The notes under the pieces: generated by a model | The model's input: only the letters and a program-made list of their open reading frames with translations | Told to the model about the DNA's origin: nothing | The model's database searches: none | Source: Candidatus Margulisiibacteriota bacterium | GTDB lineage: Bacteria; Margulisbacteria; Marinamargulisbacteria; UBA817 | Length of the DNA: 46,841 bases | NCBI GenBank assembly: GCA_016779165.1 | Contig: JADHOE010000007.1 | Location: 1 to 46,841, forward strand | Direction: 5' to 3' | Shown here: positions 1 to 46,841 of the stretch, in pieces | Numbering within the stretch: the stretch's first letter is position 1 | How the letters are laid out: every line of letters begins with the position of its first letter | Position numbers and translations under genes: made by a program

Positions 1-1
1 C

Positions 2-1186
<1,185 letters not shown>

Positions 1187-1188
1187 GC

Positions 1189-1614
1189 ATGAAAAAGCAA
1201 TTTGTTGTTAAGGTTTACACCCCAAAGGGATTGGTCCTGGAAAAAAGCGCGTATTTCATTCGCTTGCCTGGAAAGTCAGGGGATGTTGGTGTTTTTGAAG
1301 GACATACGCCAAGTCTTATTGAATGTATTGAAGGAGAAATGGAACTAAAAACACCATCCCATACCCATGCTTTTTTTCTTCCACAGGCAGTTGTTCATGT
1401 TGGAAAACAACGCGTCATTTTATTGGTTAATCATCTAGAGCCTATTGAAAACATAGACAAAAAGAGAGCAGAGGAATCAAAAGAGCGAGCGCTTGGCCGA
1501 CTGAAGCAAGGTGAAATGGACCAAAGCAGTGATGTGGACACTGCCAGGGCAAAAGAGTCATTAAATCGGGCTGAACTGCGTTTGGAAATTCTACTCAAAC
1601 ATCACTTAGATTAA
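1189..1614 (+). CDS. atpC: ATP synthase F1 epsilon subunit
   Basis: Central-stalk epsilon subunit, which couples rotation to catalysis and can inhibit ATP hydrolysis. It has 141 residues, a normal length. The N-terminal beta-sandwich contains the family signature around residues 25-45 (LPGKSGDVGVFEGHTPSL), and the C-terminal part (about 90-141) is a charged helical hairpin rich in Lys, Glu and Arg. ATG lies 2 nt after the atpD stop, so the two are co-transcribed. This looks like the last gene of the atp operon. Its 3' end overlaps the convergent yraN by 20 nt, and no intrinsic terminator is visible there. Confidence 0.95.
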   Translation: MKKQFVVKVYTPKGLVLEKSAYFIRLPGKSGDVGVFEGHTPSLIECIEGEMELKTPSHTHAFFLPQAVVHVGKQRVILLVNHLEPIENIDKKRAEESKERALGRLKQGEMDQSSDVDTARAKESLNRAELRLEILLKHHLD

Positions 1615-1939
1615 ATACATTTTCAAAGTGGGTTAGCCGCCCACGGTTAATTGCAATTAAATCAAATTGATAAAAGCAATGGTAGGTTTTTTTGATTTTC
1701 ATATAGATTTGAGTGCATTTAATCATACGTTTTCGTTTGCGTGGATTTATTTTAAATAAGCTATGAATAATTGGATTTGTTTGGTATTTAACTTCGATAA
1801 TATGAAAGCGTTCATTTTTTTTTGCAATAATATCAAGTTCCCCAAATCGAGTGGTAAAGTTTCTCATGCAAATGCTGAACTGGTTCTTTTTTAAGAACTC
1901 AACAGCCTGATCTTCACCAATTTTTCCCTTGTTTTTCAT
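1595..1939 (-). CDS. yraN: YraN/UPF0102 family endonuclease-like protein
   Basis: Small protein (114 aa) of the UPF0102 family, which has an endonuclease-like (PD-(D/E)XK) fold; its biological role is not settled. The family pattern is visible: an N-terminal GKIGEDQAVEFLKK helix, then FGELDIIA (Glu-Leu-Asp) about residues 43-50, and HIIEVKY about residues 57-63, giving the E-D-EVK catalytic set. The C-terminus is strongly basic (KINPRKRKRMIKC). A G-rich stretch lies just before the ATG on the minus strand and could act as a Shine-Dalgarno. It is alone on its strand and converges on atpC with a 20-nt overlap. Confidence 0.85.
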   Translation of the reverse strand: MKNKGKIGEDQAVEFLKKNQFSICMRNFTTRFGELDIIAKKNERFHIIEVKYQTNPIIHSLFKINPRKRKRMIKCTQIYMKIKKTYHCFYQFDLIAINRGRLTHFENVFNLSDV

Positions 1940-1961
1940 GGTTCCCCCCAGTTAACCTAAG

Positions 1962-1991
1962 TTGCCTAACAATTTAATTTTTTCACATAAT
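1962..1991 (+). promoter_or_regulatory. Putative sigma70-type promoter of the NDH-2 fusion gene
   Basis: TTGCCT (1962-1967), an 18-nt spacer, then CATAAT (1986-1991). It lies between the divergent yraN and ndh genes and points to ndh. Predicted transcription would begin near 1998, leaving a leader of about 68 nt. Assignment is by consensus match only. Confidence 0.4.
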
Positions 1992-2020
1992 GCCAGGTTA
2001 TGGCAATCCGTAAGTTTAGC

Positions 2021-2046
2021 CTCCCCATATTAAGGGGCGTCTTTTT
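2021..2046 (+). terminator. Weak terminator-like hairpin in the NDH-2 leader
   Basis: CCCC (2023-2026) can pair with GGGG (2034-2037) across a 7-nt loop, and CGTC then five T follow. The stem is short, so this is at best a weak intrinsic terminator or an attenuator, positioned between the predicted promoter and the ndh start codon. A second small hairpin (TGCCA at 1991-1995 with TGGCA at 2001-2005) lies just upstream. Confidence 0.22.
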
Positions 2047-2065
2047 CTACCGATAATTTTTTTAT

Positions 2066-4585
2066 ATGACAAAAGTATTAATTCTTGGCGGGGGATTTTC
2101 AGGCGTCGGTGTTGCTCAAGCCTTAGAGAAAAAAATCACCAAAAAGAATAATCTTGAAATAGCCATGGTTAGTGATAACAATTACTTTATGTTTCAACCA
2201 ATGCTTCCAGGAGTTGCTGCGGGAAGCATTGAGGCCAGTCATATTGTTAATCCAATTCGGCGCTTGTGTAAAAAATTAACATTTCACAGGGCCAGTGTTG
2301 ATGAAATTGATTTGGAAAATAAAAAAGTCAAAATTGTTGAAAAAGACATAACTCGCCAACATTGGCTTGAGTTTGATCATTTGGTTATTGCCATGGGGTT
2401 ATCGACAGACATGACCCGTGTTCCTGGCATGAGCGAGCATTCTCTGCCCATGAGAACCTTGGGGGATGCTATTTTTTTAAGAAATGAAATTATCAATAAA
2501 CTTGAAATGGCATCGGTTGAGACCGACGAAGAACAAAAAAAGCGATTATTAACATTTGTATTTGTTGGGGGGGGCTTTAGTGGCGTTGAAACCATGGGCG
2601 AAGTTGGCGATATGATAAAAAGTGCATTAAAAAACTACCCCTCCATTGAAAAAAAAGACATTCGATTGGTTTTGGTGCATTCTGGTGATCGGATTTTGAA
2701 GGAGCTGGGTGAGAAAGTTGCGATTTTTGCACAGAAAAAATTAGTCAGTCGTGGCATGGAGCTTTATTTGAATATGAGGGTTCAAGAAGTGTCTCCCGAG
2801 GCAGTTATCTTATCAAATGATGAGGTAATTCCATCAAAAACGGTGGTGTGCACCACTGGTAATGCACCCCATAAAGTATTAACAACACTGCAATTTATAA
2901 ACAATCGCGGGCGCTTGGATACCGATGAATATTTTCGAGTTGTTGAAAGAGATGATTCTGGAACTATTACACAAACATTTGATCATATTTGGGCCTTGGG
3001 AGATTGTGCATTTACCCCAAATTTAAAAGAAATTAAAAAAAATCCAGAGGCAATATGCCCCCCAACGGCTCAATTTGCAGTTCGAATGGCGCCAGTTTTA
3101 GCTAAAAATATTATTGCAACCTTAAATCAAAAAAAGCTCAAAAAGTTTGCATTTAAAGAATTGGGCCAAATGGCAGTTATTGGTCATTTGTGTGGCATTG
3201 CAGAAGTGATGGGGATTCGGTTTAGTGGCATCCTTGCGTTTTTTATGTGGCGTGCCATTTATTGGGTAAAACTCCCTGGTATTTATTGTAAGTTTCGCGT
3301 TTTATTTGATTGGATCATTCATGCCTTTTTTCCAATTGATATTACCCAAATGGACGTTTATCGCACAGAAAAGGTGGATCGTTCGCATTATCAGCAGGGG
3401 AGCTATGTATTTAAAGAGGGCGATATTGCAGATTATTTTTATGTCATCGAAGAAGGCAATGTTGAAATTGTTAAGAAAAATCCGGATAACACAGAAACAG
3501 TTGTTGCCATTTTAAAAGAAGGCGACAGTTTTGGAGAGATGGGATTGATGCAAAAAGCCCCGCGTTCTGCCTCTGTTCGCTGTGTAACGCCAGTAGGGCT
3601 TTTAAAAATAAGTCGAGAAGACTTTAAAGCCTTAACGGGGTCTTATTCGTCGCTTCGAGATCAACTTGAAACCCAAGTGAACGAAATAAAGAAAAACAAT
3701 GCCGAAACATTTGATACATTAAACGAAATGTTAGACCCTTTGTCCGGAGCAATTTCAACAGAAGATAAGGCAGATGTTGAACAATCGCAACCCAATAAAA
3801 CAGCTAACACTGAGCCACAACAAGCTGAACCAGCCGCCTCTACGCAGGATACTCCTAATGTAGCCCAAGCACACAAGGACGACACCGCTCCACCAAGTTT
3901 TGATCAAGCGTTTGAGCAATCACTAAATGAAAAATCTCAAACTGCATTAAATGTTATCGAGAAAGAGCTCGAAAAAAAACTATATAAAGACCCCAGTAAC
4001 CCAACGTATCTTCGTCAATATGCAGAACTTCAAAATCATATGGGCTATATTGAAAATGCATTAACCTTGTATTACCAGTACCTTTCAATGAAACCCAATG
4101 ATGCAACCGTAATGGCCCGTGTTGGGGATATGCACCGCAGACTAAGTCAGTTTGATCAATGCATTAAAATATTAGAGAAAGCATACGCTCTTGACCCTAA
4201 AAATCAATTTATTATTGCCAATTTAGCCAGCGCGTATCGGTCGAAGCGGCAATACAATAAGGCCAAAGAGTTGTTATCCAAAGGGTTGGGTTTTAACCCG
4301 GATAATGCCAATATTATTGTGTTGTTGGCGCAGTGTTACAATAAAGAGAAACAGCCTGAAAAATCAGAAGAAACAATTCGCAAGCTGTTGTACGTGAATC
4401 CTCACTATGTGCCTGCGCTTATTGTATTAACTGAGTCATTGCTTCTTCAATCTAGGCACATTGATGCTGATGTGTTTTTAAACCAAGCGGACCAGTTGGA
4501 TATTCACAACAAACATAAAAAGACCATTGTTAAATTAAGAAAAATTATTCAGAAAAGTTACAATAAATTTTTGGTCGAGCCTTAA
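2066..4585 (+). CDS. NDH-2 NADH dehydrogenase fused to cyclic-nucleotide-binding and TPR domains
   Basis: The N-terminal 430 residues are a type II NADH:quinone oxidoreductase: FAD Rossmann motif GGGFSG at residues 8-13, second (NADH) Rossmann motif GGGFSG near 168, the ALGDCA FAD motif near 312, and the amphipathic C-terminal membrane-binding segment (LAFFMWRAIYWVKL). It oxidises NADH and reduces quinone without pumping protons. Residues about 443-530 are a cNMP-binding domain with phosphate-binding cassette FGEMGL (F489-G490-E491) and Arg500, so both usual ligand-contact residues are present. Residues about 560-620 are a Ser/Gln/Ala-rich linker, and about 624-839 hold TPR repeats. At 839 aa it is roughly twice a normal NDH-2. 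The ATG has no clear Shine-Dalgarno. The parts are clear; regulation by a nucleotide is inferred. Confidence 0.9.
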   Translation: MTKVLILGGGFSGVGVAQALEKKITKKNNLEIAMVSDNNYFMFQPMLPGVAAGSIEASHIVNPIRRLCKKLTFHRASVDEIDLENKKVKIVEKDITRQHWLEFDHLVIAMGLSTDMTRVPGMSEHSLPMRTLGDAIFLRNEIINKLEMASVETDEEQKKRLLTFVFVGGGFSGVETMGEVGDMIKSALKNYPSIEKKDIRLVLVHSGDRILKELGEKVAIFAQKKLVSRGMELYLNMRVQEVSPEAVILSNDEVIPSKTVVCTTGNAPHKVLTTLQFINNRGRLDTDEYFRVVERDDSGTITQTFDHIWALGDCAFTPNLKEIKKNPEAICPPTAQFAVRMAPVLAKNIIATLNQKKLKKFAFKELGQMAVIGHLCGIAEVMGIRFSGILAFFMWRAIYWVKLPGIYCKFRVLFDWIIHAFFPIDITQMDVYRTEKVDRSHYQQGSYVFKEGDIADYFYVIEEGNVEIVKKNPDNTETVVAILKEGDSFGEMGLMQKAPRSASVRCVTPVGLLKISREDFKALTGSYSSLRDQLETQVNEIKKNNAETFDTLNEMLDPLSGAISTEDKADVEQSQPNKTANTEPQQAEPAASTQDTPNVAQAHKDDTAPPSFDQAFEQSLNEKSQTALNVIEKELEKKLYKDPSNPTYLRQYAELQNHMGYIENALTLYYQYLSMKPNDATVMARVGDMHRRLSQFDQCIKILEKAYALDPKNQFIIANLASAYRSKRQYNKAKELLSKGLGFNPDNANIIVLLAQCYNKEKQPEKSEETIRKLLYVNPHYVPALIVLTESLLLQSRHIDADVFLNQADQLDIHNKHKKTIVKLRKIIQKSYNKFLVEP

Positions 4586-4634
4586 ATCCAGCGGCATATC
4601 TCTAATTATTAGAAGAGTATATATCCTGGCGAGT

Positions 4635-4663
4635 TTGACAAGGATTAAGAGTCTTCTTATACT
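4635..4663 (+). promoter_or_regulatory. Near-consensus promoter of the rpmF-fatty acid operon
   Basis: TTGACA (4635-4640), a 17-nt spacer and TATACT (4658-4663): a perfect -35, optimal spacing and a 5/6 -10. Transcription would start near 4670, about 29 nt before the rpmF ATG. AAGGAG (4683-4688) then serves as ribosome-binding site. It is the strongest promoter match in the window. Confidence 0.8.
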
Positions 4664-4698
4664 ATTCAAAAGAATATTAATGAAGGAGTCCATTTTAT

Positions 4699-4899
4699 AT
4701 GGCTGTACCAAAAAAAAGACGTTCAAAATCAAGAAAACGTACGCATCGTTCCCTTTGGAAAATCGCTATGCCAACCATGGCAACCTGCAAAAATTGCGGT
4801 GTGCTTCACATAGCACATCGTGCATGTACTGCCTGTGGTTACTACAACGGCGTTCCTGTTCTTCAGATTAAGCAAAAAGCCGATAAAAAAGAAGGGTAG
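4699..4899 (+). CDS. rpmF: 50S ribosomal protein L32
   Basis: L32 of the large ribosomal subunit, 66 aa. It begins MAVPKKRRSKSRKRTHRS, the standard basic N-terminus, and carries two CxxC knuckles (CKNC near residue 31, CTAC near 44), so it is the zinc-binding form. Start is ATG 4699, 10 nt after AAGGAG. It leads the fatty-acid operon, the usual rpmF-plsX linkage, which ties lipid synthesis to growth rate. Confidence 0.96.
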   Translation: MAVPKKRRSKSRKRTHRSLWKIAMPTMATCKNCGVLHIAHRACTACGYYNGVPVLQIKQKADKKEG

Positions 4900-4908
4900 C
4901 CACCGCTT

Positions 4909-5907
4909 GTGATTACCATTGCACTTGATGCCATGGGTGGTGATCATGCTCCCGATGAGATAGTGAAAGGTGCTCAACTTGCCGTGCAGAATTTTGATGT
5001 TGCTGTGGTACTGGTTGGCAACGAGGGTGTGTTGAGCTCATATAACATTGACCACCCAAATATAAAAATTGTCCATGCGGCTGACATCATTAGTATGGAC
5101 GAGGCCCCGCTTCAGGCATATAAAAAAAAGAAAAATTCTTCCATACATGTTGGGCTGGAGCTGGTAAAAAATAACCAGGCGGATGCCTTTATATCCGCGG
5201 GGAATACGGGGGCTGTTATGTCCTGTTCATTATTTATTTTGGGTCGAATTCCTGGGGTTGATCGACCCGCATTAGCCTCGCTTATTCCAACAAAAAAAGG
5301 CCATGCATTGATGTTGGATATGGGCTCAAATGTCGACAGCAAACCCATGCATTTGGAGCAATATGCATTAATGGGGCATTTTTTTTCATCCCAAGTGCTT
5401 CATGTTAATCAACCAAGGGTTGGGTTAATAAATATTGGGGAAGAGGCGGAGAAAGGCAATCAATTGACTCAAGATGCTTATGGTTGCTTGAGCCGGAATT
5501 CTACTATAAATTTTATTGGTAATCTTGAAGGGAAAGACATTCTCTTTCACAAAGCGGATGTGATTGTATGCGATGGTTTTGTTGGCAACGCCTTATTAAA
5601 GTTTGGGGAGGGTTTGGTGGAGTTTATTCTTACTGAAATTAAACATTCCATTATAAATGGGTCTCTGTTATCACGGTTGGGTGGGGTTTTACTGCGGCCA
5701 GTATTTCAAACACTAAAAAAGCGCATTGATTATGAAGAATATGGTGGGGCTCCTTTGTTGGGAATTAATGGGGTGTCATTGGTTGCCCATGGAAAGTCAA
5801 AAGAAAAAGCCATTTACAGTGCCATTCGAACAGCCATGGAATCCGTGGAGTCTGACATGATTCAAAAAATGTCAATGGCAATTCATTCAGAATATGCCAA
5901 CCAATAA
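4909..5907 (+). CDS. plsX: Phosphate acyltransferase PlsX
   Basis: Converts acyl-ACP to acyl-phosphate for the first step of phospholipid synthesis with PlsY. It has 332 aa, normal length, and starts at GTG 4909 with the family N-terminus ITIALDAMGGDHAP. Other family segments are SAGNTGAVMS near residue 100, LDMGSNVDSKP near 140, GLINIGEEAEKGN near 175, and VCDGFVGNALLKFGEG near 222. It is placed 9 nt after rpmF and overlaps fabH by 14 nt, so the products are probably made in a coordinated way. Confidence 0.96.
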   Translation: MITIALDAMGGDHAPDEIVKGAQLAVQNFDVAVVLVGNEGVLSSYNIDHPNIKIVHAADIISMDEAPLQAYKKKKNSSIHVGLELVKNNQADAFISAGNTGAVMSCSLFILGRIPGVDRPALASLIPTKKGHALMLDMGSNVDSKPMHLEQYALMGHFFSSQVLHVNQPRVGLINIGEEAEKGNQLTQDAYGCLSRNSTINFIGNLEGKDILFHKADVIVCDGFVGNALLKFGEGLVEFILTEIKHSIINGSLLSRLGGVLLRPVFQTLKKRIDYEEYGGAPLLGINGVSLVAHGKSKEKAIYSAIRTAMESVESDMIQKMSMAIHSEYANQ

Positions 5908-6886
5908 GTGCATTGGAGTCATATCGGTGGGGCATTTTTTGCCTCATATGTGTGTTGCGAATGACCATTTTGTATCCATTGGGCTTGATACTAGCCCAGA
6001 ATGGATAGAGTCCAGGTCAGGCATACGAACCCGTCACATTGCATCAGATAATCAAGCAACTAGCGATTTGGCAGTTGGTGCAGCTGAAATGGCTTTCAAA
6101 AATGGCCCAATCAGCTCCAATCAAATTGATTTTATTATTGTTGCAACAGCGACACCCGACCACATAGGGTTTCCGTCAACGGCTTGTCTGGTTCAACAAA
6201 AACTAGGGCTTACTCATTCAGTTGAGTGCCTTGATATTTCAGCGGCGTGTAGTGGGTTTACTTATGCGTTAAGTTTGGCATACAGTAAGATTCATTCTGG
6301 GATGGGCCAGTATGGGCTGGTTATTGGTGCCGAAACATTAAGTCGCTTGGTGGACTGGTCCGATCGGCGAACTTGCATTTTATTTGGGGATGGTGCCGGT
6401 GCCGCCATTGTTGGTACTGTTGATTCTGGCGGATTTATTGGGTTTAACCAAGGTGCAGACGGGAATTGTTCACATATTTTAAATTGCCTGCCGACTGAAA
6501 ATGCAGTCCAATTTTCTGGTAAGCCATACCCGCCGGGGGTATCCATGATTCACATGGATGGTCAATCAGTGTTTAAAAAAGGCATTCAAGTGGTGGTGGA
6601 CTCCTTAACCCAATTGCTTTCTGAGGCAAACATAAATAGCAATTCAATTGACCATGTGGTTTGCCACCAGGCGAATCAGCGAATTATATCATCTGTTGCA
6701 AAACAAATGGGCATTCCGTTGGAAAAATTTGTCATCAATATTGATCGCGTTGGAAATACATCTGCAGCGTCTATTCCACTGGCATTATCTGAAGCAAATG
6801 CACGCATTAACCCTGGAGATACCGTTATTTTGGTAGGATTTGGGTCAGGCTTTACGTGGTCGAGTATTCTGTTAAAATGGAATTAA
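5894..6886 (+). CDS. fabH: 3-oxoacyl-ACP synthase III (KAS III)
   Basis: Starts fatty-acid elongation by condensing an acyl-CoA with malonyl-ACP. It has 330 aa. The catalytic triad is complete: Cys119 in AACSGF, His258 in VCHQAN and Asn288 in GNTSAAS. The phosphopantetheine/CoA-binding GFGSGFTW motif is near the C-terminus. The start ATG lies inside the end of plsX (14-nt overlap), and fabD follows after 4 nt. Nothing abnormal is visible; the acyl-CoA chain preference cannot be read from the sequence. Confidence 0.96.
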   Translation: MPTNKCIGVISVGHFLPHMCVANDHFVSIGLDTSPEWIESRSGIRTRHIASDNQATSDLAVGAAEMAFKNGPISSNQIDFIIVATATPDHIGFPSTACLVQQKLGLTHSVECLDISAACSGFTYALSLAYSKIHSGMGQYGLVIGAETLSRLVDWSDRRTCILFGDGAGAAIVGTVDSGGFIGFNQGADGNCSHILNCLPTENAVQFSGKPYPPGVSMIHMDGQSVFKKGIQVVVDSLTQLLSEANINSNSIDHVVCHQANQRIISSVAKQMGIPLEKFVINIDRVGNTSAASIPLALSEANARINPGDTVILVGFGSGFTWSSILLKWN

Positions 6887-6890
6887 TTCT

Positions 6891-7811
6891 ATGATAAATG
6901 TTGTTTTTTCAGGGCAAGGTGCTCAATTTGTAGGGATGGGATTGGATTTTTATAATTCCAATGACATGTGTCGGGACTTATTTGACAAAGCCAACACTCA
7001 GTTGGGCTATGCCATTACGGACATTTGCTTTAATGGCCCTGAACAAGCACTTAATCAGACCCAACACACACAAGTGGCCATATTTATTTTAAGCTCGTGT
7101 ATTTTTGAGGTTATTCGCCCCTCAATCTCTATATCAAGCATTGCTGGCCATAGTTTGGGTGAAATAACGGCTTATTATGCAGCCGGGGTGTTGGACTTTA
7201 ATTCCGCGCTTCAAATTGTAATTAAGCGTGGTGAGTTAATGGGTCAGGCGGCCAAAGAAAATCCTGGGAAAATGGCGGCGATTATTGGCTTATCTGATAA
7301 TGAAATAAGCAACGCATTGTCAACCATTTCTGATGTGGGCATTGCAAACTATAATTCTCCGGTGCAATATGTCATTTCTGGGGCGGCTAGCAGTGTGGAT
7401 AGCGCCATGGGTGCCTTAAGGGATGCAGGTGCTGGGCGAGTGATTGAGCTTCCTGTATCAGGGGCTTTTCATTCCCCACTTATGAAACACGCAGTGGCAC
7501 CATTTCAAACATTTTTAGACAATTTTGAATTTAAATCAGCGACTGTTCCAATTGTATTAAATCGGTCTGCAAAACCAGAACAAAATGCTGCAGCATTAAA
7601 GCAAAATTTGTCAGAGCAAATACAGTCTCCCGTACGCTGGGTTGAAACCATTGAATTTTTATCGCAACAATCACTTTCCTTTGTTGAAGTTGGTCCGGGT
7701 AAGGTATTGTCTGGGTTAATTAAAAAAATTAACCGGCAAGCAAGTGTTCAGTTTACATCGACTGTTGAAAATGTTGATGCTAATTTTGGCTTGAAAACCA
7801 ATGATGTTTAA
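6891..7811 (+). CDS. fabD: Malonyl-CoA:ACP transacylase
   Basis: Loads malonyl groups onto ACP for the elongation cycle. It has 306 aa, normal length. It begins with the FSGQGAQFVGMG nucleophile-loop motif, carries the active-site serine Ser88 in GHSLGE, and has the partner His194 in GAFHSPLM. The C-terminal EVGPGKVLSGLIKK motif is also standard. It is embedded between fabH and fabG and overlaps fabG by 11 nt. Confidence 0.96.
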   Translation: MINVVFSGQGAQFVGMGLDFYNSNDMCRDLFDKANTQLGYAITDICFNGPEQALNQTQHTQVAIFILSSCIFEVIRPSISISSIAGHSLGEITAYYAAGVLDFNSALQIVIKRGELMGQAAKENPGKMAAIIGLSDNEISNALSTISDVGIANYNSPVQYVISGAASSVDSAMGALRDAGAGRVIELPVSGAFHSPLMKHAVAPFQTFLDNFEFKSATVPIVLNRSAKPEQNAAALKQNLSEQIQSPVRWVETIEFLSQQSLSFVEVGPGKVLSGLIKKINRQASVQFTSTVENVDANFGLKTNDV

Positions 7812-8544
7812 CGGGCAAGTTGTTGTTGTTACTGGTGCTACGAGAGGCATTGGATTATCCATTGCCAAGGCATTTGCCGAGCAAGGGGCATCGATTGCCA
7901 TTTGTTCTACTAAGGATGATCAAGCGAAAAAGGTTGCTGCGGATATCGGTTCTTCATTTAATGTGCAGACTTATGGTGAGGGTGTTGATATAAAAGACTT
8001 TGATGCAGTTGGGCGATTTTTCGATAATGTGTGTGATTTATTTGGCCAGGTTGATGTTCTAGTCAACAATGCAGGCATTACTCGAGACAACTTGTTGCTT
8101 CGATTGCAGAAAGACGATTGGGATGATGTTATTAATGTGAACTTAAACTCTATTTTCAATACCACAAAATCAGTCATAAAACGCATGCTGAAGAAAAAGT
8201 ACGGGCGGATCATTAATATTGCGTCGGTTGTTGGTTTAATGGGGAACCCAGGGCAATCCAATTATGCGGCTGCAAAAGGTGGAATGATTGCATTTTCAAA
8301 GTCGGTTGCTCGCGAATATGGCAAAAAAAATATCACTGTGAATACTGTTGCCCCCGGATTTATTGAAACAGAAATGATTGAATCTTTACCAAAAGAATAT
8401 TTAAGTAATATAATAGACAATATTCCAATGAGTCGTCTTGGAACACCAAGCGATGTTTCTCGCGCCGTAATGTTTCTTGCATCAAAAGATGCCAGCTACA
8501 TTACCGGTCAAGTGATAAGCGTCGATGGTGGAATGTACATGTAA
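7801..8544 (+). CDS. fabG: 3-oxoacyl-ACP reductase FabG
   Basis: NADPH-dependent short-chain dehydrogenase that reduces 3-oxoacyl-ACP. It has 247 aa. The TGATRGIG nucleotide-binding motif is near residue 12, NNAG near 88, and the catalytic Ser142-Tyr155-Lys159 are all present (NIASVVG and SNYAAAKGG). The C-terminus ends in GQVISVDGGMYM as usual. Two adjacent ATGs (7801, 7804) are possible starts; both lie inside the end of fabD. The setting among fab genes supports the fatty-acid role over other SDR functions. Confidence 0.96.
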   Translation: MMFNGQVVVVTGATRGIGLSIAKAFAEQGASIAICSTKDDQAKKVAADIGSSFNVQTYGEGVDIKDFDAVGRFFDNVCDLFGQVDVLVNNAGITRDNLLLRLQKDDWDDVINVNLNSIFNTTKSVIKRMLKKKYGRIINIASVVGLMGNPGQSNYAAAKGGMIAFSKSVAREYGKKNITVNTVAPGFIETEMIESLPKEYLSNIIDNIPMSRLGTPSDVSRAVMFLASKDASYITGQVISVDGGMYM

Positions 8545-8561
8545 ATTATTAGGAGGAAAAA

Positions 8562-8810
8562 ATGTCAATTTCAAAAGAAGAAGTATATAAAAAAGTGAAG
8601 GCAGTTGTTGTGGAACAATTGGGTGTAAGTGAGGAAGAGATAACAGAAGAAGCATCATACACTGAAGACTTGGGCGCAGACTCACTCGATACAGTTGAGC
8701 TGGTTATGGCCCTTGAAGAAGAGTTCTCAACCGAGATTGCTGATGATGAGGCTGAGCGCTTAACAACAGTTGGTAAAACTGTTGATTATGTTTTAAATAA
8801 CCTAAAATAA
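8562..8810 (+). CDS. acpP: Acyl carrier protein
   Basis: Acidic 82-residue carrier of growing acyl chains. Phosphopantetheine is attached at Ser41 in [10 protein letters not shown], the classic ACP motif. A strong ribosome-binding site AGGAGG (8551-8556) sits 5 nt before the ATG; this is unusual for an operon whose other genes mostly lack one, and fits the high ACP output a cell needs. It lies between fabG and fabF, as in many bacteria. Confidence 0.97.
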
Positions 8811-8819
8811 ATTTTTCTT

Positions 8820-10058
8820 ATGTATAAACGTGTCGTTGTTACTGGTTTGGGGACAATAAACCCTATTGGCCATACTGTAAATGAGTTTGTTAACAGTATG
8901 AAGGCTGGTCGATGTGGCATTGATCATATTTCATCATTTGAGCCAATTGGGTACTCTTCTCAAATTGCGGCAGAAGTTAGAGATGCTGACTTTAGCGATA
9001 TTCTAGACCCCAAAGAAATTAGAAGAACCAGTCGGTTTATTATTTTTGCGCTTAAAGCAGCAACAGAGGCAATTAAGCACTCTGGCTTAGAAATTAATGA
9101 CAACAATGCCACCAGGGTTGGTGTTGAAATTGGATCAGGTATTGGTGGGATTGAAATACTTGAACAAACCACCCGCACATTAATTGAAAAAGGGCCTGCG
9201 AAAGTGAGCCCTTTCACGGTGCCAATGATGATCATCGACATGGCATCTGGGTTGGTATCCATTAAAACAGGTGCTAAGGGGCCCAATTCGTCATCCGTAA
9301 CAGCATGTGCATCCTCAACGCATTCGATTGGCAATGCTTATCGTATTATACAGCGTGGAGATGCCGATGCCATGATTGCGGGTGGTGCTGAAGCATGCAT
9401 TACGCCGGTGGGTGTGTCTAGTTTTTGTGCAGCTCGTTCATTATCCCCAAATACTGACCCAAAAACGGCGTGTCGCCCGTTTGATGCAGATCGCGATGGG
9501 TTTGTTATGGGCGAAGGTTCGGGTATTGTTGTTTTGGAATCTTTGGAGCATGCCCAAAAGAGAGGGGCTACCATTTACGCTGAATTAACTGGTTATGGTG
9601 CATCTGGAGATGCCTTTCACATTACAGCTCCGGCTGATAATGGTGAGGGTGCTCAGCGAGCCATGCAATTGGCAATTGCTGATGCCCGCATTCAACCCAG
9701 TGATATTGGCTACATTAATGCGCATGGCACATCAACCAAGTTAAACGACAAAAATGAAAGCATTGCGGTTGAGGCAGTGTTAGGACACCATTCAAAGGAT
9801 GTGCACGTTAGCTCAACAAAATCCATGACGGGGCATTTGTTGGGTGCTGCAGGAGCGATTGAACTCATTGCAACCATTGATGCCATGTGCAATGGGTATA
9901 TTCCCCCAACCATTAATTACCATACCAAGGACCCTGATTGTAATCTTAATTACACCCCAAATGTGGCCATTGACGCATCGTTTGACATTGGCATGTCCAA
10001 TTCATTTGGTTTTGGTGGGCATAACGCTGTTTTAATTGTAAAAAAATATATTGGATAA
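8820..10058 (+). CDS. fabF: 3-oxoacyl-ACP synthase II (KAS II)
   Basis: Elongating condensing enzyme joining acyl-ACP with malonyl-ACP. It has 412 aa. The Cys-His-His triad is visible as Cys163 (TACASS), His302 (AHGTST) and His339 (STKSMTGHLLGAAG), with the C-terminal NSFGFGGHNA motif. ATG lies 9 nt after acpP. It is the last fatty-acid gene of the operon; no fabI or fabZ is in the operon, so the dehydratase and enoyl reductase must be encoded elsewhere. Confidence 0.97.
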   Translation: MYKRVVVTGLGTINPIGHTVNEFVNSMKAGRCGIDHISSFEPIGYSSQIAAEVRDADFSDILDPKEIRRTSRFIIFALKAATEAIKHSGLEINDNNATRVGVEIGSGIGGIEILEQTTRTLIEKGPAKVSPFTVPMMIIDMASGLVSIKTGAKGPNSSSVTACASSTHSIGNAYRIIQRGDADAMIAGGAEACITPVGVSSFCAARSLSPNTDPKTACRPFDADRDGFVMGEGSGIVVLESLEHAQKRGATIYAELTGYGASGDAFHITAPADNGEGAQRAMQLAIADARIQPSDIGYINAHGTSTKLNDKNESIAVEAVLGHHSKDVHVSSTKSMTGHLLGAAGAIELIATIDAMCNGYIPPTINYHTKDPDCNLNYTPNVAIDASFDIGMSNSFGFGGHNAVLIVKKYIG

Positions 10059-10065
10059 GTCTCCA

Positions 10066-10641
10066 ATGCTGTCTGTTTTAGGCGTGGATGAGGCTGGTCG
10101 TGGGGCATTGGCTGGACCGGTTGTTGCATGTGCGGTTGCATTAAAACCATCATTTTGTTTTTTTAATGAAATGAATGATTCTAAGAAGCTAAATGAGACC
10201 ACTCGGGAGCGTTTATTTGAGCTGATTCAACCTCACATAAGATTGGGCGTCGGAATGGCGACGCATCGATGCATTGATACCATGAATATTTTAAAAGCGA
10301 CACTTTTAGCAATGAAAAAAGCCATTATTAGGGTGCCGAATCAAAAGTATACTGTCGTTATTGATGGCAGAGATTGCCCGTTAATCGATATGCCTTGCAC
10401 GGCTAAAATTAAGGCGGATACAACCGTTGTAGAAGTCATGGCGGCCTCCATATGTGCCAAGGTTATTCGAGACAAAATAATGCGTAAATACCATCGAATT
10501 TATGATCAATACAACTTTAACCAACATAAAGGGTACGGCACAACCGTTCACTATGACCGTTTGTTTGAGTTCGGGCATAGTCCAATTCATCGCCTGTCAT
10601 TTAATTTAAGTAAACAGTTAACATTATTTGCCCGGCATTAG
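10066..10641 (+). CDS. rnhB: Ribonuclease HII
   Basis: Removes ribonucleotides from DNA and RNA from RNA-DNA hybrids. The acidic catalytic set is visible: Asp and Glu in GVDEAGRG at the N-terminus, Asp in VVIDGRD near residue 104, and Asp in KADTTVVEVMAAS near 121. ATG 10066, 7 nt after the fabF stop, gives a normal N-terminus and 191 aa; an in-frame TTG at 10051 would add five residues and overlap fabF. Its last bases overlap the convergent cysS by 4 nt. Confidence 0.93.
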   Translation: MLSVLGVDEAGRGALAGPVVACAVALKPSFCFFNEMNDSKKLNETTRERLFELIQPHIRLGVGMATHRCIDTMNILKATLLAMKKAIIRVPNQKYTVVIDGRDCPLIDMPCTAKIKADTTVVEVMAASICAKVIRDKIMRKYHRIYDQYNFNQHKGYGTTVHYDRLFEFGHSPIHRLSFNLSKQLTLFARH

Positions 10642-11972
10642 CCTGTTCTGACGCGGTACCCGTCGGGCTTGTCTTCCACAATAAAGCCTGCAGATTCAAT
10701 TTCAATTCGTAATTGATCCGCTGTCTGGAAGTCTTTCACTTTTTTAGCTTCCCAGCGATCTTTTGCCATTGATTCAATATGTGCAGGAATGGTCGATGAT
10801 TGCTTATAAAATAAGCCAATTGACTGCCCCAGTTCAAGCAGCATGTTGGTGCCGCATTGATGCTCATGAATTAACCCATGCAATTCAAATAGTTTTGAGA
10901 TTGCGTCTGAAACATTTAAATCATTATATAGCGCCTGCCAAAACAGTGTCTTAATTTCATTAAATGGGACTTGTAAGTGGTCTGGAATTGGGGCATTGGG
11001 CACGATATCAAAAACGGAGGTAAGTTTTTTATAAGCAGTGCCAGCATCGTCTAATGCAGCTGTTGAGTATTGGAGTGGCGACCGATAATGAGTCCGCATT
11101 AGAAAAAAACGGACAATATCAGCTGGTGTTGTATTGTAGATATCCCTTAAGGTAAAAAAGTTGCCATCTGATTTTGACATTTTAAGATTATCAACGGTTA
11201 CAAACCCATTGTGTACCCAAACATTTGCAAATGGTGTGTGGTAGGCACATTTGGCTTGGGCCAGTTCATTCTCATGGTGCGGAAACTTTAAATCTGCCCC
11301 ACCACCATGAATATCGATGTGGGGCCCCAGTAACGATTCAACCATTGCCACACACTCTGTATGCCACCCAGGTCGCCCGTTTCCCCATGGGGAGGGCCAA
11401 TAGGGTTCGTCATCTTTTGAGGGTTTCCACAAAATAAAGTCCAAAGGCGATTCTTTTTGATGGTTAACGTCGATTCTATGGCCAGCATTAAGGTCACCGA
11501 TGCTTTTATTGGATAACTGGCCGTAATTTTTATCTGCATTTATCCGAAAGAAAACACTGCCATCAACCACATAGGCCGCATTTTTTTCGATGAGTGATTG
11601 AATGAGCTTAACCATGTGTGGTATGTGATCGGTTGCCAATGGGTAGTTGTTCGCTGGAATAATGTTTAGCTTTTCCATGTCTTCGGTATAGGCATCAATA
11701 AATTCTTGGGTTAATTGAGTCACCGGTTCTTTTCGCTCGATTGCACGTGCTATAATTTTATCGTCAATGTCGGTGAAGTTTTGAATATGCGTCACATTGT
11801 ATCCATGGTGGCTTAGTACGCGTTTTAACAGGTCAAAGGTAACATACGCACGTGCGTGACCCAAATGGCAATAATCGTATACGGTTACCCCGCAGACATA
11901 CAACGATACGTTTGGTGGGGAAATTGGGCAAAAGTCGCTGACCTCTTTTGTTAAACTATTGTACAGTTTCAT
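10638..11972 (-). CDS. cysS: Cysteinyl-tRNA synthetase
   Basis: Class I synthetase that charges tRNA-Cys. Taking the ATG at 11972 (444 aa), the N-terminus MKLYNSLTKE is the family norm. Earlier in-frame ATGs at 11978, 11984 and 11990 would only add residues and deepen the overlap with panB. Cys27 (zinc ligand, VCGVTVYD), the HLGH form of the HIGH motif at 36-39, the zinc-site WHTEC and FPHHENE motifs, and KMSKS (LKMSKSDGN) are all present. It is the last gene of the panD-lysA-dacA-panB-cysS operon. Confidence 0.96.
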   Translation of the reverse strand: MKLYNSLTKEVSDFCPISPPNVSLYVCGVTVYDYCHLGHARAYVTFDLLKRVLSHHGYNVTHIQNFTDIDDKIIARAIERKEPVTQLTQEFIDAYTEDMEKLNIIPANNYPLATDHIPHMVKLIQSLIEKNAAYVVDGSVFFRINADKNYGQLSNKSIGDLNAGHRIDVNHQKESPLDFILWKPSKDDEPYWPSPWGNGRPGWHTECVAMVESLLGPHIDIHGGGADLKFPHHENELAQAKCAYHTPFANVWVHNGFVTVDNLKMSKSDGNFFTLRDIYNTTPADIVRFFLMRTHYRSPLQYSTAALDDAGTAYKKLTSVFDIVPNAPIPDHLQVPFNEIKTLFWQALYNDLNVSDAISKLFELHGLIHEHQCGTNMLLELGQSIGLFYKQSSTIPAHIESMAKDRWEAKKVKDFQTADQLRIEIESAGFIVEDKPDGYRVRTG

Positions 11973-12756
11973 CGGCATAGGCATGATCATTGGTTGGAAA
12001 CTGACCGGTTTCTACATCATTTTTGAAAGCAGCTAGTGCGTCTTTAATTAGTGAATGACCATTTAGGTACTGCTTAACAAATTTTGGGGAAAAGTTGGGG
12101 GTCAAACCCAGCAGGTCATTGGTAACTAAAATTTGCCCAGAACAGCTGGGGCCAGCCCCAATCCCAATGGTTGGGCAATCAACGAGGGATGTGATGGTCT
12201 TGGATAGTTCAATGGAAACTTTTTCCAGTACAATAGCAAATACCCCAATATTAGCCAACGATTTTGCCAGTTCGCAAAGCTCATTTTTTTCGCTTTTCGA
12301 TGTTCCTTTAAGGTGATATCCACCGATTTCATGTATGTATTGTGGCTGAAGCCCAATATGTGCCATCACAGGAATGCCTTCTTGGACTAACCGCGCAATG
12401 GTTGGGATGTTTGTGGGCCGAACCTCGCACTTTACAGCATGTGCCCCAGCTTGCACTAGGGTGGCTGCATTTTCAAGTGTTTTTTCGGGGGATACATTAT
12501 AGGTCATGAATGGCATATCAGAAACAATAAAGCTCTTAGGTGCGCCATTTTTAACGGCTTTGGTATGGTAAACCATATCTTGAAGTGTCATGGTTACAGT
12601 TGTAGAGTCACCAAAAAATGTATGCCTTAAGGAGTCCCCAACTAAAATGCCATCAATTGCAACGTCATTGATCATCTGAGCCATGCTTGCGTCGTATGCT
12701 GTAAGCATGACAATGGGAACTTTTTTTAAGTATTTCTCTTTAAATTCTTTGATCAT
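11956..12756 (-). CDS. panB: 3-methyl-2-oxobutanoate hydroxymethyltransferase
   Basis: First committed step to pantoate and thus coenzyme A, using methylene-THF and a divalent metal. It has 266 aa. Family segments include VPIVMLTAYDAS (residues 14-25), the metal-binding VGDSL, the KSFIVSDMPFMTY stretch near 80, KCE near 115 and GIGAGPSCSGQ near 205. ATG overlaps the dacA stop by 4 nt (ATGA). With panD at the head of the same operon, two of the pantothenate genes sit together; panC is not in the window. Confidence 0.96.
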   Translation of the reverse strand: MIKEFKEKYLKKVPIVMLTAYDASMAQMINDVAIDGILVGDSLRHTFFGDSTTVTMTLQDMVYHTKAVKNGAPKSFIVSDMPFMTYNVSPEKTLENAATLVQAGAHAVKCEVRPTNIPTIARLVQEGIPVMAHIGLQPQYIHEIGGYHLKGTSKSEKNELCELAKSLANIGVFAIVLEKVSIELSKTITSLVDCPTIGIGAGPSCSGQILVTNDLLGLTPNFSPKFVKQYLNGHSLIKDALAAFKNDVETGQFPTNDHAYADETVQ

Positions 12757-13517
12757 ACGGTGCTTTCCTTAAATAAATTAAACAATCGTGTTTCAAGTGC
12801 TTCCCGATTTAAAAATCGGGTAAGGCTACCTTCTTCGGCAACTGAAATGGTGCCAGTTTCTTCTGAAACAACAATAACCAAGGCGTCGGTTTCTTCGCTA
12901 ATGCCAATGGCCGACATATGTCGGGTTCCCAATCGTTTATCTGACACAGTTGAGTTTGTTAATGGCAGCAGGCACCCGGCTGTCAAAATTTCATTTCCCC
13001 GAATAATAACTGCGCCATCGTGGGTGGGTGACCCCGGCCAAAATAATGAACACATTAACTCAGATGTTAATTTTGCTTGAATTGAAATTCCTGATTCAGT
13101 GTATTCATCAAGCGGTGATTTTTGTTCCAATACTATTAGTGCACCAATTTTGTTTTTAGACAAAAATTCAACACTTTGTAAAATTCGCTTAATAAGTAGG
13201 GGCTGCTTTTTATTTTTTGATTGCCCGGATATGAACAAGTGGCCACGTCGAATTCGTTCAGATGCGCGCCGAATATCATTTTGAAATACAATTAAGACAT
13301 AAACAATTAATACAATAAAGAGTCGCTCTATGCACCAAGCGAGCATGGACAACCCAATCATTTGGGATAATGAATATACCCCAATGAATGCCATAATGAT
13401 TGGCATTAAGTTTTGAATTTGTGCCTTACGAAGCATGGAAAAAAACAGGTATGCTAGACTTGCAATTAAGAAAAAATCAACAATAAATAAGGGCGTGATA
13501 TTTATATCATACGGCAT
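12753..13517 (-). CDS. dacA: Membrane diadenylate cyclase (CdaA/DacA type) with altered RHR motif
   Basis: Makes the second messenger c-di-AMP from two ATP. It has 254 aa with three N-terminal hydrophobic helices (about residues 10-85) followed by the DAC domain. The DGA motif is intact (PTHDGAVII). The second catalytic motif, normally RHR in GTRHRAALG, reads GTRHMSAIG here, so its last Arg is Met (codon at 12915-12917, minus strand). In many bacteria cdaA is followed by ybbR and glmM; here it lies between lysA (11-nt overlap) and panB (4-nt overlap). The fold assignment is secure. Activity is not assured because of the substitution. Confidence 0.9.
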   Translation of the reverse strand: MPYDINITPLFIVDFFLIASLAYLFFSMLRKAQIQNLMPIIMAFIGVYSLSQMIGLSMLAWCIERLFIVLIVYVLIVFQNDIRRASERIRRGHLFISGQSKNKKQPLLIKRILQSVEFLSKNKIGALIVLEQKSPLDEYTESGISIQAKLTSELMCSLFWPGSPTHDGAVIIRGNEILTAGCLLPLTNSTVSDKRLGTRHMSAIGISEETDALVIVVSEETGTISVAEEGSLTRFLNREALETRLFNLFKESTV

Positions 13518-14796
13518 CGTACTGAATAATATCCTTATAAGACTCGCGCTTTACTAATATGCGAGGGGCACCATTATGAACAGCAACCATGGCTGGTTTG
13601 CAAAAACGATTGTAATTGGAGGACATGGAATAATTATAGGCACCAGTACCATACACCACCAATAATTGGTTTTTTTCTACCAAGGGCAATTCAACGTGTT
13701 TCGCTAATATGTCCCCAGATTCGCAAAACTTCCCCGCTATTGTGTATGTATCTCGATGGTCTGAAGATGGCGCTACGATATCAAACGTATATTCTGACTG
13801 ATACATCATTGGGCGAGGGTTGTCGGCCATGCCGCCATCAACAAATACATAGGGCTCATGGTTGGCAATTGGTTTAACTGCGCCTACCGTATAAAGCGTT
13901 ACCCCAGCTTGGGCAATGATGGATCTCCCAGGCTCAAAAATCAGTTTTGGGTGAGGCAGTCGGTTTGCATCGCATAATAATTTCAACTCATTGGCCATGG
14001 CTAAAATAATGTCAGATACATCTGGTGCCTGATCATTCTTTGTGTAGCTCACTCCAAATCCTCCCCCGCAATTGACTTCTTTTACAGAAACATTCAGGTC
14101 TTCTTGAATGGTTTTTATAAAATTAACCAGAATGGCCACAAGGTCCATGTAGGGAGTGGTATCAAAAATTTGGGAGCCAATGTGGGCATGAATGCCAATA
14201 AAGTCGCCCCAGTCTGAACAGGATGTCGCCTGAATAAGGGGCAAGGCTTCGTTGAATGGCAACCCGAATTTGGAGTCTATGTGGCCGGTTTTAATGTACT
14301 CATGAGTGTGTGCTTCAATGCCAGGCTTTATCCGAAACATTAGCAATGCTTTTTTGTTTTTTTCTTGCGCAATACGTGAAATATTGTGAAGTTCGTCGGC
14401 ATTGTCTACAACCAAACGAATGCCATGGTCAATGGCCAAGGCCAGTTCTTCCTTTGACTTATTATTTCCATGAAAATAAATTTGATTTCGGTCAACATTG
14501 CTATTTAATACGGTATAAAGCTCACCACCTGAAACAACATCTGCACCAATACCGTTGGATGCCATTAGGTTTGATAGTCCTATATTTAGGCCAGCTTTTG
14601 ATGCATAAGCAATGCAAAAGTTTGGGTAATGCTCACTCAGTAAGTGGGTAAATAATTGGCAGTTTTTTATAATTGTTGCTTCATCAATAATATACAGTGG
14701 GGTGTTGTATGTGGCGGCTAATTCTGTAAGAGAGCATCCGCCAATAATGATATCATTGATGGCTTTTTTAAATGTTATTGGGTGGATATTGGTCAT
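13507..14796 (-). CDS. lysA: Diaminopimelate decarboxylase
   Basis: PLP-dependent enzyme converting meso-diaminopimelate to lysine. It has 429 aa. The PLP-binding Lys67 lies in YASKAG, followed by HIGSQI, the phosphate-binding [15 protein letters not shown], and the active-site CESGDIL and [12 protein letters not shown] motifs. ATG overlaps the panD stop by 4 nt. Presence of DAP decarboxylase agrees with a DAP-containing peptidoglycan, as the nearby murE suggests. Confidence 0.96.
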
Positions 14797-15122
14797 GTGT
14801 CGCGTAAGTCAATTAATGTTGGCTCTAGTGTTTCTGATGATAAAATCTGTGCATAACTTAAAATAAATACTTGGTCACCAATTGCACCTTTTCTTGCTGC
14901 TGGACCATTCAATGCAATAACATTGGAATTTCGAGGGCCTTTGATGACATAGGTTTCCAAACGCTCCCCATTGTTTAGGTTGACCACTTGCACACGTTCA
15001 TTTTCTCTAATATTGGCCGTTTCCATAATCGATTCATCAATGGTAATCGACCCTACGTAGTAAAGCTCTGTGTGGGTAATGGTTGCATACGATATTTTTG
15101 ACTTAAGAACCGTAATTTGCAT
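14793..15122 (-). CDS. panD: Aspartate 1-decarboxylase proenzyme
   Basis: Makes beta-alanine for pantothenate and is activated by self-cleavage to a pyruvoyl enzyme. With the start at ATG 15122 (109 aa) the N-terminus [10 protein letters not shown] is the family norm, and the cleavage site falls at Gly24-Ser25 in YVGSIT. The catalytic Lys9 and the GPAARKG motif are present. An in-frame ATG at 15158 would add 12 residues but overlaps the -35 element. The -10 box ends only 7 nt before ATG 15122, so the message is probably leaderless. It heads the operon with lysA, dacA, panB and cysS. Confidence 0.95.
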
Positions 15123-15129
15123 GGAATGC

Positions 15130-15158
15130 ATTATACAATTAATGAAGGCAAGGTACAA
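15130..15158 (-). promoter_or_regulatory. Promoter of the panD-lysA-dacA-panB-cysS operon, predicted leaderless
   Basis: On the minus strand: TTGTAC (15158-15153), a 17-nt spacer and a perfect TATAAT (15135-15130). Seven nt separate the -10 box from the panD ATG at 15122, so the normal start distance puts the first transcribed base at or next to the A of the start codon. Confidence 0.75.
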
Positions 15159-15189
15159 ATAATCTTACCTGATTACTTGCCATTGATAA

Positions 15190-16215
15190 TTAATCTTCAT
15201 ACATTGATTGGTCCAAATCAATGAGCGTGATATGGTCCATGGACTCCGTTTTAATTTTTTTGATTTTAGATAACTTTTTAATGAGTTCCGCAATTTTTTG
15301 GCCTTTGTCATGAATGACATTGGAAAAATCCTTAATTTCTTTATTCTGTGATTTTTGGTCAATGGCACGTGCATAATTAATAATGGGTACCAGGTCATTT
15401 CCGATGTTATGGCTAATGGTGGCCACTGTTTTTTTGATTGCATTCATGTCAGATAAAATAAGTTCCTTGTTAAGCTCTTGAATTTTTTTGATTGAGGCTG
15501 TCTCTTTTTCGTGGGCCAATTTAATACGTTTGTTATCCCGCAGTGATTTTTGCAATAATAATTGGTTTTTTCGAGCATAAAAATGCGCGATGGTTTCGTG
15601 GATGAGTAATGCAATGATTGCGATTATAAACCCAGTATAATTTAGTAAGAATTTGAAGATATTTAGTGTTTTTTGATCAATAAAGAATGTTGTATTAAGC
15701 ATTGGCAGTTTACTAAAATACATAATTGAATAGGTTATTATAGGGATGCCGCATGAGATTAGTCTGTATGGCCACTTTTCATTTGAAAAAATAATAAAGG
15801 CCAAAACTAGAATGGACAGCATCATTTGGGTATTAACAAAGACTTGCTGCAATAGAATGTTGAATATTAAAATTGAGCTGCAGGCAGTAAATAAGACCAA
15901 AAAGCTAGCTAAGATGTGCTTTTTGATTGCATTGCATACAAGAGCTGTTGCGTAGAGAAGTGAAACAAGCATGGCCAAGAATGCAATCAAAAGGTAATGC
16001 TGAACGAAAAAGAAAATGGCATAAAATATACCAAGACTAAATCCAAATATAGCAAGGCCATTGGTTAAGGCAATACTTTTTTTTTGTTCAATTGGTGTTG
16101 TGGTTTCAACACCAATGCTAAATAAATACCGACAAAAAAATGCAAATTGGTTAACGATGCGTTTATTTTTTTGTTTAATTGGAACCCCCAAATGGGTGAT
16201 TTTAGGCATCATCAT
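15190..16215 (-). CDS. Membrane sensor with histidine-kinase-like dimerisation helices but no ATPase domain
   Basis: Unrecognised as a whole (341 aa; three consecutive ATGs make the start uncertain by two residues). Residues about 45-215 form six or seven hydrophobic helices. They are followed by a charged helix (about 220-260), then TISHNIGNDLVPIINYARA with His269. This resembles the H-D-x-N-N-x-L phospho-acceptor helix of hybrid kinases. A second helix (about 285-320) would complete a DHp hairpin, and the protein stops at ITLIDLDQSMYED, where a kinase would enter its ATP-binding domain. No N, G1 or G2 boxes follow. The panD promoter begins about 30 nt beyond its stop. It lies 59 nt downstream of the terpene synthase on the same strand. 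It may be a truncated kinase, a phosphotransfer-type protein or a dimerising membrane scaffold. Confidence 0.55.
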   Translation of the reverse strand: MMMPKITHLGVPIKQKNKRIVNQFAFFCRYLFSIGVETTTPIEQKKSIALTNGLAIFGFSLGIFYAIFFFVQHYLLIAFLAMLVSLLYATALVCNAIKKHILASFLVLFTACSSILIFNILLQQVFVNTQMMLSILVLAFIIFSNEKWPYRLISCGIPIITYSIMYFSKLPMLNTTFFIDQKTLNIFKFLLNYTGFIIAIIALLIHETIAHFYARKNQLLLQKSLRDNKRIKLAHEKETASIKKIQELNKELILSDMNAIKKTVATISHNIGNDLVPIINYARAIDQKSQNKEIKDFSNVIHDKGQKIAELIKKLSKIKKIKTESMDHITLIDLDQSMYED

Positions 16216-16274
16216 AACAAATTAATTTATAATTCTAAACATTTGGTGAAATCTTTAGGGTTTTAAGAGTAGGC

Positions 16275-18152
16275 TCAAATACCCGTACCAGTAATTGTCT
16301 TAATAAGTCCATCAAGCCGTCTTAATGCAGAAGCATTAAGTTCCTTTGAGTTTATCTTGGTTTGCTGTTCTTTAAATTTTTTATTTTTATATCGGCCGGT
16401 ATTGTAACACCACTCAACATGCCCACTAACCCAGTTTTGGACGGTTTTTACATGGTTTATTTCATTATTGTTGAGTGAATGGTCATCAAGCAATTTTTCA
16501 GACAGCGCTTCAACTTTTTTAGCTGTAATCTCATGCTGTTCGAGAAAATATTGAATGGCATCTCCAAGCGTAACTTTGTTGTCCTTCATGTAAATTAATA
16601 TACCATTTTGGGGCAACTTCTCTTTAATGTTGTCAGGCAACTCATTGTATTTGGAGTTAAATGTCATTTTGTCAGCGTCATCACCTAAAGAATCAAGGGC
16701 TTCTTTTTCATAAGATACAATCTCGTTAACTAATGCAATGTTTGTGTTAGCTTCTTTTATAAGTTCCTTGTAATTTGATTTAGCATTTAATGCTTCAATA
16801 TCTTTATGGGTGAGGCCTTTTAGGGCCATATCTAATTTAAGCATTTCATCGAATCCAAGAGAGTTTTTACGGTTGTCCATAAACGCACGAAAGGTTAATT
16901 TGTCTATTGATTTGGTTCTAATTTCTGCTTCAGAAACTGTGGATTTATGCTGCGCCTGAACTTGATCTAAAAACCCCTTAAATAAAACATTAAAATCAGT
17001 GTCGTAATGGACTGCGACTTTTTTTAGATCACAATGAAGATCTTGTAATGCATTTACATAGGCTTGTATGTCATGCGGAAGGGAACTAAAGTCTTGCGTT
17101 AATTTGCCATTACTTAACGCTTCATAAAAGGCAGTATTAAAATTTTTGCTTTCATTAGGTGTCGTGTGATCCAATCTATCATCAATCAAAGAGCCCACAA
17201 TCAGCCATTTTAAAATAATTAGGAGGCTAAAATTTTTCGTTACGGTTGGGCCATGAGTGCGATGGACCAACTCTGGTACTTTAGTCTCCAGAATTTTAGC
17301 TGCTTTTCTTTGCTGAATGTAAAGCGATAATGAATTTGGGCAAAAATTGAGAAAAAAGGCCAGGGACTCATCACTGGGTTTTGGAAGGTGAAGCTTTTGG
17401 CATACCTTAATGAGTGCCTGTAGTTTATCTCTTTCATATACTTCTGAAAGTTTGAACTTCTCCATGTATTCATCTAACGCTTTCTCTAAACCCTCTATTT
17501 CTTCTAGTTGTACTTCATTTTTTTTTGGGGGTATGAAAAAATTAAGCGTGCCAGTGCCGGTGCGGGTGCGGGCCATTGGTACCTGGGTGGTTTTTAGGGC
17601 GCAACTCGGACAAAATGGTGAATCTTCAAGCTTGATATAACTAGGACCTTGGTTCCCTTTTATACCAACATCTTCTTCACGTTCAGCTTTTTCAGTATGG
17701 TTTTCTTGTTCATTACTTTTTTTTGGAGCATTACCAAAAATCTGTGCGACTGCAGTTAGTAGTTTTGATATCCCATCACGAAGTCTCTGAAGTGTTGAGG
17801 GGTTCAGCTGGTCGGGACTGAGTGGCTTGGTCTTATTACACGAAGAGCTACTGTTATATTGCTTATCCATTGAGGGGTTCAGTTGGTCGGGACTGAATAA
17901 TAGCATTGTCTTATCAGGTGAATGTCTTGTGTCACGAATAACAAATGTTTGAGGTTTGAATGCTTTAAGTAAATGAGGGGGTGTATCTTTTTTTTGGCAG
18001 GCAAAAAGCCCCGGTTTGTTTGGTTTCGCTCTGGGATCAAGGGCCCACGGACCTGCACCAAATCCGGCACCATTAACTAAATATTGGCGGGGGGTATTAG
18101 TAGTAGGAGGAGTAGAAAATGGCTTGCAAGATATTGGATCAACAAATGGCAT
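16275..18152 (-). CDS. Class I terpene synthase (cyclase) with long N-terminal extension
   Basis: The C-terminal part (about residues 250-600) carries the metal- and diphosphate-binding signatures of class I terpene synthases in order and spacing: the aspartate-rich motif DDRLD at 324-328, a pyrophosphate-sensing Arg at 428 (NRKNSLG), the NSE triad N476-S480-E484 (NEIVSYEKE), and the C-terminal Arg587-Tyr588 (WVSGHVEWCYNTGRYK). Such enzymes ionise a prenyl diphosphate with three Mg2+ and cyclise it. The first 215 residues are Pro/Ser/Thr-rich and look disordered, with two copies of SPDQLNPS and a CPSC motif; I recognise no domain there. At 625 aa it is far longer than typical bacterial cyclases (about 330-420). 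A Shine-Dalgarno (AAGGAAG) supports ATG 18152. Substrate and product cannot be told. Confidence 0.8.
   Translation of the reverse strand: MPFVDPISCKPFSTPPTTNTPRQYLVNGAGFGAGPWALDPRAKPNKPGLFACQKKDTPPHLLKAFKPQTFVIRDTRHSPDKTMLLFSPDQLNPSMDKQYNSSSSCNKTKPLSPDQLNPSTLQRLRDGISKLLTAVAQIFGNAPKKSNEQENHTEKAEREEDVGIKGNQGPSYIKLEDSPFCPSCALKTTQVPMARTRTGTGTLNFFIPPKKNEVQLEEIEGLEKALDEYMEKFKLSEVYERDKLQALIKVCQKLHLPKPSDESLAFFLNFCPNSLSLYIQQRKAAKILETKVPELVHRTHGPTVTKNFSLLIILKWLIVGSLIDDRLDHTTPNESKNFNTAFYEALSNGKLTQDFSSLPHDIQAYVNALQDLHCDLKKVAVHYDTDFNVLFKGFLDQVQAQHKSTVSEAEIRTKSIDKLTFRAFMDNRKNSLGFDEMLKLDMALKGLTHKDIEALNAKSNYKELIKEANTNIALVNEIVSYEKEALDSLGDDADKMTFNSKYNELPDNIKEKLPQNGILIYMKDNKVTLGDAIQYFLEQHEITAKKVEALSEKLLDDHSLNNNEINHVKTVQNWVSGHVEWCYNTGRYKNKKFKEQQTKINSKELNASALRRLDGLIKTITGTGI
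17795..17896 (-). repeat. Pair of 27-nt direct repeats, 75 nt apart, in the terpene synthase N-terminus
   Basis: Copies at 17795-17821 and 17870-17896 differ at one position and keep reading frame (75 nt is 25 codons). Both encode SPDQLNPS. The frame-preserving spacing points to an in-gene duplication in the disordered extension. Two copies with coding function is not a CRISPR. Confidence 0.8.
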
Positions 18153-18214
18153 TGGTCTTCCTTTTTGATAATAAATTAAAATGGGAAATCCAATATAAAT
18201 TAACTCAATCTGAT

Positions 18215-18835
18215 TTAATTTTCAATGGTAGTGTTTAGGAAGTTGGTGATTGATTGCTTGACTTTGGTTAACGCATGGTATCGGTGTGATTTGCTATGTT
18301 TGACCTCAGGGGCCATTTCACCAAATGTTATGTCATTATCTTCCGGAATAAATACAGGGTCATACCCAAACCCATTGCTCCCGGCCATTTCATGGGCCAA
18401 GGCCCCCCTAACAATGCCTGTATGGGTTTCAACTGTGCCATTTGGAAATCGAAGGGCCATTACCGCTCGGTATTGCGCATCTCGGTTTCCAGCCCCGTAG
18501 CATTCTCGAAGTAATTTATGGCACATATCATGGCCCGTTGCATGTTTCCCAGCATATCGAGCAGAATAAATGCCTGGCCCGCCATTTAAATGTGCGACTT
18601 CAATTCCTGAGTCCTCGGCCAAGTAAATCACATGTGGTCGATTGGGCAGCGCATTTACTTTTAGGATGGCATTCTCTTCAAACGTTTCGCCATCTTCAAC
18701 CACATCGATGGGGCCCTTAAATAATTGACGATACGGCACAACCGGTATTTCTGGTAGTGATAACATGGTTTGAATTTCTTCAACCTTATGTTGATTATTG
18801 GTGAACAATACCACTGTGTAGGGTGTTGGCGCCAT
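18215..18835 (-). CDS. rdgB: Non-canonical purine NTP pyrophosphatase (RdgB/HAM1)
   Basis: Hydrolyses ITP, dITP and XTP to monophosphates, keeping them out of nucleic acids. It has 206 aa. Family motifs: TNNQHKVEEI at residues 12-21, EDSGIEVAHLNGGPGIYSAR around 74-93, GSNGFGYDPVF around 153-163, and SHRYHAL near 183. The start ATG overlaps the folC stop by 1 nt (TAATG). It is the last gene of thiD2E-valS-folC-rdgB; 62 nt separate it from the terpene synthase. Confidence 0.95.
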   Translation of the reverse strand: MAPTPYTVVLFTNNQHKVEEIQTMLSLPEIPVVPYRQLFKGPIDVVEDGETFEENAILKVNALPNRPHVIYLAEDSGIEVAHLNGGPGIYSARYAGKHATGHDMCHKLLRECYGAGNRDAQYRAVMALRFPNGTVETHTGIVRGALAHEMAGSNGFGYDPVFIPEDNDITFGEMAPEVKHSKSHRYHALTKVKQSITNFLNTTIEN

Positions 18836-20016
18836 TATTTAATGGCCTCATGCAGCAACGCTTCGATAAAGGTAAACGATCCAAAGAATAGGCTGTTGGG
18901 TGAAATGGGGTCGCCCATAACCCAAAGTGACACATGGCCTTTATGCTTATCACTTAGTGAATTGTATGTATGGGCAATGGTGGTGTCATACTCACAAAGG
19001 CGTATTGTTTGATTTTGGTGGATTAATATTTCAAGAACGGCATGAATGTCTTTGACTTGCATCATGCCAATGATCCACTCAGATATCGCTTTTTCGGATG
19101 ATAAAATTGCAGAAACCGCATGGGCATTATGTCCAACATCCATAATGCACGGGGTGCCATGGTATGAGCTGGAACTGAGTCGGCCAAAAGGTATGGGGAT
19201 CTCAATCGAGGTCGTTTTATTTGGCTCAATTTCAAAGCCGGCAGATAGCGCTGTTTGCACCAAGGCCAGGTTACGGTTTTGAAAGTGTTGCTTTGGTGTG
19301 GCCCAGTGCAGGGTGGCATTCTGGTGCTTTGCGGCCGACTTAATTCCCTCTAGGACGGGTGATGGGTGGTCCAAATGTGTAACCACAAGTGCATTTGGTT
19401 TAATAATGCCGGCTTTTTCTTCCGCTATGTCACTGAGTGTTGGGCCTAAAATTTGCGTATGATCCAGACCAATATCAGTAATAACTGCCATTGATGTTGG
19501 AACGACGTTGGTAGCATCCAGTCGGCCACCAAGGCCAGTTTCTAAAATTAAAACATCAGGTTGAGTATCCCTAGCCAACATAAACGCCATAAGGGTTAAA
19601 TATTCGTACTCACTTAAATCGTCATTCCGGTCACAATGGGCAGTTTTTTGGAACAAGGTTGAAAATTGTTGTTTGGTTATTGGCGCACCATTCAATTGAA
19701 ATCGTTCCGTGTAGCATTGAATATGTGGGGATGTGTAACTAACAACCGATTGTCCATGTTGAATCAAGGCATGGCTGAGGCCATGAGCCACAGAGCCCTT
19801 ACCATTGGTGCCAGCAATATGAATGGTTTTGGGTAAATTAAGGTGAGGATTGTCTAAGGCGGAAAGGGCAGGCGTCAGTCGATTCAATGCGTAATTGATA
19901 CCACGTCGTGTTACTTTCTGTTGAAGTAATTGAACAGCATCTTGAAAGGTTAGGGGGGCATTAGCTAAATGTTGCAAGTTGCTGCTCGATTGATTGAAGC
20001 TCTGATGCGACATCAT
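18835..20016 (-). CDS. folC: Folylpolyglutamate/dihydrofolate synthase
   Basis: Mur-ligase-fold enzyme that adds glutamate to folates (and may make dihydrofolate). The ATP-binding HIAGTNGKGSVA motif is near residue 68, TSPHIQCYTER near 95, and ETGLGGRLDATN near 160, with DIGLDHTQILG beyond. ATG 20016 gives 393 aa but overlaps valS by 56 nt; a TTG at 19977 would shorten the overlap and still leave the full domain, so the true start is uncertain. The C-terminal domain is rather short compared with E. coli FolC. Context is a housekeeping operon. Confidence 0.93.
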   Translation of the reverse strand: MMSHQSFNQSSSNLQHLANAPLTFQDAVQLLQQKVTRRGINYALNRLTPALSALDNPHLNLPKTIHIAGTNGKGSVAHGLSHALIQHGQSVVSYTSPHIQCYTERFQLNGAPITKQQFSTLFQKTAHCDRNDDLSEYEYLTLMAFMLARDTQPDVLILETGLGGRLDATNVVPTSMAVITDIGLDHTQILGPTLSDIAEEKAGIIKPNALVVTHLDHPSPVLEGIKSAAKHQNATLHWATPKQHFQNRNLALVQTALSAGFEIEPNKTTSIEIPIPFGRLSSSSYHGTPCIMDVGHNAHAVSAILSSEKAISEWIIGMMQVKDIHAVLEILIHQNQTIRLCEYDTTIAHTYNSLSDKHKGHVSLWVMGDPISPNSLFFGSFTFIEALLHEAIK

Positions 20017-22636
20017 TAAAATGTCGTTCGACTTTTTGGATCACATGCTGTGGGGCTTTTTCCATAAATTGAGGGTTGGATAATTTTTGGTGGAGGGCGT
20101 CTTTTTGCTGTTGAAGCTGCTGGCGTTGGGTGTTTAATCGATTGCACTCTTCATCAACATTGACTTCAGGCAACATTAGTTGAATAGAAATAGTGGCCGC
20201 CACAGATTGGGCATGAGGAGCGTCTGTATCTATTGGCGATGAATGTGAATGACAGGCGGTTACTTTTGTAAGTGCAGTTATTAGGTTTTGGTGGGCCGCA
20301 AGGTGGTCTCGTATGGGTTGTTCTGGGTGAGCCAAGTGCACAACCAACGTGGCTTTCGTTGATATCTGAGCGGCCTTTATCAAGTGCCGAATCTCGCGAA
20401 TAACATTAAATGTAGAGTCAAACATTTCCAGGCGATTGCCATTGACTGGCCCAGATGGTGTCGGCCATTTGGCATGTTGAATGCTATCGGTCATGCTGTC
20501 TTCGCAAATGTTGGGGTGAGATAACCATGCGCTCCATATGGCGTCGGAGACAAACGGTAATATGGGGTGCAACATGATGAGGATTTGCGCCCCAACGTAA
20601 GCCAAAACGTTCAGTGATTCTTTTTTATGTTGCTTTATACCTTCAACATACCAATCGCAACAATGGTTCCAAGTGAATTCCCAAAGTTCATCAGCCGCAG
20701 CGGCAAAGTTGTAGTCATTTAAATGGTTTGTCACTGATGCTATGGTTTGATTGAGCTTGTCCATTACCCATTCATCAATTGGCATGGACGGAGTTGGGAT
20801 GGTTAACGGGTCTATCTTGTCATCAGCCTCCAATAAACACATGTCTACAAATCGGGCAAAATTCCAAATCTTGTTGGTAAAGTTTCGGCTGGCTTGAATT
20901 TTTTCCATAGATAACTTGATGTCTTGCCCACCTTTGGTGCATAGGGATGCAATGCCAAACCGAAGTGCATCTGCGCCGTATTCATCGATAATATCCAAGG
21001 GGTTAATCACATTTCCAACCGATTTGCTCATTTTTTTTCCATGAATATCTCGAACCAAGCCATGAATGTAAACATCGGTAAACGGGATGGTATTCATATT
21101 AAATAACCCCATGGTGATCATTCGAGAAACCCAAAATGTTAAAATGTCATACCCAGTAACCAGCACCGATGTGGGGTAGTAATTCGCAAGTAAATCGGTG
21201 GGTTTTGGCCATCCAAGTGTTGCCATGGGCCAAAGTGCTGATGAGAACCACGTATCGAGTACATCAGGGTCTTGTTTAAGATTTTTGTTCCCACATGCGG
21301 GGCATTTTTTTGGTGGTGTTGCGGTCACGATTAATTCACAATCAGTGTTGGATTGGCATTCCCATACCGGAATTTGGTGCCCCCACCAAATTTGGCGAGA
21401 AATGCACCAGTCTCGAATGTTGGTCATCCACTCAAAATACAGCTTTTCCCAACGGCTTGGTACAAAGTTGATGGTTTTATTTTTTACTGCTTCGATGGCG
21501 GGCTCACTAAGTTTTTTCATGTCGATGAACCATTGATTGGACAACGTGGGTTCAATCACTTCCCCATTTCGGGCATTGGTCCCCACATTGTGAACATGAG
21601 GCTCCGTTTTTACAAGAAATCCTGCCGCTGTTAGTTCTTCAATTAATTGTTCTCTGCATGCGTACCGATTCAAGCCTTGGTATTTCTTTGGTACATTTTG
21701 GTTCATATTGGCCTCAGCGTCCATGACAAGGATTCGTTCAAGGTTATGGCGGTTGCCAATCTCGAAATCATTTGGGTCGTGGGCTGGGGTCACCTTAACT
21801 GCACCCGATCCAAAGGACTGATCCACATGCGAATCTGCCACTATGGGGATATCTCGATTTACAACGGGAACACGAACAGTTTTGCCAATGAGGTGAGCGT
21901 ATCGGTTATCGTTTGGGTGAACGGCCACGCCAGAATCGCCGAACATGGTTTCTGGTCGTGTGGTGGCAACACAAATACACTCAGATGGGGTATCTGTAAT
22001 CGGGTAGTTAATGTGCCATAAGTTCCCATTTACTTCTTTATATTCAACTTCAATATCACTAAGTGCTGTTTTATTTTTTGGGCACCAATTCACAATGTAC
22101 TCGCCCTTGTAAATCAGTCCCTTTTTGTACAGATTTACAAAGTGCTGATTGACGGCATGTTTGCAGCCATCATCCATGGTAAAGCGTTCATAATGCCAAT
22201 CAACACTGGCACCGCACCGTCGAATTTGTTCAGTAATGCGTTTTCCAGTGCTGTTTTTCCAATCCCAAACACGATCAACAAATGCCGATCGTCCAATGGC
22301 TGCAGCCGATGTGCCCTCAGACTGAAGCATTTTGTCGACCACATTTTGAGTGGCAATGCCGGCATGGTCGGTGCCTGGAATCCACAACACTCGGTGACCA
22401 GTAAGTCGCTTGTATCTCGCCAGAATATCTTGAATTGTGATATTTAATGCGTGCCCCATATGAAGTTCCCCAGTAACGTTTGGTGGGGGAATAACCATGG
22501 AAAATGCCGGGCCAGTTCCAACGGGCGAAAAGTCGCCCCCCAATTCCCATGAGCGATACATGGTGGACTCTACTGCGTTTGGGTTGAAGTTTTTTTCAAA
22601 TCTTTCGTTCGTGGACATGGGTTTATTTTGGGGCAT
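19961..22636 (-). CDS. valS: Valyl-tRNA synthetase
   Basis: Class I synthetase for tRNA-Val. Taking ATG 22636 (891 aa) places the start 13 nt after the thiE stop; an ATG at 22618 and an earlier one at 22708 are also in frame. The HIGH-type motif is in PPPNVTGELHMGHAL; the editing domain shows TRPETMFGDSGVAVHPND; the zinc-like CPACGN precedes DVLDTWFSSALWP; and KMSKS is in GKKMSKSVGNV. The C-terminal 65 residues are the coiled-coil arm (NVDEECNRLNTQRQQLQQQK). All functional parts are present. Confidence 0.96.
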   Translation of the reverse strand: MPQNKPMSTNERFEKNFNPNAVESTMYRSWELGGDFSPVGTGPAFSMVIPPPNVTGELHMGHALNITIQDILARYKRLTGHRVLWIPGTDHAGIATQNVVDKMLQSEGTSAAAIGRSAFVDRVWDWKNSTGKRITEQIRRCGASVDWHYERFTMDDGCKHAVNQHFVNLYKKGLIYKGEYIVNWCPKNKTALSDIEVEYKEVNGNLWHINYPITDTPSECICVATTRPETMFGDSGVAVHPNDNRYAHLIGKTVRVPVVNRDIPIVADSHVDQSFGSGAVKVTPAHDPNDFEIGNRHNLERILVMDAEANMNQNVPKKYQGLNRYACREQLIEELTAAGFLVKTEPHVHNVGTNARNGEVIEPTLSNQWFIDMKKLSEPAIEAVKNKTINFVPSRWEKLYFEWMTNIRDWCISRQIWWGHQIPVWECQSNTDCELIVTATPPKKCPACGNKNLKQDPDVLDTWFSSALWPMATLGWPKPTDLLANYYPTSVLVTGYDILTFWVSRMITMGLFNMNTIPFTDVYIHGLVRDIHGKKMSKSVGNVINPLDIIDEYGADALRFGIASLCTKGGQDIKLSMEKIQASRNFTNKIWNFARFVDMCLLEADDKIDPLTIPTPSMPIDEWVMDKLNQTIASVTNHLNDYNFAAAADELWEFTWNHCCDWYVEGIKQHKKESLNVLAYVGAQILIMLHPILPFVSDAIWSAWLSHPNICEDSMTDSIQHAKWPTPSGPVNGNRLEMFDSTFNVIREIRHLIKAAQISTKATLVVHLAHPEQPIRDHLAAHQNLITALTKVTACHSHSSPIDTDAPHAQSVAATISIQLMLPEVNVDEECNRLNTQRQQLQQQKDALHQKLSNPQFMEKAPQHVIQKVERHFNDVASELQSIEQQLATFS

Positions 22637-22649
22637 TGTTGCATTATTT

Positions 22650-23633
22650 TCAATTCTTCTGATGGGCGATACTTGATTGTGTGGAAATGGCATTCCACAG
22701 GAAGTCAATGTTATCGATGGCTCGTATTGCCCCTATGAGTGGTGGGTTGAATGCTAAAATATGGGTGATATTGTTGCCGGAGATGCCCCCAATGGCGACA
22801 AATGGAATGCCCAATTCATTCGCCCGCTGAAGGTAATCAAATCCAATGCCCGGCCGTCCAGGTTTTGATGGAGTATCCCAAATGGGGCCAACGCTCACAT
22901 AATCAGCGCCGCTGGTTTTGGCAATAAGCCCTTGATCAAATGAGTGAGTGGTTCGGCCAATTAGTTTTGTTTGCCCCAGTTGTGCTCGAATAACAGGGGT
23001 TGGAATGTCATCTTGTCCCACATGAACCCCATCTGCACCCACGGCCTTGGCAATATCAGCGTGATCATTGACGATAAATAAAGCAGATGTTCCTTGGAGT
23101 TCACGTGATAAGGCCTTGCATGTTGTATAAATATCGGACTTTGAGGCTGATTTATTGCGGTACTGGACAATGGGAACGCCAGGGTGTTGGGCCAATTGGA
23201 CCAAGTGGTTCGGGGAATCTGAGATGACATAAATGCCTGGTCCAATCAACGGGGCACGAACCAAATGCTCCCATAGGGCCTGCTCCAATGCATAACAATC
23301 ATAACGAATGTGGCTAAAGGTTTGTTGATGGGTGGCTTCTTCTAAACATCGTGCGGCTTGGGTCGCTCGTTTAACATTGGCTGTTATTAAATCCTGCAAA
23401 TCAGTTCGTTTTGGAACATTGGATTTAGCGCGAACATCGCTCCCTGTGCTTCTGGCATTTACGAGTTCTGCATGGTTTAACAATTGGCACGTTTGTTTGA
23501 GTTTTGTCCGAATGGTGGTGCATTCATTGGTAAGAATTGTGTTGGATAATTCAAACCGACATATGTCTTCAATCACCCGAAGGGCTTCCCCAAGCCGAGC
23601 GACATTTGCATCGATTAACCGTGGCAAATCCAT
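22650..23633 (-). CDS. thiE: ThiD2-ThiE thiamine phosphate synthase fusion
   Basis: Joins HMP-PP and thiazole phosphate to thiamine monophosphate. The C-terminal domain (about residues 130-327) has the ThiE pattern: PIVQYRNKSASK, LFIVNDHADIAKAVGADGVH, VGQDDIP, and GADYVSVGPIWDTPSKPG. The N-terminal about 120 residues (RLIDANVARLGEALRVIEDI) match the ThiD2/ThiE-associated domain known from cyanobacteria and other phyla. No TPP-riboswitch core motifs are visible in the 152 nt upstream. The gene leads valS, folC and rdgB in the same direction. Confidence 0.92.
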   Translation of the reverse strand: MDLPRLIDANVARLGEALRVIEDICRFELSNTILTNECTTIRTKLKQTCQLLNHAELVNARSTGSDVRAKSNVPKRTDLQDLITANVKRATQAARCLEEATHQQTFSHIRYDCYALEQALWEHLVRAPLIGPGIYVISDSPNHLVQLAQHPGVPIVQYRNKSASKSDIYTTCKALSRELQGTSALFIVNDHADIAKAVGADGVHVGQDDIPTPVIRAQLGQTKLIGRTTHSFDQGLIAKTSGADYVSVGPIWDTPSKPGRPGIGFDYLQRANELGIPFVAIGGISGNNITHILAFNPPLIGAIRAIDNIDFLWNAISTQSSIAHQKN

Positions 23634-23785
23634 GCGTTGAGTTTAGCGAGTTTTGGGTAGCCCGTCCACACGCAAATGGGGGATTCCGAAAGATTGGTGT
23701 TGCTCTAGCTGAAAGGAGGGGCCAAGCAGTAGCATCAGAAATAGGTCGAAAATATGGGTGCTATTTCGTGAATGGCGTCATCTCA
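23634..23785. other. Intergenic region upstream of thiD2E with a 7-bp inverted repeat
   Basis: 152 nt lie between the hsp20-like stop and the thiD2E start, both on the minus strand. GAAATAG (23738-23744) and CTATTTC (23761-23767) form a perfect 7-bp stem with a 16-nt loop; G- and C-rich patches surround it. I do not find the CTGAGA or ACCTGAT cores of a TPP riboswitch, a T-box motif for valS, or a tRNA. It may be a structured leader, but nothing known is recognised. Confidence 0.4.
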
Positions 23786-24145
23786 TTAGCCTAAGGGTAT
23801 GGTTAAGACCAACGTGTCACCATTCAATTGTGAATGTATGTGGTTGAGTTGGATGCCAGGCGCCAAAGGGATGATTGTTGAAACGGGTCTGGTTAAGATC
23901 ATTGGGGTGTTATTTGATACATTCAATACGGCGTTTCCAGTAATTTTAATCCCTGATGCTTCAATATCAATCGATATGGTATCTGGATCACATGCCTGAA
24001 TATTAACGTGAATGGCCGTCACATCAGGAGATTCCTGGGTAATGGTGTATTGAAGGGGGGCAAACTCCCCACCATTGGATTGGATTAAGGTTATCACGCT
24101 ACTTAGATCCATTGGGATAATCGGGTTATGTTGTGTTTCAATCAT
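23786..24145 (-). CDS. Small heat-shock protein-like (alpha-crystallin domain)
   Basis: ATG 24145 is preceded 7 nt upstream by AAAGGAG (24159-24153, minus strand), fixing the start at a 119-residue protein; a longer reading from 24202 is less likely. The sequence follows the alpha-crystallin beta-sandwich layout: a strand ending DPDTISIDIEAS, then GIKITGNAVL, a polar turn, ILTRPVSTIIPLAPGIQ (the usual F.R...LP.gv position) and the C-terminal NGDTLVLTIPL resembling NGvLtitiPk. Conservation is low, so a divergent Hsp20 or other CS-domain protein is possible. No CIRCE operator is visible. It is divergent from the TroA-like gene. Confidence 0.55.
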   Translation of the reverse strand: MIETQHNPIIPMDLSSVITLIQSNGGEFAPLQYTITQESPDVTAIHVNIQACDPDTISIDIEASGIKITGNAVLNVSNNTPMILTRPVSTIIPLAPGIQLNHIHSQLNGDTLVLTIPLG

Positions 24146-24334
24146 TGGCTGTCTCCTTTGTTCATGTGGTTTTGGTGTGGTAATCGCACATCTTGCCTTC
24201 AATAATGCAAATGGTGTGCCAATAAAAAAAAATAAAGTTGTTCATTTTTTGTACGATTTTATTTTATGATGGATGAGGGGACCTTAAAAGCCAAAGGTAG
24301 TGTTCAAAAACAAGTCAATGCGTGGAGAATTAGA

Positions 24335-25225
24335 ATGAAAAATGGGTTAAGGTTAATTGTCGCGATAGTGGCTGTTATGACAATGGTTTGGTGGTTAAAT
24401 GTGCCTTTTTTAGACTCTCAGACCAATGATGAGCCAGTAATTGTAACCAGTGACCCTATACTTGAGGATGCAATTGTTCAGTTGCTTGGGCCAGAGCCAA
24501 GGGTCGTGGGTTTATTGGATCGTGGACAAGTATTGGATAATCTCCCCCCCCTTTCGGATGAAAAAATATCGGCGTTAAAAGTAGCAGACCTTGTGGTTTG
24601 GCATGGCCAAGGGATTGATCATTATCGTTCTGAAGCCAATGCGTATTTGAACCCAGAGGCAAACGTAATCACCATAGGTGAGATCATGGCCAAATACGAG
24701 AAAAAATGGCCAAAGTATTATTGGATGAGCCCAATCTCATGGGGCAAGATGCTGCATTATTTGCATCGCCAATTGGCTGTGTTTCTTCCTAAGTATCAAT
24801 ATGAGCTCGCCGTTCGAAAGAGCGCGTACATGAATGATGTTTATGCATTGCATCAAACAATCAAGGCCACACTGAATGTGCCGGAGTTAAGGACCAAAAC
24901 TGTGGTAACCAACCACCCGTCGCTTCAGTTGCTTGCGAGCACATATGGGATTCTGGTAAGGACAGTGGCTCCCAATGAGCTCATCAACGGCCCTGCGATG
25001 AACGCGCTTATTGCATCATTGAAAAACGAAAAATTAAATTTGATTATTCCCAATGATTCAGTGACGCGAGATGGGTTGGACGCAATAGTGTCGGAATCGC
25101 TGAAGCAGGGCTGGCCTATAACGGTTGGAAAACCTGTTATGTCACTAAATTTAAGCGATGAAACTCACGGTGCGAATACCTACATTGCGATGATGGAATT
25201 AAACGCAAAAGGAATCGTTCAATAA
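24335..25225 (+). CDS. TroA/ZnuA-like periplasmic binding protein, metal ligands partly lost
   Basis: A 296-residue protein with an N-terminal hydrophobic signal (LIVAIVAVMTMVWW) and no lipobox cysteine. The start ATG 24335 follows GGAG; an earlier ATG at 24266 is less likely. The layout is that of metal-binding ABC solute receptors: VTSDPILEDAIVQLLG, DLVVWHGQGIDHY (usual NG.G.E), a linker helix, TNHPSLQLLASTYGI (usual TSHDAFGYFA), and an NTYIAMMELNAKGIV C-terminus. The first histidine site is not evident, and the usual DPHVWLDP segment reads YYWMSPISW, so at least two of the normal ligands are absent. No ABC transporter genes adjoin it. It may bind another ligand or none. Confidence 0.6.
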   Translation: MKNGLRLIVAIVAVMTMVWWLNVPFLDSQTNDEPVIVTSDPILEDAIVQLLGPEPRVVGLLDRGQVLDNLPPLSDEKISALKVADLVVWHGQGIDHYRSEANAYLNPEANVITIGEIMAKYEKKWPKYYWMSPISWGKMLHYLHRQLAVFLPKYQYELAVRKSAYMNDVYALHQTIKATLNVPELRTKTVVTNHPSLQLLASTYGILVRTVAPNELINGPAMNALIASLKNEKLNLIIPNDSVTRDGLDAIVSESLKQGWPITVGKPVMSLNLSDETHGANTYIAMMELNAKGIVQ

Positions 25226-25228
25226 TGC

Positions 25229-25257
25229 GTGACATTTTTAAGGATTTGAGCTAAGAT
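25229..25257 (+). promoter_or_regulatory. Putative promoter of the porin gene
   Basis: GTGACA (25229-25234), a 17-nt spacer and TAAGAT (25252-25257), in the gap before the porin. Start near 25264 would leave a leader of about 38 nt containing AGGAG (25291-25295). Match is by consensus only. Confidence 0.45.
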
Positions 25258-25301
25258 GCGGGTTTGTTGATGAAATTCGAGTTAATATATAGGAGAAAAA
25301 A

Positions 25302-26423
25302 ATGATTAAATTGATACTAAGTTTCGTGGTTGTTATGCTTTCATTGCGTGGTTATTCGGAACCATTGATATCACTTTCAGGGTCGGTTTTGTCTGGATCA
25401 AGTTTGTATGATCAATCGACATACAAATCGTTCAATGGTCAGTTTGATACGGCTGCAAATCTGGACGTTGATGTTGAATTTTCAAAAAATGTCTCCGTAA
25501 TGACGGAGTTAAACTTTGGTGGCGCTGAAAATATGACTGGTTTTTCTGATGGAGTGACTTTGGGGGGGATTTTAGTTACCATTATTCCAAGCAATGAAAT
25601 ATCGTTAATTGGTGAGCGCTACACTCATATTTTATTGGGGAACAATACCATTCCATTTGGGCAATTTGCCGAAGACCAAACAAACAATGCAAGTCTTTCA
25701 AGTCAATTCATGTTTAATGACCTAGGCTATGCGTTTTTATCCAATGGGTCAAATGTTAACAGCTTTAGCGCTACTGGGGCAGGGCTATCACTTCAAGTGG
25801 GGCCAAAGGCTCACTTTGCAGAAGATGATATCTCAAATGTGGACATTATGGTTTTTAATGGTGTTAATAATTTGGATAGCAATGAAGATCAAGGGTTTGG
25901 TGTTGCGCTGCGTGTTAAAACCCCAGAGCTTCCATCGCAAACGGTTGTTGGGATGTCTTACTTGGCTGCAAACGAATTAAGAAAGCCTGACACCCATACC
26001 AGGGCCAATATACGAGCCGTGATGATGGATGCGTCGACATCAGTTGCCTCATTTGATTTTGGGGGTTACTTATTGGTTGGCCATTTCAATGATGGTGATA
26101 GTCTCACCAAAGATACGGCCACGATTTTAATGGGGCAAGTATCTCGAAACATTAATCGATTAACATTTGCTGGACGATATTCAATATATCGACCAGAGCA
26201 CTATACAGGCAATGGTGGCGGATCGCGAGCGTTTCCTGAAAATGTTGGCTTTGCAACATTAACCTCAGGTGATGTTGAGATTACGCGTGTGCAATTATCT
26301 GCTATGCTTGAATTGGAAAAAGATGTAAGGTTTCATAATGAAATTTTATTTGATACCTATGGTGAAAACCGTGAGCAATACAACACAGTTGGGTTTTTAT
26401 CGTATGTTTCTGTCGATTTCTAA
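25302..26423 (+). CDS. Outer-membrane beta-barrel porin-like protein
   Basis: A 373-residue protein with a signal peptide (hydrophobic stretch about residues 4-14, likely cleavage after about residue 19, YSEP) and alternating short hydrophobic and polar strands throughout, the mark of a beta-barrel. The last residues, YVSVDF, end in Phe as outer-membrane barrels need for BAM recognition. AGGAG (25291-25295) precedes the ATG by 6 nt. It resembles a general or substrate-selective porin; the family cannot be named with certainty. It is direct evidence for an outer membrane in this organism. Confidence 0.75.
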   Translation: MIKLILSFVVVMLSLRGYSEPLISLSGSVLSGSSLYDQSTYKSFNGQFDTAANLDVDVEFSKNVSVMTELNFGGAENMTGFSDGVTLGGILVTIIPSNEISLIGERYTHILLGNNTIPFGQFAEDQTNNASLSSQFMFNDLGYAFLSNGSNVNSFSATGAGLSLQVGPKAHFAEDDISNVDIMVFNGVNNLDSNEDQGFGVALRVKTPELPSQTVVGMSYLAANELRKPDTHTRANIRAVMMDASTSVASFDFGGYLLVGHFNDGDSLTKDTATILMGQVSRNINRLTFAGRYSIYRPEHYTGNGGGSRAFPENVGFATLTSGDVEITRVQLSAMLELEKDVRFHNEILFDTYGENREQYNTVGFLSYVSVDF

Positions 26424-26441
26424 ACCGTCAAGGTCGTGATT

Positions 26442-27377
26442 TTAGGTTAGGTGTGAGATGTGAATGTGAAGGGTGTCGCCTGGAACAACTTTCTGTTTGA
26501 ACAGTACTTTTTTTACTGACTCAATATGAGCCTGATAACCAGTCGTCATTGGGTTCACCCGAATGGTTGCCCCCTTTATGTCACAAACAGGGGTGCGATT
26601 GGATTTCATAATAAGGGCATTGCATGTTAAGTGATCTGGTGAGCTTCCTGCATTACAGTGGTGGTTCACATAGTGGGTCATGGCATCTTCGAGCATTTGC
26701 CATTGGCATATGCCCATCATCACAGGGTTACCTGGGAAATGGCCACGAATGAGGGGGTGATCCAATGGGTATTGGTACGAGTACACTGACGATTCATTGG
26801 TTGTGAGGTTGCACGTGTCAACAAATGTCATTTTTGGCTGTTTGAATGCATATGGTGTCACTGGCTCGCCGGGGACTGTCAATGCAGACTCAATATTGTT
26901 TGGAAGGGACAGTGATTGAAGGTTATTCGTGGTTTCAGATGAGCCAGAGGAGTCGTAATATGCCATCAGCTGGGCCTGAGCAATTGCGCCGCTTTCATTT
27001 TGAAGGTGGCAGCTGTATTTATAAAAGCCATGTTTGCCGCTAATTTTTTTGGTGTGCCCTTTAATGGTAAATGCAGCATCAAAACATGCGCCAGTGAGTG
27101 AAAAATTGGTGATTCCCGCAAAGTAAGCAAATGACCCCTTGGGTATTTTACCCGCGCTAACAATGCATGCTAACGCTGATGCCTCTGCTAAAACAGATGG
27201 GGGAACCAATGCTTTTTCATTAAGGTTTGTTAAAAAAATATCGCGGTTTAAATCGTCATCTTTATTTATAGTAAGTTCAAATTGAGATTCGTCTTCAAAA
27301 ACTGTGCACGAATCAAGCAAGAGGTTCTGGTGCCTGTGTGGGATTCGCTCAGCAATATCGGGTATGCATAATGTCAT
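26442..27377 (-). CDS. Double hot-dog (FabZ/FabA-like) protein with split catalytic residues
   Basis: A 311-residue tandem hot-dog protein. The first half (about 1-150) opens with IAERIPHRHQNLLLD, like a FabZ N-terminus, and keeps a Glu in VPPSVLAEASAL but lacks the GHFPG histidine. The second half (about 170-311) has HPLIRGHFPGNPVMMGICQ with that histidine, but at the catalytic Glu position it reads Gln. Thus one half carries the acid and the other the histidine. Such double hot-dog proteins act on acyl-ACP or acyl-CoA, but the substrate is unknown. Its ATG overlaps the sigma-factor stop by 4 nt. It converges on the porin, 18 nt away. No fabZ is in the fab operon, but this protein looks too altered to assume that role. 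Confidence 0.6.
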   Translation of the reverse strand: MTLCIPDIAERIPHRHQNLLLDSCTVFEDESQFELTINKDDDLNRDIFLTNLNEKALVPPSVLAEASALACIVSAGKIPKGSFAYFAGITNFSLTGACFDAAFTIKGHTKKISGKHGFYKYSCHLQNESGAIAQAQLMAYYDSSGSSETTNNLQSLSLPNNIESALTVPGEPVTPYAFKQPKMTFVDTCNLTTNESSVYSYQYPLDHPLIRGHFPGNPVMMGICQWQMLEDAMTHYVNHHCNAGSSPDHLTCNALIMKSNRTPVCDIKGATIRVNPMTTGYQAHIESVKKVLFKQKVVPGDTLHIHISHLT

Positions 27378-28180
27378 AAATCAATCGTAATTTTTCGGCG
27401 TAGTTTTTTCAATGCTTCATTTAACAATCGGGAGACATGCATTTGAGACAATGCCAGACGATCAGCAATTTCTTTTTGAGTTAACCCCTCATAAAACCGA
27501 AGGTAGACAAGCTTTTTTTCGCGCTCGTTAAGGTTTCCCAATGCATTTTTTAGCATTTCTTTGTTTAGGAAGTTATCGTCCTTAGCATCTGTTCCAATGT
27601 TGTCAATCAATGAGAATTTCTCGTTGGAGGATTTGTTTTTATTGGTTTGGATGGGTTTGTCAAGGGATATTACGCGAAATGATTGCCCAGCCTCCATGGA
27701 TTCTAGTACGTCTTCTTCACTTAGGTTGAGGTCAGATGCAATTTCTGATGTGGTTGGAAAACGGTCCAATTCTTGAGATTTAATTTTAATGTATTGCCGA
27801 ATTTTTGAATATTGCTCCTGAAGTTTTCTAGGTAGCTTTACAATACGACTTTTATCTCGAATATAGTGTCGAATTTCACCAATAACATTTGAACTCGCGT
27901 ATGTTGAGAAGGCAATGTTTCTGGATGTGTCGAAAGTGTCTAGTGATTTTAAGAGACCAATGGAGCCAACTTGGATGAGATCTGGAACATCATCAATATT
28001 AAAGGATAATTTTCGTGCAATAAATTCTATCAGCGGTTTGTAGGCTACCAGAATGTCTTCTTTCAAAGTGTCATTTTTGGTTTTCACATATTCTTTTACT
28101 AAGTTTTCTCTTTCTTGGGGCACGTTGATCTTCTTAAATGTGGAGTGATTATCTGAAAGAATACCATAAAGATAAACCAA
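27374..28180 (-). CDS. SigB/SigF-type alternative RNA polymerase sigma factor
   Basis: A sigma70-family factor with region 2 (KPLIEFIARKLSF through GEIRHYIRDKSRIVKLPRKLQ), region 3 (about 130-165) and region 4 (EREKKLVYLRFYEGLTQKEI then LSQMHVSRLL). The RDKSRIVKLPRKLQ and SQMHVSRL stretches are typical of the SigB/SigF/SigG group used for stress or sporulation. The start is TTG 28180 (268 aa) or, possibly, GTG 28123 (249 aa); neither has a clear Shine-Dalgarno. No anti-sigma or anti-anti-sigma gene adjoins it. Instead it is translationally coupled to the hot-dog protein and divergent from the mur operon. Its regulon is unknown. Confidence 0.88.
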   Translation of the reverse strand: MVYLYGILSDNHSTFKKINVPQERENLVKEYVKTKNDTLKEDILVAYKPLIEFIARKLSFNIDDVPDLIQVGSIGLLKSLDTFDTSRNIAFSTYASSNVIGEIRHYIRDKSRIVKLPRKLQEQYSKIRQYIKIKSQELDRFPTTSEIASDLNLSEEDVLESMEAGQSFRVISLDKPIQTNKNKSSNEKFSLIDNIGTDAKDDNFLNKEMLKNALGNLNEREKKLVYLRFYEGLTQKEIADRLALSQMHVSRLLNEALKKLRRKITIDL

Positions 28181-28227
28181 AAGCTACTTTCAATGAGGGG
28201 GGCTTAGGCTCATTTATTTACTTGCAA

Positions 28228-28256
28228 TTGATATATTTTAGTCCGAATGTTTTACT
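28228..28256 (+). promoter_or_regulatory. Putative promoter of the mur operon
   Basis: TTGATA (28228-28233), a 17-nt spacer and TTTACT (28251-28256) in the region between the divergent sigma factor and murE. Start near 28263 would leave a leader of only about 13 nt before ATG 28276. Consensus match only. Confidence 0.4.
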
Positions 28257-28275
28257 AACCATATGGGTGTTTTTT

Positions 28276-30468
28276 ATGCTTGACCAATCAAAAACATATG
28301 CCTTTGACTCCCGGCGAATTGTTCCTGGGAATGCATTTATTTGCTTGCCAAATGCTGATGGGCATGTTGAGTCCGCATTAAAAAACGGGGCGACGGAAGT
28401 CATTCGCTTAAGCCGACCAGAATTTGCAATGGCTGCGCATTCATATTTTGGGTATCCAACTGAGCGAGTCTGCATGGTTGGCATTACTGGAACCAATGGA
28501 AAAACATCTGTAGCGGCATTTACCGCACAACTGCTTCGCTCACTTGGGCATAAAGTTCTTGTGATAGGCACGCTCCATTCCTCGTTAACAACCCCGGAGG
28601 CATGGGATGCTTTAAAAAAAATTAAAGATCATGCTGATGATGGGGGAACCCATGTGGTAATGGAAGTGTCATCCCACGGGATTGACCAGCATCGAATTGA
28701 TGGCTTTAATTTTGATATCAAATGCTTAACAAATATTACCCAAGACCATTTGGACTATCACGGCACTTTTGAACGGTACAAGCAAACCAAATTGTCGTTC
28801 ATGACCAACTGGCCAGGGCAGTCCGTGTATTTGTCAGATGTTATTCAAATTGATGCGTCAATGATTCCTCAGTTGAGAGGGGCGTTTCATATTCAAAATG
28901 CGAGCATGGCGTTGCACATTTGTGCAACACTTGGTGAGTCTATGGCACAGTTGCGCTCCCATTTAGCGGACTTAATTGCCCCCTTGGGCAGGTTTCAATC
29001 AATTGATGTTGGCCAGCCATTCGAGGTGGTGGTTGACTTTGCCCATACCCCAGATGCCTTAGAGCACGTATTGGTGGATGCTGTCGCAATAGTGAATCAA
29101 GACCGGTCCAGGGTGCGCTTGGTTATGGGGTGTGGCGGGGAGAGAGACAGATCCAAGCGAAAAAAAATGGGGCGCATTGCTGAACAGTATGCAGAGCATG
29201 TGTATTTAACGGCAGATAATTCAAGGTCTGAACTGACACATGAGATTGTGGCCGATATTGCGTCTGGAATGCGCACAACCACAGCCGTTAATCCCAATTG
29301 GTTTGACCGGCGACATGCAATTTCACGAGCAATTAACGATGCTAAGCCACAGGACATTATTCTGGTTGTTGGTAAGGGGCATGAAACAATGCAACATTGC
29401 AATGGGTTTTCTTATGGATTTAATGATGCAGATATTGCTTACAGTGAGTTAATTCGGCAGGGGCATTGCCAGTGTACTCCAAGTTGGGGTGTGAATTCCC
29501 CAGATGGGGACGTGTTATTTATTTCAAAGAAAACAGGTGGGGAGCTTGCATTGGATGGGTACCCGTTGAAACGAACGTTGCCAGCCCCATCAAATTCAAA
29601 AATTCGTGAATACATGAGCAAGCTGAAGGGGGCTAAGGTGATTGTTTTAGAGTCCAATAAACGCTTGTCAATGGCTGGGATAATCATGTGCGCCCTTCGG
29701 TCTGTGGGAAGGGGGCATGGGTATTGGTTTAATGAGCAACATTCGTTGCAATACAACTTGATTGGCTTGACGTTGATTGAGCAAACGGACGATCCGATTA
29801 TCATTTCCGTAGGCATGAAATTTATTAGAAATGCACGTCAGATTGTGCAACATGTTGCCCCGAACGATATTGTGATCGGGGATATATTGAACGATGATGG
29901 GTTTGTTGAATCCCATCATATAAGTGCAATAAGGCGAGCCATCGAGCAACCGGGGCAAATGGAATGGTGGTATTCCAGTGAACTCATAGATGTTGCCGAC
30001 CAAATTGAGCGAATTCCTTGTGCATCAGCGTTAAAAGTGCAATCGGATTGTTGGGTTGATTATATTCATGGCGCAACGGAACAGTTAATGAATAAGTTGG
30101 GCTTGTTTTTGCATTCGCCACGTAGAATTGTGCAAAATCAATTAATGGCCCTGGGGTGGCTTTCAAAAGTGGTCATTTCGGAGACGGACACCCCAGTGTA
30201 TGTGGTTGATTGGGTTGGCGATATAACGGATGCCCGTCAAAAAATGGCGTATTTTGTAGCAAATGCTCCCGTGGTGTTTTGTTTTTACAAGATGCCAAGT
30301 GGTGTTCGTAATGATTTGGTTAACATCAATTGTATTGGGCATTCATATCAATTTGTTGACATTGAAGATAAGCGGGGGCTTACAGAATCAATGCGGGTAA
30401 ATTCGGGCTCGGTCCATGTTATATGGCAAATGGTGAATAATGTGCCGGAGCTAATGGAGGCAATCTGA
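28276..30468 (+). CDS. murE: MurE fused to a degenerate MurF-like module
   Basis: Residues 1 to about 400 are a compact MurE, adding a diamino acid to UDP-MurNAc-dipeptide: DSRRIVPG, P-loop GITGTNGKTS, MEVSSHGID, DHLDYHGTFERYKQTK (carbamylated Lys region), FAHTPDAL, and DNSR in place of DNPR, the meso-DAP specificity motif. Residues about 410-730 look like a worn MurF: an N-terminal domain-like DGDVLFISK, then VIVLESNKRLSMAG where the GSNGKTTTK P-loop should be, NEQHSLQYNLIGLTLIE for the NNEIGVP region, and a C-terminal VYVVDWVGDITDARQKM and NNVPELMEAI. The murE-murF-mraY order of other bacteria supports this. ATG 28276 is the likely start; a longer reading from 28138 overlaps the sigma gene. 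A functional MurF should exist elsewhere. Confidence 0.82.
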   Translation: MLDQSKTYAFDSRRIVPGNAFICLPNADGHVESALKNGATEVIRLSRPEFAMAAHSYFGYPTERVCMVGITGTNGKTSVAAFTAQLLRSLGHKVLVIGTLHSSLTTPEAWDALKKIKDHADDGGTHVVMEVSSHGIDQHRIDGFNFDIKCLTNITQDHLDYHGTFERYKQTKLSFMTNWPGQSVYLSDVIQIDASMIPQLRGAFHIQNASMALHICATLGESMAQLRSHLADLIAPLGRFQSIDVGQPFEVVVDFAHTPDALEHVLVDAVAIVNQDRSRVRLVMGCGGERDRSKRKKMGRIAEQYAEHVYLTADNSRSELTHEIVADIASGMRTTTAVNPNWFDRRHAISRAINDAKPQDIILVVGKGHETMQHCNGFSYGFNDADIAYSELIRQGHCQCTPSWGVNSPDGDVLFISKKTGGELALDGYPLKRTLPAPSNSKIREYMSKLKGAKVIVLESNKRLSMAGIIMCALRSVGRGHGYWFNEQHSLQYNLIGLTLIEQTDDPIIISVGMKFIRNARQIVQHVAPNDIVIGDILNDDGFVESHHISAIRRAIEQPGQMEWWYSSELIDVADQIERIPCASALKVQSDCWVDYIHGATEQLMNKLGLFLHSPRRIVQNQLMALGWLSKVVISETDTPVYVVDWVGDITDARQKMAYFVANAPVVFCFYKMPSGVRNDLVNINCIGHSYQFVDIEDKRGLTESMRVNSGSVHVIWQMVNNVPELMEAI

Positions 30469-31352
30469 TGCTATGGGCTGCATGGGGAATTGGTCAGGTG
30501 CTGGGGCATTGGTTTAGCATAAAATGGTTTCGATCCCAATCGCTAAATCAACGCATATATGAAGACTCTCCGGCATCGCACCAAGAAAAAGCAGGTACCC
30601 CAACCATGGGGGGCGTGGTGCTGTTTGGTGGCTTTTTTATTGGCGCGGTATTGCTTGGGGAATGGACAGTTTCTACCCTTTGGGTGGTTGCTACAAGCGC
30701 TTGTTTTTGGGGGATTGGTTTTGTTGATGACGCAATATCGTTGAAAAAAAAATCAAATAAAGGCCTTAGTGCTCGAGTCAAGTTTATGGCACAACTTGGT
30801 GGGTCTTTGGTCATGATGGTTCTCTACCATTTGTACATAATGCCCGTTGGATTCTCATTGGGTGCTTGGTATGTGTTTATTTTAATTGGCACATCAAATG
30901 CCACCAATTTAACCGACGGGCTGGATGGGTTGCTTGGGACCATGATGCTGATTTCTTTGTTTGGAATGTCAATGCTTGGTTCATTGTGGTTGCCAGCAGA
31001 GGTTCAGCTCATTTACATTATGATGGCCTCAATTTTATTTTTTTTGGTATTTAATTGGCACCCTGCAAAAATATTCATGGGTGATGTTGGCTCATTAATG
31101 CTGGGTGGTTTCTTAGCCAGTTTGGCCATTGTGAGTGGCAAATGGTCAATGCTGATTGGGTTTGGGGCCATTTATGCAATTGAAACCTTAAGTGTGATTG
31201 CACAGGTTGCGTGGTTTAAGCTGCATAAAACGCGCATTTTTTTAATGAGCCCCCTTCATCACCATTTTGAGCTAATGGGGATGGGGAATGGAGCGGTTCT
31301 TTTAATCTTTGGTTTGCTACAGTTGGTATTTGTGTGGTTGCAACTGCAATGA
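30468..31352 (+). CDS. mraY: Phospho-MurNAc-pentapeptide transferase
   Basis: Membrane enzyme that makes lipid I by moving phospho-MurNAc-pentapeptide to undecaprenyl phosphate. It has 294 aa, shorter than E. coli (360), with about 9-10 hydrophobic segments. The catalytic and binding motifs are present: GTPTMGG near residue 43, IGFVDDAI near 84, NLTDGLDGL near 146, FMGDVGSL near 204, and SPLHHHFE near 264. Its ATG shares one base with the murE stop, so translation is coupled. Confidence 0.96.
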   Translation: MLWAAWGIGQVLGHWFSIKWFRSQSLNQRIYEDSPASHQEKAGTPTMGGVVLFGGFFIGAVLLGEWTVSTLWVVATSACFWGIGFVDDAISLKKKSNKGLSARVKFMAQLGGSLVMMVLYHLYIMPVGFSLGAWYVFILIGTSNATNLTDGLDGLLGTMMLISLFGMSMLGSLWLPAEVQLIYIMMASILFFLVFNWHPAKIFMGDVGSLMLGGFLASLAIVSGKWSMLIGFGAIYAIETLSVIAQVAWFKLHKTRIFLMSPLHHHFELMGMGNGAVLLIFGLLQLVFVWLQLQ

Positions 31353-32482
31353 CACGTGTGGCAGTGTTGGGCGATGGCGTGACAGCAAGTGCTATTCGAT
31401 GGTTTGTTGGCCAGTGCTCCCACTATGAATTGTCCGATGTTCCGGAAGCAGATTTGGTTGTTACCAGCCCTGGAATACCGCCTAAAAACTGGCCAAATGT
31501 ACCAGTAGACATTATTTCAGATATTGAATTTGCATATCGGGTTTTAAAAAAAGAATATCACCTTACGTTTATTGGTGTTACAGGAACAAATGGCAAAACC
31601 ACTGTAGCGTCTGGCATTGCTCAAGCATTGGATGTTGATGCGTATGGAAATATTGGGACTCCCTTAATTCGCATGCTGCCCCCCCCCCTAGAAACACGAT
31701 ATGCGGTGCTTGAATTAAGCAGTTACCAGCTGTATTCATCCCCAACCTTGCACTGCGACATTGCCATCATTTTAAATGTTGAACCGGATCATTTGGAGTG
31801 GCATGGCACGTTTGATGCATATAAGCAGGCAAAAAAATGCATTGTTAAGAGTAGAAATCAGCGGTTATATGTGCCCAAAACTATGGCGGTTGAGCTAAAT
31901 GAGCATTCAGATGTTCAAATCATTGAGCATCTGACAGCCCCCAATTGGCCACAGTTTAATGGGCCGCACAATCAACTCAATGCCGCAGTGATTCAAGATG
32001 TGGCAATGCACTGTGGTGCTTCAAAAGTGCTTGTGAATGATCGCATGAAGAGGTATGCATTGCCAAAGTTTCGGTGCGAGCCAATTGCATCGCCGTTTCC
32101 CATGACAATTATCAATGATTCAAAGGCTACCAACCCATCAGCAACATTGGCAGCCATTAGCAGTACACCTGGAGACAAGGTGCTGATACTAAGTGGAGAG
32201 CCTAAGTTTGACTATGATGCAGATTGGATGCGTGAGATCTTGAGCAATTGCAAGGTAGTGTATGCAACTGGCGGGTTAAGTCAAAATAGGCATGTGTTTC
32301 CCGAAGAATTCTGGCCACAGCTGGTGTTTTACTCACACTTAAAAGATGCGGTTTTGGATGCGTTGAAACATGCGGTGGGAGGCACGCTTTTATTTTCTCC
32401 ATCGGCAGCAAGTTTTGATGAGTTTTCCAATTACATGGAGCGAGGGCATGCCTTTAATGCGTACATTAATCGTGCAATCTAA
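31349..32482 (+). CDS. murD: UDP-MurNAc-L-alanine:D-glutamate ligase
   Basis: Adds D-glutamate to UDP-MurNAc-alanine. ATG 31349 overlaps the mraY stop as ATGA and gives 377 aa (about 60 shorter than E. coli MurD); a GTG at 31334 would overlap more. Seen: VTSPGIPP, P-loop GVTGTNGKTTV, LELSSYQL, LNVEPDHLEWHGTFDAYKQAK, NDSKATNPSAT and LFSPSAASFDEFSNYMERG. A run of ten C residues at 31679-31688 encodes three prolines in frame. ftsW overlaps the end by 26 nt. Confidence 0.95.
   Translation: MTRVAVLGDGVTASAIRWFVGQCSHYELSDVPEADLVVTSPGIPPKNWPNVPVDIISDIEFAYRVLKKEYHLTFIGVTGTNGKTTVASGIAQALDVDAYGNIGTPLIRMLPPPLETRYAVLELSSYQLYSSPTLHCDIAIILNVEPDHLEWHGTFDAYKQAKKCIVKSRNQRLYVPKTMAVELNEHSDVQIIEHLTAPNWPQFNGPHNQLNAAVIQDVAMHCGASKVLVNDRMKRYALPKFRCEPIASPFPMTIINDSKATNPSATLAAISSTPGDKVLILSGEPKFDYDADWMREILSNCKVVYATGGLSQNRHVFPEEFWPQLVFYSHLKDAVLDALKHAVGGTLLFSPSAASFDEFSNYMERGHAFNAYINRAI
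31679..31688. repeat. C10 homopolymer tract inside murD
   Basis: Ten consecutive C encode part of Leu-Pro-Pro-Pro-Leu. The reading frame is intact on both sides. G/C runs of eight also occur at 2567-2574 (ndh), 24544-24551 (TroA-like gene) and 44762-44769 (cobA-hemD). Confidence 0.95.
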
Positions 32483-33644
32483 GCGACACTTCATTGATTG
32501 GTGGTTGTTTGTGCCAATGGTATTGTTGCTGATTATTGGCTACATTATGGTATTTTCAACGACATCATTTAAGGGGTTGTCTGAATTCAATGATGCGTAT
32601 TATTTTATAAAGCGGCATTCGTTTTTCTTGATGGGTGGGATGGCCCTGTTTTTTATTGGGGCTGCACTGCCAACTAAAAAAATTAAGCATGGAGCGCTAA
32701 TCGGTTATGCCTTATCCATTGGCTTGCTTTTGGTAACACTGATTCCCAGCATTGGGGTTCAGATTGGTGGGGCTAGTCGATGGTTAAATGTGTTCGGGTT
32801 TCAATTTCAGCCCGTGGAAGTTGCAAAGTTTTGGTGGGTGATTGCGGTTAGTGTTGTGCTATCCAAAAAAAGCAATCAAATTGTGACGTTTCTAAAGCGC
32901 GTGCCAACAAATAAAAAGAACGACAACAAACAAGCGCATCGGCCGAAAAGTTGGGTTCAGGTGGTCTTAAATGGTGTGTTGCCCGTTGTTATTGTTATGA
33001 TTATTCCAATTTTTTGCATGATGCTTCAACCGGATTTGGGAAATGCAATATTAACCATGTCGGTGGGGCTATCATTATTGCTAATATCATCCGTTCCTAT
33101 GGTGGTATTGGTTGTGGCAGCCATGGTATCTATTGGCATGGTTGCTTATTCTATTTTTACGCATGATTACCAAATGCAACGTATTGAATCGTTTTTAAAC
33201 CCCTGGCTGGACCCATTGGGAACAAACTACCACATCATACAATCGTTTACAGCCATTGGCTCGGGCGGATGGTGGGGGTTTGGTATTGGCGAGTCCCGGT
33301 TGAAGTACTTTTATTTGCCATTGCATTATTCAGATTTTATTTTTTCGATTTTATGCGAAGAAGGGGGATTGTTTTTAGCGGTTGTGGTTATTATGGTATT
33401 CTCAGCCTTATTTGTTCGAGGCATTCAAATTTCATTAAAGCACCCACGATATTCGTTTGAGCAATTTGCGGCATTGGCGTTGACGCTGTTTTTAATTGGT
33501 CAGGCGATTATAAACATCTGTGTGGTCATTGGGTTGTTTCCAATTACAGGCATACCCTTAACATTTATTAGTTATGGCGGATCATCGCTGTTATCATCGA
33601 TGTTTTGCTTGGGCGTTCTTAATGGAATGGGGAGGGGGGTATGA
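32457..33644 (+). CDS. ftsW: FtsW, SEDS-family septal glycan polymerase
   Basis: Multi-span SEDS protein that polymerises lipid II with FtsI at the division site. ATG 32457 (395 aa) is 10 nt after a GAGGG; an earlier in-frame ATG at 32448 is possible. Hydrophobic helices run from FVPMVLLLIIGYIMVF to the C-terminus. SEDS motifs visible: GGASRWLN, FQPVEVAK, LQPDLGNAI with the conserved Asp, GTNYHIIQSFTAIGSGGWWG, HYSDFIFSILCEEGG, and ISYGGSSLLSSM. Location between murD and murG favours FtsW over RodA. Confidence 0.94.
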   Translation: MRTLIVQSKRHFIDWWLFVPMVLLLIIGYIMVFSTTSFKGLSEFNDAYYFIKRHSFFLMGGMALFFIGAALPTKKIKHGALIGYALSIGLLLVTLIPSIGVQIGGASRWLNVFGFQFQPVEVAKFWWVIAVSVVLSKKSNQIVTFLKRVPTNKKNDNKQAHRPKSWVQVVLNGVLPVVIVMIIPIFCMMLQPDLGNAILTMSVGLSLLLISSVPMVVLVVAAMVSIGMVAYSIFTHDYQMQRIESFLNPWLDPLGTNYHIIQSFTAIGSGGWWGFGIGESRLKYFYLPLHYSDFIFSILCEEGGLFLAVVVIMVFSALFVRGIQISLKHPRYSFEQFAALALTLFLIGQAIINICVVIGLFPITGIPLTFISYGGSSLLSSMFCLGVLNGMGRGV

Positions 33645-34657
33645 TTTTGGTTGCATCTGGCGCGACCGGGGGACATTTGTACCCTGCCATTGCAATTATT
33701 GATGGATGCACCCATCCGGCTTTTTTTGTCGTGCCTCGAAACATGCCTGCCACACGCATTTTAACCGCCCATGGCATGCCTTTTTCTGTGATTTCGTTTT
33801 CTATTCGTCGCCCAATACCTTGCCTGGTGGCATTGGTGAAGATGGTGCGGCTTATGGTAAAAAAAAGACCAAAGGTAGTGCTGGCAATGGGTGGGGGGAT
33901 ATGTGTGCCATTTTCAGTCATTGCTTGGGTGATGCGAATTCCTATTATTTCGTTTGAACAAAATGCAATACCGGGCAGATCAACACGGTTGATTCAGTTT
34001 TTTTCAAGTACGATTGTGACTGCATTTGAAGGTGCAAGTGAATCGTTGTATCGAAAATCCATTGTGAGGTGCCTTGGAAACCCAATCCGGCTGCGGTACC
34101 CAAGTGAAGACATGTTGCCCAAGGAATGGTCGCAAATGAAGGGGAAGCTCTTGGCAATTATTGGGGGAAGCCAAGGCGCAATGGCTTTAAATCAGTTTGT
34201 TTATCAGCATCGGCATCGAATCATGCACAATGGGTACCATGTGCTTCATATTACTGGCCCAAATTTGGACTCAGAAGCGCCATCTTTTGGGGGAGAGATA
34301 TTGGATGATAAAGTCTACCTTCCAATTGAATATTTAACTAATATGACGCCACTATACGAAAAAGCCAGCATGGTATTATGTCGAGCCGGCGCAACCACGT
34401 TGGCTGAACTTGATATGGTGGGGACCCCAAGCGTTTTGGTGCCCTACCCTTATGCAATGGATAATCACCAGGTTGCAAATGCACAAGCCTTTTGCAAGAG
34501 CCATAATAGCCACATGATTTTAGAGCCAGACTTGTGTATTGACCGTGTTTTAGCAGCTTTTGATGCCCTTGAAAAATCACACAAAGCATTTAATGCGCGA
34601 TCAACAGATAATGTGAATGCAAGCATTTGTGCATTGGTAAAAACTTATTTAGAATAA
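33641..34657 (+). CDS. murG: MurG, lipid II synthase (GlcNAc transferase)
   Basis: Adds GlcNAc to lipid I on the inner face of the membrane. It has 338 aa. The N-terminal GATGGHLYPA is the lipid-binding glycine-rich loop; SFEQNAIPG, IIGGSQGAMALN and the UDP-GlcNAc site RAGATTLAELDMVGTPSVLV with PYPYAMDNHQVANA follow. ATG overlaps the ftsW stop as ATGA. It ends the core mur cluster here; murC, murB and ddl are not in the window. Confidence 0.96.
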   Translation: MILVASGATGGHLYPAIAIIDGCTHPAFFVVPRNMPATRILTAHGMPFSVISFSIRRPIPCLVALVKMVRLMVKKRPKVVLAMGGGICVPFSVIAWVMRIPIISFEQNAIPGRSTRLIQFFSSTIVTAFEGASESLYRKSIVRCLGNPIRLRYPSEDMLPKEWSQMKGKLLAIIGGSQGAMALNQFVYQHRHRIMHNGYHVLHITGPNLDSEAPSFGGEILDDKVYLPIEYLTNMTPLYEKASMVLCRAGATTLAELDMVGTPSVLVPYPYAMDNHQVANAQAFCKSHNSHMILEPDLCIDRVLAAFDALEKSHKAFNARSTDNVNASICALVKTYLE

Positions 34658-34662
34658 AGCTT

Positions 34663-35610
34663 ATGTTAAATGCAGCTGTTATTGGATTGGGAAATATGGG
34701 CAGGCACCATGCCCGTGCATATCTAAGTTTGCCAGGGGTTTGTTTAATTGCTGCCTGTGATGCTGATAAGCAATGCGTTGATGACGTCATTGGATCCAAA
34801 AATGTTGCCTATTACCCAAATGTGGACGATATGCTGAACAATGAAGCCTTGGACCTGGTGAGTGTGTGTGTGCCTACATCAGCTCATTTTTCAGTAGCGA
34901 AAGCATGTTTGGAGCATGGGGTGTCGGTATTGGTTGAAAAGCCAATCGCACAAACCGTTGACCAGGCCAATCAGTTGATTGCCTGTGCCGCTACGCATGA
35001 TCTGGTATTAACAGTGGGGCACATAGAGCGGTTTAACCCAGCCATATTAAAGGCCAAAGGCCTTATAGTGTCGGGTAAACTGGGTGAGGTTCACACCATT
35101 CAAAGCAAGCGTTATGGCCCGTTTCCTAAGCAAATTAAAGATGCAGATGTGTTGGTGGATGTTGCGGTTCATGATATTGATATTGTTCAGTTTTTAGTAG
35201 CTGCACCATTAAGTAATACGCAAGTCATGACCCGTCATATTCATAGCAAAAATCGAGCTGATTATGGTCACTTAATATTGCAATTTGAAAATGGATTAAC
35301 GGCAAATATTCATGTGAGTTGGGCATTGCCGTATAAGCAAAGAGTGGTGGAGATTATTGGTGATAAGGGCATTGCAATTGTTGATTGCATGGCCCAATCC
35401 ATTGTGTATTACAACGTTGATATTAAGAAGAGCCAAGACGGTATTTATTTGCCCAGCTCTGAGCCTGAAATTATTGATATTGAAAAGAAAGAGCCAATCA
35501 TTGAAGAATGTCGAGCATTTGTAGACGCCGTTTTAAATAAAACCCCTCCATTTATTTGCCCAAAGGATGCCACACAAGCATTGGCGCTTGCATTGGGCGC
35601 GCCACATTGA
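34663..35610 (+). CDS. Gfo/Idh/MocA sugar dehydrogenase, GnnA-like
   Basis: NAD-dependent oxidoreductase (315 aa) whose ATG lies 5 nt after the murG stop. The Rossmann motif GLGNMGRHHARAY is near residue 8, EKPIA near 95, and the family catalytic region VGHIERFNPA near 122, followed by KRYGPFPKQIKDADVLVDVAVHD-type sequence with the active His. This combination is common in UDP-GlcNAc 3-dehydrogenases (GnnA), which with GnnB make the amino sugar of some lipid A types. No gnnB or lpx gene is in the window, so this role is an inference from similarity and context. It may instead act on another UDP-sugar. Confidence 0.75.
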   Translation: MLNAAVIGLGNMGRHHARAYLSLPGVCLIAACDADKQCVDDVIGSKNVAYYPNVDDMLNNEALDLVSVCVPTSAHFSVAKACLEHGVSVLVEKPIAQTVDQANQLIACAATHDLVLTVGHIERFNPAILKAKGLIVSGKLGEVHTIQSKRYGPFPKQIKDADVLVDVAVHDIDIVQFLVAAPLSNTQVMTRHIHSKNRADYGHLILQFENGLTANIHVSWALPYKQRVVEIIGDKGIAIVDCMAQSIVYYNVDIKKSQDGIYLPSSEPEIIDIEKKEPIIEECRAFVDAVLNKTPPFICPKDATQALALALGAPH

Positions 35611-35620
35611 TTGTTTTTTA
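35582..35620 (+). terminator. Possible weak terminator at the end of the mur cluster
   Basis: TGGCGC (35582-35587) pairs with GCGCCA (35599-35604) across an 11-nt loop, and a T-rich stretch (35611-35619) begins 6 nt later. The stem lies in the last codons of the GnnA-like gene, and the gap before the T run weakens it as an intrinsic terminator. Confidence 0.25.
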
Positions 35621-35627
35621 ATAATCC

Positions 35628-35656
35628 TCGACATTATCTGGGACTATCGATAGAAT
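35628..35656 (+). promoter_or_regulatory. Putative promoter of the metK-pncC-recA-rny-ymdB-lpt operon
   Basis: TCGACA (35628-35633), a 17-nt spacer and TAGAAT (35651-35656): 5/6 matches in each element and ideal spacing. A start near 35663 leaves a leader of about 43 nt. No SAM-riboswitch motif is visible in it. Confidence 0.6.
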
Positions 35657-35705
35657 AATTTTGTACTGTTTCATGGTATAAAATTTAAAGATTCAGGAGG
35701 AGCAC

Positions 35706-36881
35706 TTGTTTTTATTCACATCAGAATCTGTGTCCAGTGGTCACCCAGATAAACTATGTGATCAATTATCAGATGCTTTGCTAGACGCGTTTTTGTCGCA
35801 AGATCCTTTATCGCGAGTGGCTGTTGAATGCTTTATAACTACAGGGCTCGTTGTGGTTGGTGGCGAGGTTACATCAGGGGCTCAAGTGGACATTCAGGCG
35901 GTTGTTCGAAAAAAACTAAAAGATATTGGCTACACCCACCCTGACATTGGCCTGGATGCCAATTCCTGCGCAGTATTGGTTGTTCTTAACAAACAGTCTC
36001 CGGACATTGCTCAAGGGGTTAATGAGAATGACGGTGATTTTCAAGAGCAAGGTGCGGGTGATCAAGGTCTAACCTTTGGTTATGCGTGCAACCAAACCAA
36101 TGAGTACATGCCTTTGCCAATTGTTTTGTCTCATAAATTGATGCAAGCATTGGCAAATGCTAGACATGAAAATGTGATGACTTACCTTCGCCCAGATGCC
36201 AAAGCTCAAGTAACGGTAAAGTACGATGAGAATCGTAAGCCATTGGCGGTATCTGCAATCGTGATTTCAACACAACATCACCCCAGTGTGAGTCAAGAGC
36301 AAATTAGAAGTGATATTAATAAATACATTATTGATGCGGTGATTCCATCCAATTTGCTTCCTGAAACCCCAACCATTTATATTAACCCAACGGGGCGATT
36401 TGTTGTTGGTGGCCCAAAAGGGGATGCGGGGTTAACCGGACGGAAAATTATTGTGGATACGTATGGTGGGTGGGTGCCGCATGGTGGCGGTGCTTTTTCT
36501 GGTAAAGATCCATCCAAAATAGACCGTTCTGCCGCATACATGGGGCGTTATATAGCCAAGAACTGTGTGGCGGCTGGCTTGTGTGATGAGATGGAAATAC
36601 AAATTGCATACGCCATTGGTGTTGCGGCACCAGTATCCGTTAAAGTTAATACCTTTGGAACATCTGAGCTTAGTAATGACACACTTTTAAGCATTATCAA
36701 TGAGACATTTGGGCTGAAGCCCAAGGAAATTATTCAATCTTTAAACTTGTTACAGCCAATTTATGAAAAAACAGCTGTTTATGGTCATTTTGGGCGTTCA
36801 GATATTGAGTTTCCTTGGGAATCCTTGAACAAGGTAAATCAATTAATCGAATGCAAGAAGAAACAATTGGCAAAAGCCTAA
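35706..36881 (+). CDS. metK: S-adenosylmethionine synthetase
   Basis: Makes S-adenosylmethionine from ATP and methionine. It has 391 aa, normal length. The start is TTG 35706, 5 nt after a perfect AGGAGG (35695-35700), giving the family N-terminus FLFTSESVSSGHPDKLCDQ; no ATG fits. GAGDQGLTFGYACN near residue 117, KAQVTVKYD near 183, and the phosphate loop GGGAFSGKDPSKIDRSAAY near 259 are intact. First gene of the long operon that continues with pncC and recA. Confidence 0.96.
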   Translation: MFLFTSESVSSGHPDKLCDQLSDALLDAFLSQDPLSRVAVECFITTGLVVVGGEVTSGAQVDIQAVVRKKLKDIGYTHPDIGLDANSCAVLVVLNKQSPDIAQGVNENDGDFQEQGAGDQGLTFGYACNQTNEYMPLPIVLSHKLMQALANARHENVMTYLRPDAKAQVTVKYDENRKPLAVSAIVISTQHHPSVSQEQIRSDINKYIIDAVIPSNLLPETPTIYINPTGRFVVGGPKGDAGLTGRKIIVDTYGGWVPHGGGAFSGKDPSKIDRSAAYMGRYIAKNCVAAGLCDEMEIQIAYAIGVAAPVSVKVNTFGTSELSNDTLLSIINETFGLKPKEIIQSLNLLQPIYEKTAVYGHFGRSDIEFPWESLNKVNQLIECKKKQLAKA

Positions 36882-37414
36882 CATTTAGCGATTTTTTAAG
36901 AGCGGAGGAGGAAAGGTCCCCTAACGATATTTCAACTCAGTTGGTATCGTTTCTTTCAGCGCGTAACTTAACTGTATCTGTGATTGAATCTGTAACAGGT
37001 GGTGGTATTTCTCATGAGTTGGTTCAGGTTCCCGGGTGTTCAGATGTTTTTTTAGGTGGGGTTGTTGCGTATCATTCCCGTTTAAAAGTAAGTCATGGGT
37101 TGGTTGCACCCAAGACAATGGCTGAGCATGGTGTGGTGAGTGCCATGGTGACACAGGAAATGGCAGCGGGCATTAAACAAGTTACTAAATCCGATATCTC
37201 AATGGCCTCCAATGGGTTTGCTGGGCCAACCAATGGTGCCTTTTCTTCGGATCAGACAGGAACGGTTTTTTTATCTTGGAATATTCGTGATAAGATAAAA
37301 AAGACAAAGCGCTACAAAATTGAAGGGGGGCGGCAAGATGTGATCAAGACATCGGTATATATTGCGCTATCAATGTGTTTAAGATATTTAAAAAATGAAT
37401 CAAGAAAGGATTAG
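36851..37414 (+). CDS. pncC: CinA C-terminal/PncC-type nicotinamide-nucleotide amidohydrolase
   Basis: Single CinA C-terminal domain (187 aa from ATG 36851, which overlaps metK by 31 nt), without the N-terminal MoCo-binding-like domain of full CinA. PncC enzymes deamidate NMN to NaMN in pyridine-nucleotide recycling. Motifs: [32 protein letters not shown], and [21 protein letters not shown] in place of the common TGIAGPGG. The last is divergent, so activity is less certain. Linkage cinA/pncC-recA-rny is conserved in many bacteria. The start codon is the least certain part. Confidence 0.8.
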
Positions 37415-37419
37415 TTATT

Positions 37420-38439
37420 ATGGACGAAAATAAAAAAAAGGCATTGGCGATTGCCTTATCACAAATTGAAAAAAACTTTGGGAAAGGCTCCATCATGCGG
37501 TTGGGGGATTCTCCTCAATCATTTGGTATTGAAACGGTGTCAACTGGAGCATTATCCCTTAACCTGGCATTGGGCGGTGGCGGCTACCCAAAAGGAAGAA
37601 TTACTGAAATTTATGGCCCTGAGTCATCAGGTAAAACCACACTGACGTTGCATGCGATAGCGGAAGCACAAAAAGGTGGCGGATCATGCGCATTTATCGA
37701 TGTGGAGCATGCATTGGACCCTGTGTATGCGCAAAACCTCGGGGTAGACACCGATTCGCTGTTATTGTCCCAGCCAGATTACGGTGAGCAAGCATTGGAA
37801 ATTGCCGAAACGTTGGTGCGTTCGGGATCTATTGATATGATTGTTATTGATTCAGTTGCTGCATTGGTCCCAAAGAATGAAATTGAAGGCGATATGGGGG
37901 ATAGCCATGTTGGTCTTCAAGCTCGTTTAATGTCTCAGGCCTTACGTAAATTAACCGGTATTGTTAAGAAATCAAATTGTGTGGTTATTTTTGTAAACCA
38001 AGTCCGAGAAAAAATAGGGGTGATGTTTGGGAACCCTGAAGTGACACCTGGTGGAAGAGCCTTAAAATTTTATTCATCAGTTCGCATGGAAATTCGACGC
38101 ATTGAATCCATAAAATCGGGTGTGGATGTGATTGGAAACAGGGTCCGAGTAAAAGTGGTTAAAAATAAAATTGCACCCCCATTTAAATTTACAGAGTTTG
38201 ACATTGTATTTGGCCAAGGCATTTCTAAGGAAGGTGATTTGCTTGACTTAGGGTGTAATTTTGGTGTGATTGAAAAAAGTGGAACATGGTTTTCGTGCAA
38301 AAAAGAGCGCATGGGGCAAGGGCGAGAGGCTGCAAAATTGTATTTAAAAGAATCAGCACAGCTGTCGGCAGATGTTGAGAAAGAAGTCAAAGAAAAAGTG
38401 GCCCAATTAAAGTCTGGCCAACAAAAGAAGGAAGGGTAA
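37420..38439 (+). CDS. recA: Recombinase A
   Basis: ATP-dependent strand-exchange and SOS co-protease protein, 339 aa. The P-loop GPESSGKT is at residues 66-73; [10 protein letters not shown], the L1/L2 region ([16 protein letters not shown]) and [14 protein letters not shown] are standard. The ATG lies 5 nt after the pncC stop, close to a GGA. No LexA-type box is seen upstream; it looks to be transcribed with metK. Confidence 0.98.
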
Positions 38440-38442
38440 CCT

Positions 38443-39966
38443 ATGGAAATTATTATTGGCCTATCGTGCCTGCTAGTAGCGAGTGTGGGGGTTATTATTG
38501 TTCAAGCCAATCGAATCAGTAAGATAAAGTTGGCAAAACTAAAATCTGAAACCATTATTAAAGAGGCCAACCGCCAGGCCGATAAGTTGCTTAAAGATTC
38601 CAGGTACCAGGCAGAAAAAGAATCAAAGAATGCTATGCGCCGTGCTGATGATGACATTGCATTTAAAAAGAGACAATTAAAAGAAATTGAATCAGAAGTA
38701 AATCAAAAAAAACAGCGCATTAACCAACAACGAAAAGAGGTTGAGGGGTTACAGGCGCAGTTTGAAGAAAAACTTGCTGGGGTGAAAGAGCTTCGAGATA
38801 AGCAACAGGATGTGTTGAATGAGCTGTTTAAAAAGCTTGAAACTGTTGCCTCTTTGACTCAAGAGGAAGCTGAGCGTTCCTTGCTTTCTCATGTTGAAAT
38901 GGTTGCAAAAAAACGGGCGGGGTTACTGATTAAACAAACGGAAGCTCAGGCACGAAAGGTAGCCAAACAAAAAAGCACTGAAATCGTTTTGGAAGCCATT
39001 CAGAAGCTGGGTGTTGAAACCGTCAGTTCGAATACAACATCTGTTGTATCGTTACCTGACGATGAAATGAAGGGGCGAATTATTGGTAAGGAGGGGAGAA
39101 ATATTCGTGCATTTGAAACGGCGTCTGGTGTGGACGTTGTGATAGACGATACGCCAAATGGGGTTATTCTTTCTTGTTTTGACCCTATACGTAGAGAAAC
39201 TGCCCGAATTGCACTTGATAAATTGGTGAATGATGGGCGAATTAATCCCGCTAGAATTGAGGATGCACTAACCAAGGCCGATGAGGAAATTCAGGCAGTA
39301 ATTAAGCAAAAGGGTGAGCAAGCCGCTGATGTGTTGGGCCTGGAGTTTGATCCATACATTGTTGAAATGTTGGGTCGATTGAATTACAGAACAAGTTATG
39401 GCCAAAACATTTTGGACCATTCGATTGAATGTGCAAAAATCGCCGGCATTATTGCTGACCGATTACGGGTGGATGTTGAATTGGCCAAACGCGGGGCTGT
39501 GTTGCACGATATTGGTAAGGCCATTGATTTTGTTCAAGAAGGGTCCCACGATGATTTAGGGGCTGAAATCTGTCGAAAGTATGGCGAGTCGAACGAGGTT
39601 ATTAACTGCATTATGGCGCATCATGAAGATGAGGAGCCGGATACCGTTGAGGCCATTATCGTGAAGGTGGCCGATGCATTGTCATCAGCTCGTCCAGGTG
39701 CGAGAAAAGAATCGGTTGAGCTGTATTTAAAACGATTAGAAAATTTAGAGAAAATCGCCCTGGAATTTGATGGCGTTGATAAAGTCTATGCCATTCAAGC
39801 GGGGCGTGAAGTTCGTGTGTTGGTTCGGCCAGAAGATGTGTCAGATGATGGCGTTCATAAATTGTCTCAAGATATTGCCGAGCGCATTGAGAGAGAAATG
39901 GACTACCCAGGCGAAGTACGTGTCAATTTGGTAAGAGAAACAAGAGCAGTATCCATTGCCCACTAA
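38443..39966 (+). CDS. rny: Ribonuclease Y
   Basis: Membrane-anchored endoribonuclease that starts mRNA decay. It has 507 aa. Order of domains: one N-terminal membrane helix (residues 2-22), a long coiled coil (about 28-190, rich in Lys/Glu/Gln), KH domain with GRIIGKEGRNIRAFE near 212, and HD domain with HDIGKAID near 356. The NYRTSYGQNILDHS region, which is highly conserved in RNase Y, is present. AGGG before the ATG could act as ribosome-binding site. It follows recA by 3 nt. Confidence 0.97.
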   Translation: MEIIIGLSCLLVASVGVIIVQANRISKIKLAKLKSETIIKEANRQADKLLKDSRYQAEKESKNAMRRADDDIAFKKRQLKEIESEVNQKKQRINQQRKEVEGLQAQFEEKLAGVKELRDKQQDVLNELFKKLETVASLTQEEAERSLLSHVEMVAKKRAGLLIKQTEAQARKVAKQKSTEIVLEAIQKLGVETVSSNTTSVVSLPDDEMKGRIIGKEGRNIRAFETASGVDVVIDDTPNGVILSCFDPIRRETARIALDKLVNDGRINPARIEDALTKADEEIQAVIKQKGEQAADVLGLEFDPYIVEMLGRLNYRTSYGQNILDHSIECAKIAGIIADRLRVDVELAKRGAVLHDIGKAIDFVQEGSHDDLGAEICRKYGESNEVINCIMAHHEDEEPDTVEAIIVKVADALSSARPGARKESVELYLKRLENLEKIALEFDGVDKVYAIQAGREVRVLVRPEDVSDDGVHKLSQDIAERIEREMDYPGEVRVNLVRETRAVSIAH

Positions 39967-40765
39967 CTCAACATTCAATATTTTATGTTTAGGGGATATC
40001 GTTGGCCACCCCGGTCGAGCGATTCTTCAAAAAAAGTTGGGCGATATTGTTACTGAATTTGATATTGACTTTATTGTTGCAAATATTGAGAATTCAGCAG
40101 CTGGGTTTGGCTTTAATTCAAAGCTGTACAATGAGTTTGTTCTTATGAACATGGATGCTTTTACATCGGGCAACCACGTGTATTCAAAGCGCGAGGTGAT
40201 GGACAAGTTTAGTGTGTTTGACCGGTTGGTTCGCCCAATTAATTTCCCAGATGCGCATCCTGGAAAAGGGCTTCGGGTATTTGAAAAACATGGAAAGCGA
40301 ATTGCTGTTATTAATGCCATTGGACGTGTGTTTATGCCACAGCTTCCACATTGCCCATTTGAACAAATGGACGTGGCATTAAATCAGCTTGAGGCTGATA
40401 TTACCATATTGGATTTTCACGCCGAGACGACATCTGAAAAACAAGCCTTGGGCTGGTATTTAAACAATCGAGTGACCGTGATGTTTGGTACCCATACCCA
40501 CGTTCAAACCAGCGATGCACGGTTGCTATCAAAAAATACCGCCTATATTACGGATGTTGGCATGTGTGGCGCCTATGATTCTGTGATTGGCATGGATAAA
40601 GACATTTCAGTTGATAAATTTATTACCCAATTGCCAGCACGCCATCAGCCAGTTAAGCAGCCAAATGAATATTGCATTGGGGCCTTGGTTACACGGGTTA
40701 ACCTAAGCAATAATTCAGTGTCGTCAGTTCAGTCAATTCATCGGGTTTACAATGAAACAGATTAA
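39956..40765 (+). CDS. ymdB: YmdB-family metallophosphoesterase
   Basis: Calcineurin-like phosphoesterase (TIGR00282 type), 269 aa. In Bacillus the homologue is a phosphodiesterase affecting development and RNase Y. Metal motifs: LGDIVGHPGR, ENSAAGFGF, TSGNHVYSK, DFHAETTSEKQ, GTHTHVQTSD and YITDVGMCGAYDS. The only in-frame initiator is TTG 39956, inside the end of rny (11-nt overlap), with no clear Shine-Dalgarno. The rny-ymdB pair is conserved in other bacteria. Confidence 0.92.
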   Translation: MPTNSTFNILCLGDIVGHPGRAILQKKLGDIVTEFDIDFIVANIENSAAGFGFNSKLYNEFVLMNMDAFTSGNHVYSKREVMDKFSVFDRLVRPINFPDAHPGKGLRVFEKHGKRIAVINAIGRVFMPQLPHCPFEQMDVALNQLEADITILDFHAETTSEKQALGWYLNNRVTVMFGTHTHVQTSDARLLSKNTAYITDVGMCGAYDSVIGMDKDISVDKFITQLPARHQPVKQPNEYCIGALVTRVNLSNNSVSSVQSIHRVYNETD

Positions 40766-41483
40766 AGTTGAACAACTGATCAAGTCGTATAAAGGGCGTC
40801 GAGTGGTGAATGAATTGTCCCTAACTGTGAATCAGGGTGAGGTTGTTGGCCTTTTAGGCCCAAACGGTGCCGGAAAGACCACCACATTTTACATGATTGT
40901 TGGTCTGGTTCGCCCAAATAGTGGGGATGTTTTTTTGAACCAGAAAAATGTAACCAGTATGCCGATGTTTAAGCGTGCACGGTTGGGGTTGGGGTACTTG
41001 CCCCAGGAGCCATCTATTTTTAAAAAACTTACGGTTGAAGAAAATTTAAGGCTATTATTGGAGGTTGTGGAGCCAATTCCGCCAGATCAATTCGAAAGCC
41101 GCATCAACGAACTTATCCTTGATCTTGGATTAAATCATGTGCGACATTCCAAAGGGTTTCAGTTATCGGGAGGAGAAAAAAGACGGGTTGAAATTGCCCG
41201 GTCCTTGTCGTTGAACCCATCATTTATTTTGTTGGATGAGCCGTTTGCGGGTGTGGACCCTATTGCTGTATCAGAGATTCAAGGAATTATTACCTCTTTA
41301 AAAGAAAAAGGCATTGGTGTAATTATTACGGATCATAATGTGCGAGAAACGCTGTCAATAACAGACCGGTCATACATTATTCATCAAGGGGAGATTTTAT
41401 TTAGTGGCTCACCCAAAGAAATTGCATCGAGCGAGATTGCGAAAAAGTATTACTTAGGGGAATCTTTTGAATTAAATACATGA
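40752..41483 (+). CDS. lptB: LPS export ABC ATPase
   Basis: ATPase that powers extraction of lipopolysaccharide from the inner membrane. It has 243 aa. Walker A GPNGAGKT at 36-43, Q-loop YLPQEPSIF, signature LSGGEKRR, Walker B ILLDEPFAGVDP, and the H-loop ITDHNVRETL, the latter characteristic of LptB. It overlaps ymdB by 14 nt and is followed by its likely permease. Confidence 0.95.
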   Translation: MKQIKVEQLIKSYKGRRVVNELSLTVNQGEVVGLLGPNGAGKTTTFYMIVGLVRPNSGDVFLNQKNVTSMPMFKRARLGLGYLPQEPSIFKKLTVEENLRLLLEVVEPIPPDQFESRINELILDLGLNHVRHSKGFQLSGGEKRRVEIARSLSLNPSFILLDEPFAGVDPIAVSEIQGIITSLKEKGIGVIITDHNVRETLSITDRSYIIHQGEILFSGSPKEIASSEIAKKYYLGESFELNT

Positions 41484-42568
41484 AGCTGCTGGATTCTTAT
41501 TTAATTAAAGAAATTATTTTCCCTTTCATTTTTGGAATTGCTGCGTTTACATCAATCATTGCTGGAAGCACATTGATTTTCCAGTTAGTATCCCAAGCAA
41601 TGAAGTATGGGTTTGGGGTGCTGAGTACTATCCAATTATTCATTTATAAGTTGCCTGCGGTTATTTCACTTACCTTGCCAATGGCCTTGTTGTTGGCAAC
41701 AATTTTAGTGATTGGGCGGTTGAGCTCAGATTTAGAAATTTTAGCCCTTCGATCAGCAGGTGTTGGCATGTTTCGGATTATGATTCCAATATTATCCGTG
41801 GGGTTGGCCATTAGTTTGGGGAATATTTTATTCAATGAATCAGTGGTGCCCCGTGCCAATTATTATGCTGAAGTATTATTAAATAATTTAAAAAAAACAA
41901 ATATATCGATTCGTGAAAATGTTAATTTGACGCAATACGATGACAAAGGGTTTCCGTTGCGAATTATTAATGTGCGAGAAGTAAACGAAAAAACATTGCA
42001 AGACATTACCATAGCGGAATACGAAAGCGGGCGGTTGGCCCGTGTTATTCGGGCGGAATATGGCAATTGGGATGCCATTGGCGGCTGGGTATTTAATAAT
42101 GGGGTTATGCACGTATTATTGGAGCAATCATCACAAGATTTAATGGTGATTCATTTTGAAAAGGAAATTATTAATTTGTCGCTAAATTTATTGGATTTTA
42201 CCACAAGGAAACAATCCCATGATGAAATGAATGCGCGTGAATTAATGGCATTCATACAAAAAGAAGCGTTGCTTGGAAAAAATGTGAATGAGATGTTAAT
42301 ACAGTATTATTTGAAATTTGCCTTACCTTTTGCTTGTTTGATATTTACCATGATTGGCGCGGCGATTAGTTTTCAGCCTCACCGCCGATCATCTGCAATG
42401 GGAATGGGGCTAAGCATTATTATTATATTGGGGTATTACATTATTTATTCGTTTGGATTGGTATTGGGGATTAACAGCATTATCCCACCCCTAATAGCGG
42501 CTTGGATCCCGAATATTATTGTGGGTACATTTAGCTTGTATTTGTTGAACCGGGTGTCCAATCAATAG
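41480..42568 (+). CDS. LptF/LptG-family LPS export permease
   Basis: Membrane permease partner of LptB, 362 aa (YjgP/YjgQ family). About six membrane helices: three at the N-terminus (residues 12-105), a periplasmic jellyroll-like domain (about 130-270) and three C-terminal helices (about 280-357). The N-terminal LLDSYLIKEIIFPFIFG and the SSDLEILALRSAGVG segment are family features. It overlaps lptB as ATGA. Only one permease is in the window; the second one of the usual LptF-LptG heterodimer should be elsewhere, or this forms a homodimer. Confidence 0.88.
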   Translation: MKLLDSYLIKEIIFPFIFGIAAFTSIIAGSTLIFQLVSQAMKYGFGVLSTIQLFIYKLPAVISLTLPMALLLATILVIGRLSSDLEILALRSAGVGMFRIMIPILSVGLAISLGNILFNESVVPRANYYAEVLLNNLKKTNISIRENVNLTQYDDKGFPLRIINVREVNEKTLQDITIAEYESGRLARVIRAEYGNWDAIGGWVFNNGVMHVLLEQSSQDLMVIHFEKEIINLSLNLLDFTTRKQSHDEMNARELMAFIQKEALLGKNVNEMLIQYYLKFALPFACLIFTMIGAAISFQPHRRSSAMGMGLSIIIILGYYIIYSFGLVLGINSIIPPLIAAWIPNIIVGTFSLYLLNRVSNQ

Positions 42569-42600
42569 ACCGAATGCAACGGATAGGGCGTAAAATTCAT

Positions 42601-42629
42601 TTGAATTATATGCCTAAATTAATTAAAAT
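42601..42629 (+). promoter_or_regulatory. Promoter of the hem operon, predicted leaderless
   Basis: TTGAAT (42601-42606), a 17-nt spacer and TAAAAT (42624-42629). The hemA GTG begins 6 nt after the -10 box, so the usual +1 falls on the start codon itself. No Shine-Dalgarno precedes that GTG. The same arrangement is seen at panD. Confidence 0.65.
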
Positions 42630-42635
42630 GGTGCG

Positions 42636-43685
42636 GTGGTTTTAGCTGTTTTTAGTATCCATTATCAATCCGCAGATATTCGTTTGCTTGAAAAAGTGTC
42701 AGCGAATAAGGATGATATGACATTTTATTTGAATGGCCTGCTAGGGGAGCTTTTCTTTAATGAGATGACCATTATTTCAACATGCAACCGAACAGAATGG
42801 GTGTTTGTGACCCCGGATCCAAAAAAGGCTGTGGATATGTTGGTTCGAACGATCAAGACGAAAACCCATATCTCGTGTTCAGTGTTGCATAAAATTGGGG
42901 AGTTGCACATTGGACCTGATGCACTTACCCATTTGTTTGAATTGGCCTCTGGACTAAAATCCATGGTCTTGGGTGAAAATGAAATATTATCTCAAATTAA
43001 ATTTGGGCACTCATTTTGTATGGAATTTGGTGCAACAGGCGCCTTATTAAATAAGATTTTTCAATCCATCATTGCAACGGGAAAGCTGGTTCGTTCTAGT
43101 ACGAATATCTCAAAGGGTGCACATTCGGTTAGCTCAATTGCCATTGATGCCATTCATCAGAAGAACCCCAACTTTTTAAATGAGCCCATACTCCTTATTG
43201 GTGCAGGAAGCATGGTTCAGCGGGCGTTGGCAAAGTTGGCCTCGATGGGGCACAAATACGTGTTTGTCTCCAATCGGACCATGAGCCGGGTGGAACATTT
43301 GGCGCATGCATTTGACCACGTCACCGTAATGCCTTATGCATCAATAAAAAAACGACTTCATGAATTTTCAACCATTTACATTGCCATTAGCTCAAAAAGC
43401 CTGATGATAAATCGTCAAGATATTCAGCATTTAAGGCAAGAGATTGTTTTGGTAGACTTGGGGATACCTCGAAATATTGACCCTGAATGTGGGCGGTTGG
43501 ACCATGCAACATTAATTTCGATACCGGAGCTTGAATCTGTATCAAACGCCACATTATCTGCCCGCGCGGATGATATTCCTAATGTCCGCGTGATTATCCA
43601 AGATGCAATTGCTGATATCAAGCGTTGGGAAGACTACCGGCAGCAGCCCGTAAAATCGTGGAAAATCACCGCCCAATACGCATAG
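42636..43685 (+). CDS. hemA: Glutamyl-tRNA reductase
   Basis: First enzyme of the C5 tetrapyrrole pathway; reduces Glu-tRNA to glutamate-1-semialdehyde with NADPH. It has 349 aa and starts at GTG 42636; the adjoining ATG at 42628 is out of frame. The catalytic Cys50 is in STCNRTE, GLKSMVLGENEILSQIK is the tRNA/active-site loop, and LIGAGSMVQRALAKL is the NADPH fold. The C-terminal dimerisation helix is short compared with E. coli HemA (418 aa). It overlaps hemC. Confidence 0.95.
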   Translation: MVLAVFSIHYQSADIRLLEKVSANKDDMTFYLNGLLGELFFNEMTIISTCNRTEWVFVTPDPKKAVDMLVRTIKTKTHISCSVLHKIGELHIGPDALTHLFELASGLKSMVLGENEILSQIKFGHSFCMEFGATGALLNKIFQSIIATGKLVRSSTNISKGAHSVSSIAIDAIHQKNPNFLNEPILLIGAGSMVQRALAKLASMGHKYVFVSNRTMSRVEHLAHAFDHVTVMPYASIKKRLHEFSTIYIAISSKSLMINRQDIQHLRQEIVLVDLGIPRNIDPECGRLDHATLISIPELESVSNATLSARADDIPNVRVIIQDAIADIKRWEDYRQQPVKSWKITAQYA

Positions 43686-44509
43686 GCACTCGTGGCTCAG
43701 CACTTGCAAAAGTGCAAGCAAAGCGCGTCCAGGCGTTATTTAAATTAAAAGGCATTGACTCATCAATTCATGTGATTCAAACCACTGGGGATTTGAAAAC
43801 GGATCCAATTCATTTGCTTGGAGGGAAAGGGGTCTTTGTTAAAGACATTGAAGCAGCATTAATGCATCATGACATTGATATAGCGGTACATTCCTTTAAA
43901 GACATCACCGCAACACCTGAAACAGGCTTGGTGTACAGTGGGTTCCTTATGGAAGAGCGTTCAACTGATGCCATTATTTTGTTTACTGACAGTGATATTC
44001 ACAAACAGCCAGCCCGTCTGGGCACTGGCAGTTTGAGGCGAAAGGCATTGTGTGACCATTTGTACCCAAACGTAACCTGCATTCCAATGCGAGGAAACAT
44101 TGATACTCGCATAAAAAATGCCAAGGCACTAAATTATGATGGGGTAATATTATCAACGGCGGGGCTTCAGCGGTTAAAATTGGACCATTTAATATCCCAT
44201 GAGCTTGACCCACGGGCGTTTATTCCAGCACCTGGGCAAGGGATGTTGGCCTTGCAGGCCCGATGCAATGACAATAACAGTATTAATGCCATTAACGGCA
44301 TTGTTAACCAACATGATCAGGCCATTGGGCGCCACTATTTTGAATTGTTGAAAGGCGTTGAGTTTAATTGCAATGTCCCCTTGGGTGCTCAGATAATTAA
44401 CCAGGAATGGCACGTTTTTTTAGGCGCCAATGGGCCCCAGTATTTTCGGCACCCGCTGGCCGATACCATGGGCGTGATTAAGCGAGTTAAAGTGGCTGCC
44501 CATGCGTAA
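43658..44509 (+). CDS. hemC: Porphobilinogen deaminase
   Basis: Makes hydroxymethylbilane from four porphobilinogens. The start is GTG 43658 (283 aa, 28-nt overlap with hemA) or TTG 43625, which adds 11 residues; I prefer the GTG because IGTRGSALA then lies at the normal position. GKGVFVKDIE, AVHSFKDI, GTGSLRRKAL and PMRGNIDTR are present, and the dipyrromethane-cofactor cysteine is kept in EFNCNVPLGA. hemB is not in the window. Confidence 0.94.
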   Translation: MENHRPIRIGTRGSALAKVQAKRVQALFKLKGIDSSIHVIQTTGDLKTDPIHLLGGKGVFVKDIEAALMHHDIDIAVHSFKDITATPETGLVYSGFLMEERSTDAIILFTDSDIHKQPARLGTGSLRRKALCDHLYPNVTCIPMRGNIDTRIKNAKALNYDGVILSTAGLQRLKLDHLISHELDPRAFIPAPGQGMLALQARCNDNNSINAINGIVNQHDQAIGRHYFELLKGVEFNCNVPLGAQIINQEWHVFLGANGPQYFRHPLADTMGVIKRVKVAAHA

Positions 44510-45992
44510 AACACAGGTGTATTTAATTGGCGCAGGTGCTGGGGATCCAGAGTTAATTACACAAAAAGCCTGCCGTGCATTACAGTTAGTGGATGTGGTG
44601 CTGTATGATTACTTGGTGCACCCAAACATTGTGATGATGGCGACTCGGGCACAAAAAATTTGTGTTGGTAAAAAAAAGGGCGCACATTCTACCCAGCAAC
44701 CCAACATTAATGCGTTGTTGGTGTCGCATGCAAAAAAAGGCCACATTGTTGCTCGATTGAAGGGGGGGGACCCCATGATTTTTGGGCGATGCGGCGAAGA
44801 AATGGCGGCATTATTTTCTGAAGGCATACCGTATGAAATTATTCCTGGCATAACGTCTGCAATTTCGGCACCCACATATGCCGGTATCCCAATTACGCAT
44901 CGGGATTGTTCACATAGTGTGGCGTTTGTTACGGCTACACGGGCAAATGATATTGAAACCATTGCGTTTCCCAATGCAGATACCTTGGTGATGATGATGT
45001 CACTGTTGCGGTTGCCCAGCATTATAGCGCGGCTTGCAGAGGTGCGCCCCTTGGATACCCCCGTTGCTATTATTGAGTCTGGAACATACGCAAGCGAAAA
45101 AATAGTCACTGGCACACTTGAAACCATAGTGGGGTTGCAAGAATCGGCACAGTTGAAGCCCCCAGCGTTGATTGTTGTTGGCAAGGTGGTTGATCTTCGT
45201 TCCCAATGCCGTTGGCGGGATCATTTGCCATTGCGCCATCAGCGTTTTGTTATATTTCGGCCACCCCATCAACAATCAGCGTTGGTCGATGGCTTGTCGT
45301 TGTGGGGGGCAGAAGTGGTTACCCTTTCATTAAATCATATTGTGCCTGCCCCTGATTGTTTGGCACCTGTGGATTTGACGGCAATTACATGGCTGGTATT
45401 TACCAGTGATAATGGTGTTCGCGCGTTTTTTTCCGGTTTATTGAATAAACAGTGTGATATTCGTTCGTGCAAGAATGCTCGAATTCTTGCCATTGGGCCA
45501 AAAACAAAGGCTGCCTTGATGGCGCATGGGGTAACACCAGATCTTATGCCAGAGGTTGCCACCAGCGACGGTGTGATTGCGACATTAAAACAAACACTAT
45601 CAACCCGTGACCATGTGCTGATTCCGACATCGTCAGAGGCGGATGATGCATTGCTTGACTTAAGAACAACGGGTGCAACAGTGACCAAAATTGTTGGGTA
45701 TGCCAATCATGCGCCGAACGATATTCAAGTGATGCTGGATTGGATTAAACAAAGCGATACAATGATATTTATGAACGCAGCATCGGTTAAACGATTGCAT
45801 GCGCATTACCCTAAAATGAGCGAGCATTTGGCCATAAGCATTGGGCCAAAGACAACTGCGGAACTTCAGCGTTGCGGTGTTGATCAGGTGCTAGAATCCA
45901 AGGAGGCATCAATCGATGGGGTAATTGATATTGCCTTGGCGCATGAATGGGCTGGCACTAAACCAAATGGGCATGATAAAGTAGGGGCATGA
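44502..45992 (+). CDS. Uroporphyrinogen-III C-methyltransferase / uroporphyrinogen-III synthase fusion
   Basis: Two-domain protein, 496 aa. Residues 1 to about 240 are CobA/SUMT: LIGAGAGDPELIT, KGGDPMIFGRCGEE, PGITSAISAPTYAGIPITHR, making precorrin-2 from uroporphyrinogen III. Residues about 250-496 are HemD: LVFTSDNGVRAFF, AIGPKTKAAL, and IFMNAASVKRL with AISIGPKTTAEL, which closes and flips ring D. The fused form is common in several phyla. A run of eight G lies at 44762-44769. It overlaps hemC by 8 nt and hemL by 4 nt. Confidence 0.93.
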   Translation: MRKTQVYLIGAGAGDPELITQKACRALQLVDVVLYDYLVHPNIVMMATRAQKICVGKKKGAHSTQQPNINALLVSHAKKGHIVARLKGGDPMIFGRCGEEMAALFSEGIPYEIIPGITSAISAPTYAGIPITHRDCSHSVAFVTATRANDIETIAFPNADTLVMMMSLLRLPSIIARLAEVRPLDTPVAIIESGTYASEKIVTGTLETIVGLQESAQLKPPALIVVGKVVDLRSQCRWRDHLPLRHQRFVIFRPPHQQSALVDGLSLWGAEVVTLSLNHIVPAPDCLAPVDLTAITWLVFTSDNGVRAFFSGLLNKQCDIRSCKNARILAIGPKTKAALMAHGVTPDLMPEVATSDGVIATLKQTLSTRDHVLIPTSSEADDALLDLRTTGATVTKIVGYANHAPNDIQVMLDWIKQSDTMIFMNAASVKRLHAHYPKMSEHLAISIGPKTTAELQRCGVDQVLESKEASIDGVIDIALAHEWAGTKPNGHDKVGA

Positions 45993-46841
45993 AAACAACC
46001 ATTTCGGCGTTTGACGAAGCAAGTGATGTTCTGGTTGGTGGGGTCAATAGCCCCGTTCGGGCATACAATAGTGTGGGCGGGGAGCCGGTATTCTTATCAT
46101 CAGGCAAGGGCGCGAACGTAACCAGCATTGATGGTAAATCATATATTGATTATGTGCTATCTTATGGCCCATTATTGGCGGGACATGCGCCAGATAGTCT
46201 TATTGCAGATGTCCATAATACCTTAATTAAAGGAACAACCTTTGGGGCCCCAACAAAAAAAGAAACTGCATTGGCAAAATCGATTCGACGTTTTTTTCCA
46301 TCTTGCGAGAAAATTCGCTTGGTAAATTCTGGTACAGAAGCGACCATGAGCGCGATTCGTCTTGCAAGAGGGGCAACCAAGCGCGATATTATTATTAAAT
46401 TTGATGGCCATTACCATGGCCATGTGGATGCATTATTGGTGGCTGCGGGGTCTGGTGGGTTGACGCTTGGTAAGCCCAGCAGTTCAGGGATCCCTGACGA
46501 TGTAACAAAAAATACACGAGTTTTGCCCTTCAATAACACCACTGCCATTGTTGAGTGTTTTAAAGAAGAAGGGAATCGGATTGCGGCCATTATTATGGAG
46601 CCAGTGTGTGGGAATATGGGGGTTGTGTTGCCTGATGCATCGTTTTTAGATGCATGTGTCGCCCAGTGCAAGGCACATGGCGCATTGTTGATTTTTGATG
46701 AAGTGATGACAGGTTTTCGTGCGGGTAAGCATGGTGCTCAAGGGGTTTACAATGTCACCCCTGACATTACATGCCTTGGAAAAGTCATTGGTGGCGGCTT
46801 GCCATGTGCGGCCTATGGTGGCAGGGCGGACATCATGAACC
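45989..46841 (+). CDS. hemL: Glutamate-1-semialdehyde aminomutase (3' end beyond window)
   Basis: PLP enzyme that converts glutamate-1-semialdehyde to 5-aminolevulinate, after HemA. The frame is open from ATG 45989 (overlaps the previous stop as ATGA) to the window end, about 284 codons of an expected 420-430. Visible: GGVNSPVRAYNSVGG, VNSGTEATMSAIRLARG, FDGHYHGHVDALL, FDEVMTGFR, and PLP-binding Lys265 in LGKVIGGGLP, the position seen in E. coli HemL. It confirms the C5 route in this operon. Confidence 0.95.
   Translation, partial: MKTTISAFDEASDVLVGGVNSPVRAYNSVGGEPVFLSSGKGANVTSIDGKSYIDYVLSYGPLLAGHAPDSLIADVHNTLIKGTTFGAPTKKETALAKSIRRFFPSCEKIRLVNSGTEATMSAIRLARGATKRDIIIKFDGHYHGHVDALLVAAGSGGLTLGKPSSSGIPDDVTKNTRVLPFNNTTAIVECFKEEGNRIAAIIMEPVCGNMGVVLPDASFLDACVAQCKAHGALLIFDEVMTGFRAGKHGAQGVYNVTPDITCLGKVIGGGLPCAAYGGRADIMN

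Follow-up and report, generated by a model that had tools for sequence, protein, structure and literature searches.

CqsA and LqsA are PLP-dependent α-hydroxyketone synthases. In the CqsA-CqsS and LqsA-LqsS systems the synthase gene stands with a gene for a multi-TM sensor, in some cases with a response regulator gene nearby, and genes for an autoinducer synthase and its cognate sensor usually sit together as a cassette (PMC3376566). In comQXPA the genes for an isoprenyl transferase, a peptide, a histidine kinase and a regulator lie in a row, so that the gene of an isoprenoid-fold enzyme is found near that of a multi-TM histidine kinase (PMC4008528). The sodorifen synthase operon of Serratia plymuthica puts a bacterial terpene in a communication setting; the partner there is a methyltransferase, no receptor gene has been described as part of the operon, and the microbial perception of volatile or terpenoid signals is an open question (PMC5429845).

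The locus analyzed here lies in a 46,841-nt stretch of DNA (the window) from a Marinamargulisbacteria genome and joins the gene of a putative class I terpene synthase, P0001, to that of a 6-TM sensor. The layout is that of CqsA-CqsS and LqsA-LqsS, but the enzyme is of the terpene synthase type, the receptor domain is MASE7-like and the outputs vary widely; P0001 shows no homology to CqsA or LqsA in its Pfam scan, in which no aminotransferase-fold family was found. Unlike comQXPA, the pair has no peptide gene between its members and its enzyme is of the terpene cyclase type. Bacterial class I terpene synthases (9hqd, pentalenene synthase) have the same domain and the same order and spacing of DDxxD, sensor Arg, NSE and RY, whereas P0001 differs from them in a Pro-rich extension of about 215 aa, in its sensor-gene partner and in having no recognised tailoring enzymes beside it. 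MASE7 (PF20967) is matched by several sensors of the family (6e-5 to 2e-3, some over most of the length), yet all these matches score 18.5-23.3 bits, below the curated cut-off of 26.2, and the window sensor gives no match. No description of a terpene synthase and a sensor kinase as a pair was found in the open-access papers searched, none of which mentions 'MASE7'. As far as these papers show, a cassette that combines a terpene synthase with a putative dedicated 6-TM receptor of interchangeable output has yet to be described, and the pairing is more novel than the enzyme.

The synthase gene and its insertion site

The source genome is a MAG of Marinamargulisbacteria (phylum Margulisbacteria/Margulisiibacteriota; 1.15 Mb, 71% complete) belonging to the same genus as UBP8_UBA817. 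The ValS protein of the window is 73% identical to that of UBP8_UBA817, and a Termititenax MAG of the same phylum is among the next relatives (50%). UBP8_UBA6595, a sister genome, has been classed as Marinamargulisbacteria (PMC6349859), and another member of the class, Ruthmannia eludens, inhabits placozoan cells (PMC6784892). The gene order valS-folC-rdgB-panD-lysA-dacA-panB-cysS is common to the window and UBA817, where (L029) rdgB (13793-14407) and panD (14442-14774) are separated by 34 bp with neither synthase nor sensor between them. Since the same housekeeping run exists in UBA817 without them, the synthase and the sensor constitute a two-gene insertion (Table 1). The partner gene has the lowest GC content (0.33) among the window genes longer than 250 aa and the synthase gene one of the lowest (0.38), most of the others lying at 0.39-0.47. 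UBA817 encodes a different terpene synthase (L111), which has no blastp match to P0001. A phage or plasmid origin of P0001 was dropped as tblastn gave no match in phage and plasmid collections, nor in viral contigs.

The preliminary description placed the gene in a housekeeping neighbourhood; this holds for the flanking genes but not for the adjoining one, a 6-TM protein with HisKA-like helices that had been missed. This adjacent gene and its recurrence at other loci rule out the view of P0001 as an isolated enzyme among housekeeping genes.

In UBA817 the thiE/valS interval carries another insertion (L029:5597-9981), in which three ORFs with no assigned function accompany a transposase-like gene; in the window this spot is empty. 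The window also contains an ORF of 373 aa (25302-26423, + strand) with a signal-peptide-like start and without a Pfam match; a similar ORF adjoins a gene for a zinc-binding ZnuA-like protein in UBA817 (L029:1938-3014).

Table 1. Features of the window locus, outputs of related sensors and members of family B. Locations without a prefix are window positions
Feature	Location	Strand	Basis or remark
Two-gene insertion, rdgB/panD interval	15159..18214	-	3.06 kb; absent at same site in UBA817
Predicted class I terpene synthase gene P0001	16275..18152	-	625 aa, open ORF; Pfam and PDB profile
Shine-Dalgarno-like AAGGAAG	18157..18163	-	4 nt 5′ of synthase ATG
Pro-rich N-terminal extension, residues 1-215 (probably coding)	17508..18152	-	composition, GC3, Shine-Dalgarno motif
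Asp-rich motif DDRLD, residues 324-328	17169..17183	-	aligns with DDQCD of 9hqd
Arg428, candidate diphosphate sensor Arg	16869..16871	-	invariant, 12-sequence alignment
NSE motif NEIVSYEKE, residues 476-484 (N476/S480/E484)	16701..16727	-	family alignment
RY pair, C-terminal, residues 587-588	16389..16394	-	family alignment
Partner gene, 6-TM sensor domain and HisKA-like helices	15190..16215	-	341 aa; 59 bp downstream of synthase, same strand
Hydrophobic 6-TM sensor domain, partner residues about 46-215	15571..16080	-	hydropathy, alignment A3
HisKA-like (DHp) helices	15256..15432	-	candidate phospho-acceptor His in SHNIGNDL
Output HisKA + HATPase	L114, L116, L117, L120, L127
Output SpoIIE phosphatase	L118, L121, L122, L123, L132
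Output HisKA_2/HWE kinase	L128
Output LuxR-type helix-turn-helix	L115
Output phospho-acceptor-like helices only, no ATPase	window, L112, L113		window's own order
Family B member	L149:5607-7274	-
Family B member	L152:3193-4917
Family B member	L142:4551-6434	-
Family B member	L156:3023-4738
Family B member	L138:1272-4220	-
Family B member	L150:3621-5129
Family B member	L160:5582-7240	-
Family B member	L163:3235-4980
Family B member	L154:5594-7486	-

The earlier assignment of P0001 to the class I terpene synthases was borne out by the HMM search: the Terpene_syn_C_2 model (Pfam PF19086) aligns to residues 315-544 at E=3.3e-15, scoring 56.8 bits against a cut-off of 23.7. PF03936 (Terpene_synth_C) scores 24.2 bits, slightly below its own cut-off of 26.3, and NCBIfam gives weak partial matches, all under the cut-offs and mostly named terpene cyclases. 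A family profile of 12 relatives from the class, with P0001 as the first row, matches 118 distinct PDB sequences at E<=0.01; the top match is (+)-T-muurolol synthase 9hqd (7e-51), end to end. In the profile alignment DDxxD, the sensor Arg, NSE and RY are all in register with solved terpene synthases, and in P0001 they stand exactly where they had been placed before. The sole invariant columns of the 12-sequence alignment, D100, R204, E260 and R363, correspond to D324, R428, E484 and R587 of P0001. An AlphaFold2 model of the P0001 core from a single sequence was mostly helical but of low confidence (pLDDT 41, pTM 0.22) and uninformative about the fold. The Pfam, PDB-profile and in-register motif evidence makes the enzyme identity sound, and the assignment of P0001 as a very divergent class I terpene synthase of bacterial type (14-22% identity to its class paralogues) is well supported at the sequence level. 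On this evidence P0001, taken without its partner, adds a divergent new member to a known family. The suggestion that it represents a hidden family liable to be annotated as hypothetical does not suit P0001 itself, which Pfam recognises over the cut-off, but it does suit some synthases of the class that Pfam barely detects or misses.

The long N-terminal extension noted earlier is present and looks coding. Pro makes up 12% of the first ~215 residues and 2% of the remainder. Since a Shine-Dalgarno-like motif precedes the first ATG and the GC3 of the extension (0.32) equals that of the core (0.33), the extension of about 215 aa is probably real. None of the internal starts examined has a convincing Shine-Dalgarno motif ahead, and a wrong-start artefact is, on the same grounds, not favoured. 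The coding sequence of the extension contains a near-identical direct repeat of ~28 bp (about 17795-17823 and 17870-17898), which encodes SPDQLNPS twice.

Synthases and 6-TM sensors across the class

The partner protein matches HisKA with an E-value of 7.3e-5 and 23.2 bits, under the curated cut-off of 26.9. It ends after the HisKA-like helices, with no HATPase_c found by Pfam, and the window genes include no recognised response regulator. By blastp the partner gene is homologous to the sensor genes adjoining other terpene synthases of the class. The 6-TM profile A3, built from synthase neighbours (21 rows, the partner gene itself being one), has a single match in the source genome, namely the gene beside P0001.

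Among 74 genomes from the phylum, Pfam detected terpene synthases in 13, each of them belonging to the class of the window (27 genomes), and the synthase family profile detected them in 13 of these 27 and in 0 of the 47 other genomes; there are up to six per genome, the six in a genome of 1.4 Mb. By these profile searches P0001 belongs to a large and very divergent radiation which, within the phylum, is confined to Marinamargulisbacteria. Prenyl diphosphate synthases are encoded in 27/27 class genomes, with two in the source genome. Profile A3 gave 59 matches in 20 of the 27 class genomes and none in the other 47 of the phylum. In the phylum of an 'Actinomycetota' MAG it matched 0/396, and in that of a 'Deltaproteobacteria' MAG 7/395, all weakly and with no synthase within 1.5 kb.

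ORFs were called in the flanks of the class synthases, and TM numbers are simple hydropathy counts. At nearly all loci the next gene encodes a protein with 5-7 TM segments, and the TM parts of these neighbours are mutually homologous by blastp. In all, 32 synthase-like genes were identified without reference to sensors, the four weakest (L111_4, L116_7, L125_5 and L127_6) being added by hand from Pfam or hhalign matches. A 6-TM sensor gene is the immediate same-strand neighbour of 24 of them, with the synthase first in 22; two more share a short operon with a sensor, one is divergent from it, one lies a gene away, and four, including L111 of UBA817, have no sensor nearby. About 0.1 adjacencies would be expected by chance from 59 sensors among about 40,000 class genes, a gene total estimated from genome sizes. 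The opposite count, from sensors to adjoining synthases, gives no independent figure, since A3 itself derives from synthase neighbours. In most loci the gap between the two genes is -56 to +87 bp. A synthase/6-TM-sensor cassette recurring across the class is well supported.

Distances among synthases and among sensors are correlated (Mantel r=0.37, P=6e-4), and shuffling of partners within genomes gave P=0.07. Pair-specific co-evolution beyond shared ancestry is therefore only suggested, and the within-genome result prevents its use as proof of pairing.

The synthase and the 6-TM domain are constant across the loci, whereas the output domain, assigned by Pfam or, for unscanned proteins, by blastp to scanned ones, varies (Table 1). 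The sensors of the window's own order (15190-16215 on the - strand, L112:7583-8425 and L113:5405-6319 on the - strand) stop after phospho-acceptor-like helices, have no ATPase domain and possess a common tail around [ML][IL]D[IL][ED].S. At L115:1827-2615 (+) the 6-TM domain is joined straight to a LuxR-type helix-turn-helix, as in a membrane-bound one-component regulator. Compound cassettes occur at L123 (synthase-sensor-synthase) and L128 (synthase-sensor-synthase-synthase-sensor-response regulator).

Possible roles of the cassette

We give about even chances to the reading that P0001 and its neighbour are a terpenoid-signal synthase/receptor cassette, one copy of a class-wide set. In this reading the prenyl synthases of the genome itself would provide farnesyl or geranylgeranyl diphosphate, which P0001 would ionise in a Mg2+-dependent manner and turn into a terpenoid; its gene would be co-transcribed with that of the 6-TM membrane receptor. 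The lipophilic product may then be sensed by the adjacent 6-TM domain, and the interchangeable output of the receptor would relay the signal onward; in the source genome, where this output consists of phospho-acceptor helices without an ATPase, it would depend on a kinase of some other protein or work through binding. A signal sensed by the neighbour is favoured because a constant synthase and 6-TM domain with a variable output fits a common ligand, and because such an arrangement agrees with the cassette rule of autoinducer systems.

Adjacency would equally arise if the sensor did no more than adjust terpene synthesis to some other stimulus, and this counts against the signal reading. So do the within-genome shuffle, the four synthase-like genes with no sensor nearby, the missing kinase ATPase of the window's sensor and the absence of a recognised response regulator from the window. 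Regulators commonly adjoin biosynthetic genes under their control, and adjacency by itself fits a synthase with its regulator as well as a synthase with its receptor. The main rival is that the terpenoid has a defensive or membrane function and that the sensor controls the timing of its synthesis via an external cue. We consider it unlikely, though to be taken seriously: neither tailoring enzymes nor transporters were found to recur beside the synthases, SpoIIE phosphatases and acceptor-only proteins are among the outputs, the sole LuxR-type sensor (L115) sits 3 kb away, and at L123 one sensor is flanked by two synthases.

Three other roles are less likely. Export of the synthase as an effector, so that the terpenoid forms in or at a eukaryotic host whose compartment is detected by the sensor, appears improbable. 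This reading draws on an N-terminal K-[IVL]-[IVL]-[SA] motif, carried by 27 of 44 sensor partners and, among other ORFs, by 18 of 425 (P=1e-20). The motif also heads an ankyrin-repeat protein and a U-box/RING-like protein and may therefore serve in the export of eukaryote-like proteins; ankyrin repeats are also fused to one synthase, and the life of a class member inside placozoan cells fits as well (PMC6784892). P0001, however, does not carry the motif, which could equally be a structural strand. The fused protein (L115:5642-10723, - strand) has 1693 aa and combines a divergent terpene synthase domain with the ankyrin repeats. That the enzyme prenylates a small peptide, which the sensor would then read as a pheromone, is very improbable, even though ComQ has an isoprenoid-synthase fold and the comQXPA gene row offers a precedent, since P0001 matches terpene cyclases (NSE, RY) and not the polyprenyl synthase family, and nearly all loci, with the gaps given above, leave no space for a peptide gene (59 bp here). 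Hardly any likelihood attaches to a non-catalytic synthase domain acting as a ligand- or protein-binding partner of the sensor: motif residues are lost in several relatives (DRIID in L112, NNLLSHTKD in L131, SSNFCSDTKE in L123_8), but the catalytic residues are all intact in P0001 and in most relatives, and the invariant columns of the 12-sequence alignment are motif residues only.

Family B and the range of putative terpenoid signals

Directly upstream of many other 6-TM sensors, in the same orientation, lies the gene of a 500-980-aa protein that has no Pfam match (family B, Table 1). An alignment of nine such proteins has invariant D183, D184 and D187 as well as N347, T351 and E355, and the resulting DDxxD and N-x3-T-x3-E, ~160 residues apart, reproduce the layout of a class I metal site. 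Profile-profile comparison of family B with the synthases by hhalign was not significant (E=0.057, probability 1%), and a search of PDB gave no match; family B is for these reasons not accepted as a proven terpene synthase family. It is possible, from the motif layout, that it is a hidden class I terpene synthase-like family.

A broader proposal includes this family and is put forward tentatively, the balance being somewhat against it: Marinamargulisbacteria may possess diversified terpenoid autoinducers, made by fast-diverging synthases, of which each genome has its own set, each with a dedicated 6-TM receptor in an insertable and swappable cassette, and used in quorum sensing or host signalling. 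The signal could be directed at kin, neighbours or a eukaryotic host. A recurrent cassette of terpene synthase and dedicated receptor would supply candidate ligand-receptor pairs that can be tested singly, in a class known almost solely from sequence and with one member intracellular in animals (PMC6784892). The small genomes of this uncultured class, with up to six divergent synthases, would represent unmined terpene chemistry.

The K-[IVL]-[IVL]-[SA] motif, exemplified by MKKIISSP, is found at the N-termini of class synthases and family B proteins (L149, L150, L124, L121) and also in L142:148-2427 and L113:11935-13452 (- strand).
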